From contig JAKDRW010000003.1 of assembly GCA_030454225.1 (NCBI GenBank), positions 1-64,000 on the forward strand: a stretch of 64,000 nt of DNA. Reading direction: 5' to 3'. Both the position numbers and the translations under genes were made by a program. This stretch comes from Vreelandella subglaciescola. GTDB taxonomy: Bacteria > Pseudomonadota > Gammaproteobacteria > Pseudomonadales > Halomonadaceae. Shown one piece after another: positions 1 to 64,000 of the stretch. The notes beneath the pieces were generated by a model. That model saw only the letters and a program-made list of their open reading frames with translations. It made no database searches and was not told the DNA's origin. Each line of letters opens with the position of its first letter. Positions within the stretch are counted from its first letter, which is position 1.

Positions 1-231
1 CAGGATACGCCACCCCTCCTTCTATCCTCCATACACAAGACTTGAGCTTAACTCAATGCCACCGCGGGTAGCTGAGACATAGCGGACGGTGGAAAAATAG
101 CGTCGTGGAAAAAGCAGCGTGTTTGAACACTTAGCAGGCAATAAGAAAATCGCCGCTGATAAAGTCACGCACCGGCATAATCGCTTAAGATAGTCGGCAG
201 TTTGTTCACGAGTCGATAGAGGAGCCTGACC

Positions 232-741
232 ATGAAAGGACAGCGTCGAACATTGCTTAAGCGCAGGTCTGTCAGGACTACCGCCCTGGCCAGCGCCGTC
301 GCCCTTGCCGTACTGCTCGGCACGGGAAGCGCCCAGGCGGGCCGCCATGACGGTTACAGCGGTGCCACCGACGGCTACTCGGGCGCCACCGATGGCTACA
401 GCGGCGCGACGCAGAAAGACCGCGACTGGCGGCCAGAGCGTGGCCGGCGCGACCATGGTCGCCGGCTAGAGCGCCAGCAGCGCCGCGAACTGGAACGCTT
501 TGAGCGCCAGCGTGACCGCGACATAGAGCGTCTGGATAATCGTCGTTTCCGTTCCAAGCGGGCTCAGGAGCGCGCCTACCGTGATCTTGAGCGCGAGCAT
601 GAAGCCCGTCTGCAGGATATTTTGGGCGACGATCGCTACCGCCAAGAGCGTCGTCGCTACGACGACTATGACAACCGCGGCTACGATAACCCCGAAGAAG
701 CCATGATTAACCTGATCATCCGCGAAGTGCTCAATCGGTAA
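232..741 (+). CDS. Exported small protein with three tandem DGYSGAT (ApbE-type flavinylation) motifs
   Basis: 169 residues. The first 36 look like a Sec signal peptide: a basic start (KGQRR, KRR), a hydrophobic Ala/Leu/Val core and an A-Q-A cleavage site. The predicted mature chain begins GRH and runs straight into DGYSGAT repeated three times (residues 40-60). The rest is a strongly charged Arg/Glu/Asp-rich segment predicted to be helical (about residues 65-150), ending in a short hydrophobic stretch near MINLIIREVL. No known domain is recognised. DGYSGAT fits the consensus Dxx[S/T]GA[T/S] on which the periplasmic enzyme ApbE attaches FMN to threonine; NqrB and NqrC in this window carry DGYTGAT and DALSGAT. 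A multi-flavinylated periplasmic electron carrier is therefore an inference, not a demonstrated function. The start is supported by an AGAGGAG site 7 nt upstream. The gene is followed after 30 bp by a CobQ-like gene. Confidence 0.85.
   Translation: MKGQRRTLLKRRSVRTTALASAVALAVLLGTGSAQAGRHDGYSGATDGYSGATDGYSGATQKDRDWRPERGRRDHGRRLERQQRRELERFERQRDRDIERLDNRRFRSKRAQERAYRDLEREHEARLQDILGDDRYRQERRRYDDYDNRGYDNPEEAMINLIIREVLNR
349..411 (+). repeat. Three tandem 21-bp units each encoding DGYSGAT
   Basis: Units lie at 349-369, 370-390 and 391-411. The peptide is identical in all three, but the codons differ at Asp (GAC/GAC/GAT), Gly (GGT/GGC/GGC), Ser (AGC/TCG/AGC), Ala (GCC/GCC/GCG) and Thr (ACC/ACC/ACG). 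The AGC-to-TCG serine change needs more than one base substitution. Conserved peptide with diverged codons suggests an old duplication kept by selection on the protein. Confidence 0.9.
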
Positions 742-771
742 GCGGCGTGGCTTTACCCCAGGGAGCGCGGT

Positions 772-1599
772 ATGGCCACGCTGATGATTCAGGGCACCAC
801 CTCGGATGCGGGAAAAAGCACCGTGGTGGCGGGGCTTTGCCGCGTGCTCAAGCGCCGCGGCGTCTCGGTGGCGCCGTTCAAGCCGCAAAACATGGCCCAG
901 CACAGCGTCCCCAGCGTAGACGGCGGGCGCGTTGGACGCTCTACCGCGTTTCAGGCGCAGGCCGCCGGCGTTGGCGTACACAGCGACATGAATCCGGTGC
1001 TGCTCAAGCCGGCAAGCGACCGTGGGGCCGAGGTGTTTCTGCGCGGCCGGCTGCACGCCCACATGGACGCGCTGAGCTACCATGCCTCCGACGCTCAAGC
1101 CTTCAAGCGTACTGCTCGGCACAGCATGATGGGCGCCTGGCGTGCGCTGTCTTCTCGTTTTGACGTGATCATCACCGAAGGCGCCGGCAGCCCGGCGGAG
1201 ATCAACCTGCGCGAGGGCGACATCGCCAACATGGGCTTTGCCGAGGCGGTGGACTGCCCGGTGCTGCTGGTGGGCGACATCGATCGCGGCGGGGTGTTCG
1301 CCCAGCTGGTGGGCACGCTTGCGCTGCTCAGTGACTCCGAACGGGCCCGCACCCGCGGCTTCATCATCAACCGTTTTCGCGGCGCGATGGAGCTGTTGAC
1401 GCCGGGGCTCGACTGGCTTGAGGACTATACCCAAAAGCCGGTGCTCGGCACGCTGCCGTATTTGCCGCGCCTGATGCGTGATGTCGACTATCGCCTTGTC
1501 AGCGGCCAGGCCGCCGAGGCCGAGCTTGAACGGCTGGCCGATACCCTGGAGCAACGGCTGGATATCGACGCCGTGCTGGCGCTTTTGCATAGCGACTGA
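772..1599 (+). CDS. CobQ-like P-loop protein (cobyric acid synthase amino domain only)
   Basis: 275 residues with clear similarity to the ATP-binding, dethiobiotin-synthetase-like domain of cobyric acid synthase. The P-loop is [10 protein letters not shown], followed by [34 protein letters not shown] and [12 protein letters not shown]. Complete CobQ enzymes are about 480-500 residues and carry a class I glutamine amidotransferase domain that supplies ammonia for amidating cobyrinic acid a,c-diamide. Here the protein stops after [12 protein letters not shown] and a short helical tail ([11 protein letters not shown]), and the 150 bp downstream do not encode the missing domain in any frame. No other cobalamin gene is in the window. 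It may be a truncated relic, or a stand-alone amidoligase that uses free ammonia or a separate glutaminase. The frame is intact with no sign of decay, so I list it as a CDS. Confidence 0.8.
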
Positions 1600-1751
1600 C
1601 AACCGGCTGAATGCCGTCTGCTTCCTCATGGCGCTGCGCTGTTTCGGCGTATTGGCCGCCCGTATACCATCCTTTCCGTTAGCGTGTTAAAAGTGTGAGG
1701 TTTTGTACATTGTTTCGGTAGGCAATGTATCCACACCACAACGAGGCAACG

Positions 1752-2987
1752 ATGACGGCAACGGGCGGCACTACGACACGAAACGGTTCGACCCACGCGG
1801 AAACGCTACAGTTTATCGGCGGGCTCTTGCTCATCATGGCGCTGGGGCTGAACCTGCGCCCGCTGCTGGCCGCGGCCAGCCCGCTGATGGAGGACATCCG
1901 CACCGCCACGGGGCTGGGCTACGGGGTGCTTGCCTGGCTGACCACGCTGCCGTTTCTGTGCATGGGCGCGGTGGCGCTGGCCAGTGGCCGTTTGCAGCGC
2001 CTGCTGGGGGAAAGCCGCGGCATCATGCTCTCGCTTGCCGTCATCGCGGCGGCCTGTGCGCTACGTCAGGTAAGCGGCACGGGGTTTACGCTGCTCTTCA
2101 CCGCGCTTCTGGGCGGTGCCGGCATCGCGCTGATCCAGGCGCTGGTGCCGGGGCTGGTCAAGCGCCGCTTTGGTTCGCGCATGCCGCTGGTCATGGGGCT
2201 TTATTCGGCTTCGTTGATGTCCGGCGGCGGGCTTTCGGCGTGGATCAGCCCGCGCCTGGCCGAGGTAGGCGGCTGGCAGCTGGGCGTGGGCATCTGGTGG
2301 GTGCCGGCGGTTATTACGCTTATCGGCTGGTTTTTGATTTTCCGCCGCCGCGCCGCGCCGCCGGTAGACGCCACCGCCATTGACGGCGTGCGCCCCTGGC
2401 TATTAAAGCGCGCCTGGCTTTTGGCGCTGTTTTTCGGCGTGATCAACGCGGGCTATTCAAGCGTGGTGACCTGGCTGCCGGTGTACTACCAGGAGCTTGG
2501 CTGGAGCGCGGTGGCCGGCGGGCGGCTGCTGGCGTGGATGACCATCTTTCAGGTGCTGGCAGCGCTTATCATGCCGGCCATTGCCCAGCGCCAGAAAAAC
2601 GCCGACCGCCGCCGGCTGCTGGCGGCAAGCCTGGTCGCCCAGCTGGTGGGATATTTGGGCTTTATCTTTATGCCGGTAAAGTTTGCGCTTTTGTGGAACG
2701 CCATCGGCGGCTTTGGCCTGGGCGCGTGCTTCTCGCTGGGGCTGATTCTCGCCCTTGACCACCTGCCGGACGCCCGGGCGGCGGGGCGCCTGGCCGCCTT
2801 CATGCAGGGCTTCGGCTTTATGCTCAACGCGCTCTCGCCGTGGATCAGCGGCACCCTGCGCGAAATGACCGGCAGCTTCATCACCGCCTGGGCGCTTTTG
2901 GCGGTAGGCATCGTCGCCATGCTGATCGTCACCCTACGCTTCAACCCCGCCCGCTACCCGCAGGTGATGCAAAGCGCCGCGCGGTAA
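1752..2987 (+). CDS. MFS transporter, CynX/NimT family
   Basis: 411 residues with about 12 hydrophobic segments. The first transmembrane region reads LLLIMALGLNLRPLLAAASP, which is typical of the CynX/NimT (cyanate permease / 2-nitroimidazole transporter) branch of the major facilitator superfamily. Other family features are the early GLGYGVLAWLTTLPFL segment and the later SLGLILALDH. The substrate cannot be read from sequence; no cyanase gene is nearby. The ORF track begins at 1725, but the ATG at 1752 has a GAGG site 5 nt upstream and is preferred. It appears monocistronic, with about 180 bp to the convergent azurin gene. Confidence 0.85.
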   Translation: MTATGGTTTRNGSTHAETLQFIGGLLLIMALGLNLRPLLAAASPLMEDIRTATGLGYGVLAWLTTLPFLCMGAVALASGRLQRLLGESRGIMLSLAVIAAACALRQVSGTGFTLLFTALLGGAGIALIQALVPGLVKRRFGSRMPLVMGLYSASLMSGGGLSAWISPRLAEVGGWQLGVGIWWVPAVITLIGWFLIFRRRAAPPVDATAIDGVRPWLLKRAWLLALFFGVINAGYSSVVTWLPVYYQELGWSAVAGGRLLAWMTIFQVLAALIMPAIAQRQKNADRRRLLAASLVAQLVGYLGFIFMPVKFALLWNAIGGFGLGACFSLGLILALDHLPDARAAGRLAAFMQGFGFMLNALSPWISGTLREMTGSFITAWALLAVGIVAMLIVTLRFNPARYPQVMQSAAR

Positions 2988-3121
2988 TCCGGCCTCTTAC
3001 AACTCCTGTTGGCAGCACACCCACCCGTAAGGGGCGGCTATGCCGCACGACGCCGCATCGAGGGCTGTCACGCGCACTTTTTTGGAGTCATTGCGAACGT
3101 AGCGCCGCATGCTTGACACAC

Positions 3122-3160
3122 AAAAACGCTTGGCTCGGACGAGTGTGCCCGGGCGTTTGG
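3122..3160 (-). terminator. Possible terminator of the azurin gene
   Basis: On the minus strand, after the azurin stop, AAACGC pairs with GCGTTT across an imperfect GC-rich loop and is followed by a short T run (GCGTTTTTG). The stem is short with a long loop, so this is tentative. Confidence 0.35.
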
Positions 3161-3165
3161 GCGAT

Positions 3166-3636
3166 TTAGTCTTCTTGGGTCACGGTGAAGCTGCCGTTCA
3201 TGGACGCGTAGTGGCCCGGGAAGGTGCAGAAGAACGTCAAGTCTTGGTCTTCCAGATCTTCGGTCGAGAAGGTGACGCTGGTTTCTTCGCCGCCGCCAAC
3301 GACGTCGGTGTGAGCGATGATGCGGTCATCGTCTTCGGGCAGGTAGTTGTTGTCCAGCCCTTCGCTCATGCCGGCTTTGGCGACTTCTTCGTAATCATCG
3401 GAGTCGGCCAGTACCCAGTTGTGGCCCATGGCGCTGGCGTCCATGTCGCCGGTGTGCTTAAGCGTTACCGTGACTTCGTCGCAGCTTGCCGGAACGCTCA
3501 TTTCATCCTTGTTGAACTGCATCTGGTCGTTGCCTTCGATGGTCAGTTCGCAGGCGTCGTCGGCGGCCATGCTCGGAGACGCAAAAGCCAAGGCGGCGAA
3601 AGCAGCGGCGGGAATCAGCATCCAGGAAGTTTTCAT
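3166..3636 (-). CDS. azu: Azurin, periplasmic blue copper protein
   Basis: 156 residues, with a signal peptide cleaved around the SMA/ADDACE boundary. The type 1 copper ligands are visible: His72 (MGHNWVL), Cys137, His142 and Met146 in FFCTFPGHYASM. Cys29 and Cys52 have the spacing of the conserved azurin disulfide. Azurins shuttle single electrons in the periplasm between cytochromes and terminal reductases or oxidases. The mature chain is unusually rich in Asp and Glu, as expected for an exported protein of a halophile. The ORF track starts 12 codons earlier; the ATG at 3636 has an AAGGA site 7 nt upstream and begins the signal peptide. Two direct GTTATCAAAAC repeats lie just upstream. The gene is convergent with the MFS transporter. 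Confidence 0.95.
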   Translation of the reverse strand: MKTSWMLIPAAAFAALAFASPSMAADDACELTIEGNDQMQFNKDEMSVPASCDEVTVTLKHTGDMDASAMGHNWVLADSDDYEEVAKAGMSEGLDNNYLPEDDDRIIAHTDVVGGGEETSVTFSTEDLEDQDLTFFCTFPGHYASMNGSFTVTQED

Positions 3637-3651
3637 GTAAAGATCCTTACT

Positions 3652-3675
3652 GTTATCAAAACGAGTTATCAAAAC
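3652..3675 (-). promoter_or_regulatory. Direct repeat GTTATCAAAAC upstream of azurin
   Basis: Two perfect 11-bp copies with a 13-bp period lie 16-39 nt upstream of the azurin ATG. On the coding strand each reads GTTTTGATAAC and contains TTGAT, the half-site of FNR/ANR-type regulators, here in direct rather than inverted orientation. The role is unknown; it may be an operator or a leader element. Confidence 0.4.
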
Positions 3676-3903
3676 CGATCATCACACATTAGCTATTTGC
3701 ACGGTGCTTTGGCAAATACGGCGTTCGCAGCGCCTGTTTTCGGCCTATTGCTAATAGTGATAGGCGTTTCCATTTTTGTGCGCGCGGTAGCGTCTGTCAA
3801 GCGTTGCCTGTGTAGCTTGCCCACGGCAGACGCTACGCTTGCTGCTGCGCGTGTAGGTAGTGTGAGTCGCGTGTGGGGTAAAAGTTCCTCTTTCGTGTCG
3901 TTG

Positions 3904-3933
3904 CCCCGCCCGCTGCCCCGGCAGCGGGCGGGG
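3904..3933. repeat. GC-rich 14-bp inverted repeat downstream of pepQ
   Basis: CCCCGCCCGCTGCC is followed after two bases by its exact reverse complement. It lies 5 nt past the pepQ stop on the minus strand. There is no T run on either side, so it is a stable hairpin that may cap the transcript end rather than a classical intrinsic terminator. Confidence 0.7.
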
Positions 3934-3938
3934 TCGGC

Positions 3939-5237
3939 TCAGGGGGTCAGGTTGTCAAAGCCCTGTTCGGTCACGGCGATGTTGTCTTCAATGCGGATGC
4001 CGCCGCAGGGCATGAGCGGGTCGACCAGCGTCCAGTTGATCGGCGCGCCGGTGTCGCGCAGCGGGCTTAGCAGCATGGGAATGAAGTAAAGCCCCGGCTC
4101 GATAGTCACCACCATGCCCGGCGTCAGCGTGCGGGTGAGGCGTAGCGCCGGGTGTTTTTCGGGCGCAGGGGCGGGCTCGCCGTGCGGCGTTTTCAGGCCG
4201 GCCACATCGTGTACCTGAAGGCCCAACGAATGGCCCAGCCCGTGGGGGCAGAAGGCGCGGGTCACGCCGCTTTCCACGCAGGCATCAGCGGTGCCGCGGT
4301 ACAGGTCGTGGCTGATCAGAATCTCGCCCAGCCGGCGGTGCATTTTCTGGTGCAGGGCAAGGTAATCAACGCCTGGGGCAATGTCTGCAATCAGGCTGTC
4401 TTTGAGGTCGTGCATGGCGTCGATCAGCTCGCCGAATAGCGCGGGCGCATCGGGGCCGGCGTGGGTGCGGGTAATATCGGCGCAGTAGCCGCGAAAGCGC
4501 CTTCCGGCGTCGACCAGCAGGCTTTGGCGCTTGCCGGGTGAGTGCAGGTCGTAATGCTGGTAGTGCAGCACGCCGGCGTGCTGGTTAAGCCCGACGATGT
4601 TGTCGTAGGGCACGTGGGACTCGCGCTGACGGCTGGCGCCTAAGTAAGCCAGCTGAATATCAAGCTCGGCGCCGGCGCCGGTAAAGGCCGCCTGGGCGGC
4701 TTCGTGGCCGGCTTTGGCCAGGCGGTTGGCTTCGCGCAGGCAGGCAATTTCATAGGCGCTTTTGTGCATGCGCAGCTCGTCGAGCTCGGCCACCAGCGCC
4801 GGCGGGTTGGGGTCGCCGTGGGGCGGGGCGACGGGACTGTCCTGCAGGGCGTCGACGTTGCCGACCAGCGCGACATGGCCCGAAAGCGCCGGCGCTACGG
4901 CCTCGTTGACAAGCTCGATATCAAACTCGCTGATCCAGGGCTCGTCGGGAAGCTCGGGCGACAGGTGCCAGAAATCCGTCGGCGCATGGAGGACCAGGCG
5001 CGGGCGCCGGTCCGGCGTAACGATTAGCCAGCTGTGCTGCGCTTCGAGCAGCGCCACCCAGTGGAGAAAATGCCCCGCGGCCTGAAATTCGGGGAACTGG
5101 TCGTCGCCGTAGTGGGGCAGCGCATGGCCGCTGTAAAGCGCGATGGCGTCAAGGCCGTGCTGCTGCATCAGCGTGCGGTACGCGCCCAGCAGCCGGGTAA
5201 TATGGGCCTGTTGCAGGCGGTGAAGCGTATCAGACAT
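3939..5237 (-). CDS. pepQ: Xaa-Pro dipeptidase
   Basis: 432 residues of the M24 pita-bread family. It hydrolyses dipeptides with C-terminal proline in the cytoplasm using two divalent metal ions. The metal ligands are visible in order: Asp in LLVDAG, Asp in YCADITRT, His in HGLGHSLG, Glu in TIEPGLYF and Glu in GIRIEDN. The N-terminal non-catalytic domain spans roughly the first 160 residues. The ORF track extends 39 codons upstream; the ATG at 5237 (MSDTLHRL) matches the usual PepQ start. It follows a LysR regulator by 62 bp and a peptide ABC transporter on the same strand, which suggests uptake followed by hydrolysis. Proline released this way could also serve as an osmolyte (inference). Confidence 0.94.
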   Translation of the reverse strand: MSDTLHRLQQAHITRLLGAYRTLMQQHGLDAIALYSGHALPHYGDDQFPEFQAAGHFLHWVALLEAQHSWLIVTPDRRPRLVLHAPTDFWHLSPELPDEPWISEFDIELVNEAVAPALSGHVALVGNVDALQDSPVAPPHGDPNPPALVAELDELRMHKSAYEIACLREANRLAKAGHEAAQAAFTGAGAELDIQLAYLGASRQRESHVPYDNIVGLNQHAGVLHYQHYDLHSPGKRQSLLVDAGRRFRGYCADITRTHAGPDAPALFGELIDAMHDLKDSLIADIAPGVDYLALHQKMHRRLGEILISHDLYRGTADACVESGVTRAFCPHGLGHSLGLQVHDVAGLKTPHGEPAPAPEKHPALRLTRTLTPGMVVTIEPGLYFIPMLLSPLRDTGAPINWTLVDPLMPCGGIRIEDNIAVTEQGFDNLTP

Positions 5238-5299
5238 ACAAAACTCCCGGGGTATTCGGCGTCTGGCAGTGGGTGACGGGTGAAGGTATAAGCGGCGGG

Positions 5300-6235
5300 T
5301 CAAGGCACCGGCGCGGCGGTGTGGGTCAGGCACCGCGCCGACAGCTCGCTCCACAGCGCGTCCAGCGCGGCGTGGTGATGCCGCTGGTGGCGGTAAAGGC
5401 GCAGCTCCAGCGGTACGTCCCAGCGCGCGTCGCCGGCGCGGGTGAGCGTGCCGTTTTCAAGCTCGGCGCGTACCGTACGCTCGGGCAACCAGCTCATGCC
5501 GTAGCCCAGCGTCACCAGCTCCTTGATGCTGGCGGCATACAGGTTCTCGCTTTTAACGGCGAGGTAGGTGGTTTGATTCATGCGTGCCAGGTGCGCTTCA
5601 AGGGCGCCGCCCAGCAGGCCGAGTTTGGGATAGGCGAGCCACGGTGCCGGCGTTCGATGGCTGGCGGGCAACTTGGTCAGCGGTGCGCCTTGAGCGTTGG
5701 TGGCTGTGACGGGGATCAGGCGCTCGTGGCCCACCGTGCGGTAGCTGCAGGCGCTGGCGTCAAGCGCCAGGTCGCAGCGCTCGCGCGGCCAGTAGCACAG
5801 CGCCAGATCGCACTCGCCGCGGTTGAGCGCTTTGAAATAGTCCGCCGCGACCCAGCCGGTGGCGCGCAGGTAGGGCTGTAGGCGGCCTTCAAAGCCCATG
5901 GTGTCGAGCCACTGGGGAAAAAAGTGCGCCAGCAGGCTTTGCGGCGCGGCAACGCTGATGCGCCGCTTGTGCCCGGCGCTGATGTCGCGCAGGCGTTCGC
6001 GAGTCAGGCGCACGCCTTCGGTGATCGTCTCGCACAGCGCGAGAAACTCGTCGCCTTCGGGCGTTAGCGATAGCGGCAGCGTTTGCCGGTTGATCAGCGT
6101 GACGCCCATTTCTTCTTCCAGAAGCTTGATGCGCCGGGAAAAAGTGGGCTGGGTAACGTGCTGCTCGTCGGCGGCACGAGAAAAATGTCGCGTCTTGGCC
6201 AGGGCGATAAAGTCTTCCAGCCAGCGAATTTCCAT
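5300..6235 (-). CDS. LysR-family transcriptional regulator, HypT-like
   Basis: 311 residues. The N-terminal winged helix-turn-helix begins MEIRWLEDFIALAKTRHFSR and continues AADEQHVTQPTFSRRIKLLE. The opening and the phrase LGYGMSWLPE in the effector domain resemble the HypT/YjiE (hypochlorite-responsive) subgroup more than classical LysR proteins. Such proteins act as dimers or higher oligomers on DNA in the cytoplasm. The gene sits between the peptide ABC operon (50 bp away) and pepQ (62 bp), all on the minus strand, so it may be co-transcribed with and regulate them. The assignment to the HypT subgroup is by motif memory only; the LysR family itself is certain. Confidence 0.85.
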   Translation of the reverse strand: MEIRWLEDFIALAKTRHFSRAADEQHVTQPTFSRRIKLLEEEMGVTLINRQTLPLSLTPEGDEFLALCETITEGVRLTRERLRDISAGHKRRISVAAPQSLLAHFFPQWLDTMGFEGRLQPYLRATGWVAADYFKALNRGECDLALCYWPRERCDLALDASACSYRTVGHERLIPVTATNAQGAPLTKLPASHRTPAPWLAYPKLGLLGGALEAHLARMNQTTYLAVKSENLYAASIKELVTLGYGMSWLPERTVRAELENGTLTRAGDARWDVPLELRLYRHQRHHHAALDALWSELSARCLTHTAAPVP

Positions 6236-6285
6236 AGCTTATTCTGCCCGCCTTATAGCTGCCCGAGTGATGGAAAGAGCCACCA

Positions 6286-7323
6286 TTACAGGCGGCCTTC
6301 CTCAACAGCGTGACACGCCACGCGAACGCCGTCATCCTGGGTTTGCAAGGCCGGCACTTCCTGCCTGCAGCGCGCGTTGGCGTACGGGCAGCGGCCGTGG
6401 AACACGCAGCCCGACGGCAGGTTGACGGGGGTGGGCACTTCGCCCGTCAGGCGGATGTGCTGGGGGCCGTCGTCGTCGAGGCGCGGAATCGCCGACAGCA
6501 GCGCCTGGGTGTAAGGGTGGCGCGGCTTGGCAAACAGCGTGGCGGTATCGGCAATTTCGCACACCGTGCCCAGATACATGACCGCCACGCGGGTGCCGAA
6601 ATGCTCGACCACGGCGAGATCGTGGGTGATGAACAGGTACGTCAGGTTGCGCTCGCGCTGGGCGTCCATCAGCAGGTTGAGCACCTGCGCCTGGATCGAG
6701 ACGTCGAGCGCCGAGATCGGCTCGTCGGCGACGATAAATTCGGGGTCCACCGCCAGCGCCCGAGCAATGGCGATGCGCTGGCGCTGGCCGCCGGAAAACT
6801 CGTGGCCAAAGCGTTTTCCCCAGTCCGGGTCGATGCCCACCGAGGTCATCACCTGCTCGACCTGATCCACGACCTGCTGGCGGTTCCAGTCGGGGTGGTG
6901 CAGGCGCAGCGGTTCTTCCAGCGTTTGCTGGATGGTCATGCGCGGGTTGAGCGACGCATAGGGGTTTTGAAAGATCATCTGCATGCGTTTACGAAACGGC
7001 AGCAGCTGACGGCTGCCGAGATTATCGATGCGCGTGCCGTCGTAGTGGACCTCGCCTGCCGAGGGCGAGAGCAGCCCCATGACCGTGCGTGCCACGGTCG
7101 ATTTACCGCAGCCCGATTCGCCCACCACGCACAGCGCTTCGCCGCGGTTGATGTCCAGGCTGACGCCGTTAATGGCGTGGACGTATTCCTGCTTGCGGAC
7201 CAGCTTGCCGCCCTTGAAGCGCAGCTGGTCGAGAAAGTCGCCGGATAGCGAGAAGCGCTTTTCCAGCTGGCGGATTTCCAGCAGCGCCTCGGCGCTGCCC
7301 GTCCTGTGTGCCTGCGCGGTCAT
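6286..7323 (-). CDS. Peptide ABC transporter ATP-binding subunit (DppF/OppF type)
   Basis: 345 residues. ABC ATPase with Walker A GESGCGKST, signature FSGGQRQRIAIARAL, Walker B and D-loop in FIVADEPISALDVS, and switch His in FITHDLAVV. The C-terminal extension with VFHGRCPYANARCRQ is the cysteine-containing oligopeptide/dipeptide transporter domain, known in related proteins to bind an iron-sulfur cluster. It energises import with the DppD-type partner. Its start overlaps the upstream ATPase by ATGA, indicating translational coupling. It is the last gene of the five-gene operon on the minus strand. Confidence 0.93.
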   Translation of the reverse strand: MTAQAHRTGSAEALLEIRQLEKRFSLSGDFLDQLRFKGGKLVRKQEYVHAINGVSLDINRGEALCVVGESGCGKSTVARTVMGLLSPSAGEVHYDGTRIDNLGSRQLLPFRKRMQMIFQNPYASLNPRMTIQQTLEEPLRLHHPDWNRQQVVDQVEQVMTSVGIDPDWGKRFGHEFSGGQRQRIAIARALAVDPEFIVADEPISALDVSIQAQVLNLLMDAQRERNLTYLFITHDLAVVEHFGTRVAVMYLGTVCEIADTATLFAKPRHPYTQALLSAIPRLDDDGPQHIRLTGEVPTPVNLPSGCVFHGRCPYANARCRQEVPALQTQDDGVRVACHAVEEGRL

Positions 7324-8336
7324 AGGCTCTCCTCTTGCAAACGGCGGTCTTCGAGCAGTTCGGCGACCATGTGGCAGGCGACCTGGCAGTTGCCCGAGGT
7401 GACAAACCCGGGCACCTGTTCAACGCAGGCGGGGCGCGTCTGGCCGTCGGCGCGCCTGATGAAATTGCAGCGCGGGTGAAACGCGCAGCCGCTCGGCAGG
7501 TTGGAAAGCGAGGGCATGCTGCCGCGGATCTGGTTGAGCGGCTCGCCGGGGGTGGCCATCTGCGGCAGGGCGTTGATCAGCCCCTGGGTGTAGGGGTGCT
7601 GCGGGTCGTTGATAATTTCCCGGGTGGGCCCCTGTTCGATGACGCGGCCGGCGTACATCACCAGCATGCGCTGGGTGACCTGGCTGACCACGCCCAGGTC
7701 GTGGGTAATCAGGATCAGGCCGACGTTGTGCTGCTCGCAGAGGTTGAGCAACAGCGCCATGATCTCGGCCTGAATGGTGACATCAAGCGCGGTGGTGGGT
7801 TCGTCGGCGATGATGATATCGGGGTCGAGCAGCAGCGCGATGGCGATGATCACGCGCTGGCGCATGCCGCCGGACAGCTCGTGGGGGTACTGGGCCAGCC
7901 GGGTGTCCGGCGAGGGCAGTTGTACCTGCTGCAGCTTGTCCAGGGCAATGGCGCGTGCAGCTTTGGTGGTGATGCGGCGGTGGGCCTTGAGGCATTCGAT
8001 CATCTGCTCGCCGATGGATAACACCGGGTTGAGCGTCATCATCGGGTCCTGAAAAATCATCGAAATACGGTTGCCGCGCACCTTTCGCAGGCGGCGCTCG
8101 CTCATGGTGTTGAGCGTTTTACCTTCGAAATTGACCTCGCCGCCGGCGATAAAGCCGGGCTTGGCAATCAGGTTCAATAGCGAAAAGGCGGCGACCGATT
8201 TTCCCGCGCCGGACTCGCCGACAATCCCCAGGCGCTCGCCGCGTTCCAACGTAAAGTTGATGTCGCGCAGGGCGTGTACGTCGCCCTTGCGCAGGGCGAA
8301 GTGAACATCGAGGTGGTTGACTTCCAGCAGTGCCAT
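7320..8336 (-). CDS. Peptide ABC transporter ATP-binding subunit (DppD/OppD type)
   Basis: 338 residues. Walker A is GESGAGKSV, the signature is LSGGMRQRVIIAIAL, Walker B is DIIIADEPTTALDV and the switch histidine is in LITHDLGVV. The C-terminal oligopeptide-transporter domain contains GCAFHPRCNF and ends with an additional Cys-containing segment (GNCQVACHM). It forms the ATPase heterodimer with the downstream DppF-type subunit, which it overlaps by 4 nt. The gap to the permease gene upstream is only 6 nt. Confidence 0.93.
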   Translation of the reverse strand: MALLEVNHLDVHFALRKGDVHALRDINFTLERGERLGIVGESGAGKSVAAFSLLNLIAKPGFIAGGEVNFEGKTLNTMSERRLRKVRGNRISMIFQDPMMTLNPVLSIGEQMIECLKAHRRITTKAARAIALDKLQQVQLPSPDTRLAQYPHELSGGMRQRVIIAIALLLDPDIIIADEPTTALDVTIQAEIMALLLNLCEQHNVGLILITHDLGVVSQVTQRMLVMYAGRVIEQGPTREIINDPQHPYTQGLINALPQMATPGEPLNQIRGSMPSLSNLPSGCAFHPRCNFIRRADGQTRPACVEQVPGFVTSGNCQVACHMVAELLEDRRLQEESL

Positions 8337-8342
8337 AGTGTC

Positions 8343-9305
8343 TCAGCCTTTATAAAGTCGCGGGTTCATGACGTCGCGCAGCCAGTCGCCCAGCAGGTTG
8401 ATCGACAGCACCAAAACGACCAGCACCGCGCCGGGAATCAGGGTGATCCACCAGGAGCCCGACTGGATATAGTCAAAGCCGGCCTTGATCAGCGAGCCTA
8501 GCGACGGATGGGTTTCGGGCATGCCCAGCCCCAGAAACGACAGCGCCGCTTCGGCAATAATCGCGTTGGCGATTTGCACCGTCGAGATGACGAAAATCGG
8601 CGACAGCGTATTGGGCAGCACGTGGCGGAACATGATGCGCTTGCTGCGCAGCCCCATGACGCGGGCGGCATCGACGTATTCCTTGCCCCTTTCGGCGAGC
8701 ACCGAGGCGCGCACGGTGCGCGCGTACTGGGGCCATTCGGCCAGGCCGATAATCACCACCAGCAGCGGCACAGCGTAGGCGTTGAAGGTTGCGCCGCCGA
8801 AAATGGCCTTGACCAGCGCGCCGACGATGATCGCGACCATGAGCGTGGAAAACGACAGCTGAATATCCGCCAGGCGCATAAGGAAAGCATCGACGCGCCC
8901 GCCCAGGTAGCCGGCCATCAGGCCGAAGCTCACCCCGATAATGGCCTGCAGCGCGACGGCGCCAAAGCCGATAATCAGCGATACCCGCGCGCCATACAGG
9001 ATGGTCGAGAGCATATCGCGACCCTGGGCGTCGGTGCCCAGCCAGTAAGTGGGGTCGCTGCCGTCGATCCAGAACGGCGGCAGCTCTGACGCCATGATGT
9101 CGATCTGGGCCAAATCGTAAGGGTTCATGGGGGAAACCCACGGGGCGAAAACGGCAATCGCCACCAGCGCGATAAACGTCAGCAGGCTCAGCTGGGCGAT
9201 AACGTCGCGCTTGAAGCTATACAGCAAGTAGGAGTCGCGAAAGCGTTCCCAGCGGCCGGGAAGCGCCGGCATCGCCGCGGCGCTTTTATCTGCAGAGTCA
9301 GTCAT
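8343..9305 (-). CDS. Peptide ABC transporter permease (DppC type)
   Basis: 320 residues with an N-terminal cytoplasmic stretch, a first transmembrane segment (LLTFIALVAIAVFAPWV) and five further segments. The EAA-type loop that contacts the ATPase is near EYVDAARVMGLRSKRIMFRH, followed by LPNTLSPIFV. DppC-type features include WLGTDAQGRDMLS and AALSFLGLGMP. It forms the inner-membrane channel with the DppB-type partner, which it overlaps by ATGA. Confidence 0.92.
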   Translation of the reverse strand: MTDSADKSAAAMPALPGRWERFRDSYLLYSFKRDVIAQLSLLTFIALVAIAVFAPWVSPMNPYDLAQIDIMASELPPFWIDGSDPTYWLGTDAQGRDMLSTILYGARVSLIIGFGAVALQAIIGVSFGLMAGYLGGRVDAFLMRLADIQLSFSTLMVAIIVGALVKAIFGGATFNAYAVPLLVVIIGLAEWPQYARTVRASVLAERGKEYVDAARVMGLRSKRIMFRHVLPNTLSPIFVISTVQIANAIIAEAALSFLGLGMPETHPSLGSLIKAGFDYIQSGSWWITLIPGAVLVVLVLSINLLGDWLRDVMNPRLYKG

Positions 9306-10354
9306 GCGGGCTTTCCTGTCAGTTTGACGGTGGGGTTAACCAGACCGTAAATCAGGTCGACCAGAGTGTTGGTGATCACAAAGATGAGCCCCACGATCAT
9401 CAGGTAGGTGACGATCAGGGGAATGTCGGAGCGCTCGATGGCGTTAAGGAACATCAGCCCCATGCCGGGCCACTGAAATACCGTCTCGGTGAGAATGGTG
9501 TAGGCCACCAGCGTGCCGATTTGCACCCCGCCGACGGTGATGACCGGCAGCATGGTGTTTTTCAGCGCGTGCAAAAAGTAGATGCGGCGCATGGAAATAC
9601 CTTTGGCGCGGGCGAACTTGACGTAGTCCGACTGCAGCACTTCGAGCATTTCGGCTCGGATCAGGCGGATAAACAGCGGCAGCATGATCGAGGCCAGCGA
9701 GATCGCCGGCAGCACCAGGTAGGTCAGCCCTTCAAGGCTGGCGAAGTTGGTGTACCAGGTGCCGAATACGTGGGTCGGGTCGCCGCGGCCGTAGGCCGGC
9801 ATGCCGCCTTCGGTGGTAATAAGATCGTTGAGCCAGGCGCCCCAGCCGGTCCCTGCGGGGAAGGGCGTCCAACTAACGCCAATGGCGAACAGCTGAATCA
9901 GCACGATGGCGGTTAAAAACACCGGCACCGATATCCCCACGATCGACACGCTCATAAACAGGCGCGTCAGCCAGGCGCGGGGCTTGATGGCGCTATACAC
10001 GCCGATGGGAATCGACAGCGCAATGATCAAAAACGAGGCGGCCGCGACCAGCTCAAGGGTGGCCGGCAGGTGGCGGGCGATAACCTCGGTGGTGGGCTGG
10101 TTGAACACGTAGGAGTAGCCAAAATCAAAGCGCGCAGCGTTGCCGGCAAAGCGCAGGTACTGGGTAAGAAACGGATCGTTCAGCCCCAGCTCTTCGCGCA
10201 GCTCGGCACGCTCGCTTTCGGGCACCGACTGGCCCACCAGCTGTTGAACCGGGTCGCCAAGATTATCCTGTATGGCGAAGGCGATCACGCTGATGACAAA
10301 CATCACCAGCAGCGCGTGAAACAGGCGCTTGATCAAAAAAGCGATCATGGGCAA
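9302..10354 (-). CDS. Peptide ABC transporter permease (DppB type)
   Basis: 350 residues, six predicted transmembrane segments, starting LIKRLFHALLVMFVISVIAF as is usual for DppB/OppB. The EAA-type loop is near YVKFARAKGISMRRIYFLHA, followed by LKNTMLPVITVGGVQ. It has a longer periplasmic loop (about residues 165-215) than the shortest family members. It pairs with the DppC-type permease encoded 4 nt overlapping downstream, and lies 69 bp downstream of the binding-protein gene. Confidence 0.92.
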   Translation of the reverse strand: MPMIAFLIKRLFHALLVMFVISVIAFAIQDNLGDPVQQLVGQSVPESERAELREELGLNDPFLTQYLRFAGNAARFDFGYSYVFNQPTTEVIARHLPATLELVAAASFLIIALSIPIGVYSAIKPRAWLTRLFMSVSIVGISVPVFLTAIVLIQLFAIGVSWTPFPAGTGWGAWLNDLITTEGGMPAYGRGDPTHVFGTWYTNFASLEGLTYLVLPAISLASIMLPLFIRLIRAEMLEVLQSDYVKFARAKGISMRRIYFLHALKNTMLPVITVGGVQIGTLVAYTILTETVFQWPGMGLMFLNAIERSDIPLIVTYLMIVGLIFVITNTLVDLIYGLVNPTVKLTGKPA

Positions 10355-10423
10355 GTGTCCTGTGGCAGCAACAGGGAAGCGACGCGCCCGTGGGGCGCGT
10401 CGTTAAACGGGAAAGCAGGCGGT

Positions 10424-12028
10424 TTAGTTGGCGTCTTCCGCGTCGACCACCAGGTCGCCCAGGTAGGGGAAGTTCATCACGTTGAGCACCGGCTCGATGT
10501 CGGCATTGATGGCCGATGCCCAGGCCAGATCCTGCCAGTGCAGCGGCACAAACGCGGCGTCGTCGTAAAGCGTTTGTTCGACCTGCTGGAGCATGTTGGC
10601 GCGCTTCTCCAGATCGATTTCTTCATTGGCCTCGGCCACCAGTTTATCGAGTTCGGGGTTGCAGTAGTTGCCGGCGTTGTACTGGCCGGCGCCGCTGTCG
10701 GCGTCGGGGCAGGCGGTGATGTATTCGTGGAAGTTGGCGCTGTCTTCGGTGTCGGCGTGCCAGCCAATCAGCATCATGTCGGCGGCGCGGTCGTCAAATT
10801 CGCCCCAGTACTGCGCTTTGGGCAGGGTTTTCAAGTCGACGTCGACGTTGATGCGGGCGAGCATGGCGGCAACCGCCTGGGCAATTTTGGCGTCGTTCAC
10901 GTAGCGGTTGTTGGGCGCCATCATGGTGATGTCAAAGCCGTCGGCGTAGCCGGCTTCCTCCATTAGCTCTTTGGCTTTTTCCACGTCGTAGCGCGGTTCG
11001 AGCGAGTCAACGTGGCCCACATAGCCTTCCGGCGACATCTGTGCGGCCGGCGTGGCGAAGCCTTTCATCAGGCGGTCGGCGATGCCTTGCTGGTTGATGG
11101 CGTAGGCGAAGGCCTGGCGCACGCGCGGGTCTTCAAACGCTTCGACGCGCTTTTGGTTCATGTGGAACAGGACGATGCGCGTGCCCGACATGGTAATCAG
11201 CTTGGCGTTGTCGCTTTGGCGCACGCGGTCCAAATCGTTGGGTGGCACCGGGGCGATAAAGTCCACGTCGCCCGAGAGCAGGGCGGCGACGCGGGTGGCG
11301 TTTTCGCTGATCGGCGTGAGGATCAGGCGGTCAACGTTGCCGGGGGAGTCGGTATCCCAGTAGTCGGGGTTGCGCTGAAACTCGGTGCGCACGCCTTGCT
11401 GGCGCTCGGTCACGGTGTAGGGGCCGGTGCCCGAGACGTTGCTTGATGCGAAGGAGTTACCGTTTTTGACGATTTCGTCCTTGGGGTCGCCGTCGGGGGC
11501 GTCGCCCGAATAGAACTCGCTGTCCATCGGGAAGATGTAGGTGGCCAGGTTTAACAGCAGCGGGTAGGGCTTGACGGTGGTGATCTCGACGGTGTGCTCG
11601 TCTACCGCGGTGGCGCTTTCTACCGGGGCGAAAATACCTTTGAAGTCGGAGCTTTTCTTGAGCCGCTCGATGGTCCAGACCACGTCTTTGGCGGTAAACG
11701 GGTTGCCGCTATGAAAGGTCACGCCGTCGCGCAGCGTCATGCGCATGGTGGTGTCGTCGACCTGCTCCCACTCGGTGGCCAGGCGCGGCTCGAAGTTGAG
11801 CGACTGATCCCAGCGTACCAGCGGGTCAAAGGTCAGGTGCGATAGCTGCATGATGCCGCCGGAAAGCTGTTCGTGAATATCCAGCGATACGGGGTCGGCG
11901 TCGTAGGCCATGCGCAGAGTGTTTTCGGCCAGCGCGGCGCTCGACATCAGCGCGCCGCCGGCAAGCGTAGCGGCAATGGCAGAGGCGAGTAGCGTCTTTT
12001 TAACGGTGGGCAGGCGTGTCACGGTCAT
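10424..12028 (-). CDS. Periplasmic peptide-binding protein (SBP family 5, DppA type)
   Basis: 534 residues with a signal peptide ending around SSAALA/ENTLRM. This is the solute-binding component that delivers ligand to the permease. Family 5 features include YDADPVSLDIHEQ, LTFDPLVRW, the FHSGNPFTAKDVVW segment and FEDPRVRQAFAYAINQ. Ligand specificity (dipeptides, longer peptides, glutathione or another small solute) cannot be decided from sequence; the neighbouring Xaa-Pro dipeptidase favours peptides. It is the first gene of the operon and probably carries the promoter in the 214 bp upstream, where a GGGGA ribosome site precedes the ATG. Confidence 0.92.
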   Translation of the reverse strand: MTVTRLPTVKKTLLASAIAATLAGGALMSSAALAENTLRMAYDADPVSLDIHEQLSGGIMQLSHLTFDPLVRWDQSLNFEPRLATEWEQVDDTTMRMTLRDGVTFHSGNPFTAKDVVWTIERLKKSSDFKGIFAPVESATAVDEHTVEITTVKPYPLLLNLATYIFPMDSEFYSGDAPDGDPKDEIVKNGNSFASSNVSGTGPYTVTERQQGVRTEFQRNPDYWDTDSPGNVDRLILTPISENATRVAALLSGDVDFIAPVPPNDLDRVRQSDNAKLITMSGTRIVLFHMNQKRVEAFEDPRVRQAFAYAINQQGIADRLMKGFATPAAQMSPEGYVGHVDSLEPRYDVEKAKELMEEAGYADGFDITMMAPNNRYVNDAKIAQAVAAMLARINVDVDLKTLPKAQYWGEFDDRAADMMLIGWHADTEDSANFHEYITACPDADSGAGQYNAGNYCNPELDKLVAEANEEIDLEKRANMLQQVEQTLYDDAAFVPLHWQDLAWASAINADIEPVLNVMNFPYLGDLVVDAEDAN

Positions 12029-12061
12029 AGTGAAAAAATCCCCAGTGCTTATTGTTTGTTA

Positions 12062-12165
12062 GTCGCCTTGATTAAGCGCTCTGTTTGTCAGCGCCTTTTG
12101 CTGCGCGTAACAGCAGTTAGACAAAAACGGCTTACCCACAACATAGTGAGTAAGCTCAAGGCGAC
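12062..12165. repeat. 10-bp inverted repeat in the leader of the peptide transporter operon
   Basis: GTCGCCTTGA at 12062-12071 recurs as TCAAGGCGAC at 12156-12165, separated by 84 bp that include smaller hairpins (CTTAC...GTAAG and GCTG...CAGC). It lies just upstream of the binding-protein gene. It may be a long leader stem or two operator half-sites; chance cannot be excluded. Confidence 0.35.
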
Positions 12166-12242
12166 ACAATCGAAATAATGACTGGGGGTATTCATCCGCC
12201 GAATGACCGCGGGACAAACGCGCCGCGGCCGGTCCGGGTGGC

Positions 12243-12638
12243 TTAGGCGGCGGTACCAAAGCGGCGGTGTAGATAGGCGTTGATATCGTCGGATTCGTAC
12301 AGCCACTCAACGCTTGCGTCGTCGCTTTCAATCTGCAGGCACGGCACTTTTGCCCGGCCGCCGCCTTCCAGCAGCGCTTTTTTGTGCTCGGGATCCCGCT
12401 GGGTATCGCGCAGTTCGATGGTCAGGCCCAGCCGGGCGATTTCCTTGCGCACTTTGATGCAAAACGGGCAGGTGCGAAACTGGTACAGCGCCAGCGCCGC
12501 GCAGGCTTTGTCGATCTCGGCCTGTTCGGCTGCGGGGCGCTCTATTGCGCCGGGCGTGGAGAGCTTTTCCGACACAATCATGAACGGCGCGAGCACGAGG
12601 CGCAGGCCGCGGAAAAAGTAGCGAATAATAACGCGCAT
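12243..12638 (-). CDS. Glutaredoxin-like protein with CPFC motif
   Basis: 131 residues. An N-terminal hydrophobic/amphipathic stretch (VIIRYFFRGLRLVLAPFMIV) could anchor it at the membrane. It is followed by a thioredoxin fold with the redox motif CPFCIKVRKEIARLGL, the cis-proline turn in AKVPCLQIE and the C-terminal ESDDINAYLHRRF helix typical of glutathione S-transferase N-terminal-type glutaredoxins. It probably reduces protein or glutathione disulfides; the partner is unknown. It lies upstream of, and on the same strand as, the peptide transporter operon, but 214 bp separate them. Confidence 0.82.
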   Translation of the reverse strand: MRVIIRYFFRGLRLVLAPFMIVSEKLSTPGAIERPAAEQAEIDKACAALALYQFRTCPFCIKVRKEIARLGLTIELRDTQRDPEHKKALLEGGGRAKVPCLQIESDDASVEWLYESDDINAYLHRRFGTAA

Positions 12639-12877
12639 GAAGCTTCCTTAAAGGTTGGCGGGTGTTTTGGCGGATGTGACTGCCATGGTGAACAGGCCGT
12701 GTACGGCAAAAAGCGCTGGCGGATGAGCTGTACCGCGTGGCGTGCTAGGCTTCCCGCGGCGCGCGGGATGATCTCGCCGCGCATGGGCTATCGGCGTATG
12801 TATTCGCGATTATCACCTGACACTCTATTCACTTAGCTTTATCGGCTTATTATGCATCGTTAAGGGGCGTTACGGCC

Positions 12878-14287
12878 ATGCATCTGCATATTATCGGGAT
12901 TTGCGGCACTTTTATGGGCAGCCTGGCGCTGCTGGCGCGCGAGCTTGGCCACCGGGTCAGCGGCTCGGACGCTAACGTTTACCCGCCAATGAGCACCCAG
13001 CTGGCGGACGCCGGCATTGCCCTGCAGGACGGCTTTGGCGCTGATAACCTGCGCGATGCCTCGGGGGTGACGCCGGATCTGGTCGTGGTGGGCAACGCAC
13101 TGTCGCGCGGCAATCCCGAAGTTGAGGCGCTGTTGAACAGCGGCTTGCCGTATACCTCGGGCGCCCAGTGGCTCTGTGAGCACGTGCTGACGGGCAGAAA
13201 AGTGATCGCCGTGGCGGGCACGCACGGCAAAACCACCACGGCGAGTTTGCTTGCGTGGCTATTGGAAAGCGCCGGCCAGGCGCCGGGCTTTCTGATCGGC
13301 GGGGTGCCGCGCAATTTCGGTATCTCAGCAAGGCTGGGTGAGCCGGATGCGCCCTTTGTAGTGGAGGCCGACGAGTACGACACGGCGTTTTTCGACAAGC
13401 GCTCCAAGTTTGTTCACTACCGCCCGAAAATCGCCGTGCTCAATAATTTGGAGTTTGATCACGCCGATATCTTCCCCGATTTGGCCGCCATTGAGCGCCA
13501 GTTTCATCATCTGGTGCGTACCGTTCCGGGCAATGGGCAGCTGCTGGTGGCCAGTGATCAACCCGCGCTTGAGCGCGTGCTGGCGCAGGGGGCGTGGACG
13601 CCGGTGGCGCGCTTGGGCAAGGCAGGCGACGAGGGCGACAGCGAATGGCAGTTTCGTCTGGAGCACACCGATGCCAGCCGCTTTCAGGTGATTCATCTGG
13701 CCGCGCAGGACGCTGACACCGAAGACGCGGTGGTTGAGTGGTCGCTGACCGGCGAGTACAACGCGCGCAACGCGCTGGCCGCGCTGGCCGCGGCGCACGC
13801 CTGCGGCGTCGATCTTTCGCGCAGCTGTGCGGCGCTGTCGCGCTTTGAAAGCCCGCGGCGGCGCCAGGAAGTGCGCGGCGAGATCAACGGCATTCAGGTA
13901 ATCGACGATTTCGCCCACCATCCCACGGCGATTGCCGCAACCCTTGGCGGGCTGCGCGCGGCCACGCCCACCGGCCGACTGCTGGCGGTGATCGAGCCGC
14001 GCTCGAACACCATGCGCCAGGGCGCGCTCAAGGCGCGGCTCAACGACAGCGTCGCCGATGCCGACCACGCCTTCTGGTACCAGCCGCCGGCGCTGGACTG
14101 GTCGCTGGATACGCTGATTGCCCCGCAGGGCAAGCGCGCCAGTCTGTATCACGACCTCGATGCGCTGGTTGCCTCCGTGGTTCGCGCAGCGGCTCCCAGG
14201 GACCGTATCGTGGTGATGTCCAACGGCGGCTTTGGCGGCATCCACGAGCGCCTGCTGGCCGCCCTTGAAGCCGCACATCGGGAGTAA
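12878..14287 (+). CDS. mpl: UDP-N-acetylmuramate:L-alanyl-gamma-D-glutamyl-meso-diaminopimelate ligase
   Basis: 469 residues of the Mur ligase family. It joins recycled murein tripeptide to UDP-MurNAc in the cytoplasm, returning wall fragments to peptidoglycan synthesis. It opens with the Mpl-typical MHLHIIGICGTFMGSLALLA. The ATP loop is AGTHGKTTTASLLAW, followed by VVEADEYDTAFFDKRSKF, the central LNNLEFDHADIF and the C-terminal FAHHPTAIAATL and IEPRSNTMRQG motifs. Length matches the family. ubiX follows after 6 bp, so the two are probably co-transcribed. Confidence 0.96.
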   Translation: MHLHIIGICGTFMGSLALLARELGHRVSGSDANVYPPMSTQLADAGIALQDGFGADNLRDASGVTPDLVVVGNALSRGNPEVEALLNSGLPYTSGAQWLCEHVLTGRKVIAVAGTHGKTTTASLLAWLLESAGQAPGFLIGGVPRNFGISARLGEPDAPFVVEADEYDTAFFDKRSKFVHYRPKIAVLNNLEFDHADIFPDLAAIERQFHHLVRTVPGNGQLLVASDQPALERVLAQGAWTPVARLGKAGDEGDSEWQFRLEHTDASRFQVIHLAAQDADTEDAVVEWSLTGEYNARNALAALAAAHACGVDLSRSCAALSRFESPRRRQEVRGEINGIQVIDDFAHHPTAIAATLGGLRAATPTGRLLAVIEPRSNTMRQGALKARLNDSVADADHAFWYQPPALDWSLDTLIAPQGKRASLYHDLDALVASVVRAAAPRDRIVVMSNGGFGGIHERLLAALEAAHRE

Positions 14288-14293
14288 ACCGCT

Positions 14294-14911
14294 ATGACAA
14301 CGTTCAAACCGCCGGTAACGGTGGCGCTGACCGGCGCGTCCGGCGCGCAATATGCCTTGCGTCTGATCGACGTGCTGGTGGCCGCCGGCCACGAGGTCTG
14401 GGTAATGGTTTCCAAGGCCGCGCACATGGTGATCACCACCGAAACCGCTACGACTTTGCCGGCAGCGCCGGCACGGCTGGCGGATGCATTAACGGCGCGC
14501 AGTGGGGCGGCGGCCGGCCAGATTCGCAGCTTTGGCCGCGAAGACTGGATGGCGCCGGTAGCCTCGGGCTCCGGCGCGCCCTCAAGCATGGTGATCTGCC
14601 CGTGCTCCACCGGCACGCTCTCGGCGGTGGCCACTGGCGCCAGCAATAATCTGATCGAGCGCGCCGCGGACGTAGCCATCAAGGAGCGCCGCACGCTTGT
14701 CGTGGTGCCGCGGGAAAGTCCGTTTTCGCCCATTCACCTTGAGCACATGCTCACGCTCAGCCGGCTGGGGGTGGTAATACTGCCGGCGGCGCCGGGCTTT
14801 TATCATCGCCCCGCCTCGATTGACGACTTGATCGACTTTATCGTCGCGCGCATTCTCAACCAGCTGGGCATTGAACACGCGCTGATGCCGCGCTGGGGCG
14901 AGCGCGACTAA
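14294..14911 (+). CDS. ubiX: Flavin prenyltransferase
   Basis: 205 residues. UbiX adds a dimethylallyl unit to reduced FMN to make prenyl-FMN, the cofactor of the ubiquinone decarboxylase UbiD. Recognisable elements are VALTGASGAQYALRLIDVL (FMN-binding fold), VICPCSTGTLSAVATGASNN and the late VVPRESPFSPIHLEHMLTLS. It forms a dodecameric cytosolic enzyme in known members. It lies between mpl and a LysE-type exporter; the gap to the exporter is 28 bp with an AAGGAAC-type site. Confidence 0.95.
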   Translation: MTTFKPPVTVALTGASGAQYALRLIDVLVAAGHEVWVMVSKAAHMVITTETATTLPAAPARLADALTARSGAAAGQIRSFGREDWMAPVASGSGAPSSMVICPCSTGTLSAVATGASNNLIERAADVAIKERRTLVVVPRESPFSPIHLEHMLTLSRLGVVILPAAPGFYHRPASIDDLIDFIVARILNQLGIEHALMPRWGERD

Positions 14912-14939
14912 CCGCCATTTTATTGATAAGGAACGCGCT

Positions 14940-15563
14940 ATGCTTTCTGTCGCCACGCTTTCGGTGTTTGCGCCGATGTTTCTGCTGGTGTCGCTGACAC
15001 CGGGGATGTGCATGACGCTGGCCATGGTGCTGGGGATGACCCAGGGGGTAAAACGCACGCTGTGGATGATGATCGGCGAGCTTCTGGGCGTGGGACTGGT
15101 GGCGGTGGCAGCGGGGGCCGGCGTGGCGGCGCTGATGCTCAAAAGTCCCGCCGTGTTTGTGCTGTTCAAGTGGCTGGGCGGCGCCTATCTGGTGTATTTG
15201 GGGGTGATGATGTGGCGTTCGCGCGGGCGCATGGCGATCCCCGAGGCGCTCGATCAAAATGCCCCGGCGGCGCGCCGCCAGCTGTTCATGCAGGGGTTCA
15301 TGACGGCCGTCGCCAACCCCAAAGGCTGGGCGTTTTTCATGGTGTTATTGCCGCCGTTTCTGGACGATGCCCGCGCGCTTGCCCCCCAGTTGGCAAGCCT
15401 GGTGGCGGTGATTCTGGTCATCGAGTTTGCCAGTCTGATGCTCTATACCAGCGGCGGCAAAACGCTGCGCCAGCTGCTTTCGAGGGGCGCCGGCGTGCGC
15501 TTGTTAAACCGAATTTCCGGCACGCTGATGGTCGGCGTGGGGCTGTGGTTGGCGCTGAGCTGA
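14940..15563 (+). CDS. LysE/RhtB-family exporter
   Basis: 207 residues with about six transmembrane segments. The opening FLLVSLTPGMCMTLAMVLGM contains the TPGP-like motif of LysE/RhtB amino-acid exporters (here TPGM). The mid-protein FKWLGGAYLVYLGVMMWRSR and the ANPKGWAFFMVLLPPF segment are standard. It is likely to export an amino acid or derivative from the cytoplasm; substrate unknown. It ends 14 bp before the convergent GGDEF-like gene, with no obvious terminator between them. Confidence 0.9.
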   Translation: MLSVATLSVFAPMFLLVSLTPGMCMTLAMVLGMTQGVKRTLWMMIGELLGVGLVAVAAGAGVAALMLKSPAVFVLFKWLGGAYLVYLGVMMWRSRGRMAIPEALDQNAPAARRQLFMQGFMTAVANPKGWAFFMVLLPPFLDDARALAPQLASLVAVILVIEFASLMLYTSGGKTLRQLLSRGAGVRLLNRISGTLMVGVGLWLALS

Positions 15564-15577
15564 GCGGCGTCGAGCCC

Positions 15578-16519
15578 TTACACCGCAGTGGGCGGCGCGG
15601 CTAGCACGTCGGCGCGGTTTTCCAGGCGCTTGATGAACTGGCTGACGCTTTCGTTGTAGTGCAGCAGGCAGGCCGCGATGCGCGCTTCCAGCTGCCCGGT
15701 TTCCACCAGCACATGGCGGTCTAGCGCCCGCGCCAGGCGTTCGTGCACCAACACCGCGCCACTTTCGCTGGTATCGGGCAGCGCTAGCCAGAAGGTGGCG
15801 GTCGCGGCGCGTCCCAGGACGTCGTAATCGCGGCACTGGTGCCTGACTTCCTGGCATAGCGTTTCCAGCAGCGCCAGCTGCGCGCGCAGGCCAAACTGCT
15901 CGCCGGCCATATCCAGCTGCGGCAGGTGAATAATCAGCACCGCCAGGCGCCGGTTGAGCACCGTGGCGCGCTGGTGTTCGCTTTGCAGGCGCTCGTGCAG
16001 GGTCTCGACGTTAAACGCGTCGCACTCGCTATCGTGGGGGGCGGTGGCGCGCAGCAGGGCCTGGCGTCGAGCGTGGTCCCAGCGCGGTAGCGCCAGCAGC
16101 AGCGCGGTGGCTAAAAAACCCATCACCCAGCTGGGTGGCGCGCCGTGCAGCGGCGTAAACCACCACAGGGGCGCCAGCAAGAGATTAATACTGAGCGCGG
16201 TCCATAGCGGCAGGAGCAAAAAAGTCGCCGTCAGCGGCAGGCCCAGCCATACCAGCGATATATCCGGCGGCTGCCAAATAGCCGCCAGCATCGTCACATA
16301 GGTGGCTATCAGCAGTATCATGCGCGGCAGATACGGCGACGGCGCGCGGCTGGTATGCAGCAGCAGCGCGGCCAGCAGCACCAGCACCATGAACAGCGGG
16401 GCAAATAGCGTCACGTAGTCGCCCATGGCATAGCGCCAGGCGGTGTAGGCCGACATCAAGCCGATACTTGCGGTGTACGCCAGGGTCATCCAGCGCCGCG
16501 AGATATGATAGCGAATCAC
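15578..16519 (-). CDS. Membrane protein with degenerate GGDEF-like domain (second of a pair)
   Basis: 313 residues. About six hydrophobic segments occupy residues 10-155, followed by a cytoplasmic domain (about 165-305). Its layout fits a GGDEF fold: FNVETLHERLQSEHQR in place of the usual first helix, a LAVLIIHLPQLD strand, and the DYDVLGRAATATFWLALPD segment where active enzymes have RYGGDEFAVLLP. Here the signature is replaced by RAATATFWLALP (residues 237-248), so diguanylate cyclase activity is not expected. It may bind a ligand or act as a structural partner. It starts inside the stop of the upstream gene (ATGA overlap), and that gene has the same architecture. Domain identity is from pattern reading only. 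Confidence 0.7.
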   Translation of the reverse strand: MIRYHISRRWMTLAYTASIGLMSAYTAWRYAMGDYVTLFAPLFMVLVLLAALLLHTSRAPSPYLPRMILLIATYVTMLAAIWQPPDISLVWLGLPLTATFLLLPLWTALSINLLLAPLWWFTPLHGAPPSWVMGFLATALLLALPRWDHARRQALLRATAPHDSECDAFNVETLHERLQSEHQRATVLNRRLAVLIIHLPQLDMAGEQFGLRAQLALLETLCQEVRHQCRDYDVLGRAATATFWLALPDTSESGAVLVHERLARALDRHVLVETGQLEARIAACLLHYNESVSQFIKRLENRADVLAAPPTAV

Positions 16520-17364
16520 GCGTCACCTATGGGCGACAGCACATTGAGCGCATGCAGGTCGAGCGGGTCCGTTTCGATATCGGTAAGCTCTACGTATTGG
16601 CTGGTGGTGTTGGGCGGGAATGCCGCTATCAGCCGCTGGCGACGCTCGAGCGCCTCGGCGGGGGAGCGCGAGAGCAGGATGGCCGCCAGCGTGTTGGTAT
16701 CGACGCGGTAGGCGTTTTCAAAGCCGTAAATAAGCTGGCAGAGCCTGGGCACCATGGGCCACAGCTGGCGGCGCTTGAGATGAAACAGCAAAAGTTCGCC
16801 GTGGATGGCCTCGCGTTCGCAGCGCAGCTGCTCGCGCTTCAAGTCGCGCAGCAGCTGCTCGCGCGCCCACAGGTTAAGCCCCGGCATCAGCCGCAAGCGC
16901 TGCAGGATATCACCGTTGATCAGCGTCAGCTGGCGTGCCCGGGAAATCGCCACCAGGCACAGCACGCCGAGCGTCAACAGCATCAATACCCAGGTGGGCG
17001 CGCTGAGCAAAGGGGCGATCAGTATCATGCTGAGCAGCATGCCGCTGATATTGAACGCCGCTACCCAGTTAGGCTGGGGCAGCATGAACAGGGCGATCCA
17101 AGCCCACACCAGCAGCACGTGGCGCTCCGGCGCGGCGGCAATCAGGCCAATCAGCAGTATGCCGGGAAACAGCTGCCACGGCAGCACCCCGCGCGCGCGC
17201 CGGTGGCTGAACTCGAGCAGCAGCGCGGTGATAAACAGCCAGCTAACCGAAATCCACAGTACCAGCGCGGCGGCCGGCGGGGCGGCGGGAGTCCAGAGGA
17301 CCAGCACCACGGCAACGGCCAGCAGGTTGGCGCGCAACGGGTGAACTTTGTATTTGTTTGGCAT
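16516..17364 (-). CDS. Membrane protein with strongly eroded GGDEF-like domain (first of a pair)
   Basis: 282 residues. Hydrophobic segments lie between about residues 12 and 140. The soluble part (about 155-270) has MPGLNLWAREQLLRDLKREQ where GGDEF domains have the DxLTGLxNR helix, a GELLLFHLKRRQ strand, and ENAYRVDTNTLAAILLSRS where RYGGDEFxxLL would be. Catalytic and metal residues are missing. The resemblance is weaker than in the downstream partner and rests on order of elements. The two genes overlap by 4 nt and must be translated together, suggesting a hetero-complex in the inner membrane. It is divergent from proA, with 97 bp between the starts. Confidence 0.65.
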   Translation of the reverse strand: MPNKYKVHPLRANLLAVAVVLVLWTPAAPPAAALVLWISVSWLFITALLLEFSHRRARGVLPWQLFPGILLIGLIAAAPERHVLLVWAWIALFMLPQPNWVAAFNISGMLLSMILIAPLLSAPTWVLMLLTLGVLCLVAISRARQLTLINGDILQRLRLMPGLNLWAREQLLRDLKREQLRCEREAIHGELLLFHLKRRQLWPMVPRLCQLIYGFENAYRVDTNTLAAILLSRSPAEALERRQRLIAAFPPNTTSQYVELTDIETDPLDLHALNVLSPIGDA

Positions 17365-17401
17365 AATGGCTTATGACAGTGTTCTTTGTGGCAGTGTTTT
17401 T

Positions 17402-17429
17402 TTGATCTTGATCGACTCTTTATAATAAT
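17402..17429 (+). promoter_or_regulatory. Candidate proA promoter
   Basis: TTGATC (17402-17407) precedes an AT-rich TATAATAAT stretch (17421-17429) upstream of proA. The -35/-10 spacing is 13 to 16 bp depending on the hexamer chosen, so the exact register is uncertain. Confidence 0.4.
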
Positions 17430-17461
17430 AGCTTAATCGACCACCGTACACGGAGTAAGGC

Positions 17462-18748
17462 ATGAGCGTTTCCCCCCTGGGAGCTGATAAAACCGATATT
17501 CCCGCTTACATGCAGGCGCTGGGGAGAGCCGCCAGAGAGGCCTCGCAAGGCCTGCGCCGCGCCGATAGCGGGCGAAAAAACCAGGCGCTGCTAGCCATGG
17601 CCGAGCGCGTGGATGGCTCGCGCGAGGCGCTTTTGGCGGCCAACGCCGAGGATATGCAGCGTGGCCGCGAGGCGGGCCTTGACGCCGCGCTGCTGGATCG
17701 TCTGGCGCTGTCAACCGCGCGCATCGACGCCATGATCGAAGGGCTTGAGCAGGTAGCCGCGCTGCCCGACCCGGTGGGCGAAATCGACGGCCTGCGCGCG
17801 CGCCCCAGCGGCATTCAGGTGGGTCAGATGCGCGTGCCGCTCGGCGTGATCGGGATTATTTTCGAGTCGCGGCCCAACGTCACCGTCGAAGCCGCCAGCC
17901 TGTGTTTGAAATCCGGCAACGCCTGCATATTGCGCGGCGGCTCTGAGGCGCGGGCGTCCAACGCCGCGCTGAGTGAATGCCTCAAGGTCGGCCTTGAGGA
18001 TGCCGGCCTGCCCGCGGGTAGCGTGCAGGTCGTCGCCACGACCGACCGCGCCGCCGTGGGTGAACTGATCAGCCGTCCCGAATTTGTCGACGTGATTATT
18101 CCGCGCGGTGGCAAATCGCTCATCGAGCGGATCTCGCGGGAGGCCAAAGTGCCGGTAATCAAACACCTTGACGGCGTGTGTCACGTATACGTTGACGCCA
18201 CGGCGGATCAGAACAAAGCGCTGGCGATCGCCATCAACGCCAAAACCCAGCGCTACGGCACTTGCAACACCATGGAAACGCTGCTGCTGGACGCGCCCGT
18301 TGCCGAGACGCTGCTGCCCGAGCTTGCCAAGCGCTTTGCCGAGCACGGCGTCGAGCTGCGCGGCTGCGAGCGCACCCGAGCGGTACTGCCGCAGGCGGTG
18401 GCGGCAAGTGATAGCGACTGGGGCGAAGAGTACCTGGCGCCGATACTCGCGATCAAGGTGGTCGACGGCATGGGCGCCGCCATGGCGCATATCGAGCGCT
18501 ACGGCTCCCGGCATACCGACGTCATCGTCACTCAGGACTACGGCTTGGCGCGGCGCTTTCTGGCCGAGGTGGACTCAAGCTCGGTAATGGTCAACGCCTC
18601 GACGCGATTTGCCGATGGCTTTGAATACGGGCTGGGCGCGGAAATAGGCATTTCCACCGACAAGCTCCACGCGCGCGGCCCGGTGGGGCTTGAAGGGCTG
18701 ACCACGCGTAAATACGTCGTGCTGGGCGACGGCCAGGTTCGCCAATGA
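17462..18748 (+). CDS. proA: Gamma-glutamyl phosphate reductase
   Basis: 428 residues. NADPH-dependent reduction of glutamyl-5-phosphate to glutamate semialdehyde in proline synthesis, in the cytoplasm. It is an aldehyde-dehydrogenase fold; the catalytic cysteine is in [14 protein letters not shown]. Other conserved stretches are [28 protein letters not shown] and [17 protein letters not shown]. Length is normal (about 417 in E. coli). Proline is a compatible solute as well as an amino acid in halophiles. The gene heads the cluster and its stop overlaps the nadD start (ATGA). Confidence 0.97.
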
Positions 18749-19434
18749 TCGCAGGCGCAAGTTCGCTCGGGGCGCCGCGCATTGCCATGCTGGGGGGCAC
18801 CTTTGACCCGGTGCACCTGGGGCATCTGCGCAGCGCCGTGGAACTTTATGAGCAGCTGACGCTTGATCGGCTGCACATGATTCCTGCGCCCCAGCCGCCG
18901 CTGCGCGGGCGGCCCCAGGTCGCTGGCGCCGAGCGCCTGGGGCTGTTAAAGCTCGGCATTGGCGATACCCCCGGGCTTTACGCCGACGGCCGCGAACTCA
19001 ACCGCGCGGGGCCGTCCTACAGCGCCGACACGCTTGCCGAGCTGCGCGCCGAATACGGCGCCGAGGCGCGCCTGATCATGGCGCTTGGCCAGGACGCGTT
19101 CTCGCGGCTGGCCGACTGGCACGCGCCCGAGCGCCTGTTTGCGCTGGCGCATATTGTGGTGATCGCGCGGCCGGGATATTCCGCCGTGCGTTCGCCCCGG
19201 CTAGGGGAACTGATCGGTCAGCGCGAGGTCGCAGACGCGTCGACGCTAATGCAAAGCCCCCACGGCGGGCTTTTGCACCTGACGCTTGCGTCGAGCATGG
19301 CGATTTCAGCCACCGGGATCCGCCGCCGACTGCAGCAGGGCGACAGCGTACGGTATTTACTGCCGGAAGCCGTTGAGGCGTCTGCCGTGGCCAGGCGCCT
19401 TTATCAACCAGGCGCTTATGAGGCGGACGAATAG
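18745..19434 (+). CDS. nadD: Nicotinate-nucleotide adenylyltransferase
   Basis: 229 residues. Converts nicotinate mononucleotide and ATP to nicotinate adenine dinucleotide in NAD synthesis. The nucleotidyltransferase motif [12 protein letters not shown] is near the N-terminus and [20 protein letters not shown] near the C-terminus corresponds to the ISSTxxR motif. The ATG overlaps the proA stop by 4 nt. The first 10 or so residues ([11 protein letters not shown]) precede the fold. Confidence 0.96.
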
Positions 19435-19509
19435 CGCTGGCAGTCACGCATAAAGCCGTTACAATGGCCGGCTTCACACGCTTTCCAACGGGATTGGCAT
19501 TTGCCCCTC

Positions 19510-19893
19510 ATGCATATTGATACCTTAAAAACGCTTGCAACTGATGCACTGGAAGAACTCAAGGCCCGCGACGTTACCGCGCTCGACGTGGCCAAGCTGA
19601 CCAACGTGACCGACGTCATGCTGATTGCCAGCGGCACCTCGACGCGCCACGTCGCGGCGATTGCGCAAAACGTGGTGGAAAAAGCCAAGGCGCAAGGGCT
19701 GCATCCGCACGGCGTCGAAGGCGGCGGCAACGCTGACTGGGTGCTGGTGGACCTGGGCGATATCATCGTCCATGTGATGCTGCCCGAGGCCCGCGAGCTT
19801 TATGACCTGGAACGCCTGTGGGCCGACTTGCCCGCCGAAGGCGGCGTTGAACAGCTGCGCGAGCGCCTCGAAGAGCAGGTCGGCTCGCGATGA
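19510..19893 (+). CDS. rsfS: Ribosome silencing factor
   Basis: 127 residues. RsfS binds ribosomal protein uL14 and keeps subunits apart when nutrients are short. The body ALDVAKLTNVTDVMLIASGTSTRHVAAIAQNVV is diagnostic, with GNADWVLVDLGDIIVHVM near the end. The ORF track begins at a TTG at 19501; the ATG at 19510 (MHIDTLKTLA) fits the family start better, though the ribosome site is weak for both. The stop overlaps the rlmH start. Confidence 0.95.
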   Translation: MHIDTLKTLATDALEELKARDVTALDVAKLTNVTDVMLIASGTSTRHVAAIAQNVVEKAKAQGLHPHGVEGGGNADWVLVDLGDIIVHVMLPEARELYDLERLWADLPAEGGVEQLRERLEEQVGSR

Positions 19894-20357
19894 AAATCCG
19901 CCTGCTGGCGGTAGGCACGCGCATGCCCGGCTGGGTAGCAGACGGGGTGGAAACCTACCGCAAGCGGCTGCCGCGGGATTTTACCTTTGAAATCGAAGAG
20001 ATTGCGCTGGGCCAGCGCGGCAAAAGCAGCAGTGCCGCCAAGGCTCGCGAGCAGGAAGCCAGGCGCATACGCGAGCGGCTGAAAGGCGACGAGCACCTGG
20101 TGGCGCTGGAGGTGAAAGGCCAGCCCTGGACTACCCAAAAGCTTGCGCAAAAGGCCGACGACTGGCGCATGCAGGGGTGCGACGTAGTGCTTTTGGTCGG
20201 CGGGCCGGATGGCCTGGCGCCCGAGCTGTCAGCGTCGGCGCATAGCGCCTGGTCACTGTCACCGCTGACGCTGCCCCACCCGCTGGTACGCGTGATTCTG
20301 GCCGAACAGCTGTACCGCGCCTGGACGCTATTGGTCGGTCACCCGTACCACCGCTAG
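19890..20357 (+). CDS. rlmH: 23S rRNA (pseudouridine-1915-N3)-methyltransferase
   Basis: 155 residues, SPOUT-class methyltransferase that methylates pseudouridine 1915 in helix 69 of 23S rRNA. The family pattern is complete: MKIRLLAVGTRMPGW at the start, the GGPDGLAPEL knot segment, and the LPHPLVRVILAEQLYRAWTL and GHPYHR ending. It overlaps rsfS by ATGA, and mrdA follows after 78 bp. Confidence 0.97.
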   Translation: MKIRLLAVGTRMPGWVADGVETYRKRLPRDFTFEIEEIALGQRGKSSSAAKAREQEARRIRERLKGDEHLVALEVKGQPWTTQKLAQKADDWRMQGCDVVLLVGGPDGLAPELSASAHSAWSLSPLTLPHPLVRVILAEQLYRAWTLLVGHPYHR

Positions 20358-20435
20358 CGCGACGTTTTGTTTATGTAGCACGATTCGGAGAGTCTGTTCG
20401 CTTGTTTTGCCTTTATATAACCGCTAGCCGTTGCC

Positions 20436-22361
20436 ATGCCGTCGCGCCTTGATGCGTTAAAAAACACCGAGCAGGAGCAGCGGATTTTTCGTCACCGCGC
20501 GCTGCTGGCGCTGTTGTTCGTGATCGTGCTGACGGCGCTGCTGGTCAGCCGGCTGGTGTATTTGCAGGTTGTCGAGCACGACAAGTACAGCACTCGCTCG
20601 GAAAGCAACCGCGTGCGCGTTGAGCCGCTGCCCCCCACGCGGGGATTGATCTATGGTCGCAATGGCGTGCTGCTGGCCGAAAACCGCCCGACCTATAACC
20701 TGACGCTGGTGCGCGAACGGGTCGACGATCTGGATGAGACCCTTGAGCGGCTGGTCGACCTGCTTGACCTGCCCGCTGATGATGTCGACGCCTTCAACCA
20801 GCGCTCGCGCCAGCGCCAGCGCCCCTTCCAGCCGGCGCTTTTGATGAGCGATTTAAATCAACGGCAAATTGCCCGGCTGGCGGTTAATCGCCACCGCTTG
20901 CCAGGCGTTGAAGTGGAAGCGCAGCTGTTACGCTACTACCCCAATGCAGAAATCATGTCCCATGCGCTGGGCTATGTCGGGCGGATCAATACTGACGAGC
21001 TGAAAACGCTGGATACCGGGCGCTATGCGGGCACTCATTTTATTGGCAAGACCGGCATCGAGCGGTTTTACGAAGATGCGCTGCACGGCGAAGCAGGGCT
21101 GCGCAAGGTAGAAACCAACGCCCGCGGTCGGGTGCTGCGCGAGCTGGGCCGCCAGGACCCGGTGCCCGGTAAAAACCTGACGCTAACGCTTGATACCGAG
21201 CTTCAGCGGCTGGCGGTTGACCTGCTCGGGGATCGCCGTGGGTCTATCGTGGCAATTGAGCCGCAAAGCGGTGAAATACTCGCCATGGCGTCAACGCCGG
21301 GGTTTGACAGCAACCAGTTTGTTACCGGCATCGACGTGGCGTCCTACCAGTCGTTGCAGCAAGATATCGACCTGCCGCTGTTTAATCGCGCGATCCGCGG
21401 GCATTATCCCTCGGGCTCGACGATCAAGCCGTTTGTGGCCATCGCCGGGCTGAACGAAGGGGTGATTACGCCAGAGCACACGATTAACGACCCGGGCTAT
21501 TTCCAGCTGCCCAACGATTCGCGCCGCTACCGCAACTGGCTGCGCTGGGGGCACGGGCGGGTCGATATGGAGCGCTCGTTGGCGGTGTCCAATAACACCT
21601 ACTACTACTCGCTGGCGCACGACCTGGGAATCGACAAGCTGCACCGCCAGCTCGGCGGCTTTGGCCTTGGCCAGCGCGTTGCCTACGATGTGCAGGGCGA
21701 AAGCCGCGGGCTGTTGCCGTCGCGCGAGTGGAAGCGTGAAAAGTACAATCAGCCCTGGTATCCCGGCGAAACGCTGTCGGTCGGCATTGGCCAGGGCTAT
21801 TTGCAAATTACCCCGCTGCAGCTGGCAACGGCGACGGCGACCCTTGCCAACAAGGGCAAGTGGGTCAAGCCGCGGCTGGCGCGTAAAGTAGACGGTGAGC
21901 CGCTTTCGCGCGAGCTGCCCGATACGCCCGACGATATTGAGCTGGATGACGCAAGCGGCTGGACTACGGTATTCAACGGCATGGAAAAGGTAATGAGTGG
22001 CCGTGAAGGCACCGCGCGGCGTTCAGGCAAAGGGCTTGAATACCGCATGGCGGGAAAATCCGGCACCGCGCAGGTCTTTTCGCTGGGCCAGGAGCAGCGC
22101 TATAACGCCGATGAGCTGGCCGAGCGGCTGCGCGACCACGCGCTGTTTATTGCCTTTGCCCCGGTTGACGACCCGCAGATAGCGGTGGCGGTGATTATCG
22201 AAAACGTCGGCGGCGGCAGTACCCATGCCTCCCCCGTGGCGCGCGCAATGACCGATGCCTGGCTTTTGAGCCAAGGCCACCTGCCCGGTAGCGATGAGCC
22301 GGATAGCGAGGCGGGCAACGATCCCGTTGCCAGCAGCCCACACCGCGCAATGGGAGAGTAG
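20436..22361 (+). CDS. mrdA: Penicillin-binding protein 2 (transpeptidase of the elongasome)
   Basis: 641 residues. One transmembrane helix near residues 25-45 (ALLALLFVIVLTALLVSRL) anchors a periplasmic dimerisation/pedestal domain and a C-terminal transpeptidase domain. Catalytic motifs are the serine box SGSTIKPF, SNN in AVSNNTYYY and KSGTAQ in MAGKSGTAQVF. It crosslinks new wall during lateral elongation together with RodA, encoded 3 bp downstream. The C-terminus extends about 20 acidic residues past the fold (DEPDSEAGNDP). Confidence 0.97.
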   Translation: MPSRLDALKNTEQEQRIFRHRALLALLFVIVLTALLVSRLVYLQVVEHDKYSTRSESNRVRVEPLPPTRGLIYGRNGVLLAENRPTYNLTLVRERVDDLDETLERLVDLLDLPADDVDAFNQRSRQRQRPFQPALLMSDLNQRQIARLAVNRHRLPGVEVEAQLLRYYPNAEIMSHALGYVGRINTDELKTLDTGRYAGTHFIGKTGIERFYEDALHGEAGLRKVETNARGRVLRELGRQDPVPGKNLTLTLDTELQRLAVDLLGDRRGSIVAIEPQSGEILAMASTPGFDSNQFVTGIDVASYQSLQQDIDLPLFNRAIRGHYPSGSTIKPFVAIAGLNEGVITPEHTINDPGYFQLPNDSRRYRNWLRWGHGRVDMERSLAVSNNTYYYSLAHDLGIDKLHRQLGGFGLGQRVAYDVQGESRGLLPSREWKREKYNQPWYPGETLSVGIGQGYLQITPLQLATATATLANKGKWVKPRLARKVDGEPLSRELPDTPDDIELDDASGWTTVFNGMEKVMSGREGTARRSGKGLEYRMAGKSGTAQVFSLGQEQRYNADELAERLRDHALFIAFAPVDDPQIAVAVIIENVGGGSTHASPVARAMTDAWLLSQGHLPGSDEPDSEAGNDPVASSPHRAMGE

Positions 22362-22364
22362 GTC

Positions 22365-23525
22365 ATGCCCTGGACCACCGTGACACGCTTGCTCAACCGC
22401 CACCCCGTGCGCCCGCCGGATAGCGGCATGTCGCGGCGTAAAAGCCTGTGGGAAAATATTCACCTGGACCCTTGGCTCTTAGGGCTGGTGCTTTTGATGA
22501 TGGGGGGCGGGCTGCTGGTGCTGTATAGCGCGTCGGGGCAGCACTTGAGCATGGTTGCCGGACAGGCGCTGCGGTTTGGCGTCGCCCTTGCGCTGATGGC
22601 GGGGATCGCCCAGTTCCCCCCCTCGACCTTTTTGCGCTGGGCACCGCTGATGTATGGGCTGGGAATGCTGATGCTGCTGGCGGTTGAGTTGGTGGGGGAT
22701 ATTGGTATGGGCGCGCAGCGCTGGCTGGAAATACCTGGCGTTATCCGTTTTCAACCCTCGGAAATGATGAAGCTGGCGACGCCGCTGATGGTGGCCGCCT
22801 ACCTCAGCCGCACGGGGGTGCCGCCGCGGCTGCACCACCTGTTGATTTCGGCGCTGATTATCGGCGCGCCGGTTGTGCTGGTCGCCATGCAGCCGGACCT
22901 GGGCACGGCGATGCTAGTGGCCTGCGCGGGATTGTTGGTGGTCCTGTTGGCGGGGCTTTCATGGCGGCTTATCGGCTGTTTTATCGCTATTCTGGCCGCG
23001 GCGCTGCCGCTTTTGTGGATCAACCTGCACAGCTATCAGCGCCAGCGTATCCTGACGTTTTTAAACCCTGAAAGTGACCCGCTGGGTGCCGGCTGGAACA
23101 TTATCCAGTCGACCACGGCGATTGGCAGCGGCGGCGTATGGGGTAAAGGGTGGTTCGAAGGCACCCAGTCGCAGCTTGAGTTTTTGCCCGAGCGCCACAC
23201 CGATTTTATTATCGCCGTGCTCGGCGAAGAGTTCGGCCTGGTCGGAATGACGGCGCTGCTGGCGCTTTATTTGATCATGGTATGCCGCGGGCTGTGGCTG
23301 GCGGCGGGTGCGCAGGATAGCTTCGGGCGCCTGGCGGCGGGCAGCATTATTCTGACCTTTTTTATCTATGTGTTTGTTAACGTCGGCATGGTCAGCGGCA
23401 TCTTGCCGGTAGTTGGCGTGCCGCTGCCGCTGATCAGCTACGGCGGTACCTCGAGCGTGACCCTGCTGGTGGGGTTTGGCGTACTGATGTCGGTTCACGC
23501 TCATCGACGGCTTTTGCCGCGTTAA
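22365..23525 (+). CDS. rodA: SEDS peptidoglycan glycosyltransferase RodA
   Basis: 386 residues, about 10 transmembrane helices of the SEDS family. RodA polymerises lipid II at the inner membrane with PBP2. Signatures are GAQRWLEIPGVIRFQPSEMMKL, MQPDLGTAMLV, LPERHTDFIIAVLGEEFGL and the C-terminal GVPLPLISYGGTSSVTLLVGFG. An N-terminal extension of about 28 residues precedes the first helix; a second ATG at 22428 is possible, but 22365 has a better ribosome site (GGGAGAG). Confidence 0.97.
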   Translation: MPWTTVTRLLNRHPVRPPDSGMSRRKSLWENIHLDPWLLGLVLLMMGGGLLVLYSASGQHLSMVAGQALRFGVALALMAGIAQFPPSTFLRWAPLMYGLGMLMLLAVELVGDIGMGAQRWLEIPGVIRFQPSEMMKLATPLMVAAYLSRTGVPPRLHHLLISALIIGAPVVLVAMQPDLGTAMLVACAGLLVVLLAGLSWRLIGCFIAILAAALPLLWINLHSYQRQRILTFLNPESDPLGAGWNIIQSTTAIGSGGVWGKGWFEGTQSQLEFLPERHTDFIIAVLGEEFGLVGMTALLALYLIMVCRGLWLAAGAQDSFGRLAAGSIILTFFIYVFVNVGMVSGILPVVGVPLPLISYGGTSSVTLLVGFGVLMSVHAHRRLLPR

Positions 23526-23544
23526 TTTTCAGGAGTCAAGCCTA

Positions 23545-24681
23545 ATGTATCAAGCCTTTCAGCTGCGCCGGCGGTGCCAGGCGGTGGCCATGGCGGTGGG
23601 CGCACTGGGCGTTGCGCACGCGGCCGTGGCCGCGCCCGACTTTGACCCCCGACAAGCAGGGTCCGACGCCGCAGCGCTGGTCGAGGAACTGAGCGGGCAA
23701 GGCATCCCCCGCGATTTCCTGGTTGACACGCTAAGCCGCGCCAGTGCCAGCCAGGAGGTACTGGACGCCATGTCCGGTGCCGCCGAGTACCACATGGAAT
23801 GGCCCGAATACCGCGCTATTTTCATGACCGATCGGCGCGTTGAAGAAGGCGCGGCGTTTATGCGCGAGCACCGTGAGGCGCTGGAGAAGGCGCGGGCAGA
23901 ATATGGCGTGGCGCCCGCAGTGATCACGGCGATTATCGGCGTAGAAACCTACTACGGACGCCATAAAGGCGAGCACCGCGTGCTCGACTCGCTGGCCACG
24001 CTGGCGTTTCGCCACCCGCAGCGCGGCGACTTTTTCCGCGGCGAGCTGGCGGCATTTTTGCGCTTGGCCTTTGAGCAGGACGTCGACCCCGAGACGCTGC
24101 GCGGCTCTTACGCCGGCGCCATGGGCTATCCGCAGTTTATTCCCACCAGCTACGACGCCTACGCCGTGGATTTCGACGACGACGGCAAGCGCGACCTGTG
24201 GCATAACCCGGTCGACGCCATTGGCAGCGTGGCCCACTACTTTGCCGAACACGACTGGCGCGCGGGGGACGCCGTATACCAGCTGGCAGACGGGCCCAAA
24301 ACGCCGCCCGAGGGCATCGAGCTGAACCAGACGTCGCGGCCGTCGGTCACGCTGGGTGAGGCCAAAAAAGCCGGCATTACCCCCGTTGAAAACCGCAGCG
24401 AGGCGCTTTTTCAGGGCCCCCTTTTCCACGTACCTCTGGCTCAGGGCTCCCTGTCTCAAGGCGCTTTTGCCCAAGATCCCGAGCGGTGGGTAGTGCCGCT
24501 GCGTTTGGCCATGGAGGAGGGCGCGCCTCAGTACCGGCTGGGCGGGTTTAATTTTTACGTGATCACGCGCTATAACCATAGCCATCTGTACGCCATGGCA
24601 GTCGCTGAGCTTGCCGAGGCCATCGCCGACGCAGCGGCGCACGACAGGGCGTCACCCGATCAAGATGAGGAGCTGGAATGA
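23545..24681 (+). CDS. mltB: Lytic murein transglycosylase B
   Basis: 378 residues. Cleaves the glycan bond between MurNAc and GlcNAc with formation of anhydroMurNAc. The catalytic acid is Glu134 in IIGVETYYGRHKG, and the family features GSYAGAMGYPQFIPTSYDAYAVDFDDDG and DAIGSVAHYFAEHDW follow. The N-terminus has a signal-like hydrophobic stretch (VAMAVGALGVAHAAVAA) but no lipobox, so this copy is probably soluble periplasmic, unlike E. coli MltB. Residues 287-311 are five tandem 5-residue repeats (xLxQG type) just before the C-terminal segment. It overlaps rlpA by ATGA and shares the elongation operon. Confidence 0.95.
   Translation: MYQAFQLRRRCQAVAMAVGALGVAHAAVAAPDFDPRQAGSDAAALVEELSGQGIPRDFLVDTLSRASASQEVLDAMSGAAEYHMEWPEYRAIFMTDRRVEEGAAFMREHREALEKARAEYGVAPAVITAIIGVETYYGRHKGEHRVLDSLATLAFRHPQRGDFFRGELAAFLRLAFEQDVDPETLRGSYAGAMGYPQFIPTSYDAYAVDFDDDGKRDLWHNPVDAIGSVAHYFAEHDWRAGDAVYQLADGPKTPPEGIELNQTSRPSVTLGEAKKAGITPVENRSEALFQGPLFHVPLAQGSLSQGAFAQDPERWVVPLRLAMEEGAPQYRLGGFNFYVITRYNHSHLYAMAVAELAEAIADAAAHDRASPDQDEELE
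24403..24477 (+). repeat. Five degenerate 15-bp tandem repeats inside mltB
   Basis: Units encode ALFQG, PLFHV, PLAQG, SLSQG and AFAQD. The 15-bp period keeps the frame. The unit sequence is diverged but the Leu/Phe at position 2 and Gln/His at position 4 persist. Third positions are less GC-rich than in the flanking mltB codons. Confidence 0.75.
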
Positions 24682-25658
24682 GACACCGTCGTCGCACGGC
24701 ATGGCCCGACGCCATTTCCCGCACGCTGTTATCGACCTGCGCGCTGCTGACGCTTGCCGGCTGTGCCAGTCAGAGCGCCCAGCCGCCGCCGGACGAAGCG
24801 CCGGCGACCCAGACCGAGGCCGACAAGGCGCCAGCGGCAAGCGACAAGGCGTCCGGCGGCGGGCGCTATGCGATGAATGCCGACGCCTATCCGCTCGACC
24901 CACCCGACCTTTCCCGGGTGCCCGATGCTACGCCGCGCACTGAGCCGCTATCGAAGGCGGGCAACCGCTCTACGTATACCGTATGGGGAAAAAAGTACCG
25001 CGTGCTGCCCGATGCCAAAGGCTATAGCAAAACCGGTACCGCCTCCTGGTACGGTAAAAAGTTTCACGGCTACGCTACGTCCAGCGGTGAAATTTACGAC
25101 ATGTACGAAATGAGCGCGGCGCATCGTTCGCTGCCGCTGCCGACGTTTGCTCGCGTTACGCGCGAGGGCACCCATAAATCGGTGATTGTGCGGATCAATG
25201 ACCGCGGGCCTTTTCACAGCGAGCGCGAGATCGACCTGTCCTACGCCGCGGCGTCAAAGCTTGGGCTGACCGATCACGGTACGGGGCGCGTCAAAGTGGA
25301 AGCCATCGACCCCGAACAGTGGGCCGCGCAGCAGGGTAAGGGAGGCGCTACGCCGCCGAGCAACAAGCCGCCCCAGGCAGCGTCAAAACCTCAGGCGCCC
25401 GCCGCTGCGCCGGCTAACAAGGCGCCGGCGGCGTCGGGTGACGGCGTCTATTGGCAGGTAGCGGCGCTTGAAAGCGAGCAGGGGGCCGCCAAGCTTAAGC
25501 GCCGCCTGGCAGGCGAACTTGATCAGCCAGTGCGGGTAGCCGAAGACGCGGGCGTGTATCGGGTTCAGGTCGGGCCGGTAGCGCCCGGCGCTGACGACGC
25601 CGCGTTGCGCGATAGTTTGCGCAATGCAGGCTTTCCCCAGGCATTTATCGTGCGATAA
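24678..25658 (+). CDS. rlpA: Septal ring lytic transglycosylase / rare lipoprotein A
   Basis: 326 residues. The N-terminal signal ends in a lipobox (LTLAGC), so it is an outer-membrane lipoprotein. The double-psi beta-barrel domain (about residues 115-215) includes GTASWYGKKFHGYATSSGE, RSLPLPTFARVT and VRINDRGPFHSEREIDLSYAAA. An Ala/Pro/Lys-rich linker (GGATPPSNKPPQAASKPQ) leads to a C-terminal SPOR domain (YWQVAALESEQGAAKLKRRL) that binds denuded septal glycan. In Pseudomonas RlpA is a lytic transglycosylase acting on such strands. It is translationally coupled to mltB. Confidence 0.95.
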   Translation: MRHRRRTAWPDAISRTLLSTCALLTLAGCASQSAQPPPDEAPATQTEADKAPAASDKASGGGRYAMNADAYPLDPPDLSRVPDATPRTEPLSKAGNRSTYTVWGKKYRVLPDAKGYSKTGTASWYGKKFHGYATSSGEIYDMYEMSAAHRSLPLPTFARVTREGTHKSVIVRINDRGPFHSEREIDLSYAAASKLGLTDHGTGRVKVEAIDPEQWAAQQGKGGATPPSNKPPQAASKPQAPAAAPANKAPAASGDGVYWQVAALESEQGAAKLKRRLAGELDQPVRVAEDAGVYRVQVGPVAPGADDAALRDSLRNAGFPQAFIVR

Positions 25659-25738
25659 TACGCCTCCCTTGCGGATAAGCGGCTATGCTGCGCCGTCGCT
25701 GAACGTCATCGAATGCTTGAATAAGCGAGACTCATGTA

Positions 25739-27019
25739 ATGAAAGCGTTGTTTATAAAACAGCTAAAAAACTCGTCACGAAAACGGTCAACCGTGAGTCC
25801 GGCAGCGCCGCTGACAGGCTCTTTGCGCGCCTTTTTTGGCGCCGCGCTGTGTGCCGCCGCGATTATTTCGGTGGGCGCGGCTACCTCAATGCCGGCGAGC
25901 GCGCAGGCGATTCCGCAGCCGCAGACCATCGTTCCTTCGGCGCCGCAGCTGGCGGCCAGCTCGTGGATTCTGATGGACGCCAACAGCGGCCATATCTTGG
26001 CGCAAAACAACGCCGATGAGCGTTTGCCGCCGGCCAGCCTGACCAAGTTGATGACGGCGTATCTCGCCGAGCGCGAGCTGGATCGGGGCTCGATCAGCGC
26101 CGATGACAAGGTCAACATCAGCGAAAAAGCCTGGCGTACCGGTGGCTCGAAGATGTTTGTCGAGGTGGGCAGTCAGGTGCCCATCGAGCAGCTGCTGCAC
26201 GGCATCGTGATCGTGTCGGGCAACGATGCAAGCGTCGCCATGGCCGAGCATATTGCCGGCGGTGAGACGCAGTTTGCCGATTTGATGAACCAGCACGCCG
26301 CGCGCCTGGGCATGGAAAACACCCATTTTAAAAATGCCACCGGCCTGCCGATGGAGGGGCACTATTCAAGCGCCCACGATTTGGCGCGGCTGGCTCAGCA
26401 CATTATCAATGATTACCCCGAACACTATAAAATGTACTCCGAGCGCAGCTTTTCCTACGGCGGCATTGATCAGCCCAACCGCAACCGTCTGCTGTGGCGC
26501 GACCCCTCGGCTGACGGGCTGAAAACCGGCTGGACCGACGCAGCGGGCTATTGCCTGGTATCGTCGGCCAAGCGCGACGATATGCGCCTGGTCGCGGTGG
26601 TTATGGGCACCAAGTCTGAAGAGGCCCGGGTTCAAGAGTCGCAAAAGCTGCTCAGCTACGGATTTCGTTTTTACCAAACCCAGCACCTCTACGAGCGCGG
26701 TGCGGTGCTTGCCACCCCGCGCGTGTGGGGCGGGGATATCAACGAGGTGCGCGTCGGCGTCGATGACGAAGTGTTTATGACCCTGCCGCGCAACCGTAAT
26801 GAAGAGCTGCGCGCCAAGCTTGATTTGCAAAGCGACATGAGCGCCCCCATTGCAGTAGGTGATGAGGTGGGTACGCTCGACGTCACGCTGGGCGATAACG
26901 TGGTTGGCACGCGCACTCTGGTAGCGCTTGAAGACGTTGAAGAAGGCGGTTTTTTCAAGCGTCTGATGGATCAGGTCAAGCGCTTTTTCAGCGGCTTGTT
27001 CAGCCGCTTTACCGACTAA
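25739..27019 (+). CDS. dacC: D-alanyl-D-alanine carboxypeptidase (low-molecular-mass PBP5/6 type)
   Basis: 426 residues. Removes the terminal D-Ala from pentapeptide stems in the periplasm. The S11 motifs are SLTK in PPASLTKLMTAYL, SGN in IVSGNDASVAMAEH and KTG in DGLKTGWTDAAGYC. A C-terminal PBP5-type beta domain follows and the chain ends in an amphipathic helix (FFKRLMDQVKRFFSGLFSRF) that anchors to the inner membrane. The N-terminus is about 30 residues longer than usual before the signal core; a downstream start is possible. Confidence 0.95.
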   Translation: MKALFIKQLKNSSRKRSTVSPAAPLTGSLRAFFGAALCAAAIISVGAATSMPASAQAIPQPQTIVPSAPQLAASSWILMDANSGHILAQNNADERLPPASLTKLMTAYLAERELDRGSISADDKVNISEKAWRTGGSKMFVEVGSQVPIEQLLHGIVIVSGNDASVAMAEHIAGGETQFADLMNQHAARLGMENTHFKNATGLPMEGHYSSAHDLARLAQHIINDYPEHYKMYSERSFSYGGIDQPNRNRLLWRDPSADGLKTGWTDAAGYCLVSSAKRDDMRLVAVVMGTKSEEARVQESQKLLSYGFRFYQTQHLYERGAVLATPRVWGGDINEVRVGVDDEVFMTLPRNRNEELRAKLDLQSDMSAPIAVGDEVGTLDVTLGDNVVGTRTLVALEDVEEGGFFKRLMDQVKRFFSGLFSRFTD

Positions 27020-27045
27020 ATACGATCAACCGCATGGAAGGAATT

Positions 27046-27357
27046 ATGCAGCCAAGCGGCACTAATCAGTTTCGTGATTTACGCCAGACCGGGGGCCAGA
27101 AATCCCCCAAAATCGTCTTCCCCTGCGACTACCCGACCAAGGTAGTGGGCGATGCGGCGGACGACTTTTCCGCGCTGGTATGTCAGCTGGTCGAGCGCCA
27201 TGCGCCCGACTTCAACGCCGCCGATATTCAGGTCATTGATAGCCGCAACGGCCGCTTTCAGTCGGTGCGCCTGACCATTCGCGCCACCGGCGAGAAGCAG
27301 CTCAATCAGCTGTTTTTGGACCTGAAGGCCACCGGCCGCGTCCACATGGTGGTGTAG
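27046..27357 (+). CDS. ybeD: YbeD-like DUF493 family protein
   Basis: 103 residues. Matches the YbeD/DUF493 family: [17 protein letters not shown], followed by [22 protein letters not shown]. The fold resembles the regulatory ACT-like domain; its biochemical role is unknown. It sits between dacC and lipB as in E. coli. The ORF track starts at 27034; the ATG at 27046 has GGAAGGA immediately upstream, with tight 3-nt spacing. Confidence 0.9.
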
Positions 27358-27358
27358 C

Positions 27359-28012
27359 GTGAGCGAATCCACGACGATTGAACTGCATCGTTTAGGGCAG
27401 CGCGATTACCTGCCGGTGTGGCAAGCCATGCGCGAGCTGACCGATACGCGCGACGCGCAAACGCCTGACCAGTTCTGGCTGGTCGAGCACGCGCCGGTGT
27501 TTACCCAGGGGCAGGCGGGCAAGCCCGAGCATGTGCTGATGCCCGGCGATATTCCCGTGGTACAAACCGACCGCGGCGGGCAGGTGACCTATCACGGCCC
27601 CGGGCAGGTGGTGCTGTATCCGCTGCTTGACGTACGCCGCGCCAAACTGCGCGTGCGCGACCTGGTCACGGCGATGGAAAACGCGGTAATCGACGTGCTC
27701 GCCGAGTGCGGTATTGCCGCGCGCGCGCGACCCGATGCGCCGGGTGTTTATGTGGCTAATAACGGCGCTGACGCAGGCGAAGCCAAGATTGCCTCGCTGG
27801 GGCTGCGTATTCGCCGCGGCGCGAGCTTTCACGGCGTGGCGCTAAACGTTGACTGCGATCTGGAGCCGTTTTCGCGCATTAACCCCTGCGGCTATGCGGG
27901 ACTGCCGATGGCGCGGATGTCGGCGCTTGCCGAGCGGCGCCTAAGCGTGGAGGCGGTGGGGGAAAAACTGGCGCAAGCGCTTGCCGCGCGGCTTGAGCGT
28001 CGGCTTTCATGA
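27359..28012 (+). CDS. lipB: Octanoyl-[acyl carrier protein]:protein octanoyltransferase
   Basis: 217 residues. Transfers octanoate from ACP to lipoyl domains, the first step of lipoate assembly. The core motif [20 protein letters not shown] is present, as are the lysine in [14 protein letters not shown] and the catalytic cysteine in [11 protein letters not shown]. It starts with GTG one base after the ybeD stop. Its partner lipA is the next gene but points the opposite way. Confidence 0.96.
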
Positions 28013-28021
28013 TCCGGCCAT

Positions 28022-28057
28022 AAAAAAACCCCACCTGCCGTCGGGCGGCAGGTGGGG
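28022..28057 (-). terminator. Intrinsic terminator of lipA
   Basis: A 12-bp perfect stem CCCCACCTGCCG/CGGCAGGTGGGG with a 5-nt loop. On the minus strand it is followed by seven T residues, so it ends the lipA transcript. The plus-strand side lacks a T run, so it is a weaker stop for lipB. Confidence 0.9.
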
Positions 28058-28073
28058 TGTCGGGCGGGCGCTG

Positions 28074-29159
28074 CTAGCCAACGTTTTCTACCGCAATCAG
28101 GTTGGCGTTATCGGCGCTTTCCTGCCCCGGCACCGCGGCGGGTGAGGCCAGCCCCAGGTTGTTTTTCTCGAACACGCGATCGGCGCGGTAGCTCGAGCGT
28201 ACCAGCGGGCCCGACGGCACTTCCAAAAAGCCTTTCTCAAGCCCCAGCACGCGATAGCGGTCGAACTCTTCGGGCGTTACCCAGCGCTCCACCGGCAGGT
28301 GGTTTTGGGTCGGGCGCAGGTACTGACCAAGGGTGACGATATCGACGCCGATCTCGCGCAGATCGTCAAATGTCTGCAGGATTTCTTCGTCGGTCTCACC
28401 CAGTCCCAGCATCAGGCTGGTTTTGGTGATGACGTCAGGGCGGTAGCGCTTGGCGTGATCGAGTACGTTGAGCGTTTTGCGATAGCCCGCGCGCGGGTCG
28501 CGCACGCGGTCGGTCAGGCGCTCGACGGTTTCGACGTTTTGTGCAAACACCTCAAGGCCCGAGTCCGCGACCCGTTCGATAGCCGCCGGGTCGGCGTCAA
28601 AGTCGGGGGTTAGCGCTTCCACTACGACCTCGGGAGTACGCGCCTTGATCGCCCGGATACAGCTGGCGTAGTGGCCGGCGCCGCCGTCGTCGAGGTCGTC
28701 GCGGTCGACCGAGGTCAAAACGATATAACGAAGCCCCATCAGCTCGACCGACTTGGCGGTGTTGTCCGGCTCGTCGGTGTCCAGCCAGCCCTGGGGGTTG
28801 CCGGTATCGACCGCGCAGAAGCGACACGCGCGGGTGCAGACTGCGCCCATCAGCATGATGGTGGCGGTGCCGTTGCTCCAGCATTCGCCCATGTTGGGGC
28901 AGTGCGACTCGGCGCACACGGTGCTCAGGCCGTGGGCGGCGACGTTTTTCTTGACCGCTTCAAAACGCTCGCCGCCGGGAATCCGGGCGCGCAGCCATTT
29001 GGGCTTGCGCCCAAGCGAGGGGCTGTCGGCCGACGGCTCAGCGCTCGTTGCTGCCGGTTTGGCCTTGCGCTGCTTGATGCCGTCCTTGATGACTGACGTG
29101 CCGCGCTCGTTACGGAATTTTTCGCCGCTGTGTATACGCTGCGAGGTATCGTTGCTCAT
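28074..29159 (-). CDS. lipA: Lipoyl synthase
   Basis: 361 residues. Radical SAM enzyme that inserts two sulfurs into the octanoyl chain on lipoyl domains. The auxiliary cluster motif is [12 protein letters not shown] and the SAM-cluster motif CTRACRFC; the C-terminal [10 protein letters not shown] holds the conserved serine ligand. An N-terminal extension of about 50 residues precedes the fold, longer than in E. coli. The gene is convergent with lipB, whereas lipB and lipA are usually co-directional. Confidence 0.96.
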
Positions 29160-29510
29160 GGGTAAAAAGAGCCTCTACTGTGCGATGACGGGCTAAGCTG
29201 CCAGCAACCGGAAGGCGTCAGCACGTCAATGGATACGTCGGTAAATACGACCAATGTAACATACCAACCGACGCGCAAGATATTCCTGATCGTGCGGATA
29301 ATCGCCGCAAGGCCTGCGGGAACGCGCCCGGCACGCTGGCAACGGAGCGCGTTGGCAGGCAGGATGAATGCCGCTGCCGGGGCTAGCGCTTCTTTTGGGC
29401 GTAGGTTAGGGTAGGCGCATTTTTCACCCGTGCAAAAGCGCCACACAGCGCGCGATATGGCCTGTTAACTGCCGTTTTTATCGTCGGCACCTTTATTTAA
29501 GTGGAGCACT
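29160..29510. other. lipA-topA divergent intergenic region (351 bp)
   Basis: No gene is supported; ORFs here have atypical composition and no family resemblance. It must hold the divergent promoters of lipA and topA. A 7-bp inverted repeat CGTCGGT/ACCGACG (29236-29242 and 29267-29273) lies 76 bp upstream of the lipA start. topA is preceded by AAGTGGAG. I cannot define either promoter with confidence. Confidence 0.6.
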
Positions 29511-32141
29511 ATGGGCAAGTCACTGGTCATCGTTGAGTCGCCGGCCAAGGCGAAAACGATCAACAAGTATCTTGGCAACGATTTTATCGTCAAGTCGAGC
29601 GTGGGCCACATACGTGATCTACCGACCAGCGGCTCGAGCAAAACCGCGGTTGATCCCAAAGAGCGCGCGCGTCAGGCAGCGATAACTCGCAAGATGTCGG
29701 CAGACGAAAAGGTGGTGCATAAAAAGCGCAAGGCGCATGCCCAGCTTATTCGGCGCATGGGCATCGACCCCGACAACGGCTGGGAAGCGCAATACGAAAC
29801 GCTGCCGGGTAAAGAGAAGGTGGTCGCCGAGCTTAAAAAACTGGCCGCCGATGCCGACGCCGTCTATTTGGCCACGGATCTGGACCGCGAAGGTGAGGCG
29901 ATTGCCTGGCACCTGCGCGAGACCATCGGCGGCGACGCAGCGCGCTACAAACGTGTGGTGTTCAACGAGATCACCAAAAATGCCATCCAGGACGCGTTTA
30001 AAGCGCCCGGCACGCTGGACATTCCCCGAGTGGAAGCCCAGCAGGCACGGCGCTTTCTCGACCGCGTAGTGGGCTTTATGCTCTCGCCGCTGCTGTGGGC
30101 CAAGGTGGCGCGCGGGCTGTCGGCAGGGCGGGTACAGTCGGTAGCGGTACGGCTGATCGTCGAGCGTGAGCGCGAGATCCGCGCGTTTATTCCCGAAGAG
30201 TTCTGGGACGTGCACGCCGATCTGGTGACGCCCGACGGTGAGGCGGTGCGTTTTGCCCTGGCGCGCCAGAACGGCAAGGCGTTTCGTCCCACGTCTGAGG
30301 CCGACACCCTTGAGCGCATTGCCCGTCTCAATACCGCCAGCCTGGCGATTACCGCGCGGGAAGACAAACCCACGCGTTCCAAGCCCGGCGCGCCCTTTAT
30401 CACCTCGACGCTGCAGCAGGCGGCCAGCGGGCGGCTGGGCTTCTCGGTCAAAAAGACCATGACCATGGCCCAGCGCCTGTACGAGGCGGGCTACATTACC
30501 TATATGCGTACCGACTCCACCAACCTGTCCAACGACGCGGTGGAGGGCGTGCGCGGCTTTATCGGCGACGAATACGGCGAACGCTACCTGCCTGAAGAAG
30601 CCATCCGCTATACCAGCAAGGCAAGCGCTCAGGAGGCGCACGAGGCGATTCGTCCGTCGAGCGTCGAGCGCAAGGCTACCGATCTGGCCGGCATGGAGCG
30701 CGACGCCGAGCGCCTTTACGAGCTGATCTGGCGGCAGTTTGTGGCCTGCCAGATGACCCCGGCCGAGTACCTCTCCAGCACTCTGAGCATCGACGTCGAC
30801 GGCTTTGAGCTGCGCGCCAAGGGCCGCGTACTGAAGTTTGACGGCTATACCCGGGTGATGAAGCCTTCCGGCAAGAATGAGGATCAGCACCTGCCCGACC
30901 TGCCCGAAGGCACGCCGATGACGCTCGACGCGCTGGACCCGCAGCAGCACTTTACCAAGCCGCCGGCGCGCTACACCGAGGCGGCGCTGGTCAAGGAGCT
31001 GGAAAAGCAGGGCATTGGCCGGCCGTCGACCTATGCCGCGATCATTTCCACCATTCAGGATCGCGGCTACGTCCGGCTGGAAAGCCGGCGTTTCTACGCC
31101 GAGAAGCTTGGCGACATCGTCACCGAGCGGCTCAAGGAGTCGTTCCCCGACCTGATGGACTACTCCTTTACCGCGCGGATGGAAGGCGGGCTGGATGACG
31201 TGGCCGAAGGCGAACGCAACTGGCGCGCGCTGCTTGACGCCTTTTATCACGAGTTTCGCGAAGAGCTTTCCCGCGCCGAAAGCGAAGACGGCATGCGCCC
31301 CAACGAGCCGGTGCCGACTGACATCGAGTGCCCCAAGTGCGGCCGTCACATGCAGATCCGCACCGCCTCGACCGGGGTGTTTTTGGGCTGCAGCGGCTAT
31401 AACCTGCCGCCCAAGGAGCGCTGCAAAACCACCATTGACCTGATCCCCGGCGAAGAAGCCGTTGCCGACGACGCCGGCGCGGACGCCGAAACCGACGCGC
31501 TGCGCGCCAAACGCCGTTGCCCCCGCTGCGCAACGGCAATGGACAGCTACCTGATCGACGAGACGCGCAAGCTGCACATCTGTGGCAACAGCCCCGACTG
31601 TCGCGGCTATGAAATTGAAGCCGGCAAGTTCAAGATCAAGGGCTACGAAGGGCCGGTGATCGAGTGCGACAAGTGTGGTAGCGAGATGCAGCTGAAATCC
31701 GGACGTTTTGGCAAGTATTTCGGCTGCACCAACGAAGCGTGCAAGAACACCCGCAAGCTGCTGCGTAGCGGCGACGTTGCGCCGCCCAAGATCGACCCGA
31801 TTCCCATGCCCGAGCTTGAGTGTCAGAAGGTCGACGACCACTACGTGCTGCGCGATGGCGCCAGCGGACTGTTTCTTGCCGCGAGCAAGTTTCCCAAGAA
31901 TCGTGAAACCCGCCCGCCGCTGGTCAAAGAGCTGAAGGCCCACGCCGACGAGCTGCCCGAGAAGTATCACTTTATTCTTCAGGCGCCCAGCGAAGACCCC
32001 GACGGTCGGCCGACCCAGATACGCTTTTCGCGCAAGACCAAAGAGCAGTTCGTGATGACCGATGAAAACGGTAAGGCCACGGGCTGGAAAGCGAACTTTG
32101 AGGGCGGTCAGTGGGTCATTGAAGACAAGCGCAAGAAATAG
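29511..32141 (+). CDS. topA: DNA topoisomerase I
   Basis: 876 residues. Type IA topoisomerase that relaxes negative supercoils. The TOPRIM domain starts at once ([19 protein letters not shown]) with [12 protein letters not shown] for metal binding; the active tyrosine is in [14 protein letters not shown]. Three zinc ribbons follow: CPKCGRHM...C, CPRCATAM...C and CDKCGSEM...C, and then a C-terminal basic region ([16 protein letters not shown]). Length is typical for gammaproteobacteria. The very long opposite-strand ORF over it is a GC shadow. Confidence 0.98.
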
Positions 32142-32267
32142 CCCGCGCGTATTGCCAACGACAGCGCGTGCAACCGCTGTTATGCTGAAAAACCCGTGAC
32201 GAGCCGTTAACGGCTGAGCGTATAAAGCCGGGGTTGACGCGGTGCCACGACCATAAGAGGAGAGGAA

Positions 32268-32732
32268 ATGCGCTATAACCAAGTACGCGATCTGGTTGTC
32301 TGGGCGGCTGATTTTCATGCGCGGCTGGCTCGACAGTTCGGCGATACGGCTAAAGCAGCGGAAAGCGAGCGCCTGCAAATGGCGCTTGATTACCTGGCTG
32401 GCGAAGAGTTGCGCATGAAAACGGGGCTCGAAGCCATTTTTGCCGATGGTTCTGATCACGAAGAAGTGCTCAACACCTGGTTTGACGATGCGGCCGACTT
32501 CCCCCAGCCCCCCGAGCTTGAACGCCTGGCGCAGTACACGACGTTTGAAAGCATCGAGGTGGCCATGGAGGTGTCGACAAAGGCGCACAACGCGCTGCAC
32601 AGCCTCTATGCGTACCGCGCTGAAAAAGCCGTGACTCCCGCCGAGACCGAGTTTTTCACCGCGCTTGCCGAAGGGCACGAAGCCGAAGTGCGGCGTATCG
32701 TGTCGCAGCTTGAAGAGCTCAATGATATGTAG
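32268..32732 (+). CDS. Small helical protein, possibly ferritin-like
   Basis: 154 residues, predicted to be almost all alpha-helix with four main helices. FHARLARQFGDTAKAAESERLQMALDYLAGEE and FFTALAEGHEAEVRRIVSQLEE resemble the spacing of ferritin/rubrerythrin-like bundles, but I cannot identify a full set of metal ligands. Function unknown. A strong ribosome site (AGAGGAGAGG) precedes the ATG, and a TATAAA-like -10 lies about 45 bp upstream, suggesting its own promoter. Confidence 0.75.
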   Translation: MRYNQVRDLVVWAADFHARLARQFGDTAKAAESERLQMALDYLAGEELRMKTGLEAIFADGSDHEEVLNTWFDDAADFPQPPELERLAQYTTFESIEVAMEVSTKAHNALHSLYAYRAEKAVTPAETEFFTALAEGHEAEVRRIVSQLEELNDM

Positions 32733-32901
32733 CCGCTAAACGGCGGCTGTGCGCTATCGTCGTGACTTCCCCTTTTATTCCTTATTGCTGATTGCGCAGG
32801 GGTGAGCCGGCGGCGCGCCAGCCTGACGCCTGTGTATAAAGCGGCTGATGTTTTTTTAACCGAGTGCGTGTGTGACGCGTACCGCCATCAAGAGTGCGCC
32901 T

Positions 32902-33534
32902 ATGTTTGTACATCGTCGCCGTTTTCTCGTCGGTGCGCTGGCCTGTCTGGCCGCCTATGCAACGCCTGCAAGCGCCGGTTTTCTTGCCGAAGTCGCGTTT
33001 GTCGATCTGGTGGAACAGCAGCTGGTAGAGGCCGCCAAGCCCCGCTATCCCGGCGAGCTGTGGGTGCTTGTGGATGATAAGTACGCTACGCTTGATGTGT
33101 ATCGCGGCAATACGCCGGTGGAGCATTTTTCCCCGATCTCGTTTGGCCGTTCAGGTGCCAGTTCCCAACGTTTACGCGGCGGCAACGTAACGCCTTTGGG
33201 CGAGTTTCGTGTCAATCGGTTTAATTATGACAGCCGCTGGAACATTTTTATGGGCATCGACTACCCCACGCCGGATCATGCACGAATGGCGCTAAGGTCG
33301 GGTATTTACTCACGGCAAGAATATGAGGCGTACTTCGACTACTATCGTCGCTACGGGAAACCGCCGCAAAATACGACGCTGGGCGGTGCCATTGGTCTGC
33401 ACGGGCTGGGCGAGGCCGACCCCGAGGTACACGAGCGTTTTGACTGGACCCAGGGCTGTGTGGCGCTGACGGATAACCAGATTGAGCGCTTGAATGAGCT
33501 AGTCGGCATTGGCACCCGCATTGTTATTCGCTAA
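32902..33534 (+). CDS. Exported L,D-transpeptidase (YkuD) family protein
   Basis: 210 residues. The catalytic half contains IGLHGLGEADPE and FDWTQGCVALTDNQIERL, equivalent to the HG and SxGCxR/xL motifs of YkuD enzymes, with Cys as nucleophile; the usual arginine after the cysteine is replaced. Members crosslink peptidoglycan at diaminopimelate, attach proteins to it, or cut such bonds. The signal begins HRRRFLVGALACLAAYATPASA, close to a twin-arginine motif. The ORF track uses a GTG at 32872; I prefer ATG 32902, which starts the signal peptide. It is smaller than and unlike the LysM-containing enzyme at 34-35 kb. Confidence 0.85.
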   Translation: MFVHRRRFLVGALACLAAYATPASAGFLAEVAFVDLVEQQLVEAAKPRYPGELWVLVDDKYATLDVYRGNTPVEHFSPISFGRSGASSQRLRGGNVTPLGEFRVNRFNYDSRWNIFMGIDYPTPDHARMALRSGIYSRQEYEAYFDYYRRYGKPPQNTTLGGAIGLHGLGEADPEVHERFDWTQGCVALTDNQIERLNELVGIGTRIVIR

Positions 33535-33552
33535 GCTATTGTTGTCGAAGAT

Positions 33553-33577
33553 TGTTCAAAGTTTTAGTATTTGAACA
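33553..33577. promoter_or_regulatory. Inverted repeat TGTTCAAA-N9-TTTGAACA upstream of lpp
   Basis: Two perfect 8-bp arms separated by 9 bp, 19 bp past the L,D-transpeptidase stop and about 180 bp before lpp. The dimension suits a dimeric regulator. It could also be a weak hairpin at the transcript end. No T run follows. Confidence 0.45.
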
Positions 33578-33658
33578 GGCGATGCTAGACAAACGTTGTG
33601 TGCTGTAATACAACAGCGTCTTGCGTCTGTGCTTCGCGGCACATGGCGCTGCAGTGAA

Positions 33659-33700
33659 CCTGCTTTTGCAGGTAGACAAGAGCGGCTAAGGTCTTTAGCC
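33659..33700 (+). promoter_or_regulatory. Two leader hairpins ahead of lpp
   Basis: CCTGC-TTTT-GCAGG (33659-33672) and GGCTAA-GGTCT-TTAGCC (33684-33700) would form successive stem-loops in the lpp 5' leader, if transcription starts upstream of them. Stable 5' structures are plausible in a highly expressed, long-lived mRNA, but this is inferred only. Confidence 0.4.
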
Positions 33701-33755
33701 TTACCCTCTGTCGATCCATTAAACGTAGCACCAAGGAAGACTCAAGGAGAACATT

Positions 33756-34019
33756 ATGACTCTGAAGACAACTCTGAAAATGTCCGCCGCTGCCGCATCT
33801 CTGGCAATCCTCGCCGGTTGTGCATCTAACGGCGCGCTGGACGAAGTTAAGCAGACTGCAGAATCAGCTCAGGCTGACGCTGCTGAAGCACAAAGCACCG
33901 CTTCTCAGGCGCTGAACACTGCAAACCAGGCACAGCGTGACGCACGTGCTGCCCTGCAGATGTCTGAAAAGAACCGCGAAGAGATGAACCGCATGTTTGA
34001 GCGCTCCATGCAGAAGTAA
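33756..34019 (+). CDS. lpp: Lpp/OprI-type major outer-membrane lipoprotein
   Basis: 87 residues. The lipobox is ILAGC, giving a mature lipoprotein of about 66 residues. The body is a heptad-patterned coiled coil rich in Ala and Gln (ALDEVKQTAESAQADAAEAQ), and it ends in Lys (RSMQK). In E. coli the C-terminal lysine of Lpp is joined to peptidoglycan by L,D-transpeptidases. A strong AAGGAGAAC site and less extreme codons fit very high expression. A terminator follows, and an ErfK-type transpeptidase gene converges on it. Confidence 0.93.
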   Translation: MTLKTTLKMSAAAASLAILAGCASNGALDEVKQTAESAQADAAEAQSTASQALNTANQAQRDARAALQMSEKNREEMNRMFERSMQK

Positions 34020-34075
34020 GATTGCATGAACACCGTATTGGAGCGTTAGTTCTTATGCGGTGGCTCTACATAGCA

Positions 34076-34105
34076 CGAAAAACCCTGCCTCGGCAGGGTT
34101 TTTCG
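34076..34105. terminator. Intrinsic terminator of lpp, possibly bidirectional
   Basis: A 14-bp inverted repeat CGAAAAACCCTGCC/GGCAGGGTTTTTCG closes the lpp unit with a T run on the plus strand and, read backwards, a T run on the minus strand. It may also stop the convergent transpeptidase transcript. Confidence 0.93.
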
Positions 34106-34169
34106 TTTGTCGGGCATAGGTATTTTACGCATGCCCTGTCAGGCCGATATTGGCTACGCCTGTATGGCC

Positions 34170-35327
34170 TTATTTTTCAGCGGCATTGCGTTGCTGAACT
34201 TCCTCGAATAACTCCACCTGGTTATCCGCTTGAATATCCCCGGACGCCTCGGCCTGCGGGCCGTAAAGCGCGATGAGGCTGCCGTCAGAGTCTTCGATGG
34301 CCTGCTTGACCCGGGCGTGATCAATCTCAGCGGCGCCTTTGGCCTGGCCGTTTTCGAGCGCCTCGTCGACTATGTTTAACGCTTTTTTCAGCGTTTCGGC
34401 GTCCGAAGAGCTTTCTTTCAGCTGGGGAAGCGACTGCACCAGCAGGCTGCCATCACTTGCCCAGCCCGCCTTGAAGGGCGCATCGATCAAATTGACCCGG
34501 GTATTGCTCGGCAAACGCTCGTAAAGCGACTTGATGTCTTCGGGGTACATGCGGATACAGCCGCGGCTTACGCGCATGCCGACGCCTTCGGGGCGGTTGG
34601 TGCCGTGGATCAGGTAGCTAGGCAGGGCGAGCAGGATGGCGTGCTCGCCCAGCGGGTTATCTGGCCCCGCGGGCACGACGTCGGGCTTGGGTTCGCCGCG
34701 TGCGGCGGCTTCGCGGCGCATGGAGGGGGGCGGTGCCCAGGCAGGGTCTTTAACCTTGGCGGTGGTGCGCGTAACGCCCACCGGGGTGGCGAATTCGTCG
34801 CGCCCGACGCTGACCGGATACGTCTCGACAATGCCGGGCTTGTCGGCCGGGTAATAATACAGGCGCAGCTCGGACAGATTGATGACGATGCCTTTGCGCG
34901 GCGCATCGGGCAAAAGGTAGCGGCTGGGGATGGTGATTTCGGTGCCTATGCCGGGAACCCACAGGCTAACGCCGGGGTTGGCCATGCGTATTTCTTCGTA
35001 GCCAATATTGTGTTGACGGGCAATGTCGATCAGCGTTTGCTCCTGATCTTGCACGGTCAGCGTTTGGTTATGTCCCACTACGTCGCCGTCATCGGGGAGG
35101 GGGAACTGCCCGCGGGGCAGGTCATTAACGCTCGAGGCGGGGGGCGCGTCGGCCTGCAGTGTTTGCACGCTTTCGAACGCGCCGGAGGTAAACGGGCTGC
35201 CCGCATTTTTGAGCGATGCCGCGCCGGCATAGGCCGGCAGAGCGAGCCAGGCGGCGCCTATGGCGGCGGCCAGCAGCGTAACGGCGGGGGCTTTGAATAA
35301 GCGGTGATGAGGGCGTGTCGGTGTCAT
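34170..35327 (-). CDS. L,D-transpeptidase with LysM-like domain (ErfK/YbiS type)
   Basis: 385 residues with a signal peptide ending around LPAYA. A LysM-like peptidoglycan-binding part (QEQTLIDIARQHNIGYEEIRMANPG) comes before the YkuD catalytic domain, with YLIHGTNRPEGVGMRVSRGCIRMYPEDI holding the catalytic His and Cys. A C-terminal helical extension (about residues 295-385) has no clear homology. ErfK/YbiS/YcfS enzymes attach Lpp to the wall; the neighbouring lpp with terminal lysine makes it the likely substrate. It lies 17 bp downstream of mfd on the same strand. Confidence 0.92.
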   Translation of the reverse strand: MTPTRPHHRLFKAPAVTLLAAAIGAAWLALPAYAGAASLKNAGSPFTSGAFESVQTLQADAPPASSVNDLPRGQFPLPDDGDVVGHNQTLTVQDQEQTLIDIARQHNIGYEEIRMANPGVSLWVPGIGTEITIPSRYLLPDAPRKGIVINLSELRLYYYPADKPGIVETYPVSVGRDEFATPVGVTRTTAKVKDPAWAPPPSMRREAAARGEPKPDVVPAGPDNPLGEHAILLALPSYLIHGTNRPEGVGMRVSRGCIRMYPEDIKSLYERLPSNTRVNLIDAPFKAGWASDGSLLVQSLPQLKESSSDAETLKKALNIVDEALENGQAKGAAEIDHARVKQAIEDSDGSLIALYGPQAEASGDIQADNQVELFEEVQQRNAAEK

Positions 35328-35344
35328 GCTAAATCCTTGGGCCG

Positions 35345-38300
35345 TTAGGCAGCGGCAGTTTTCTGGTTGAGGGTATGCAGCAGGGCTTCGACCTGCTCAA
35401 AGCGTGCGTCAACGGTCGCCATGGGCAGCGTAAAGCGCAGCGTGTCCGAACCGTCCAGGCGATAGCTGGCGGGATCGGCTTGTATGAGGCCGACAAGCGT
35501 CATCGGGTCGACCCGTGTCTGGGCGTCAAAGATGAGGCGGCCGCGTTCAGAGCCGGCCTCCAGGCGCTTGATGCCCAGCTGCTCGGCGCGTTGGCGCAGG
35601 CGCGTCTGGCGGATCAGGTGTTTGAGCGGTGCGGGCAGCAGCCCGAAGCGGTCGATGAGTTCAACCTGTAGCTCTTTGAGTTCGCCGTCGTTTGAGGTAT
35701 TGGCAATCCGCTTGTACATCACCAGGCGCTGCTGCACGTCGTGGATGTAGTCGTCGGGAATCAGCGCCGGCAGGTTCAGGCTGATTTCCACGCCGCTGGC
35801 AAAGGGCGCGTCGATATTGGGCGTCTTACCGGCGCGGATGGCCTTCACCGCGCGGTCGAGCATTTCCATGTACAGCGTATAGCCGATGGTTTCCATCTGC
35901 CCGCTTTGCTCGTCGCCCAAAAGCTCGCCGGCGCCGCGGATTTCCATGTCGTGGCTGGCCAGCGTAAAGCCCGCGCCCAGATCGTCCGAGGCGCTGATGG
36001 CTTCGAGGCGTTTGAGCGCGTCCCGGGTCATGGCTCTGGGCGGCGGGGTGAGCAGGTAGGCGTAGGCCTGGTGGTGGCTGCGGCCAACGCGTCCGCGCAG
36101 TTGGTGCAGCTGGGCGAGGCCGAACTTGTCGGCGCGCTCGATCAAAATAGTGTTGGCGCTGGGCACGTCGATGCCGGTTTCGATGATGGTGGAGCACACC
36201 AGCACGTTGAAGCGGCGGTGGTAGAAGTCTGACATCACCCGCTCCAGGCTGCGTTCGGGCAGCTGGCCGTGGGCCACGGCGACGCGTGCATCGGGCACCA
36301 GCTCGCGGATTTTTTCTGCGGTATTTTCGATGGTCTTGACTTCGTTGTGGAGAAAGTACACCTGGCCGCCGCGGAGTATTTCGCGCAGCAGGGCTTCCTT
36401 GATCACACCGTCGTTGCGCTGCTGGACAAAGGTTTTGACCGACAGGCGGCGCGCCGGCGGCGTGGCGATGATCGACAGGTCGCGAATGCCGCTCATGGCC
36501 ATGTTGAGCGTGCGCGGAATCGGCGTGGCGGTCAGCGTGAGGATGTCGATCTCGGCGCGCAGGGTCTTGAGCTTTTCTTTTTGCGCGACGCCAAAGCGGT
36601 GCTCTTCGTCGATGACCAAAAGCCCCATTTTGGGCAGCTCGACGCTTTGCGACAGCAGCTTGTGGGTGCCGATAACGATGTCGGTTTGCCCGCTTTTGAT
36701 TTTGTCGAGCGCGTCGCCAGCGCCTTTGCCGCTGGTAAAACGCGAGAGCAGGCCAATATTGACCGCGGTATCGGCAAAGCGGTCGCGGAAGTTTTCAAAG
36801 TGCTGGCGTGCCAGCAGGGTGGTGGGGACCAATACCACGACCTGGCGCCCCGACTGGACGGCGAGAAACGCCGCGCGCATGGCGACTTCGGTCTTGCCAA
36901 AGCCGACGTCGCCGCAGATCACGCGATCCATCGGCTGGGGGGCGGTCAAGTCGTTGACCACGGCGTGGATGGCGGCCTCCTGATCGGGGGTTTCCTCGAA
37001 CGGGAAGCTGGCCGAGAAACGCTGGTAGTCGTCTCCCGGGGTGTCGTAAACCACGCCCTGCTGGGCTTCGCGGCGGGCGTAGATGTCGAGCAGCTCGGCG
37101 GCGGTATCGCGAATTTTTTCGGCGGCTTTCTTGCGCGCTTTTTCCCACTGGTCCGAGCCCAGCTTGTGCAGCGGCGCGTGTTCGTCGTCGGCCCCGCTGT
37201 AGCGCGAAATCAAATGCAGGCTGTCGACCGGAACGTAGAGCTTGGCGCCGTTGGCGTACTCAAGCGCCAGGAATTCGCTGGCCTGGCCGCCGGCTTCCAG
37301 CGCTTCAAGCCCCAGATAGCGGCCCACGCCGTGGGCCTGATGCACCACCGGCGCGCCGGCTTGGAGCTCGGACAGGTGGCGCACGGCAAAGGCGTTGTCG
37401 TCGGTGGCTTTTTCACGCCGCCGACTTTGGCGCACCACGTCGCCGAACAGCTCGGTTTCGGTGATGAGCACGACGTTTTGCGCCTCCAGCCAGAGGCCCG
37501 CATCGACCTGACCTTCGGCCAGCGCAAAGCGTTGGCTCCCGTCGATAAAGTCGGCAAACCGCTCGACGTACGCAAGCCTCAGCGACAGCGGAGCGAGCAG
37601 GTCTTCCAGCGCTTCGCGCCGGCCGCGCGACTCTGCCACAAACAGGATGCGGGCATCCGGCTGCTGGGCGATAAAACGCTCAAGCGCCGCCAACGGCGTA
37701 TGGCTGCGCGCGTTGATAGCCACGTCCGGCGGCGCTATGGCGTCCGGCACCCGGGCATGGCGGTGGTCGGCGTCGTCGGTGAGTTCGATGCGCGGGCGCT
37801 GCTTGATCGCCGCAAAAAGTTCGCTGACCGGCCAGAAGGCGCGGTGGGGCGGCAGCAGGGGGCGCGTCGGGTCAACGCCGAGGTTGGCGTAGCGTGCCTC
37901 AATGGCGTCCCAGTGCTGCTCGGCGGCGGCGAACACGCCGGGCAGCAGGGCGACGTGGGTAGCCTCGGTCAGGTGTTCGAAAAGCGAGGCGGTGTGCTCG
38001 AAAAACAGCGGCAGGTACTGCTCAAGCCCGGGCGACGGAATGGCTTTTAGCGCGTCGTTATACAGCGGGCACTGGCGCGGATCGACGTCAAACAGCGTCT
38101 CGAAGCGTTCGCGAAAGCAGGCGATGGCGCTGCGCGACAGCGAATACTCGTGGGCGGGCAGCAGCTCCACGCGCGCGACTTTTTCGCTGGAGCGCTGCGA
38201 GCCGGGGTCGAAATAGCGCAGGGTATCGATTTCATCGTCGAACAGGTCGATGCGAATGGGCTGCTCCATGCCCATGGCGTAAAGGTCGATCAGCGCGCCG

Positions 38301-38794
38301 CGGATGGCATATTCGCCAGGTTCAAACACGGTTTCCACTGCGCGGTAGCCGGCGCGGGTGAGCGATTCGCGCAGGCTGTCGCGATCAAGCGTATCGCCGG
38401 CGGTAAGCGTAAGGACGCGCCCGGCGATGTAGTCCACCGGCGGCAAGCGCTGCATTAGCGTGTTGATGGGCACCAGCACAATGCCGTGCACGCCGCCCTG
38501 AAGCTTGCGCAGCGTGCGCAGCCGGGTTGATACGATGTCCTGGTGCGGGGAAAAACTGTCGTAGGGCAGCGTTTCCCAGTCGGGAAACGGCAGTACCGGG
38601 ATATCGCTATAAAACGCCAGCGTTTGTTCAAGGCGCTGGGCGCTTGCGGTATTCGGCGTGATGACCAGCAGCGGGGCGTGTCGGGCGGCGTTGGCAAGCG
38701 CCAGCGCCGCAGCGCTGCCGGGCGGCGAGGTCCAGAAAAGCGTCTCGCGAGTACCCTCGGGCGTGGGCGGGTCGAGCAGGGAAAAGGTCGGCAT
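35345..38794 (-). CDS. mfd: Transcription-repair coupling factor
   Basis: 1149 residues. Mfd removes stalled RNA polymerase at DNA lesions and recruits UvrA. The N-terminal UvrB-like region (LPFPDWETLPYDSFSPHQD), the RNA-polymerase interaction region, helicase motif I (CGDVGFGKTEVAMRA), the DEEHRF box, and the RecG-like TRG region (LQVELIDRFGLLPAPLKHL) are present. The ORF track opens 35 codons earlier; MPTFSLLDPP at 38794 aligns with the family. Three 12-bp repeats lie across the start and create another in-frame ATG at 38818. None of these starts has a good ribosome site. Confidence 0.96.
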   Translation of the reverse strand: MPTFSLLDPPTPEGTRETLFWTSPPGSAAALALANAARHAPLLVITPNTASAQRLEQTLAFYSDIPVLPFPDWETLPYDSFSPHQDIVSTRLRTLRKLQGGVHGIVLVPINTLMQRLPPVDYIAGRVLTLTAGDTLDRDSLRESLTRAGYRAVETVFEPGEYAIRGALIDLYAMGMEQPIRIDLFDDEIDTLRYFDPGSQRSSEKVARVELLPAHEYSLSRSAIACFRERFETLFDVDPRQCPLYNDALKAIPSPGLEQYLPLFFEHTASLFEHLTEATHVALLPGVFAAAEQHWDAIEARYANLGVDPTRPLLPPHRAFWPVSELFAAIKQRPRIELTDDADHRHARVPDAIAPPDVAINARSHTPLAALERFIAQQPDARILFVAESRGRREALEDLLAPLSLRLAYVERFADFIDGSQRFALAEGQVDAGLWLEAQNVVLITETELFGDVVRQSRRREKATDDNAFAVRHLSELQAGAPVVHQAHGVGRYLGLEALEAGGQASEFLALEYANGAKLYVPVDSLHLISRYSGADDEHAPLHKLGSDQWEKARKKAAEKIRDTAAELLDIYARREAQQGVVYDTPGDDYQRFSASFPFEETPDQEAAIHAVVNDLTAPQPMDRVICGDVGFGKTEVAMRAAFLAVQSGRQVVVLVPTTLLARQHFENFRDRFADTAVNIGLLSRFTSGKGAGDALDKIKSGQTDIVIGTHKLLSQSVELPKMGLLVIDEEHRFGVAQKEKLKTLRAEIDILTLTATPIPRTLNMAMSGIRDLSIIATPPARRLSVKTFVQQRNDGVIKEALLREILRGGQVYFLHNEVKTIENTAEKIRELVPDARVAVAHGQLPERSLERVMSDFYHRRFNVLVCSTIIETGIDVPSANTILIERADKFGLAQLHQLRGRVGRSHHQAYAYLLTPPPRAMTRDALKRLEAISASDDLGAGFTLASHDMEIRGAGELLGDEQSGQMETIGYTLYMEMLDRAVKAIRAGKTPNIDAPFASGVEISLNLPALIPDDYIHDVQQRLVMYKRIANTSNDGELKELQVELIDRFGLLPAPLKHLIRQTRLRQRAEQLGIKRLEAGSERGRLIFDAQTRVDPMTLVGLIQADPASYRLDGSDTLRFTLPMATVDARFEQVEALLHTLNQKTAAA

Positions 38795-38828
38795 AGTCGA
38801 TGATATAGTCGATGGCATAGTCGATATC
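38793..38828. repeat. Three 12-bp tandem repeats across the mfd start
   Basis: Plus-strand units ATAGTCGATGAT, ATAGTCGATGGC and ATAGTCGATATC. On the coding strand they read in frame as MPST-ISST-MP and supply two ATG codons 24 bp apart. A change of copy number would keep the frame but move the distance from promoter to start. Confidence 0.85.
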
Positions 38829-39094
38829 GGTTTGCGCTGAAATAAGAGACGGAAAAAAAGCGGGAAATATCCCCCAATCATACACGATTGACCGTTCACG
38901 CAGTGCGCCGCCGTCAGCGGGACTCTGCGTCACCTTTTTGCGCCTTTATATGTTTTTCTCCCTGTAGTCAACAAAGGCACGGTGTAATCCGCCTACAGCG
39001 GCTGCGACCATCCAGTGATTGCGATACGGGCGTCAGGTCAGGATAATGCCGCGAAGCAACTTCCTTCTTCTTTCATTACCCCGAGAGGTCGCAC
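38795..39094. other. mfd-gap divergent intergenic region (about 300 bp)
   Basis: No gene is supported. It contains the 12-bp repeats next to mfd and the divergent promoters of mfd and gap. gap is preceded by CCGAGAGG, a good ribosome site. I cannot assign convincing -35/-10 hexamers. The stretch from 38940 to 39060 is less GC-rich than the coding regions. Confidence 0.6.
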
Positions 39095-40558
39095 GTGAGT
39101 CAGCCAACGCTTGATAACGTATTTCAGGAATGGCAGAGCAACGAAGCTCTGGCCGAACAGATGGTTCCGCTGGTGGGGCGGTTGTATCGCCAAAACAACG
39201 TCGTGGCCACCATGTTCGGTCGTTCGCTGATCAGGCAGTCGGTGATTCGCGTTCTGAAAGACCACCGCTTTGTGCACGAAATTGAAGGCACCGAGCTGAC
39301 CCTGGAAGACACCTTTCCCATCGTCCAGGCAATGGCCGGGCTCAGCCTGGGGCCGGCCCACGTTGATGTGGGCAAGCTGGCAGTGCTGCTCAAGCGCCAA
39401 GGCGGCGACGACGTGGATGCCTTTTTACGTAAAGAGCTGAGCGACATTGTCGATGGCTACCAGTCCGGCGCCAGCACCGGCGAGCCTCAGGACGTGGTGC
39501 TCTATGGCTTTGGCCGTATTGGCCGGCTGTTGGCGCGGGTAATGATCGAAAAGGCCGGCGGCGGCAACCTGCTGCGCCTGCGCGCGATTGTGGTGCGTGG
39601 CCGCGGTGACGTAGCCAAAGACCTTGAAAAGCGCGCCAGCCTGCTGCGCCGCGACTCGGTGCACGGCCCGTTTGAAGGCACCATCGACGTTGACGCCGAG
39701 GCTCGCACGCTGACCGTCAACGGCAACGTCATTCAGGTGATCTACGCCAACGCGCCGAGCGATATCGACTATACCGACTACGGCATCGATAATGCCGTGA
39801 TCGTCGACAATACCGGCATCTGGCGCGATGAAGCCGGCCTGGGGCAGCACCTTGAGTGCCGCGGCGCGGCCAAGGCGCTGTTGACCGCGCCGGGCAAGGG
39901 CGACATCAAAAATATTGTTTACGGCGTCAACCATGGCGATATCGGCGACGCCGACCGTATCCTGTCGGCGGCCTCGTGCACCACCAACGCGATTGTGCCG
40001 GTACTCAAGGTATTGAACGACGAGTACGGCGTGACCACCGGGCACGTGGAAACCGTGCACGCCTACACCAACGACCAGAACCTGATCGACAACTATCACG
40101 CAGGCGACCGCCGCGGACGCAGTGCGGCGCTCAACATGGTGCTGACCGAGACCGGCGCGGCCAAGGCCGTGGCCAAGGCGCTGCCCGAGCTTGACGGCAA
40201 GCTGACCGGCAACGCCATCCGCGTGCCCACGCCCAACGTCTCCATGGCCATCCTCAACCTGACGCTTGAGAAGAGCACCGATGCCGAGTCGCTCAACGAC
40301 TACCTGCGCGGCATGTCGATCCATTCGGCGTACCAGAAGCAGATCGACTTTGTCGACTCGGCCGAAGTGGTGTCGTCAGACTTCGTGGGCAACCGCAAAG
40401 CGGGCATTGTTGATGCCAAAGCGACGATCGCCAGCGACAATCACGCGGTGGTTTACGTGTGGTATGACAACGAATTTGGCTATAGCTGCCAGGTTATTCG
40501 CCTGCTGCAGCATATTTCCCACGTTAATTTCCTCAAACTGCCTCACGAAAACGGCTGA
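39095..40558 (+). CDS. gap: Glyceraldehyde-3-phosphate dehydrogenase, long form
   Basis: 487 residues, about 150 more than the classical enzyme. The Rossmann fold starts near DVVLYGFGRIGRLLARVMIE (about residue 130) and the catalytic cysteine is in SAASCTTNAIVPVLK, followed by the sugar-phosphate loop and YVWYDNEFGYSCQVIRL. The N-terminal 125 residues are a helical extension (NEALAEQMVPLVGRLYRQNN) found in the gamma-proteobacterial long-form GAPDH whose gene neighbours mfd and nqr in Pseudomonas. It probably works in gluconeogenesis. Starts with GTG. Confidence 0.93.
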   Translation: MSQPTLDNVFQEWQSNEALAEQMVPLVGRLYRQNNVVATMFGRSLIRQSVIRVLKDHRFVHEIEGTELTLEDTFPIVQAMAGLSLGPAHVDVGKLAVLLKRQGGDDVDAFLRKELSDIVDGYQSGASTGEPQDVVLYGFGRIGRLLARVMIEKAGGGNLLRLRAIVVRGRGDVAKDLEKRASLLRRDSVHGPFEGTIDVDAEARTLTVNGNVIQVIYANAPSDIDYTDYGIDNAVIVDNTGIWRDEAGLGQHLECRGAAKALLTAPGKGDIKNIVYGVNHGDIGDADRILSAASCTTNAIVPVLKVLNDEYGVTTGHVETVHAYTNDQNLIDNYHAGDRRGRSAALNMVLTETGAAKAVAKALPELDGKLTGNAIRVPTPNVSMAILNLTLEKSTDAESLNDYLRGMSIHSAYQKQIDFVDSAEVVSSDFVGNRKAGIVDAKATIASDNHAVVYVWYDNEFGYSCQVIRLLQHISHVNFLKLPHENG

Positions 40559-40596
40559 TACCGGCGTGCAATAAAGCGTCTGTAACCCGCTCCACG

Positions 40597-40622
40597 CGCC
40601 ACCTTAGGGTGGCGTTTTGCGT
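40597..40622 (+). terminator. Intrinsic terminator of gap
   Basis: Stem CGCCACC/GGTGGCG with loop TTAG followed by TTTTGCG, 39 bp after the gap stop. A second hairpin (GGCGTG/CACGCC, 40631-40648) follows at once. Confidence 0.8.
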
Positions 40623-40666
40623 ACGCAGCAGGCGTGGCTTAACACGCCACGTGCCTGGGGGGGATG

Positions 40667-40695
40667 TGGTCATTGGCCGCGCTTATCTTTATAAT
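40667..40695 (+). promoter_or_regulatory. Candidate nqr operon promoter
   Basis: TGGTCA (40667-40672), 17-bp spacer and a perfect TATAAT (40690-40695), about 130 bp upstream of nqrA. The -35 matches four of six consensus positions. Confidence 0.6.
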
Positions 40696-40823
40696 ACGGT
40701 GGATTTTTGGGGTGGTTCGAGCACGCCTTGAACCGACTGGTAATAATCTACGCGGAAAATAAGAATTCGAATCCTTTCGAAGCCCTTATCTCCGTATATC
40801 CGATCCATCAACTGGGCGAGACT

Positions 40824-42173
40824 ATGATCGAAGTCAAAAAAGGCCTGGATCTCCCCATCGCGGGGGCGCCGGAGCTGCGCATTACCGATGCTCAGCCGGC
40901 GCGCCACGTGGCCATCCTGGGTACTGACTATGTCGGCATGCGGCCGACAATGGAAGTCAAGGTTGGGGATAAGGTCAAGTTAGGCCAACTACTTTTCACC
41001 GATAAGAAAATTGCGGGGGTGCGCTTCACGTCACCCGCCGCCGGTGAGGTGGTCGCTATCAACCGTGGCGAAAAGCGGCGTTTGCTGTCTGTGGTGATCA
41101 AAGTCGATGAGAGCGAAGAAGCCGTGGCCTTTACGGCGCACGAGCGTAGCGCTCTTGGTAGCCTGGAGCGCCAGACGGTCGTTGACCAGCTGGTAGACTC
41201 CGGGCTTTGGACGGCGCTGCGCACGCGTCCGTTCTCGCGTACGCCGGCACTCGACAGCACGCCCGCCGACATCTTCGTGACCGCCGTGGATACCCATCCG
41301 CTAAGTCCCGACCCCGCGGTGATCATCAACGAAGCGCCCGAGGCGTTTACCGATGGTCTGAAGGTGCTGTCCCGCCTGACCGAAGGCAAGGTTTATCTGT
41401 GCACCGGCAAAGACGCGTCGATCCCCGGCGCTGACGTCAGCGGCGTGGCTACCGAGGCCTTTAACGGGCCACACCCGGCGGGGCTTGCGGGTACGCATAT
41501 CCATCATTTGTCGCCGGTCGGCCTGCACAAGCACGTTTGGCATATTGGCTACCAGGATGTGATGGCGATGGGTACGCTGTTCGCCCAGGGCAAACTCGAC
41601 GTCACCCGCATCATGGCCGTGACCGGGCCGCGCGCCGTAGAGCCGCGCCTGCTGCGCACTCGTGTGGGTGCCAATACCGAGGAGCTGCTCGCCGGTGAAG
41701 TCGTCAAGCCCGATGATACGCGGGTGATTTCGGGGTCGGTGTTTTCCGGCTTTGCCACCGAAGGCAAGCTGAGCTACGCGGGGCGCTTTCACAACCAGTT
41801 CAGTCTGCTCGAAGAGGGCAACAAGCGCCTCTTCATGGGCTGGCTGTCGCCGGGTAGCGAGCGCCACTCGGTGCTGGGGATTTACCTGTCGAAGATCAAG
41901 GGGCTGAGCAACTACGCGCCGACGACGTCGACCAACGGGTCGGAGCGCGCGATGGTACCGGTTGGCGCCTACGAGCAAGTCATGCCGCTGGATATCATGC
42001 CGACTCAGCTGCTGCGTTCGCTGATCGTGGGGGACATTGAAGCTGCGATGGAGCTTGGCTGTCTGGAGCTGGACGAAGAGGATCTGGCGCTGTGCACGTA
42101 CGCTTGCCCAGGCAAGTATGAGTACGGCCCCATCCTGCGCGATAACCTCACCATGATCGAGAAAGAGGCCTGA
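40824..42173 (+). CDS. nqrA: Na+-translocating NADH:quinone reductase subunit A
   Basis: 449 residues. Cytoplasmic-side subunit of the sodium-pumping respiratory complex. It opens [20 protein letters not shown] as in Vibrio Nqr[20 protein letters not shown] and the later [25 protein letters not shown] and [15 protein letters not shown] are conserved. The ORF track extends 39 codons upstream; the ATG at 40824 has a GGGCGAG site and matches the family. First of six adjacent nqr genes. Confidence 0.97.
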
Positions 42174-43399
42174 TGATGGGTATTCGACAAACGCTCGAGA
42201 ATATCGAGCCGCACTTTCATAAAGGCGGCAAGTATGAAGCGTTCTACCCGCTGTTCGAAGCGGTAGACACGATGCTCTATACGCCGCCCAGCGTAACCAA
42301 GACGACCGCGCATATTCGCGACGGTATCGATCTTAAGCGCATGATGATCACCGTTTGGCTATGCGCCTTCCCGGCCATGTTTTTCGGCATGTGGAACGCC
42401 GGCTTTCAGGCCAACAGCGCCATCGACGCCGGCTCCTTGTCCATGGGCGGCTGGCGCGAAGCGCTGACAATGGTGCTGTCCGCGGGGCACAATGCCGATA
42501 GCCTGTGGGCCAACTTTGTCCTTGGGGCGACCTACTTCATACCGATCTATTTCATCACCTTTGTGGTGGGCGGCTTCTGGGAAGTGCTGTTTGCGATCAA
42601 GCGCGGCCACGAGGTCAACGAAGGCTTTTTCGTCACCTCGATCCTGTTCGCGTTGATTTTGCCGGCGACGATTCCGCTGTGGCAGGTCGCGCTAGGCATT
42701 ACCTTTGGGGTGGTGATCGGCAAGGAAGTCTTTGGCGGTACCGGCAAGAACTTCTTGAATCCGGCGCTGACGGCGCGTGCGTTTTTGTATTTTGCCTACC
42801 CGGCGCAAATTTCCGGCGACTCGATCTGGGTGGCCGCTGACGGCTATACCGGCGCCACCGCGCTGTCCATGGCGTTTCAGGACGGCATGACCCAGCTGAC
42901 CGATTCTGTCAGCTGGTGGGATGCGTTCTGGGGCTTTATTCCCGGCTCGGTCGGCGAGGTCTCCACCTTTGCCATCCTGCTTGGCGGTATCGTGCTGCTG
43001 TGGACGCGGCTGGCCTCCTGGCGCATCATGCTGGGGGTGTGTCTGGGGATGATCGCGACCAGTACGCTGTTCAACCTGATCGGTTCTGACACCAACGCCA
43101 TGTTTGCCATGCCGTGGTACTGGCACTTTGTCATCGGCGGCTTTGCCTTCGGCATGGTGTTTATGGCCACCGACCCGGTATCGGCTTCGATGACCAATCC
43201 GGGGCGCTGGATTTTTGGTGCGCTCATCGGCTTTATGACCGTGCTGATCCGCGTGGTTAACCCGGCGTTCCCCGAGGGCATCATGTTGGCGATTCTGTTT
43301 GCCAACCTGTTTGCGCCGCTGATTGACCACTTCTTTGTCCAGGCCAACATCAAACGTCGCGTTAAGCGCGTTGGCGTGCCGGCCGAGGAGACTGCCTGA
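42173..43399 (+). CDS. nqrB: Na+-translocating NADH:quinone reductase subunit B
   Basis: 408 residues (407 if the second ATG at 42176 is used, which fits the family start [14 protein letters not shown]). Integral membrane subunit with about 10 helices; it carries riboflavin and a covalently bound FMN. The FMN acceptor threonine is in [10 protein letters not shown] (motif at 42839-42859), the substrate motif of ApbE. The start overlaps the nqrA stop (TGATG) and the stop overlaps nqrC, so translation is coupled. Confidence 0.97.
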
Positions 43400-44211
43400 T
43401 GGGTAACAACTCGATCAAAAAGACGCTGATCGTGGCGTTTGCGCTGTGTATCGTCTGCTCCGTAATTGTATCCACGGCGGCGGTAGCGCTACGCCCGCAG
43501 CAGCAGTTCAACCAGGAGCTGGACCGCAAGGCCAACATTATCCAGGTGGCCAAGCTTGGCGGCTCGGGCAAAAGCGTCGAGGATGTGTTCAACGAGCGCA
43601 TCAGCGCGCGCGTCGTCGATATGCAGACCGGCGAATACACCGATGAGTTCGATCCCGAAACCTTCGACCAGTTCGAAGCGGCAACCGATCCGGCTACCGG
43701 CCGCACGCTGTCGGGGCGCAACGATCTTGCCGGCCTCTCGCAGGTGGAAAACTACGCGACGGTTTACCTGATCGACGACCCCGAAGATCCCAGCCAGATC
43801 GTCTTGCCGATTCGTGGCCAGGGCCTGTGGGGGCTGATGAGCGGCTTCTTGTCGGTCAAGGGTGATGGTAATACTATTGTCAGTATTACCTATTACGACA
43901 TGAGCGAAACGCCGGGGCTGGGTGCCGAGGTCAACAATTCACGCTGGCAGGCGCTGTGGGACGGTAAAGAAATCTACGCCGAGGGCGACGATAGCCTCTC
44001 GCCGGCGATTCACCTGTCCAAGAGCGCCAGCGGCGAGAATGAAGTGGATGCGTTGTCGGGTGCCACGCTGACCAGTAACGGGGTCACCAACATGCTCCAG
44101 TTCTGGTTGAGCTCGGAAGGTTTCGGTAAATATCTGGCTAAGTTCCGCAGCGGTGTGAGCCAGGATGATGCTCAAAACGCCGGCGCCGAACGTGAATCGG
44201 AAGGAGCCTAA
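43399..44211 (+). CDS. nqrC: Na+-translocating NADH:quinone reductase subunit C
   Basis: 270 residues. One N-terminal membrane helix ([21 protein letters not shown]) and a periplasmic FMN-binding domain. The covalent FMN site is the threonine of [14 protein letters not shown] (motif at 44047-44067, acceptor about Thr223). It links the electron path from NqrF/D/E to NqrB. The ATG overlaps the nqrB stop by one base and nqrD follows after 2 bp. Confidence 0.97.
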
Positions 44212-44213
44212 TC

Positions 44214-44882
44214 ATGGCAGACGTTACGCCTAAAAGCGTCTTGACGACGCCGATTATTCAAAACAACCCTATTGCCTTGCAAATCCTGGGGATCTGCTCG
44301 GCGCTGGCGGTAACCACCAGCATGGGGGTGTCACTGGTAATGGCTGTCGCCGTTATCTTTGTCACCTCGCTGTCAAACTTCTTCGTCTCGCTGATCCGTA
44401 ACCACATCCCGTCGTCGATCCGTATCATCGTGCAGATGACCATTATCGCGTCGCTGGTCATCGTGGTGGATCAGATTCTGAAAGCGTATGCCTATGAGAT
44501 GTCCAAGCAGCTGTCGGTATTCGTCGGCCTGATCATCACCAACTGCATCGTGATGGGGCGTGCTGAAGGCTTTGCGATGACCAACTCGCCGGGGCTTTCG
44601 TTCCTCGACGGCGTCGGTAACGGCCTTGGCTACGGTCTTATCCTGATGCTTGTAGGCTTTGTCCGCGAGCTGTTGGGATCGGGTAGCGTGTTCGGCTTTA
44701 CCGTGCTGCAAACCGTGCAGGACGGCGGCTGGTACGTGGGCAACGGCCTGCTGTTGCTGCCACCGTCGGCGTTCTTTGTGATCGGCCTGTTGATCTGGGG
44801 GCTACGTTCGCTCAAGCCCGATCAGGTAGAAGAGAACGAGTTCCAGATGAAGGAAAATACTCAGCCGAAGGAGGCCGTATAA
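44214..44882 (+). CDS. nqrD: Na+-translocating NADH:quinone reductase subunit D
   Basis: 222 residues, six predicted membrane helices. NqrD and NqrE are homologous and hold an iron centre between them in known complexes. Recognisable segments include [19 protein letters not shown], the [15 protein letters not shown] loop with its conserved cysteine and the [21 protein letters not shown] helix. The C-terminal tail is acidic ([19 protein letters not shown]). Confidence 0.97.
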
Positions 44883-44883
44883 C

Positions 44884-45501
44884 ATGGAACATTATCTGAG
44901 CCTGTTGGCGAAATCGATTTTCGTCGAGAATATGGCGCTGGCGTTCTTTTTGGGCATGTGTACCTTCCTCGCCGTATCGAAGAAAGTCTCGTCGGCGCTG
45001 GGGCTGGGCGTTGCGGTTATCGTCGTACTGGCGGTTACCGTTCCCATCAATAACCTGGTGTATACCTATCTGCTGCAGGAAGGCGCGCTGACCTGGACGG
45101 GGATTGCGGGCGCGGAAGACATCGATCTTTCGTTTCTGGGGCTTTTGAGCTATATCGGCGTGATTGCGGCGCTGGTGCAGATCATGGAAATGTTTCTGGA
45201 CAAGTACGTGCCCTCGCTTTACAACGCGCTGGGCGTGTTTCTGCCGCTGATTACCGTTAACTGCGCCATCCTCGGCGGCGTGTTGTTCATGGTTGAGCGC
45301 CACTATAACTTCGGTGAGTCCGTGGTCTATGGCTTTGGCGCAGGGGCAGGCTGGGCGCTGGCGATTGCCGCGCTGGCCGGTATTCGCGAAAAGCTCAAGT
45401 ACAGCGACGTACCGGCCGGCCTCCAGGGGCTGGGCATTACCTTCCTCACGGTGGGGCTGATGTCGCTGGGTTTCATGTCCTTCTCGGGCATCCAGCTTTA
45501 A
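44884..45501 (+). CDS. nqrE: Na+-translocating NADH:quinone reductase subunit E
   Basis: 205 residues, six predicted membrane helices, paralogous to NqrD. It begins [34 protein letters not shown] and [19 protein letters not shown] carry the conserved cysteines of the intramembrane iron site. It starts one base after the nqrD stop with an AAGGAGG-like site inside nqrD. A hairpin separates it from nqrF. Confidence 0.97.
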
Positions 45502-45511
45502 CGCAGCGGTT

Positions 45512-45541
45512 TTTCCGGCGCCGCCAGAGCCGCGCCGGAAA
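45512..45541 (+). repeat. Hairpin between nqrE and nqrF
   Basis: TTTCCGGCG and CGCCGGAAA form a perfect 9-bp stem with a 12-nt loop in the only sizeable gap of the nqr operon (70 bp). There is no following T run, so it may be an mRNA processing or stability element rather than a terminator. Confidence 0.65.
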
Positions 45542-45571
45542 CAGGAAAACCTCCAGCAATAGGAAACCGAC

Positions 45572-46804
45572 ATGGTTGATACATCTGTCATCTTGCTCGG
45601 TGTTGTCATGTTCACGGTTATCGTCATCAGCTTGACGGTAATCATTTTGGCAGCCCGAAGCAGACTGGTGAGCAGCGGGGACGTGACCATTGAGGTCAAC
45701 GGCGACCCCGAGAGTACGCTAAGCACGCAGGCCGGCGGCAAGCTTTTGAATACGCTGGCGGCAAACGGCATTTTCCTGTCGTCTGCCTGCGGCGGTAGCG
45801 GTACCTGCGCGCAGTGCAAGTGTCGCGTCGAAGACGGCGGCGGCGCGATCTTGCCGACCGAAGAATCGCACTTCACCATGCGCGAGAAAAAGCAGGGCTG
45901 GCGTTTGTCTTGCCAGGTGCCGGTGAAGCAGGACATGAAGATCGAAGTGCCCGAAGAGGTATTCGGGGTGAAAAAGTGGGAATGCGAAGTTATCGCCAAC
46001 CACAACGTCGCCACCTTCATCAAGGAGCTTAACCTCAAGCTGCCCGAAGGCGAAGACGTAGCCTTCCGCGCCGGCGGCTACGTGCAGCTGGTGGCACCGC
46101 CCTACGACATCAAGTTTGCCGACTTTGATATTGACGAAGACTACCAGGGCGACTGGAAGAAATTTAATCTCTTCGATGTCTCGCACAAGAACAACGAGGA
46201 AGTCATTCGCGCCTACTCCATGGCGAACTACCCGGAAGAGAAGGGCATCCTCAAGTTCAACATCCGCGTGTCCACGCCGCCGCCGGGCACCAGCCATCCG
46301 CCGGGCCTGATGTCGACCTACGTGTTCAACATGAAGGTGGGTGACATGGTCACGGTCATGGGGCCGTTCGGCGAGTTCTTTGCCAAGGATACCGATGCCG
46401 AAATGGTCTTTATCGGCGGCGGTGCGGGCATGGCGCCGATGCGCAGCCATATCTTCGATCAGCTCAAGCGTCTGGACAGCAAGCGCAAGATCAGCTTCTG
46501 GTACGGCGCGCGCTCCTGGCGCGAGACCTTCTATAACGAAGAGTACGACAAGCTGGCCGAGGATCACGACAACTTTGAATGGCACCTGGCACTGTCCGAT
46601 CCGCAGGATGAGGACAACTGGGAAGGCCCCACCGGCTTCATTCACAACGTGCTGTACGAAAACTATCTGAAGGATCACCCGGCGCCGGAAGACTGTGAGT
46701 TCTACATGTGCGGCCCGCCGATGATGAACGCCTCGGTGGTCAAACTGCTGCTGGATCTTGGCGTCGAGCCGGAAAACATCATGCTGGATGATTTCGGTGG
46801 TTAA
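45572..46804 (+). CDS. nqrF: Na+-translocating NADH:quinone reductase subunit F
   Basis: 410 residues. Electron entry subunit: an N-terminal membrane helix, a 2Fe-2S ferredoxin domain ([20 protein letters not shown]), an FAD domain (YSMANYPEE) and an NADH-binding domain ([36 protein letters not shown]). All expected cysteine ligands are visible. A terminator lies 32 bp past its stop. The apbE gene that commonly follows nqrF is absent here. Confidence 0.97.
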
Positions 46805-46835
46805 CGCGTACGCAATAAAGTGAGTGCAAGCGTTT

Positions 46836-46870
46836 ACGGGGCTGGCCTATGCGGTCAGCCCCGTTTTTTT
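46836..46870 (+). terminator. Intrinsic terminator after nqrF
   Basis: A 12-bp stem ACGGGGCTGGCC/GGTCAGCCCCGT (one G-U pair), 5-nt loop and a run of eight T residues counted from 46864. It separates the nqrA-F transcript from nqrM. Confidence 0.92.
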
Positions 46871-46988
46871 TGGCGTTTGTTTTTTGGCCGAGAGTTCATG
46901 ATAATGGCACTTACGGATGGCGCCGTTGTCTATGAGGTGGGCGGCCTGCGCTAACGCGTATTACATCCGCGTCCAGGAGGTATTGGTA

Positions 46989-47249
46989 ATGACGATCTGG
47001 CTATTGGCATTCGCTTTCATGCTGCTGGTAATGACCGCCATGGCGGTCGGCGTATTGATGGGGCGCAAGCCCATCGCCGGCTCCTGCGGCGGTTTGAACC
47101 AGCTGGGGATGAAAGAGGGCTGCGATATTTGCGGCGGCAAGGATACGGTCTGCGAAGAAGAAAACCGCAAACGCCAGGGCATTAGCGCTCGCCGTCAGAG
47201 CGACGAGGGTCGCGGCGCCGACTTGGGCTATGACATTGCGCGGCGCTAG
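46989..47249 (+). CDS. nqrM: NQR maturation protein NqrM
   Basis: 86 residues. One membrane helix (WLLAFAFMLLVMTAMAVGVL) followed by a Cys-rich segment SCGGLNQLGMKEGCDICGGK, characteristic of NqrM (formerly DUF539). In Vibrio it is needed to deliver iron to the NqrD/NqrE centre. The ORF track starts 24 codons upstream; the ATG at 46989 follows CAGGAGGTATTGGTA and begins with the membrane helix. It is separated from nqrF by a terminator, so it must have its own promoter. Confidence 0.93.
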   Translation: MTIWLLAFAFMLLVMTAMAVGVLMGRKPIAGSCGGLNQLGMKEGCDICGGKDTVCEEENRKRQGISARRQSDEGRGADLGYDIARR

Positions 47250-47271
47250 ATAATCCTTTGCGTCAAGGCAC

Positions 47272-47306
47272 AAAAAAGCCCGGGCTTAATCGCTCGGGCT
47301 TTTTTT
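47272..47306. terminator. Bidirectional intrinsic terminator (nqrM / C39-like lipoprotein)
   Basis: AAAAAAGCCCGGGC and GCTCGGGCTTTTTTT form a stem with one G-U pair and a 6-nt loop. Runs of A on the left and T on the right let it stop transcripts from both sides of these convergent genes. Confidence 0.92.
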
Positions 47307-47344
47307 CGTGCTTAACTGCTGTGTAATGACGCGCGAGCTGGAAG

Positions 47345-48382
47345 CTACAGCGTATCGAGAGCGGTACGCGCCTGTTGCTGCCACGAGCCCGGCAGCGCGG
47401 CGGCTTTTTCTAGTGCCGAGCGCGCCTCGCGATGGTTATCTTGCTGCTGATATACCAGCCCCAGGTTCAGCCAGGCAACGCCCAGGGTATCGTCGATAGC
47501 GGCAGCGTGCTTAAACGCCTGCGCGGCTTTTTCGAGCCGGTTGATAGCATAATAGGCATTCCCCAGCGCGAAGTGGCCCATGGCGTTTTGCGGCTGGGCG
47601 ACGCTCAGTGCCTGCCAGCTGGAAAGCGTGGCTTTGGCCCCGTGGAGCGCCTCATAGGCGCTGATCGCGTCGACTGCGCGCTTGGCGGTTACATCAGCGG
47701 GGATGCGCCCGGGTTTGGCGAGTATAAAGCCCCAGCGCTGGCTGCGCGCCCAGGTGGCATCAAAGCGCGCGAACGATAGCGTTTGCCGACGGGTTTCGCC
47801 GCTGCGCAGGGTTAGCGTTTCATCGGCCAGGTCATAGCCGATCACTACCGCGTAGTGCCACATGGGCCAGGCGGGAAGTGACAGGTTCTGCATGACTACC
47901 ACCGGGTCGCCGGCGGCCACGTGGCCGAGTAATGCATCGAACGTGGGACGAACGGGGAACGCCAAGCGCTGGTGGCGGCGCGCCGTGGCCAGCATTTCCG
48001 GCTGCACGCTGCCTTCACGCCCGGGGATGAAAACCTGCACAATCAGGCTGTCGACGCTGATCTCTGCCGAGTCGTTGTCTGTGACGTCTTGCGCTTTATC
48101 GCTGTGCTCTGCCGGCGAAGTCGCTTCTGCGTTGTTGGCAGTCCAGGCGTTTCGAGACGCGTCTTGCGCAGCCGGTGAATAGTTGAGCACCGTCGCCAGC
48201 GCTGCCGGGCCGCACTGGTACTTTTCCTGAGGATAGAAGGGCACGTCGTCAAGCTCGGCGTGCGCGGGCAGCGTTTGATAGCTGCTATCGCGCAGCTCGG
48301 GGCTTGCGGCGCAGCCGCCAAGCAGCAGGGTGAGCAGTAGTAAAGACGCCAAAACGCCCGCGGGGCGGGCGTTTTGGGTCAT
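47345..48382 (-). CDS. C39-like cysteine peptidase lipoprotein with TPR repeats (PA2778-type)
   Basis: 345 residues. A lipobox (LLGGC) predicts a lipoprotein. A papain-like C39 fold follows, with Cys in KYQCGPAALATVLNY, His in MWHYAVVIGYD and the Asp just after; then two or three TPR-like repeats (NAMGHFALGNAYYAINRLEKAAQAF and GVAWLNLGLVYQQQDNHREA). Between the Cys helix and the core is a Ser/Asp/Ala-rich insert of about 35 residues (ANNAEATSPAEHSDKAQDV). C39 domains cut double-glycine leaders, but this stand-alone form has no known substrate. The ORF track begins 15 codons upstream. It follows a small membrane protein gene of the PA2779 type by 22 bp. Confidence 0.85.
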   Translation of the reverse strand: MTQNARPAGVLASLLLLTLLLGGCAASPELRDSSYQTLPAHAELDDVPFYPQEKYQCGPAALATVLNYSPAAQDASRNAWTANNAEATSPAEHSDKAQDVTDNDSAEISVDSLIVQVFIPGREGSVQPEMLATARRHQRLAFPVRPTFDALLGHVAAGDPVVVMQNLSLPAWPMWHYAVVIGYDLADETLTLRSGETRRQTLSFARFDATWARSQRWGFILAKPGRIPADVTAKRAVDAISAYEALHGAKATLSSWQALSVAQPQNAMGHFALGNAYYAINRLEKAAQAFKHAAAIDDTLGVAWLNLGLVYQQQDNHREARSALEKAAALPGSWQQQARTALDTL

Positions 48383-48404
48383 CAGACGTAGGCGCTTCAG
48401 ACGC

Positions 48405-48797
48405 TTAGCGGGTAAACGGGAAAACATTGGTCAGACCCAGGATGTCGGTGACTAGCAGGATGATGAACACCGCAAACAGGGCACCGATGACGCCGCCTCC
48501 GGCACCGGCCGGCATCTGGTCAAGCTGGTCGGCCATCTGCCGGGTTTCGGCATCGCTTAGCGAAGCCACACGATCCTGAACCTGGTCAACGCTTACGCCC
48601 TGGGCCAGCAGCTGTTCCTGCACGTCGGCGCGGGCCAGCACGTCGTTGATGCGTTCGCGGTCGCTTGCGGCGGAGTCCGCCTGAAGAGCAGACTGCGTGC
48701 TTACCAGCCCTGCCGTTTGGGCGGCGGCAACGGGGAGGCTGACTAGCGCCATGACGGCAATCAGCAGCATAGCTACGTAGCGACGAAGATAAGGCAT
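48405..48797 (-). CDS. Small exported membrane protein (PA2779-type)
   Basis: 130 residues. An N-terminal signal-like helix (YVAMLLIAVMALVSLPVAAA), a helical middle (RERINDVLARADVQEQLLAQGVSVDQVQDRVASLSDAETRQM, shortened here in meaning to a two-helix hairpin), a Gly-rich turn (PAGAGGGVIG) and a C-terminal hydrophobic helix ending TDILGLTNVFPF. Pairing with the C39-like lipoprotein gene is seen in Pseudomonas too. It could be the substrate or membrane partner of that peptidase (inference). The ORF track starts 44 codons upstream; the ATG at 48797 has AAGGGAAAAT upstream. Confidence 0.82.
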   Translation of the reverse strand: MPYLRRYVAMLLIAVMALVSLPVAAAQTAGLVSTQSALQADSAASDRERINDVLARADVQEQLLAQGVSVDQVQDRVASLSDAETRQMADQLDQMPAGAGGGVIGALFAVFIILLVTDILGLTNVFPFTR

Positions 48798-49023
48798 GGT
48801 TATTTTCCCTTGTTGGTAATAGTTATTGATAACAGTCGTTGTTGTGGCGTTATAGGTGAAGCAAGCGTGATGCGCCGCGTAAGCTACGCATTGGCAAAAA
48901 TACGGGTAACAAGAAGGTATTGCCAGCACCGAGCTTAGTATAGGAAGAAAGCTCGGCGTATTTAAGCCGCGGATGTGCAGTAAAGTGCCATGTTTGTATC
49001 ACTGCGTAATTTTCTGGCGGTCG

Positions 49024-50078
49024 TTAATGCAGCCGGTAAGTCCAGGCGGCCTCGGCCAGCAGACCACGCCCGCCGGCCAGGGTAATGGCCAGGTCGTGCA
49101 GGCCTTGCCACAGCGGCACCGGCGAGGCGCCCTTGACGGCCAGGTCGAGCCGCTGCGCCATCAGCAGCAGTTTGTGCAGCCGGCGCATGGGCAAGCGTTT
49201 GACCGCGCTTTGATACGCGGGGCGGCGGCGGTCAAAGATCATCGGCTTTTGCGCCTTGCAGGCATGCTCGAAGCTTTGCCCCTGCTCAAGATGCTGGTGA
49301 ATAGACAGCAGCGTGCGCATTTCCCGCCCCAGCGCCCAAAGCACGATCGGCGCCTCGACGCCTTCGCTTTTGAGCCCATAGACAATCCGCGAGGCGCGGG
49401 TTACTTCGCCTTTCAGGCAGGCATCCGCCAGGTTGAAGACGTCAAAGCGGGTGCTGTCCTCGACGCCCTGGGCGATGTTATCCACGCCCACGCGCGCGTT
49501 GGCCGGCAGGATCAGCGCGAGCTTTTGCAGCTCCTGATCGGCGGCCAGCAGGTTGCCCTCGGTGCGCTCACCCAGCAGGCGTGCGGCGTCCAGGTTCAGC
49601 TGCAGGCCGTGGCGCTGGGCGCGGTCGCGCAGCCAAAAGCCCAGCCGTGAGGCATCCACCGGCCATACCGGCACAAACACGCCGTGTTTATCCAGCGCCT
49701 TGAACCAGGCGCTTTTTTGCTGCCGGGCATCCAGCTTGCCCATGCTGATCAGCAGTATGTCGTCGCCGCGGGTCAGCTGCTCGGCGTATTGGGACAGCAC
49801 CTTGGCGCCGTCCTGGCCCAGCTTGTGGCGCCCCAGGCGCACCTCAACCAGCTTGCGCGTGGCGAACAGCGACAGATTGCCCGCCATTTCCAGCAGCTTT
49901 CCCCAGGCAAAGTTGGGCTCCACGTCGATCACTTCGCGCTCTTCAACGCCTGCCTGACGCGCCGCTGCGCGTACTGCGTCGCAGGCGTCGCGGTGTTGCA
50001 GCGGCTCGTCGCCTGCGACGATAACCGCCTGGGGCAAGCGCTTGGCAAGTGCGCCTTGAAGCTGGTCGGCAAATACTT

Positions 50079-50082
<4 letters not shown>
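49024..50082 (-). CDS. holA: DNA polymerase III subunit delta
   Basis: 352 residues. The clamp-loader subunit that opens the sliding clamp. The AAA-like fold shows AVIVAGDEPLQHRDACDAVR at the start, NLSLFATRKLVEVRLG, LLISMGKLDARQQKSAWFKAL and the C-terminal collar domain (LWALGREMRTLLSIHQHLEQG). The ORF track extends 52 codons upstream into lptE; MKVFADQLQGAL at 50082 is the family start and overlaps the lptE stop. Confidence 0.95.
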
Positions 50083-53194
<3,112 letters not shown>

Positions 53195-53371
53195 TCATGC
53201 CTTGGGCTGCTCGCCCGATATAACCGGGCAGAGAGTGAATGATAAAAGTCGAATGTCAGACCGTTGGCTCGATTGTATCCTATGAAGGTGTAACCTTGAA
53301 CGGCAAGCGGGGTTTATCCGCACCGGGCCGAAGACAACGCCGCACCCGCCCATGCGGAAAAGGAGAGCGTC

Positions 53372-53872
53372 ATGGAAAAGCACAACGAAAACCGTCTGCG
53401 CGAAGGCTACGAGCGCCTGTTGGAGCGCTTGAAAGACGGCGCCAACGAGCTGACCTGGGACAACTTGCAGAAAGACCTGGACGACGCGGTCGAGTTTGAA
53501 AGCGAGCTTGCCGAGTATACCCGGGACGAGCTTTCGCTGTTGCGCGCCTGGGTCGAGCGCGACCTGCGCGACATGCGCGGCTATCTCGGCGGTACCGGCC
53601 GGCAGGTGGCCGAATGGCTGGGGATCGATCTGGGATATCTGTCGCGCCGGGTGAGCGAGTCGCTATTGTCGATTGCCGATCGCAGCGTGGTCGAGCGCGA
53701 GCGCTTTGACGAGAATCTGGAAGCCGCCCGCGCCGATTACTGCGAAGGCGAAATGGCCGTGCCGGGTAAAATGGCCTGCGTGCGCTGCGACGCCGAAGTC
53801 ATCCTTGAGCGGCTACAGCTGCTGGAACCTTGCCACCAGTGCGGCAGCCGCTATTTTTCCCGGGTTCACTAG
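53372..53872 (+). CDS. YbeL-like zinc-ribbon protein (DUF1451)
   Basis: 166 residues. A long helical N-terminal part (EGYERLLERLKDGANELTWDN, ELAEYTRDELSLLRAWVERDL) and a C-terminal zinc ribbon with MACVRCDAEVILERLQLLEPCHQCGSRYF (two CxxC pairs). This is the YbeL/DUF1451 pattern; a ybeL-type gene also neighbours leuS in E. coli. Function unknown. Preceded by AAAGGAGAGCGTC, a strong ribosome site. Confidence 0.88.
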   Translation: MEKHNENRLREGYERLLERLKDGANELTWDNLQKDLDDAVEFESELAEYTRDELSLLRAWVERDLRDMRGYLGGTGRQVAEWLGIDLGYLSRRVSESLLSIADRSVVERERFDENLEAARADYCEGEMAVPGKMACVRCDAEVILERLQLLEPCHQCGSRYFSRVH

Positions 53873-53892
53873 CGGTCGGCTATCCCCCCGGC

Positions 53893-55203
53893 CTAAAGCC
53901 ATGCGGCAAGCACGGCAATGGCGATCAGCGCAAGCGCGCTCATCAGCGCGGCGTAGCCGAGGTTGTGCTTCATCAGGGTGTAGCCGCTGACGCCGTAGCG
54001 CCCCTGAAGCGACAGGTTAATCCCCGACAGCGGCCCCACGGCGGTGCCTACCGCCCAGGCCGCCAGCGCGACAAAGGCAAACAGCGTTGGTGCGCTGCCC
54101 TCAAGGCTAAGAATCGAGGCCAGCGTGGACACGCCGATGATCGGGTGCAGCCCGAGCATGGCGCTCAGCACGATCACCACGAAGCTGGACATCGCCTGGG
54201 GGGCACCGAAGTGGGCAAACAGCGTCCACTGATCCTGGGTTACGGCGTCCACCAGCGTCGACAGCCCGAGGGTGAAAAGCCCGGCGGCGAGAAACAGCGA
54301 GATCTCCCCGCGCATGGTCGGCAGCCGCGTCATGCTGTGCTGGTGCACGCGGCGCAGCGCATAGACGGGCCCGTGGGGCAGATTAAAGGCCAGCGCCACC
54401 GAGGGGAGTAAAAACGTGATGATGCCGACGATCGACAGCGCTGGCGTCAGCCAAAAGTGAAACAGCATCACCAGCGCGGCCATGCACAGCGGCATCAGCA
54501 GGTTTTGGGGCGCTAGCGAAAAACCTTCGACTGCGGTCAAGTCAAAGCGCCGGCGCAGATCAAAGGTGGTGATGAGTCCCGCGGCCATGGCCAGCGGAAA
54601 CCCGGCTAGCGCCACGTAGCCGTACTGCATATCGGGCACTAGCGCGATTACCACGCCCATCGAGGCAAAAAACGGCGACCACAGCGCCGCGCTGGAAAGC
54701 CCGCGGTTGAGCGCCAGCAGCTGCGGCGTGGAGAGCGGAGCGCGCTGGGAAAGCCGGTCGCCGACCATAAACACCGCGGACAGGTTTAAAATCGTGCCGA
54801 GAAAATGCACCCCCAACCAGGTACGCAGCACGCCGCCGGCGCCGGTAACGCGCTGCCCTTCGGGGCGCCGATTGCCCTGAGTGCCGATCAGCGCGATAAA
54901 GCTCACGCCCACCAGCATGGTCACTACAAAGGCGTTGTGGGTTAGCATGCCCGGCCAGTCAACCCGGGCGCCGTAGCCAAACCGTGCGATGAACAGCATG
55001 CCAATCCCCAGCGCGATCAGCACGCCGGCCTGGCGGCGCGAGCGTCGGGGAATGTCGCGCCACAGCAGGACTACGGCAAGCCACAGCGCGTAGCTCACCG
55101 GATAAAGCGTGCCGACCAGGCCGCTGAAGCCGGCTATTTGCAACAGCAGCGCGAGCAGAATCAAGCCGCCCGCGATGCGCTGGCGTGGGGTACTTTCGTG
55201 CAT
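53893..55203 (-). CDS. Multi-pass inner-membrane protein, unassigned transporter-like
   Basis: 436 residues, about 11-12 hydrophobic helices. There are two halves, each with a polar break in a helix: GLHPIIGVSTLASILSLEG and AVGTAVGPLSGINLSLQGRYG late in the protein, and NLSAVFMVGDRLSQRAPLS earlier. This organisation resembles ion-transporter-superfamily carriers with re-entrant loops, but I recognise no specific family. Substrate unknown. Convergent with the YbeL-like gene, 20 bp apart, with no clear terminator. Confidence 0.78.
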   Translation of the reverse strand: MHESTPRQRIAGGLILLALLLQIAGFSGLVGTLYPVSYALWLAVVLLWRDIPRRSRRQAGVLIALGIGMLFIARFGYGARVDWPGMLTHNAFVVTMLVGVSFIALIGTQGNRRPEGQRVTGAGGVLRTWLGVHFLGTILNLSAVFMVGDRLSQRAPLSTPQLLALNRGLSSAALWSPFFASMGVVIALVPDMQYGYVALAGFPLAMAAGLITTFDLRRRFDLTAVEGFSLAPQNLLMPLCMAALVMLFHFWLTPALSIVGIITFLLPSVALAFNLPHGPVYALRRVHQHSMTRLPTMRGEISLFLAAGLFTLGLSTLVDAVTQDQWTLFAHFGAPQAMSSFVVIVLSAMLGLHPIIGVSTLASILSLEGSAPTLFAFVALAAWAVGTAVGPLSGINLSLQGRYGVSGYTLMKHNLGYAALMSALALIAIAVLAAWL

Positions 55204-55318
55204 CGTTGTTTTCCTGAAAAAACCACCGGCAGGCTAACGGTAACGCCCGGTGAAAGCCAGCGCAGCACGGGTGCTATGATGCTGGCTGCCCTTCACGACA
55301 GCAAACAGAGGACAAACC

Positions 55319-55921
55319 ATGTGGGATAAAGCCGTTTACCCGTGGCTGACCGCTAGTATATTAGCCGCAAGCCTGGCGGGCTGTACGCCGGAGGGTGAGC
55401 CCGACGAGGAGCAGACCACAAACGCCGAGAATGGAGAGTCAGCGAGCGCTGAGCCCGAGGGCGCCACGGCGCTCGAGCAGGCGCTGCTGGAACGCTACCC
55501 CACCTACTTGGGCGAGGTGCGCTACTTTCAGGCCGAAGAGGACCTGAACGATGACGGCACCTTTGAGATCATCGTGCATATCGCCGGCCCGCAGGTGTGC
55601 GGCAGCGGCGGCTGCGAAACGCTGGTGTTTCGCCGCGAGGCGGGAGAGTTGACGCGGGTGGCCGAGATGACGCTAACGCGTCCGCCGGTGATTGTCGCCG
55701 ACGCCAGCACCCACGGCTGGCACGATCTGGGCGTTACGGTGGGCGGCGGTGGCGCATCGGGCGGCTACGCTCGACTGCGCTACGACGGCGAGCGGTATCC
55801 CTCCAACCCCACGGTTTCGCCCGTGGAAACCAGCGATGAGAAGGTCGTCGGCAGCGTAGCGATCCCGCCCTATGACGACTTCAGCGAAGGCCAGCCGTTG
55901 CGCGAGGCGGCCGACGCCTGA
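55319..55921 (+). CDS. Lipoprotein of unknown function with calcium-loop-like motif
   Basis: 200 residues. The signal peptide ends in a lipobox (ASLAGC), followed by an acidic linker (EGEPDEEQTTNAENGESASA). The globular part includes DLNDDGTFEIIVHIAGPQVCGSGGCETLVF; DLNDDGTFE resembles the Dx[DN]xDG calcium loop of FG-GAP/dockerin-type repeats. The cysteine pair could form a disulfide. A small soluble domain on the inner face of the outer membrane is likely; no function recognised. Monocistronic. Confidence 0.8.
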   Translation: MWDKAVYPWLTASILAASLAGCTPEGEPDEEQTTNAENGESASAEPEGATALEQALLERYPTYLGEVRYFQAEEDLNDDGTFEIIVHIAGPQVCGSGGCETLVFRREAGELTRVAEMTLTRPPVIVADASTHGWHDLGVTVGGGGASGGYARLRYDGERYPSNPTVSPVETSDEKVVGSVAIPPYDDFSEGQPLREAADA

Positions 55922-56054
55922 ACGGCCTTGGCGACCATGCCAGCTTTTGATGCCGTCGGAAATTTGCTTTAATACGCCACCGTTCGACGAATGACACGCG
56001 CCGCGTGTGACGATAGCCACGGACGTTAACGTCCTCCAAGGAAAGCTAGATACC

Positions 56055-56402
56055 ATGAGCGAGACCCCGGCAATTTCCGGTAAGCAGGCGGATGAAAAAT
56101 ACTGCGGCGACTGCGGTGCGGTGATTAAGCAGCGGGCGGAGATATGTCCCAGCTGCGGCGTCAGGCAGGCCGGTTCGAGCCACGCAGCGGCTAACGGGAA
56201 AAGCCGCATTGCCGCCGCGCTGCTGGCGTTTTTCCTGGGCGCCATTGGCGTGCACCGGTTTTACCTGGGACAGGTGGGTTTAGGCTTTTTGTACCTGCTT
56301 TTCTGCTGGACGTTTATCCCCGCGATTGTCGCGTTTATCGACTTCATCCTGCTGTTGGTCATGAGCGACATGGCATTTAACCGTAAATACGGCTATCGCT
56401 AG
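56055..56402 (+). CDS. TM2 domain protein with zinc-ribbon
   Basis: 115 residues. An N-terminal zinc ribbon (YCGDCGAVIKQRAEICPSCG) is followed by a TM2 domain: two membrane helices joined by a short turn, starting SRIAAALLAFFLGAIGVHRFYLG and ending MSDMAFNRKYGYR. TM2 proteins are widespread and poorly characterised. The ORF track starts 16 codons upstream; the ATG at 56055 is in the usual position relative to the ribbon. The methyltransferase gene follows after 21 bp. Confidence 0.9.
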   Translation: MSETPAISGKQADEKYCGDCGAVIKQRAEICPSCGVRQAGSSHAAANGKSRIAAALLAFFLGAIGVHRFYLGQVGLGFLYLLFCWTFIPAIVAFIDFILLLVMSDMAFNRKYGYR

Positions 56403-56423
56403 CGCCATCGCGATACCCACCGT

Positions 56424-57626
56424 ATGTCGTATGCCCGCCACTTTCAGAGGCTTACCCAACTGCTGGCGCGCTGGCAGCCGCTCTGGCGGCCGCTGGCGTT
56501 TCAGCACCGCCGCCTGCCTTGGGCGGCGGATTATCCCGAGCTGTATCAAACGCTGCTGGCGCTTGACGACGACGCGGCCGCGCGGCTGGAATACGACCCG
56601 TTGGCGACCGAGGCGCTGGCGCCGTGGCTTCCAGTGGCCGAGCTGCGCGCGCTTGTCCGGCTACCCGAATACCCGGGCCGCGCAGCGGCGCTGCCCAATA
56701 CCTGGGCCGATCATATTGCCGGGCGCAAATGGCGCCAGCTGCAGGCCTTTGTGCGCTGCGTGCCCGAAACGCCCGGCCCGCTGCTGGAGTGGTGCGCGGG
56801 CAAAGGGCACCTGGCGCGCACGCTAAGCCGGCGCGACCGGCGCGAGGTGGTGGGGCTTGAATGGCAGCCGGCGCTTTGCGCCCAGGGCCAGGCGCTTGCC
56901 CAGCGGCAGGGGGCAGCGGTGAGGCTGGTGGAGCAGGACGTGCTGGTCGACGCGGCCGCGCGTTTTCTCGACGCCGATCACCACGCCGTGGCGCTGCATG
57001 CCTGCGGTGATTTGCACGTCGCGCTGCTGCGCCACGCGGTTGATAAAGGCTTTGCGCTGACGCTGGCGCCGTGCTGCTACCAGCGCACCGCGGCGGCGTA
57101 CTACCGGCCGCTGTCGGCGCTGGGGCAGCGGCTAGCGGGCGATTACGCGGTTGAGCTGGGGCGAGAGGATCTGGCCCTCGCCGTACAGGAAACCGTTACC
57201 GCGCCGCCGGCCGTTAGCCGCCAGCGCGAACGCGCCAACGCCTGGCGGCTGGGGTTTGACCTGCTCCAGCGGGAAGTGCGCGGAGTGGATGAATACCTGT
57301 CGGTGCCGAGCCTTGCCTACGGCAAAATGCCGGTGGATTTTGCCGGTTTTTGCCGCTGGGCGGCAGAGCAAAAAGGGCTGGCGCTGCCGCCGGGTATCCT
57401 CGCGCAGAGCGACTGGGAGGCCGCCGGTGGCGCGCGGCTAAAGGAGGTTAAACGCCTTGAGCTTGTGCGCCACGCGTATCGCCGGCCGCTGGAGGTCTGG
57501 CTGCTGCTCGACCGTCTGATGTTTCTGCAGGAAGCCGGCTTTGACGTTAGCCTAGCGACGTTCTGCCCGCGTGAGCTCACCCCGCGCAACGCGGTGCTGC
57601 GTGCGACGCCCGGCGTTGCCGGCTAA
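56424..57626 (+). CDS. SAM-dependent methyltransferase-like protein
   Basis: 400 residues. The class I methyltransferase motif I is LLEWCAGKGHLARTLSRRD (about residues 115-135), followed by VVGLEWQPALCAQGQALAQRQ (motif II acid) and VALHACGDLHVALLRHAV. HACGDL and APCCYQ resemble the METTL25/RRNAD-type methyltransferase pattern. The substrate is unknown; the N-terminal 110 residues and the C-terminal 150 residues are additional. The stop shares bases with the convergent symporter stop. Confidence 0.85.
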   Translation: MSYARHFQRLTQLLARWQPLWRPLAFQHRRLPWAADYPELYQTLLALDDDAAARLEYDPLATEALAPWLPVAELRALVRLPEYPGRAAALPNTWADHIAGRKWRQLQAFVRCVPETPGPLLEWCAGKGHLARTLSRRDRREVVGLEWQPALCAQGQALAQRQGAAVRLVEQDVLVDAAARFLDADHHAVALHACGDLHVALLRHAVDKGFALTLAPCCYQRTAAAYYRPLSALGQRLAGDYAVELGREDLALAVQETVTAPPAVSRQRERANAWRLGFDLLQREVRGVDEYLSVPSLAYGKMPVDFAGFCRWAAEQKGLALPPGILAQSDWEAAGGARLKEVKRLELVRHAYRRPLEVWLLLDRLMFLQEAGFDVSLATFCPRELTPRNAVLRATPGVAG

Positions 57627-58900
57627 TCCGTCAGCGCGTCGGGCGCTACCTTTTCATGGGGCTTGTCGTGCGGCGCCTGGCGTTCGTCGTCGACCACCGC
57701 GGCGCCGACAATGTCGCCGGTGACGTTGAGCGCGGTGCCGCCCATGCCGATCAGCGCATCGACGCCGGCAATCAGCGCCACCACTTCAAGCGGCAGCCCG
57801 AACATGCTGAGTACGGCAGAAAGCGTGACCAGCCCCGCCGCGGGTACGCCGGCGGTGCCCACCGAGAGCAGCGTGCCGATCACCACGATAATCACAAAGC
57901 CGCTGAACGACAGGTCGAGCCCGGTAATGTTGGCGGCAAACACCAGCGATACGCCCATGCGCAGCGCGCCGCCGTCGGAGTTGAAGATGGCGCCAAGGGG
58001 CAGAGAGAAATTCGCGGTTTTTTCCGATACGCCGGCTTTTTTGGCCGCCTTGATGGCGATCGGCAGCGTGGCAATGCTGCTGGAGGTGAAAAACGCCGTG
58101 GTGAAGGCTTCGCGGATATCGCGATAAAAAGCCCTGACCGAAAACGCTGACAGGCTGATAAATACGCTGTAAACCACGCTCCAGAGAATGAACAGCCCCA
58201 GATAGAAAACACCGGTGAAATACAGCAGCGATTTCAGCGTGGCCCACCCCTGGCTGCCAAAGGTGGAGGCGCTGATGGCAAACACGCCGATGGGCGCATA
58301 CAGCAGGATGCCGTTTAAGATGCGGTAGAACATTGTGTTCATGGCGGTAAAGAAACGGTCGAGCAGGGCGCCCTGATCGCGTATTTTTTGCTCGGTAGAA
58401 AACAGCATCGTTGACACGCCCATGCCGATAATGATGGCAATAAACAGGATGGCCATTAAGTCGCCGGCGGTAAACGCGGCGAACAGGTTGCGCGGGACGA
58501 TTTGCAGCAGAATATCGGAAAAGTGCGGAATGTCCGGTTTGTCTACCGAGGTGTCGGGGAGCGTAATGCCCTCGCCGGGGTTAAAAAACAGCGCCAGCGA
58601 CACGCCAATCAGTACCGCAAGGGCGGTGGTGGTGACATAGTAAAGCAGCAGCTTGCCGCCCATTTTTCCCAGCTGTGCCAGGTTCATCTGGCTAACGGCG
58701 AGCACCACCGTGAGAAAAATCACCGGAATGGCAATCAGGCTCAAAAGGTGAATCAAAAGCGTCCCCAGCGGTTTGAGCAGGGCGGCCTGTTCACGAAAAA
58801 TCAGCGCGGCGGCAATCCCCAGCAAAAAGCCGGACGCCATTTTGAGTACCAGCGGTGTGTCGCGGTAGGTTTTCCATGGTGTCTGCGTCCATAACGTCAT
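57623..58900 (-). CDS. Dicarboxylate/amino-acid:cation symporter (DAACS family)
   Basis: 425 residues, eight membrane helices and two hairpin loops. The first hairpin is AFFTSSSIATLPIAIKAA (serine-rich motif); the following NFSLPLGAIFNSDGGALRMG takes the place of the NMDGT region, and the second hairpin is GTAGVPAAGLVTLSAVLSM. The late GVDALIGMGGTALNVTGDIV fits the substrate and sodium site. Substrates of the family are glutamate, aspartate, dicarboxylates, serine/threonine or cystine; the exact one is not clear. The ORF track starts 28 codons upstream; MTLWTQTPWKTYRD at 58900 is preferred. A LysR gene lies upstream on the same strand. Confidence 0.9.
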   Translation of the reverse strand: MTLWTQTPWKTYRDTPLVLKMASGFLLGIAAALIFREQAALLKPLGTLLIHLLSLIAIPVIFLTVVLAVSQMNLAQLGKMGGKLLLYYVTTTALAVLIGVSLALFFNPGEGITLPDTSVDKPDIPHFSDILLQIVPRNLFAAFTAGDLMAILFIAIIIGMGVSTMLFSTEQKIRDQGALLDRFFTAMNTMFYRILNGILLYAPIGVFAISASTFGSQGWATLKSLLYFTGVFYLGLFILWSVVYSVFISLSAFSVRAFYRDIREAFTTAFFTSSSIATLPIAIKAAKKAGVSEKTANFSLPLGAIFNSDGGALRMGVSLVFAANITGLDLSFSGFVIIVVIGTLLSVGTAGVPAAGLVTLSAVLSMFGLPLEVVALIAGVDALIGMGGTALNVTGDIVGAAVVDDERQAPHDKPHEKVAPDALTD

Positions 58901-58967
58901 GGCGTCGTTTCCTGCGTTGTGAGAAAGGCCGGCATAAAGAGCGCCAGGCTGGGTCGGGCCGCCGGCT

Positions 58968-59837
58968 TTATGTCGCCGTTTCAAGCTCTTCGATCAGGCG
59001 GTGAGCGGCGTTGGAAAGCGTACGGTTTTTATGTACCAGATAGCCCAGCGGGCGATAAAGCGGCGGCGTATCGACGTCAAGCTCCGTCAGCTCGTGGTCG
59101 ACCATGCTCTCGGGCAAAAGGCTCCACCCCAGCCCTACGCTACACATCATTTTCAGCGTTTCCAGGTAGTTTGTTGACATGCTGGCGTCAAGCTCGAGCC
59201 CGCAGCCTTCCAGGCGCCGGCTCAGCAGCGCGCGGGTGAAGGTCTGGGCACCGGGCAGTACGCAGGCGTGTTGGCACAGCGCGGCCAGCGTCAGCGCGGG
59301 TGCGGCGCGCAGCGGGTGGTCGGCTGCGCACACAAAGCACATGCGATCCACCCACACCGGCACGACCTCAAGCTGTGCGTGGGGCTCGGGGGCCAGCGTG
59401 ACAATGGCGATTTCCAGCGTGCCGTCGAGTACGCCCTGATAGGCCTGCTCGGAATCGAGAAAACGCAGCGCCAGCTCCACATCGGGGTGGCGCTGGGTGT
59501 AGCGCTTGAGCAGCGGCGGCAAGCGGTGCAGGCCAATATGATGGCTGGTAGCCAGGCTTAACTGCCCGTCCACCTGGCCCGACAGGTTGGCAAGCGAGCG
59601 GCGGCTGTCTTCTACCGCCAAAAGGATATGCCGCGCCTGCGGCATTAATAGCTGCCCGGCTTCGGTGAGTGAAATGCGCCGCCCGATGCGGTCAAAAAGC
59701 CGCGTGTTGACCTGGCTTTCGAGCACGGCAATGCGCTTGCTGATGGCCGGCTGGGTCAGGTGCAGCTGCTCCGCCGCGTGCGAGAAGCTTTGGCAATCGG
59801 CCACGGCTAAAAAAGCCTGAAGGCTTTGGGTATCCAT
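58968..59837 (-). CDS. LysR-family transcriptional regulator next to leuCDB
   Basis: 289 residues. The winged helix-turn-helix is FLAVADCQSFSHAAEQLHLTQPAISKRIAVLE, the linker helix RHILLAVEDSRRSLANL and the effector domain starts at QVDGQLSLATSHH. Its divergent position 342 bp from leuC, as in Pseudomonas, suggests that it controls leuCDB in response to a pathway intermediate (inference). A ribosome site AAAGGAATAG precedes the ATG. It could also affect the symporter gene downstream on the same strand. Confidence 0.93.
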   Translation of the reverse strand: MDTQSLQAFLAVADCQSFSHAAEQLHLTQPAISKRIAVLESQVNTRLFDRIGRRISLTEAGQLLMPQARHILLAVEDSRRSLANLSGQVDGQLSLATSHHIGLHRLPPLLKRYTQRHPDVELALRFLDSEQAYQGVLDGTLEIAIVTLAPEPHAQLEVVPVWVDRMCFVCAADHPLRAAPALTLAALCQHACVLPGAQTFTRALLSRRLEGCGLELDASMSTNYLETLKMMCSVGLGWSLLPESMVDHELTELDVDTPPLYRPLGYLVHKNRTLSNAAHRLIEELETAT

Positions 59838-60179
59838 ATCTATTCCTTTGAGGAATCCAATATATAAATAACATGAATTGCATTTATCTTCACGGCGGTC
59901 AACACTGTCTTATACCCAGCGGCGCTATTTGTCACACGATGCGGGCGCAGCAAGGCTACACGAGCTGCGCTTGCGGGTCTTGCCGGCCCAAAATGGCGGA
60001 CACAGGGTCTCTTACGCGAGGGTTTTATACAACAAAAGTTATACAATACCGTTATGGTTAATTATGGCGCATAGCGGCGATACAGGATCGGCTTTCACTT
60101 TTTACCTTTCACCACCAAGGCGCCACGCCGCCGTTGACGCACAGCGGCCAAGCACAGGGCACCTCGCCCGGGAGAGAAC
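59838..60179. other. lysR-leuC divergent regulatory region (342 bp)
   Basis: No gene seen and no leucine-codon-rich leader peptide found. Beside lysR are ATAAAT-N12-ATTTAT (59864-59887), a LysR-box-like inverted repeat, and ATTCC-N5-GGAAT (59842-59856). Nearer leuC are two direct TTATACAA copies (60025-60032 and 60039-60046), the second containing a TACAAT -10-like hexamer. leuC is preceded by GGGAGAG. The middle of the region is AT-rich compared with the surroundings. Confidence 0.65.
60025..60047 (+). promoter_or_regulatory. Direct repeat TTATACAA, candidate leuC promoter/operator
   Basis: Two exact 8-bp copies 14 bp apart in an AT-rich patch 135-155 bp upstream of leuC. TACAAT at the second copy could be a -10 element. 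The period is shorter than typical helical phasing of LysR half-sites, so it may be an overlap of promoter and operator. Confidence 0.35.
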
Positions 60180-61631
60180 ATGGCAGCTCAAACGCTTTAC
60201 GACAAACTCTGGGAGCAGCATTTGGTCAAGCAGCGCGACGACGGCACCGCGCTGATTTACATCGACCGCCATATGCTCCACGAAGTGACTTCGCCGCAGG
60301 CATTTGAAGGGCTGCGCCTGGCCAACCGCCGGCCGTGGCGGCTGGATTCCAACCTGGCGACCACCGATCACAACGTGCCCACTACGCTTGTTGAGCGCGC
60401 CCAGGGTAATAAAGGCATCAAGGACCCGGTCTCGCTGATCCAGGTGCAGACGCTGGACGATAACTGCCGCGAATACGGCATCGTCGAGTTCGGCATTAAC
60501 GACCCGCGCCAGGGCATCGTCCACGTGGTAGGCCCCGAGCAGGGCGCGACGCTGCCGGGCATGACCGTGGTCTGCGGCGATTCGCACACCGCCACCCACG
60601 GCGCATTCGGTGCGCTGGCCCACGGCATCGGCACCTCGGAAGTCGAGCACGTGCTGGCTACCCAGTGTTTGTTGACGCAAAAGATGAAGAACATGCAGGT
60701 GCGCGTCGAAGGCGAGCTGGGGCTTGGCATCACCGCGAAAGACGTGGTGCTGGCGATTATCGGTAAAATCGGCACCGCCGGGGGGACCGGGCATGCCATT
60801 GAGTTTGCCGGCAGCGTCATCGAGGCGCTGTCCATGGAAGGGCGCATGACGGTGTGTAACATGGCCATTGAGGCCGGCGCCCGGGTGGGAATGATCGCCG
60901 TTGACGACACGACTATCGACTACATCGGCAACCGCCCGTACTCGCCCACCGGCGAGCAGTGGGAGGCCGCCGTGGCCGACTGGCGCGAGCTGGTGTCAGA
61001 CGCCGACGCCGCGTTTGACAAGGTCGTGACCCTTGACGCCGCCGAGATCGAGCCGCAGGTCAGCTGGGGCACCAGCCCCGAGATGGTCACCGGTATTTCC
61101 GGCCAGGTGCCCGACCCCCGCGCCGCGTCGGATGACACCGTGGCGCATAGCCACACCCGCGCGCTTGAGTACATGGGGCTTTCGGCCAACCAGAAAATCA
61201 CCGATATTCATTTGGACAAGGTGTTTATCGGCTCGTGTACCAACTCGCGCATCGAAGACCTGCGCGCCGCCGCCGCCGTGGCCAAAGGGCAAACAGTCGC
61301 CGATAACATCAAGCTTGCGATGGTGGTGCCGGGCTCGGGGCTGGTCAAGCGTCAGGCCGAAGAAGAAGGGTTGGACAAGATCTTCATTGAGGCGGGCTTT
61401 GAATGGCGCGAGCCGGGCTGTTCGATGTGCCTTGCCATGAACGCCGACAAGCTCGGCGCCGGTGAGCACTGCGCCTCAACCTCAAACCGCAACTTTGAAG
61501 GGCGCCAGGGCTACGGCGGACGCACGCACCTGGTGAGCCCGGCGATGGCCGCCGCGGCCGCCATTGCCGGCCATTTTGTCGATGTGCGCCGCCTGCCCGC
61601 CAACGATCAAAGCCACGCGAAAAAGGCCTGA
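60180..61631 (+). CDS. leuC: 3-isopropylmalate dehydratase large subunit
   Basis: 483 residues, slightly longer than E. coli LeuC (466). With LeuD it isomerises 2-isopropylmalate to 3-isopropylmalate in leucine synthesis. The 4Fe-4S ligands are the cysteines in [13 protein letters not shown] and [11 protein letters not shown]. The aconitase-family core [30 protein letters not shown] is present. The small extra length is an insertion near [16 protein letters not shown]. leuD follows after 3 bp. Confidence 0.97.
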
Positions 61632-61634
61632 ACC

Positions 61635-62282
61635 ATGAAACAGTTTACCCGTTTTCAGGGCGTGGTCGCCCCGCTTGACCGCGCCAACGTCGATACCGAC
61701 CTGATTATTCCCAAGCAGTTTTTAAAGTCGATCAAGCGTACCGGCTTTGGCGTCAACCTGTTTGACGAGCTGCGCTACCTGGATGAAGGTCAGCCTGGCC
61801 AGGACTGCGCCAACCGCCCGATCAATCCGGATTTCGTGCTCAATCAGCCGCGCTATCAAAACGCCGAAGTGCTGCTCGCGCGGCGCAACTTCGGCTGCGG
61901 CAGCTCGCGCGAGCACGCGCCCTGGGCGCTTGAGGACTTCGGCTTTCGCGTGGTGATTGCGCCAAGCTTTGCCGATATCTTTTACAATAACGCGTTCAAA
62001 AACGGCCTGCTGCTGGTGGTGCTCGCTGAAGACACCGTCGATCGCCTGTTCAACGCCGTCGACGCGAGCCCAGACTATGCGCTGGACGTCGACCTGGAGC
62101 GCCAGCAGGTCACGCTGCCCGATGGCGAAAGCCTTAGCTTCGAGGTCGATGCGTTTCGCAAGCACTGTCTGCTCGAAGGGCTTGATGACATCGGCATTAC
62201 TCTGCAGGACGAAGACGCCATCCGTGCGTTTGAGGCCAAGCATCGCGCCAGGCGCCCCTGGCTGTTCCGCGATAGCGCCTGA
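61635..62282 (+). CDS. leuD: 3-isopropylmalate dehydratase small subunit
   Basis: 215 residues. The swivelling domain that completes the LeuC active site. It begins [27 protein letters not shown] and has the conserved [22 protein letters not shown] loop. Start codon shortly after the leuC stop with GGCCTGAACC between. leuB follows after 49 bp. Confidence 0.97.
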
Positions 62283-62331
62283 TGCCCGGCGTTGCTACGA
62301 CGCCGACGTTGAAACACGACAAGGAATCTGC

Positions 62332-63417
<1,086 letters not shown>

Positions 63418-63432
63418 TTCGCTGAGCGGTAA

Positions 63433-63474
63433 AAAAACGTGCCGCGCAATCGTGTATAATGGCGGCACGTTTTT
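63433..63474 (+). terminator. Intrinsic terminator of leuB with embedded TATAAT
   Basis: AAAAACGTGCCGC and GCGGCACGTTTTT form a perfect 13-bp stem with a 16-nt loop, ending in T residues. The loop contains TATAAT (63455-63460), which could serve as the -10 of asd, 31 bp upstream of its ATG. No clear -35 is seen at the right distance. Confidence 0.88.
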
Positions 63475-63490
63475 ATTGGAGGACTTTTTT

Positions 63491-64000
63491 ATGTTGAAAG
63501 TCGGTTTTGTTGGCTGGCGCGGCATGGTGGGCTCCGTGCTGATGCAGCGGATGCTTGAAGACGGTGATTTCAACGGCATCGAGCCTACGTTTTTTACCAC
63601 CTCGCAGGTTGGTCAGCCCGGCCCCGATATCGGCGTTGACGTCCCTGCGCTGAAAGACGCTTTTGCGCTCGACGAGCTGAAAGCGCTCGACGTCATCATC
63701 ACCTGCCAGGGCGGCGACTACACCAAGCAGGTTTACGCTGATCTGCGCCAGGGCGGTTGGAAAGGCTACTGGCTCGATGCGGCCAGCGCCCTGCGCATGG
63801 CCGACGACGCCACCATCGTGCTCGATCCGGTCAACCGCAGCGTGATCGACGCTCAGCTGGCCCGCGGCACGAAAACGTTCGTCGGCGGCAACTGCACCGT
63901 CAGCCTGATGATGATGGGGCTCGGCGGCCTGTTTGAAGCCGATATGATCGAGTGGATGACCTCGATGACCTATCAGGCGGCCTCAGGCTCGGGGGCCAAG
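63491..64000 (+). CDS. asd: Aspartate-semialdehyde dehydrogenase (5' part, runs off the window)
   Basis: 170 codons are visible, about the first 45% of a roughly 370-residue protein. It reduces aspartyl phosphate to the semialdehyde, feeding lysine, threonine, methionine and diaminopimelate. The N-terminal NADP fold reads [38 protein letters not shown] and the nucleophile Cys in [17 protein letters not shown] identify the E. coli-type Asd. It is absent from the ORF track because it lacks a stop. Preceded by TTGGAGGACTTTTTT, a strong ribosome site. Confidence 0.96.

Follow-up and report, generated by a model that had tools for sequence, protein, structure and literature searches.

Surveys of flavinylated proteins have mostly relied on known domains (FMN-bind, NqrB/RnfD, DUF2271, DUF3570) or on gene clusters. 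Descriptions of multi-flavinylated proteins have so far concerned chains composed of FMN-bind domains (PMC8238504, PMC11334425), and the ApbE targets known to date are electron-transfer proteins (PMC8238504). On recognition, a review (PMC12052999, citing Tong et al. 2021) states that ApbE requires no more than seven residues, that N- or C-terminal tags work best and typically give full flavin incorporation, and that the acceptor Thr is essential, with Asp to Ala having minor effects in one substrate (PMC12052999). Asp is given as essential in PMC10722498, together with the motif D-[GAIQ]-[IALVF]-[ST]-G-A-[ST].

We analysed a 64,000-nucleotide stretch of DNA from Vreelandella subglaciescola, referred to here as the window. 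The gene at 232-741 probably encodes a previously undescribed kind of natural, minimal carrier of several flavins, found in a few salt-loving Halomonas-type bacteria. Judged from its sequence, the protein would be an ApbE substrate set apart by bare tandem tags at its terminus. The multi-FMN-bind proteins of PF04205 (PMC8238504, PMC11334425, PMC10339131) are also exported and also have several predicted ApbE sites per chain, but each of their sites lies in a folded domain of ~120-160 residues, whereas the three sites here lie within 21 residues. The engineered Flavin-tag (Tong et al. 2021, as reviewed in PMC12052999) is likewise a bare seven-residue ApbE tag at the terminus of an unrelated protein, but it is artificial and, in that review's account, not tandem, whereas the tags at this locus are natural, tandem and conserved. 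No natural protein with bare heptads in tandem was reported in the literature searched, many subscription papers being outside its reach.

Layout of the exported protein and its heptads

The open reading frame (232..741, + strand) starts with ATG just behind a purine-rich gaggag stretch and encodes 169 aa. Residues 1-36 (232..339, +) form a predicted signal peptide of classical type, with cleavage predicted by eye after SAQA, followed by GRH and then the heptads. A charged n-region, a hydrophobic core and an AxA-type site were recognized by inspection in 5/5 orthologs (the window gene and four others), which points to the extracytosolic location expected of ApbE substrates.

The preliminary description had reported DGYSGAT three times in a row after the signal peptide, followed by a charged helical domain, and both were found. 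The heptads fill residues 40-60, as copy 1 (residues 40-46, 349..369, +), copy 2 (residues 47-53, 370..390, +) and copy 3 (residues 54-60, 391..411, +), with Thr46, Thr53 and Thr60 as the respective candidate acceptors. Their Ser codons are AGC, TCG and AGC. Tandem Repeats Finder reported a unit of 21 bases at 349-407 with 76% matches; divergence at the DNA level thus contrasts with full identity of the three peptides. The linker behind the heptads is charged and leads into a helical segment, with a short helix at the C-terminus. In the AlphaFold2 model, the charged helical segment (436..666, +) forms three helices within residues 69-145 (69-102, 109-131 and 133-145), and the C-terminal helix, which is conserved in orthologs, covers residues 154-168 (691..735, +). 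pLDDT was below 50 at residues 1-46 and 48-63, predicting a disordered tag region; such disorder is what an accessible tag should show, and it suggests that constraint acts on the peptide and not on a fold.

No Pfam family matched the protein at E up to 1, and no FMN-bind type match was obtained for any of the five orthologs at E up to 10, which bears out the claim that the protein has no FMN-bind domain and places it outside the proteins with more than one such domain (PF04205). A PDB fold search returned nothing below E 3, and a PDB sequence search nothing relevant.

The DNA pattern for Dxx[ST]GA[TS] matched the window five times, compared with 1.38 matches expected from shuffles, and all five were the three tags and the sites of NqrB and NqrC. 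The NqrB heptad, DGYTGAT (42839..42859, +; gene 42173-43399), comes closest to the tags of all matches in the genome, and the NqrC heptad is DALSGAT (44047..44067, +; gene 43399-44211); these are the two sites of the same kind that the preliminary description had named. The Na+-NQR subunits share the heptad with the protein, that of NqrB being nearly identical to the tags and ~42 kb away, but show no homology to it elsewhere; of the two, NqrB is integral to the membrane and NqrC contains an FMN-bind domain. Across the five related genomes DxY[ST]GAT gave 20 matches (14 in the 232-741 gene, 5 in NqrB and 1 in an unrelated ORF), and the reversed control pattern gave 2. An apbE gene was present in 82/82 genomes of the genus, G000 (contig C65) included. 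No carrier genome lacks apbE, an observation that would have spoken against the preliminary reading, but with apbE universal in the genus this is a weak test and co-occurrence cannot discriminate.

Conservation of the tags among orthologs

Searching the whole genomes of 82 members of the genus gave orthologs in five, the window genome and four others (G009, G102, G113 and G116), the latter with 58-72% identity (alignment A1). The G102 gene is identical to that in NZ_AMQY01000014.1 (Vreelandella jeotgali), and the G113 gene to that in NZ_JAKDUR010000002.1 (Halomonas sp. 97_S4, a MAG). This search did better than a peptide-pattern search of genome contigs, which found no relatives. A profile run against 275 family genomes gave no further strong matches, and no plasmid matched an artificial composite of the tag sequences used as query. 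Weak matches in G057, G052 and G012 were rejected as homologs by inspection, having no heptad and other genes at the place; several weak matches in the family search were antisense or low-complexity reading frames. With only five orthologs in one genus, the role of the protein appears dispensable in most relatives.

Four orthologs carry three heptads and that of V. jeotgali carries two. After the last heptad V. jeotgali reads SGAT-DKDGGW, against SGAT-RKDHGW in a three-copy relative, so the difference is exactly one heptad. Copy 1 is invariant and copy 2 intact in 5/5 orthologs, and copy 3, the one absent from V. jeotgali, is present in 4/5. All 14 copies from the five orthologs, including the three of the window gene, fit Dxx[ST]GA[ST] and show no change at D, Y, S, G, A or T; the only varying site is the second residue of copy 2 (G, A or S), which is a free (x2) position. 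The question raised by the preliminary description, whether each copy is conserved, thus received a divided answer: Asp and Thr are retained in every heptad that the orthologs carry, but V. jeotgali has one copy fewer.

The Ser codon is always AGC in copies 1 and 3 and always TCN in copy 2 across the five orthologs. This fixed split indicates that the copies are older than the divergence of the five genes and that each has been kept separately. When the five orthologs were compared pair by pair with the Nei-Gojobori method, the pairs not being independent of one another, the tags showed pN 0.024 and pS 0.69. Elsewhere pN was higher: 0.355 for the linker that directly follows the tags, 0.351 for the signal peptide and 0.19 for the helical part. 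The contrast in pN between the tags and their neighbouring stretches is large, and the tags are under strong purifying selection. The selection on the peptide proposed in the preliminary description is therefore upheld, the copies having almost only synonymous change.

Possible roles of the tagged protein

The sequence argues well for flavinylation and makes an electron-carrier role plausible. We regard FMN attachment in vivo at one site at least as highly probable. The explanation we favour, with somewhat better than even confidence, is a small periplasmic protein with two or three covalent FMNs and no FMN-bind fold, most likely a soluble electron carrier or hopping relay; the carrier role by itself we put at an even chance. 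Its disordered mature N-terminus would consist of two or three minimal ApbE substrate tags in series. Once the protein is exported, FMN would be moved from FAD to Thr46, Thr53 and Thr60 by the same ApbE that acts on Na+-NQR; the tags resemble the NqrB site (DGY[S/T]GAT). The product would have up to three covalent, solvent-exposed flavins as a flexible string on a charged helical carrier, and the seven-residue spacing of the sites would bring the flavins within hopping reach in the flexible chain. Against this explanation, flavins that lack a pocket have an untuned redox potential and may be open to reaction with oxygen, and the invariant third-position Tyr exceeds what ApbE is known to require. 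Apart from a common azurin-like cupredoxin, no gene for a redox partner is constantly found next to the 232-741 gene; this azurin/plastocyanin-family gene (3166-3672, - strand in the window) is also found nearby in the four relatives and is a possible periplasmic redox partner.

The tags might be flavinylated and still serve something other than electron transfer between partners: they could store flavin, act as a sink for oxygen or radicals, or provide a chaperone-like protein of the envelope with a cofactor related to light or stress. Exposed, pocketless flavins would be expected to react readily with oxygen, and in profile comparison the helical part was weakly similar to helical exported proteins from the family (45 aligned columns, hhalign probability 84) and bore a very weak likeness to Metal_resist (PF13801; best E 0.055, in 3/5 orthologs), a score short of the cut-off that does not place the protein in the Spy/CpxP-like or Metal_resist group. 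The small exported helical family proteins (Spy/CpxP- or Metal_resist-like, for example L053 and L058) are likewise charged and helical but carry no flavin tags, and their similarity to the protein is weak, with no Pfam match above cut-off. With no structural match in the PDB, and with the ApbE targets known so far being electron-transfer proteins (PMC8238504), we consider such a role unlikely.

It is a rather improbable alternative that the heptads are not flavinylated at all and that the peptide serves binding, metal, export or proteolytic recognition, its likeness to an ApbE site being coincidental. The third-position Tyr, invariant in 14/14 copies, goes beyond the ApbE consensus and, like that of the window NqrB, falls outside the motif list in PMC10722498; some tandem heptads elsewhere also sit in low-complexity proteins without a redox role. 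Against this, variation is confined to one position that ApbE leaves free, every position it constrains being invariant, and the sequence in these genomes that comes closest to the tags is the NqrB FMN site.

The gene neighbourhood raises a further alternative. In the four relatives the locus comprises a cobalamin riboswitch, a TonB-dependent receptor, a periplasmic binding protein, YtoQ, the ortholog, CobQ and an MFS protein. The window starts at contig base 1 of an assembly that is 72% complete, so the upstream genes are not visible in that genome, and Rfam gave nothing above threshold on the window start. The adjacent cobQ (cobyric acid synthase; 772..1599, +), which is context and not part of the protein, lacks its glutaminase domain. 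It is truncated in the window, G009 and G102 and in pieces in G116, and the glutaminase domain remains only in G113. No tagless version of the gene was found beside cobQ in the 30 cobQ loci of the genus that were inspected. That cobQ decays and the 232-741 gene does not makes it unlikely that their products work together; a link of the protein to B12 uptake is possible and serves as a lead. Reduced flavins are able to reduce cob(III)alamin chemically. A flavinylated protein dedicated to corrinoid handling, with reduced flavins that would reduce the cob(III)alamins arriving in the periplasm as B12 is taken up, would suit a gene lying between B12-uptake genes and cobQ in four relatives, but it is quite doubtful given the intact gene beside a truncated or split cobQ in 4/5 genomes, the roughly 200 to 350 bases that separate it from the upstream gene, and the uptake or synthesis of B12 without it in most relatives.

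As a side observation on cobQ, the glutaminase-less forms in three genomes are similar in length (271-275 aa), full-length cobQ being usual in the genus; the affected loci, the one with cobQ in pieces included, are window 772-1599, L059:9119-9934, L062:10134-10961 and L060 at about 10190-10990.

Terminal and tandem heptads in other proteins

One genome for each of 85,462 species was scanned for two adjacent [ST]GAT heptads. Such tandems were very rare, with 31 stretches, 26 of them in an open frame and several of these in low-complexity proteins. The open-frame carriers include five FMN-bind proteins (four with an RnfG-like layout in Bacteroidales), one NqrB/RnfD, one 4Fe-4S and one NADH-dehydrogenase-like protein, and two of the 232-741 family. 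ApbE was encoded in 6/7 genomes checked.

Two of these groups, independent natural instances of terminal heptads on exported redox proteins, were followed into their relatives; both are selected cases, being reached via a motif search, and conservation in the relatives is separate evidence. In Bacteroidales RnfG a second heptad lies in the short tail after the FMN-bind domain. Among 30 relatives of L041 (L090-L119), the tail heptad was found in 23 with the strict pattern and in all 30 with a relaxed one (D..[STG][GAS]A[TS]), against 0.25% strict matches in shuffled tails, counts that are uncorrected for genome relatedness. The spirochaete 4Fe-4S protein and its relatives (L032:3357-4076; relatives L120-L131) have one or two ApbE-type heptads at the extreme C-terminus. 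All 11 relatives with the C-terminus in the data end the chain in [ST]GA[ST] plus at most 3 residues, most with the heptad Asp and two with Glu instead, and most relatives have an RR[DE]FL-type Tat signal. The C-terminal heptads of these Tat-exported proteins are a natural counterpart of the engineered C-terminal Flavin-tag.

Taken with the Halomonas-type protein, these cases suggest that bare ApbE heptads act as natural terminal flavin tags, single or tandem, on exported proteins that have no flavin-binding fold at that place, which we think likely. Such a reading would cover the spirochaete 4Fe-4S proteins and the Bacteroidales RnfG tails, and the Halomonas-type protein would be the extreme case, with tags on a scaffold without a known redox domain. 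If bare terminal heptads are natural ApbE sites, a protein could gain a covalent flavin without having to evolve a fold for it, an extracytosolic class of redox proteins would have been overlooked so far, the engineered Flavin-tag would have a counterpart in nature, and there would be a simple test of whether untuned, tethered flavins carry electrons.

The Spirochaetaceae NADH-dehydrogenase-like protein (L029:31-2043), with four heptads within a Trp/Ala-rich stretch, was set aside, as no ApbE was found in its genome and the heptads resemble a helical repeat. Among the RnfG tails, L041 has a tandem heptad and L020:3439-4260 about nine copies. In a Clostridiales FMN-bind protein (L045:1529-2518) the domain is split by a long Asp/Gly/Ala/Thr-rich insert that contains tandem heptads.
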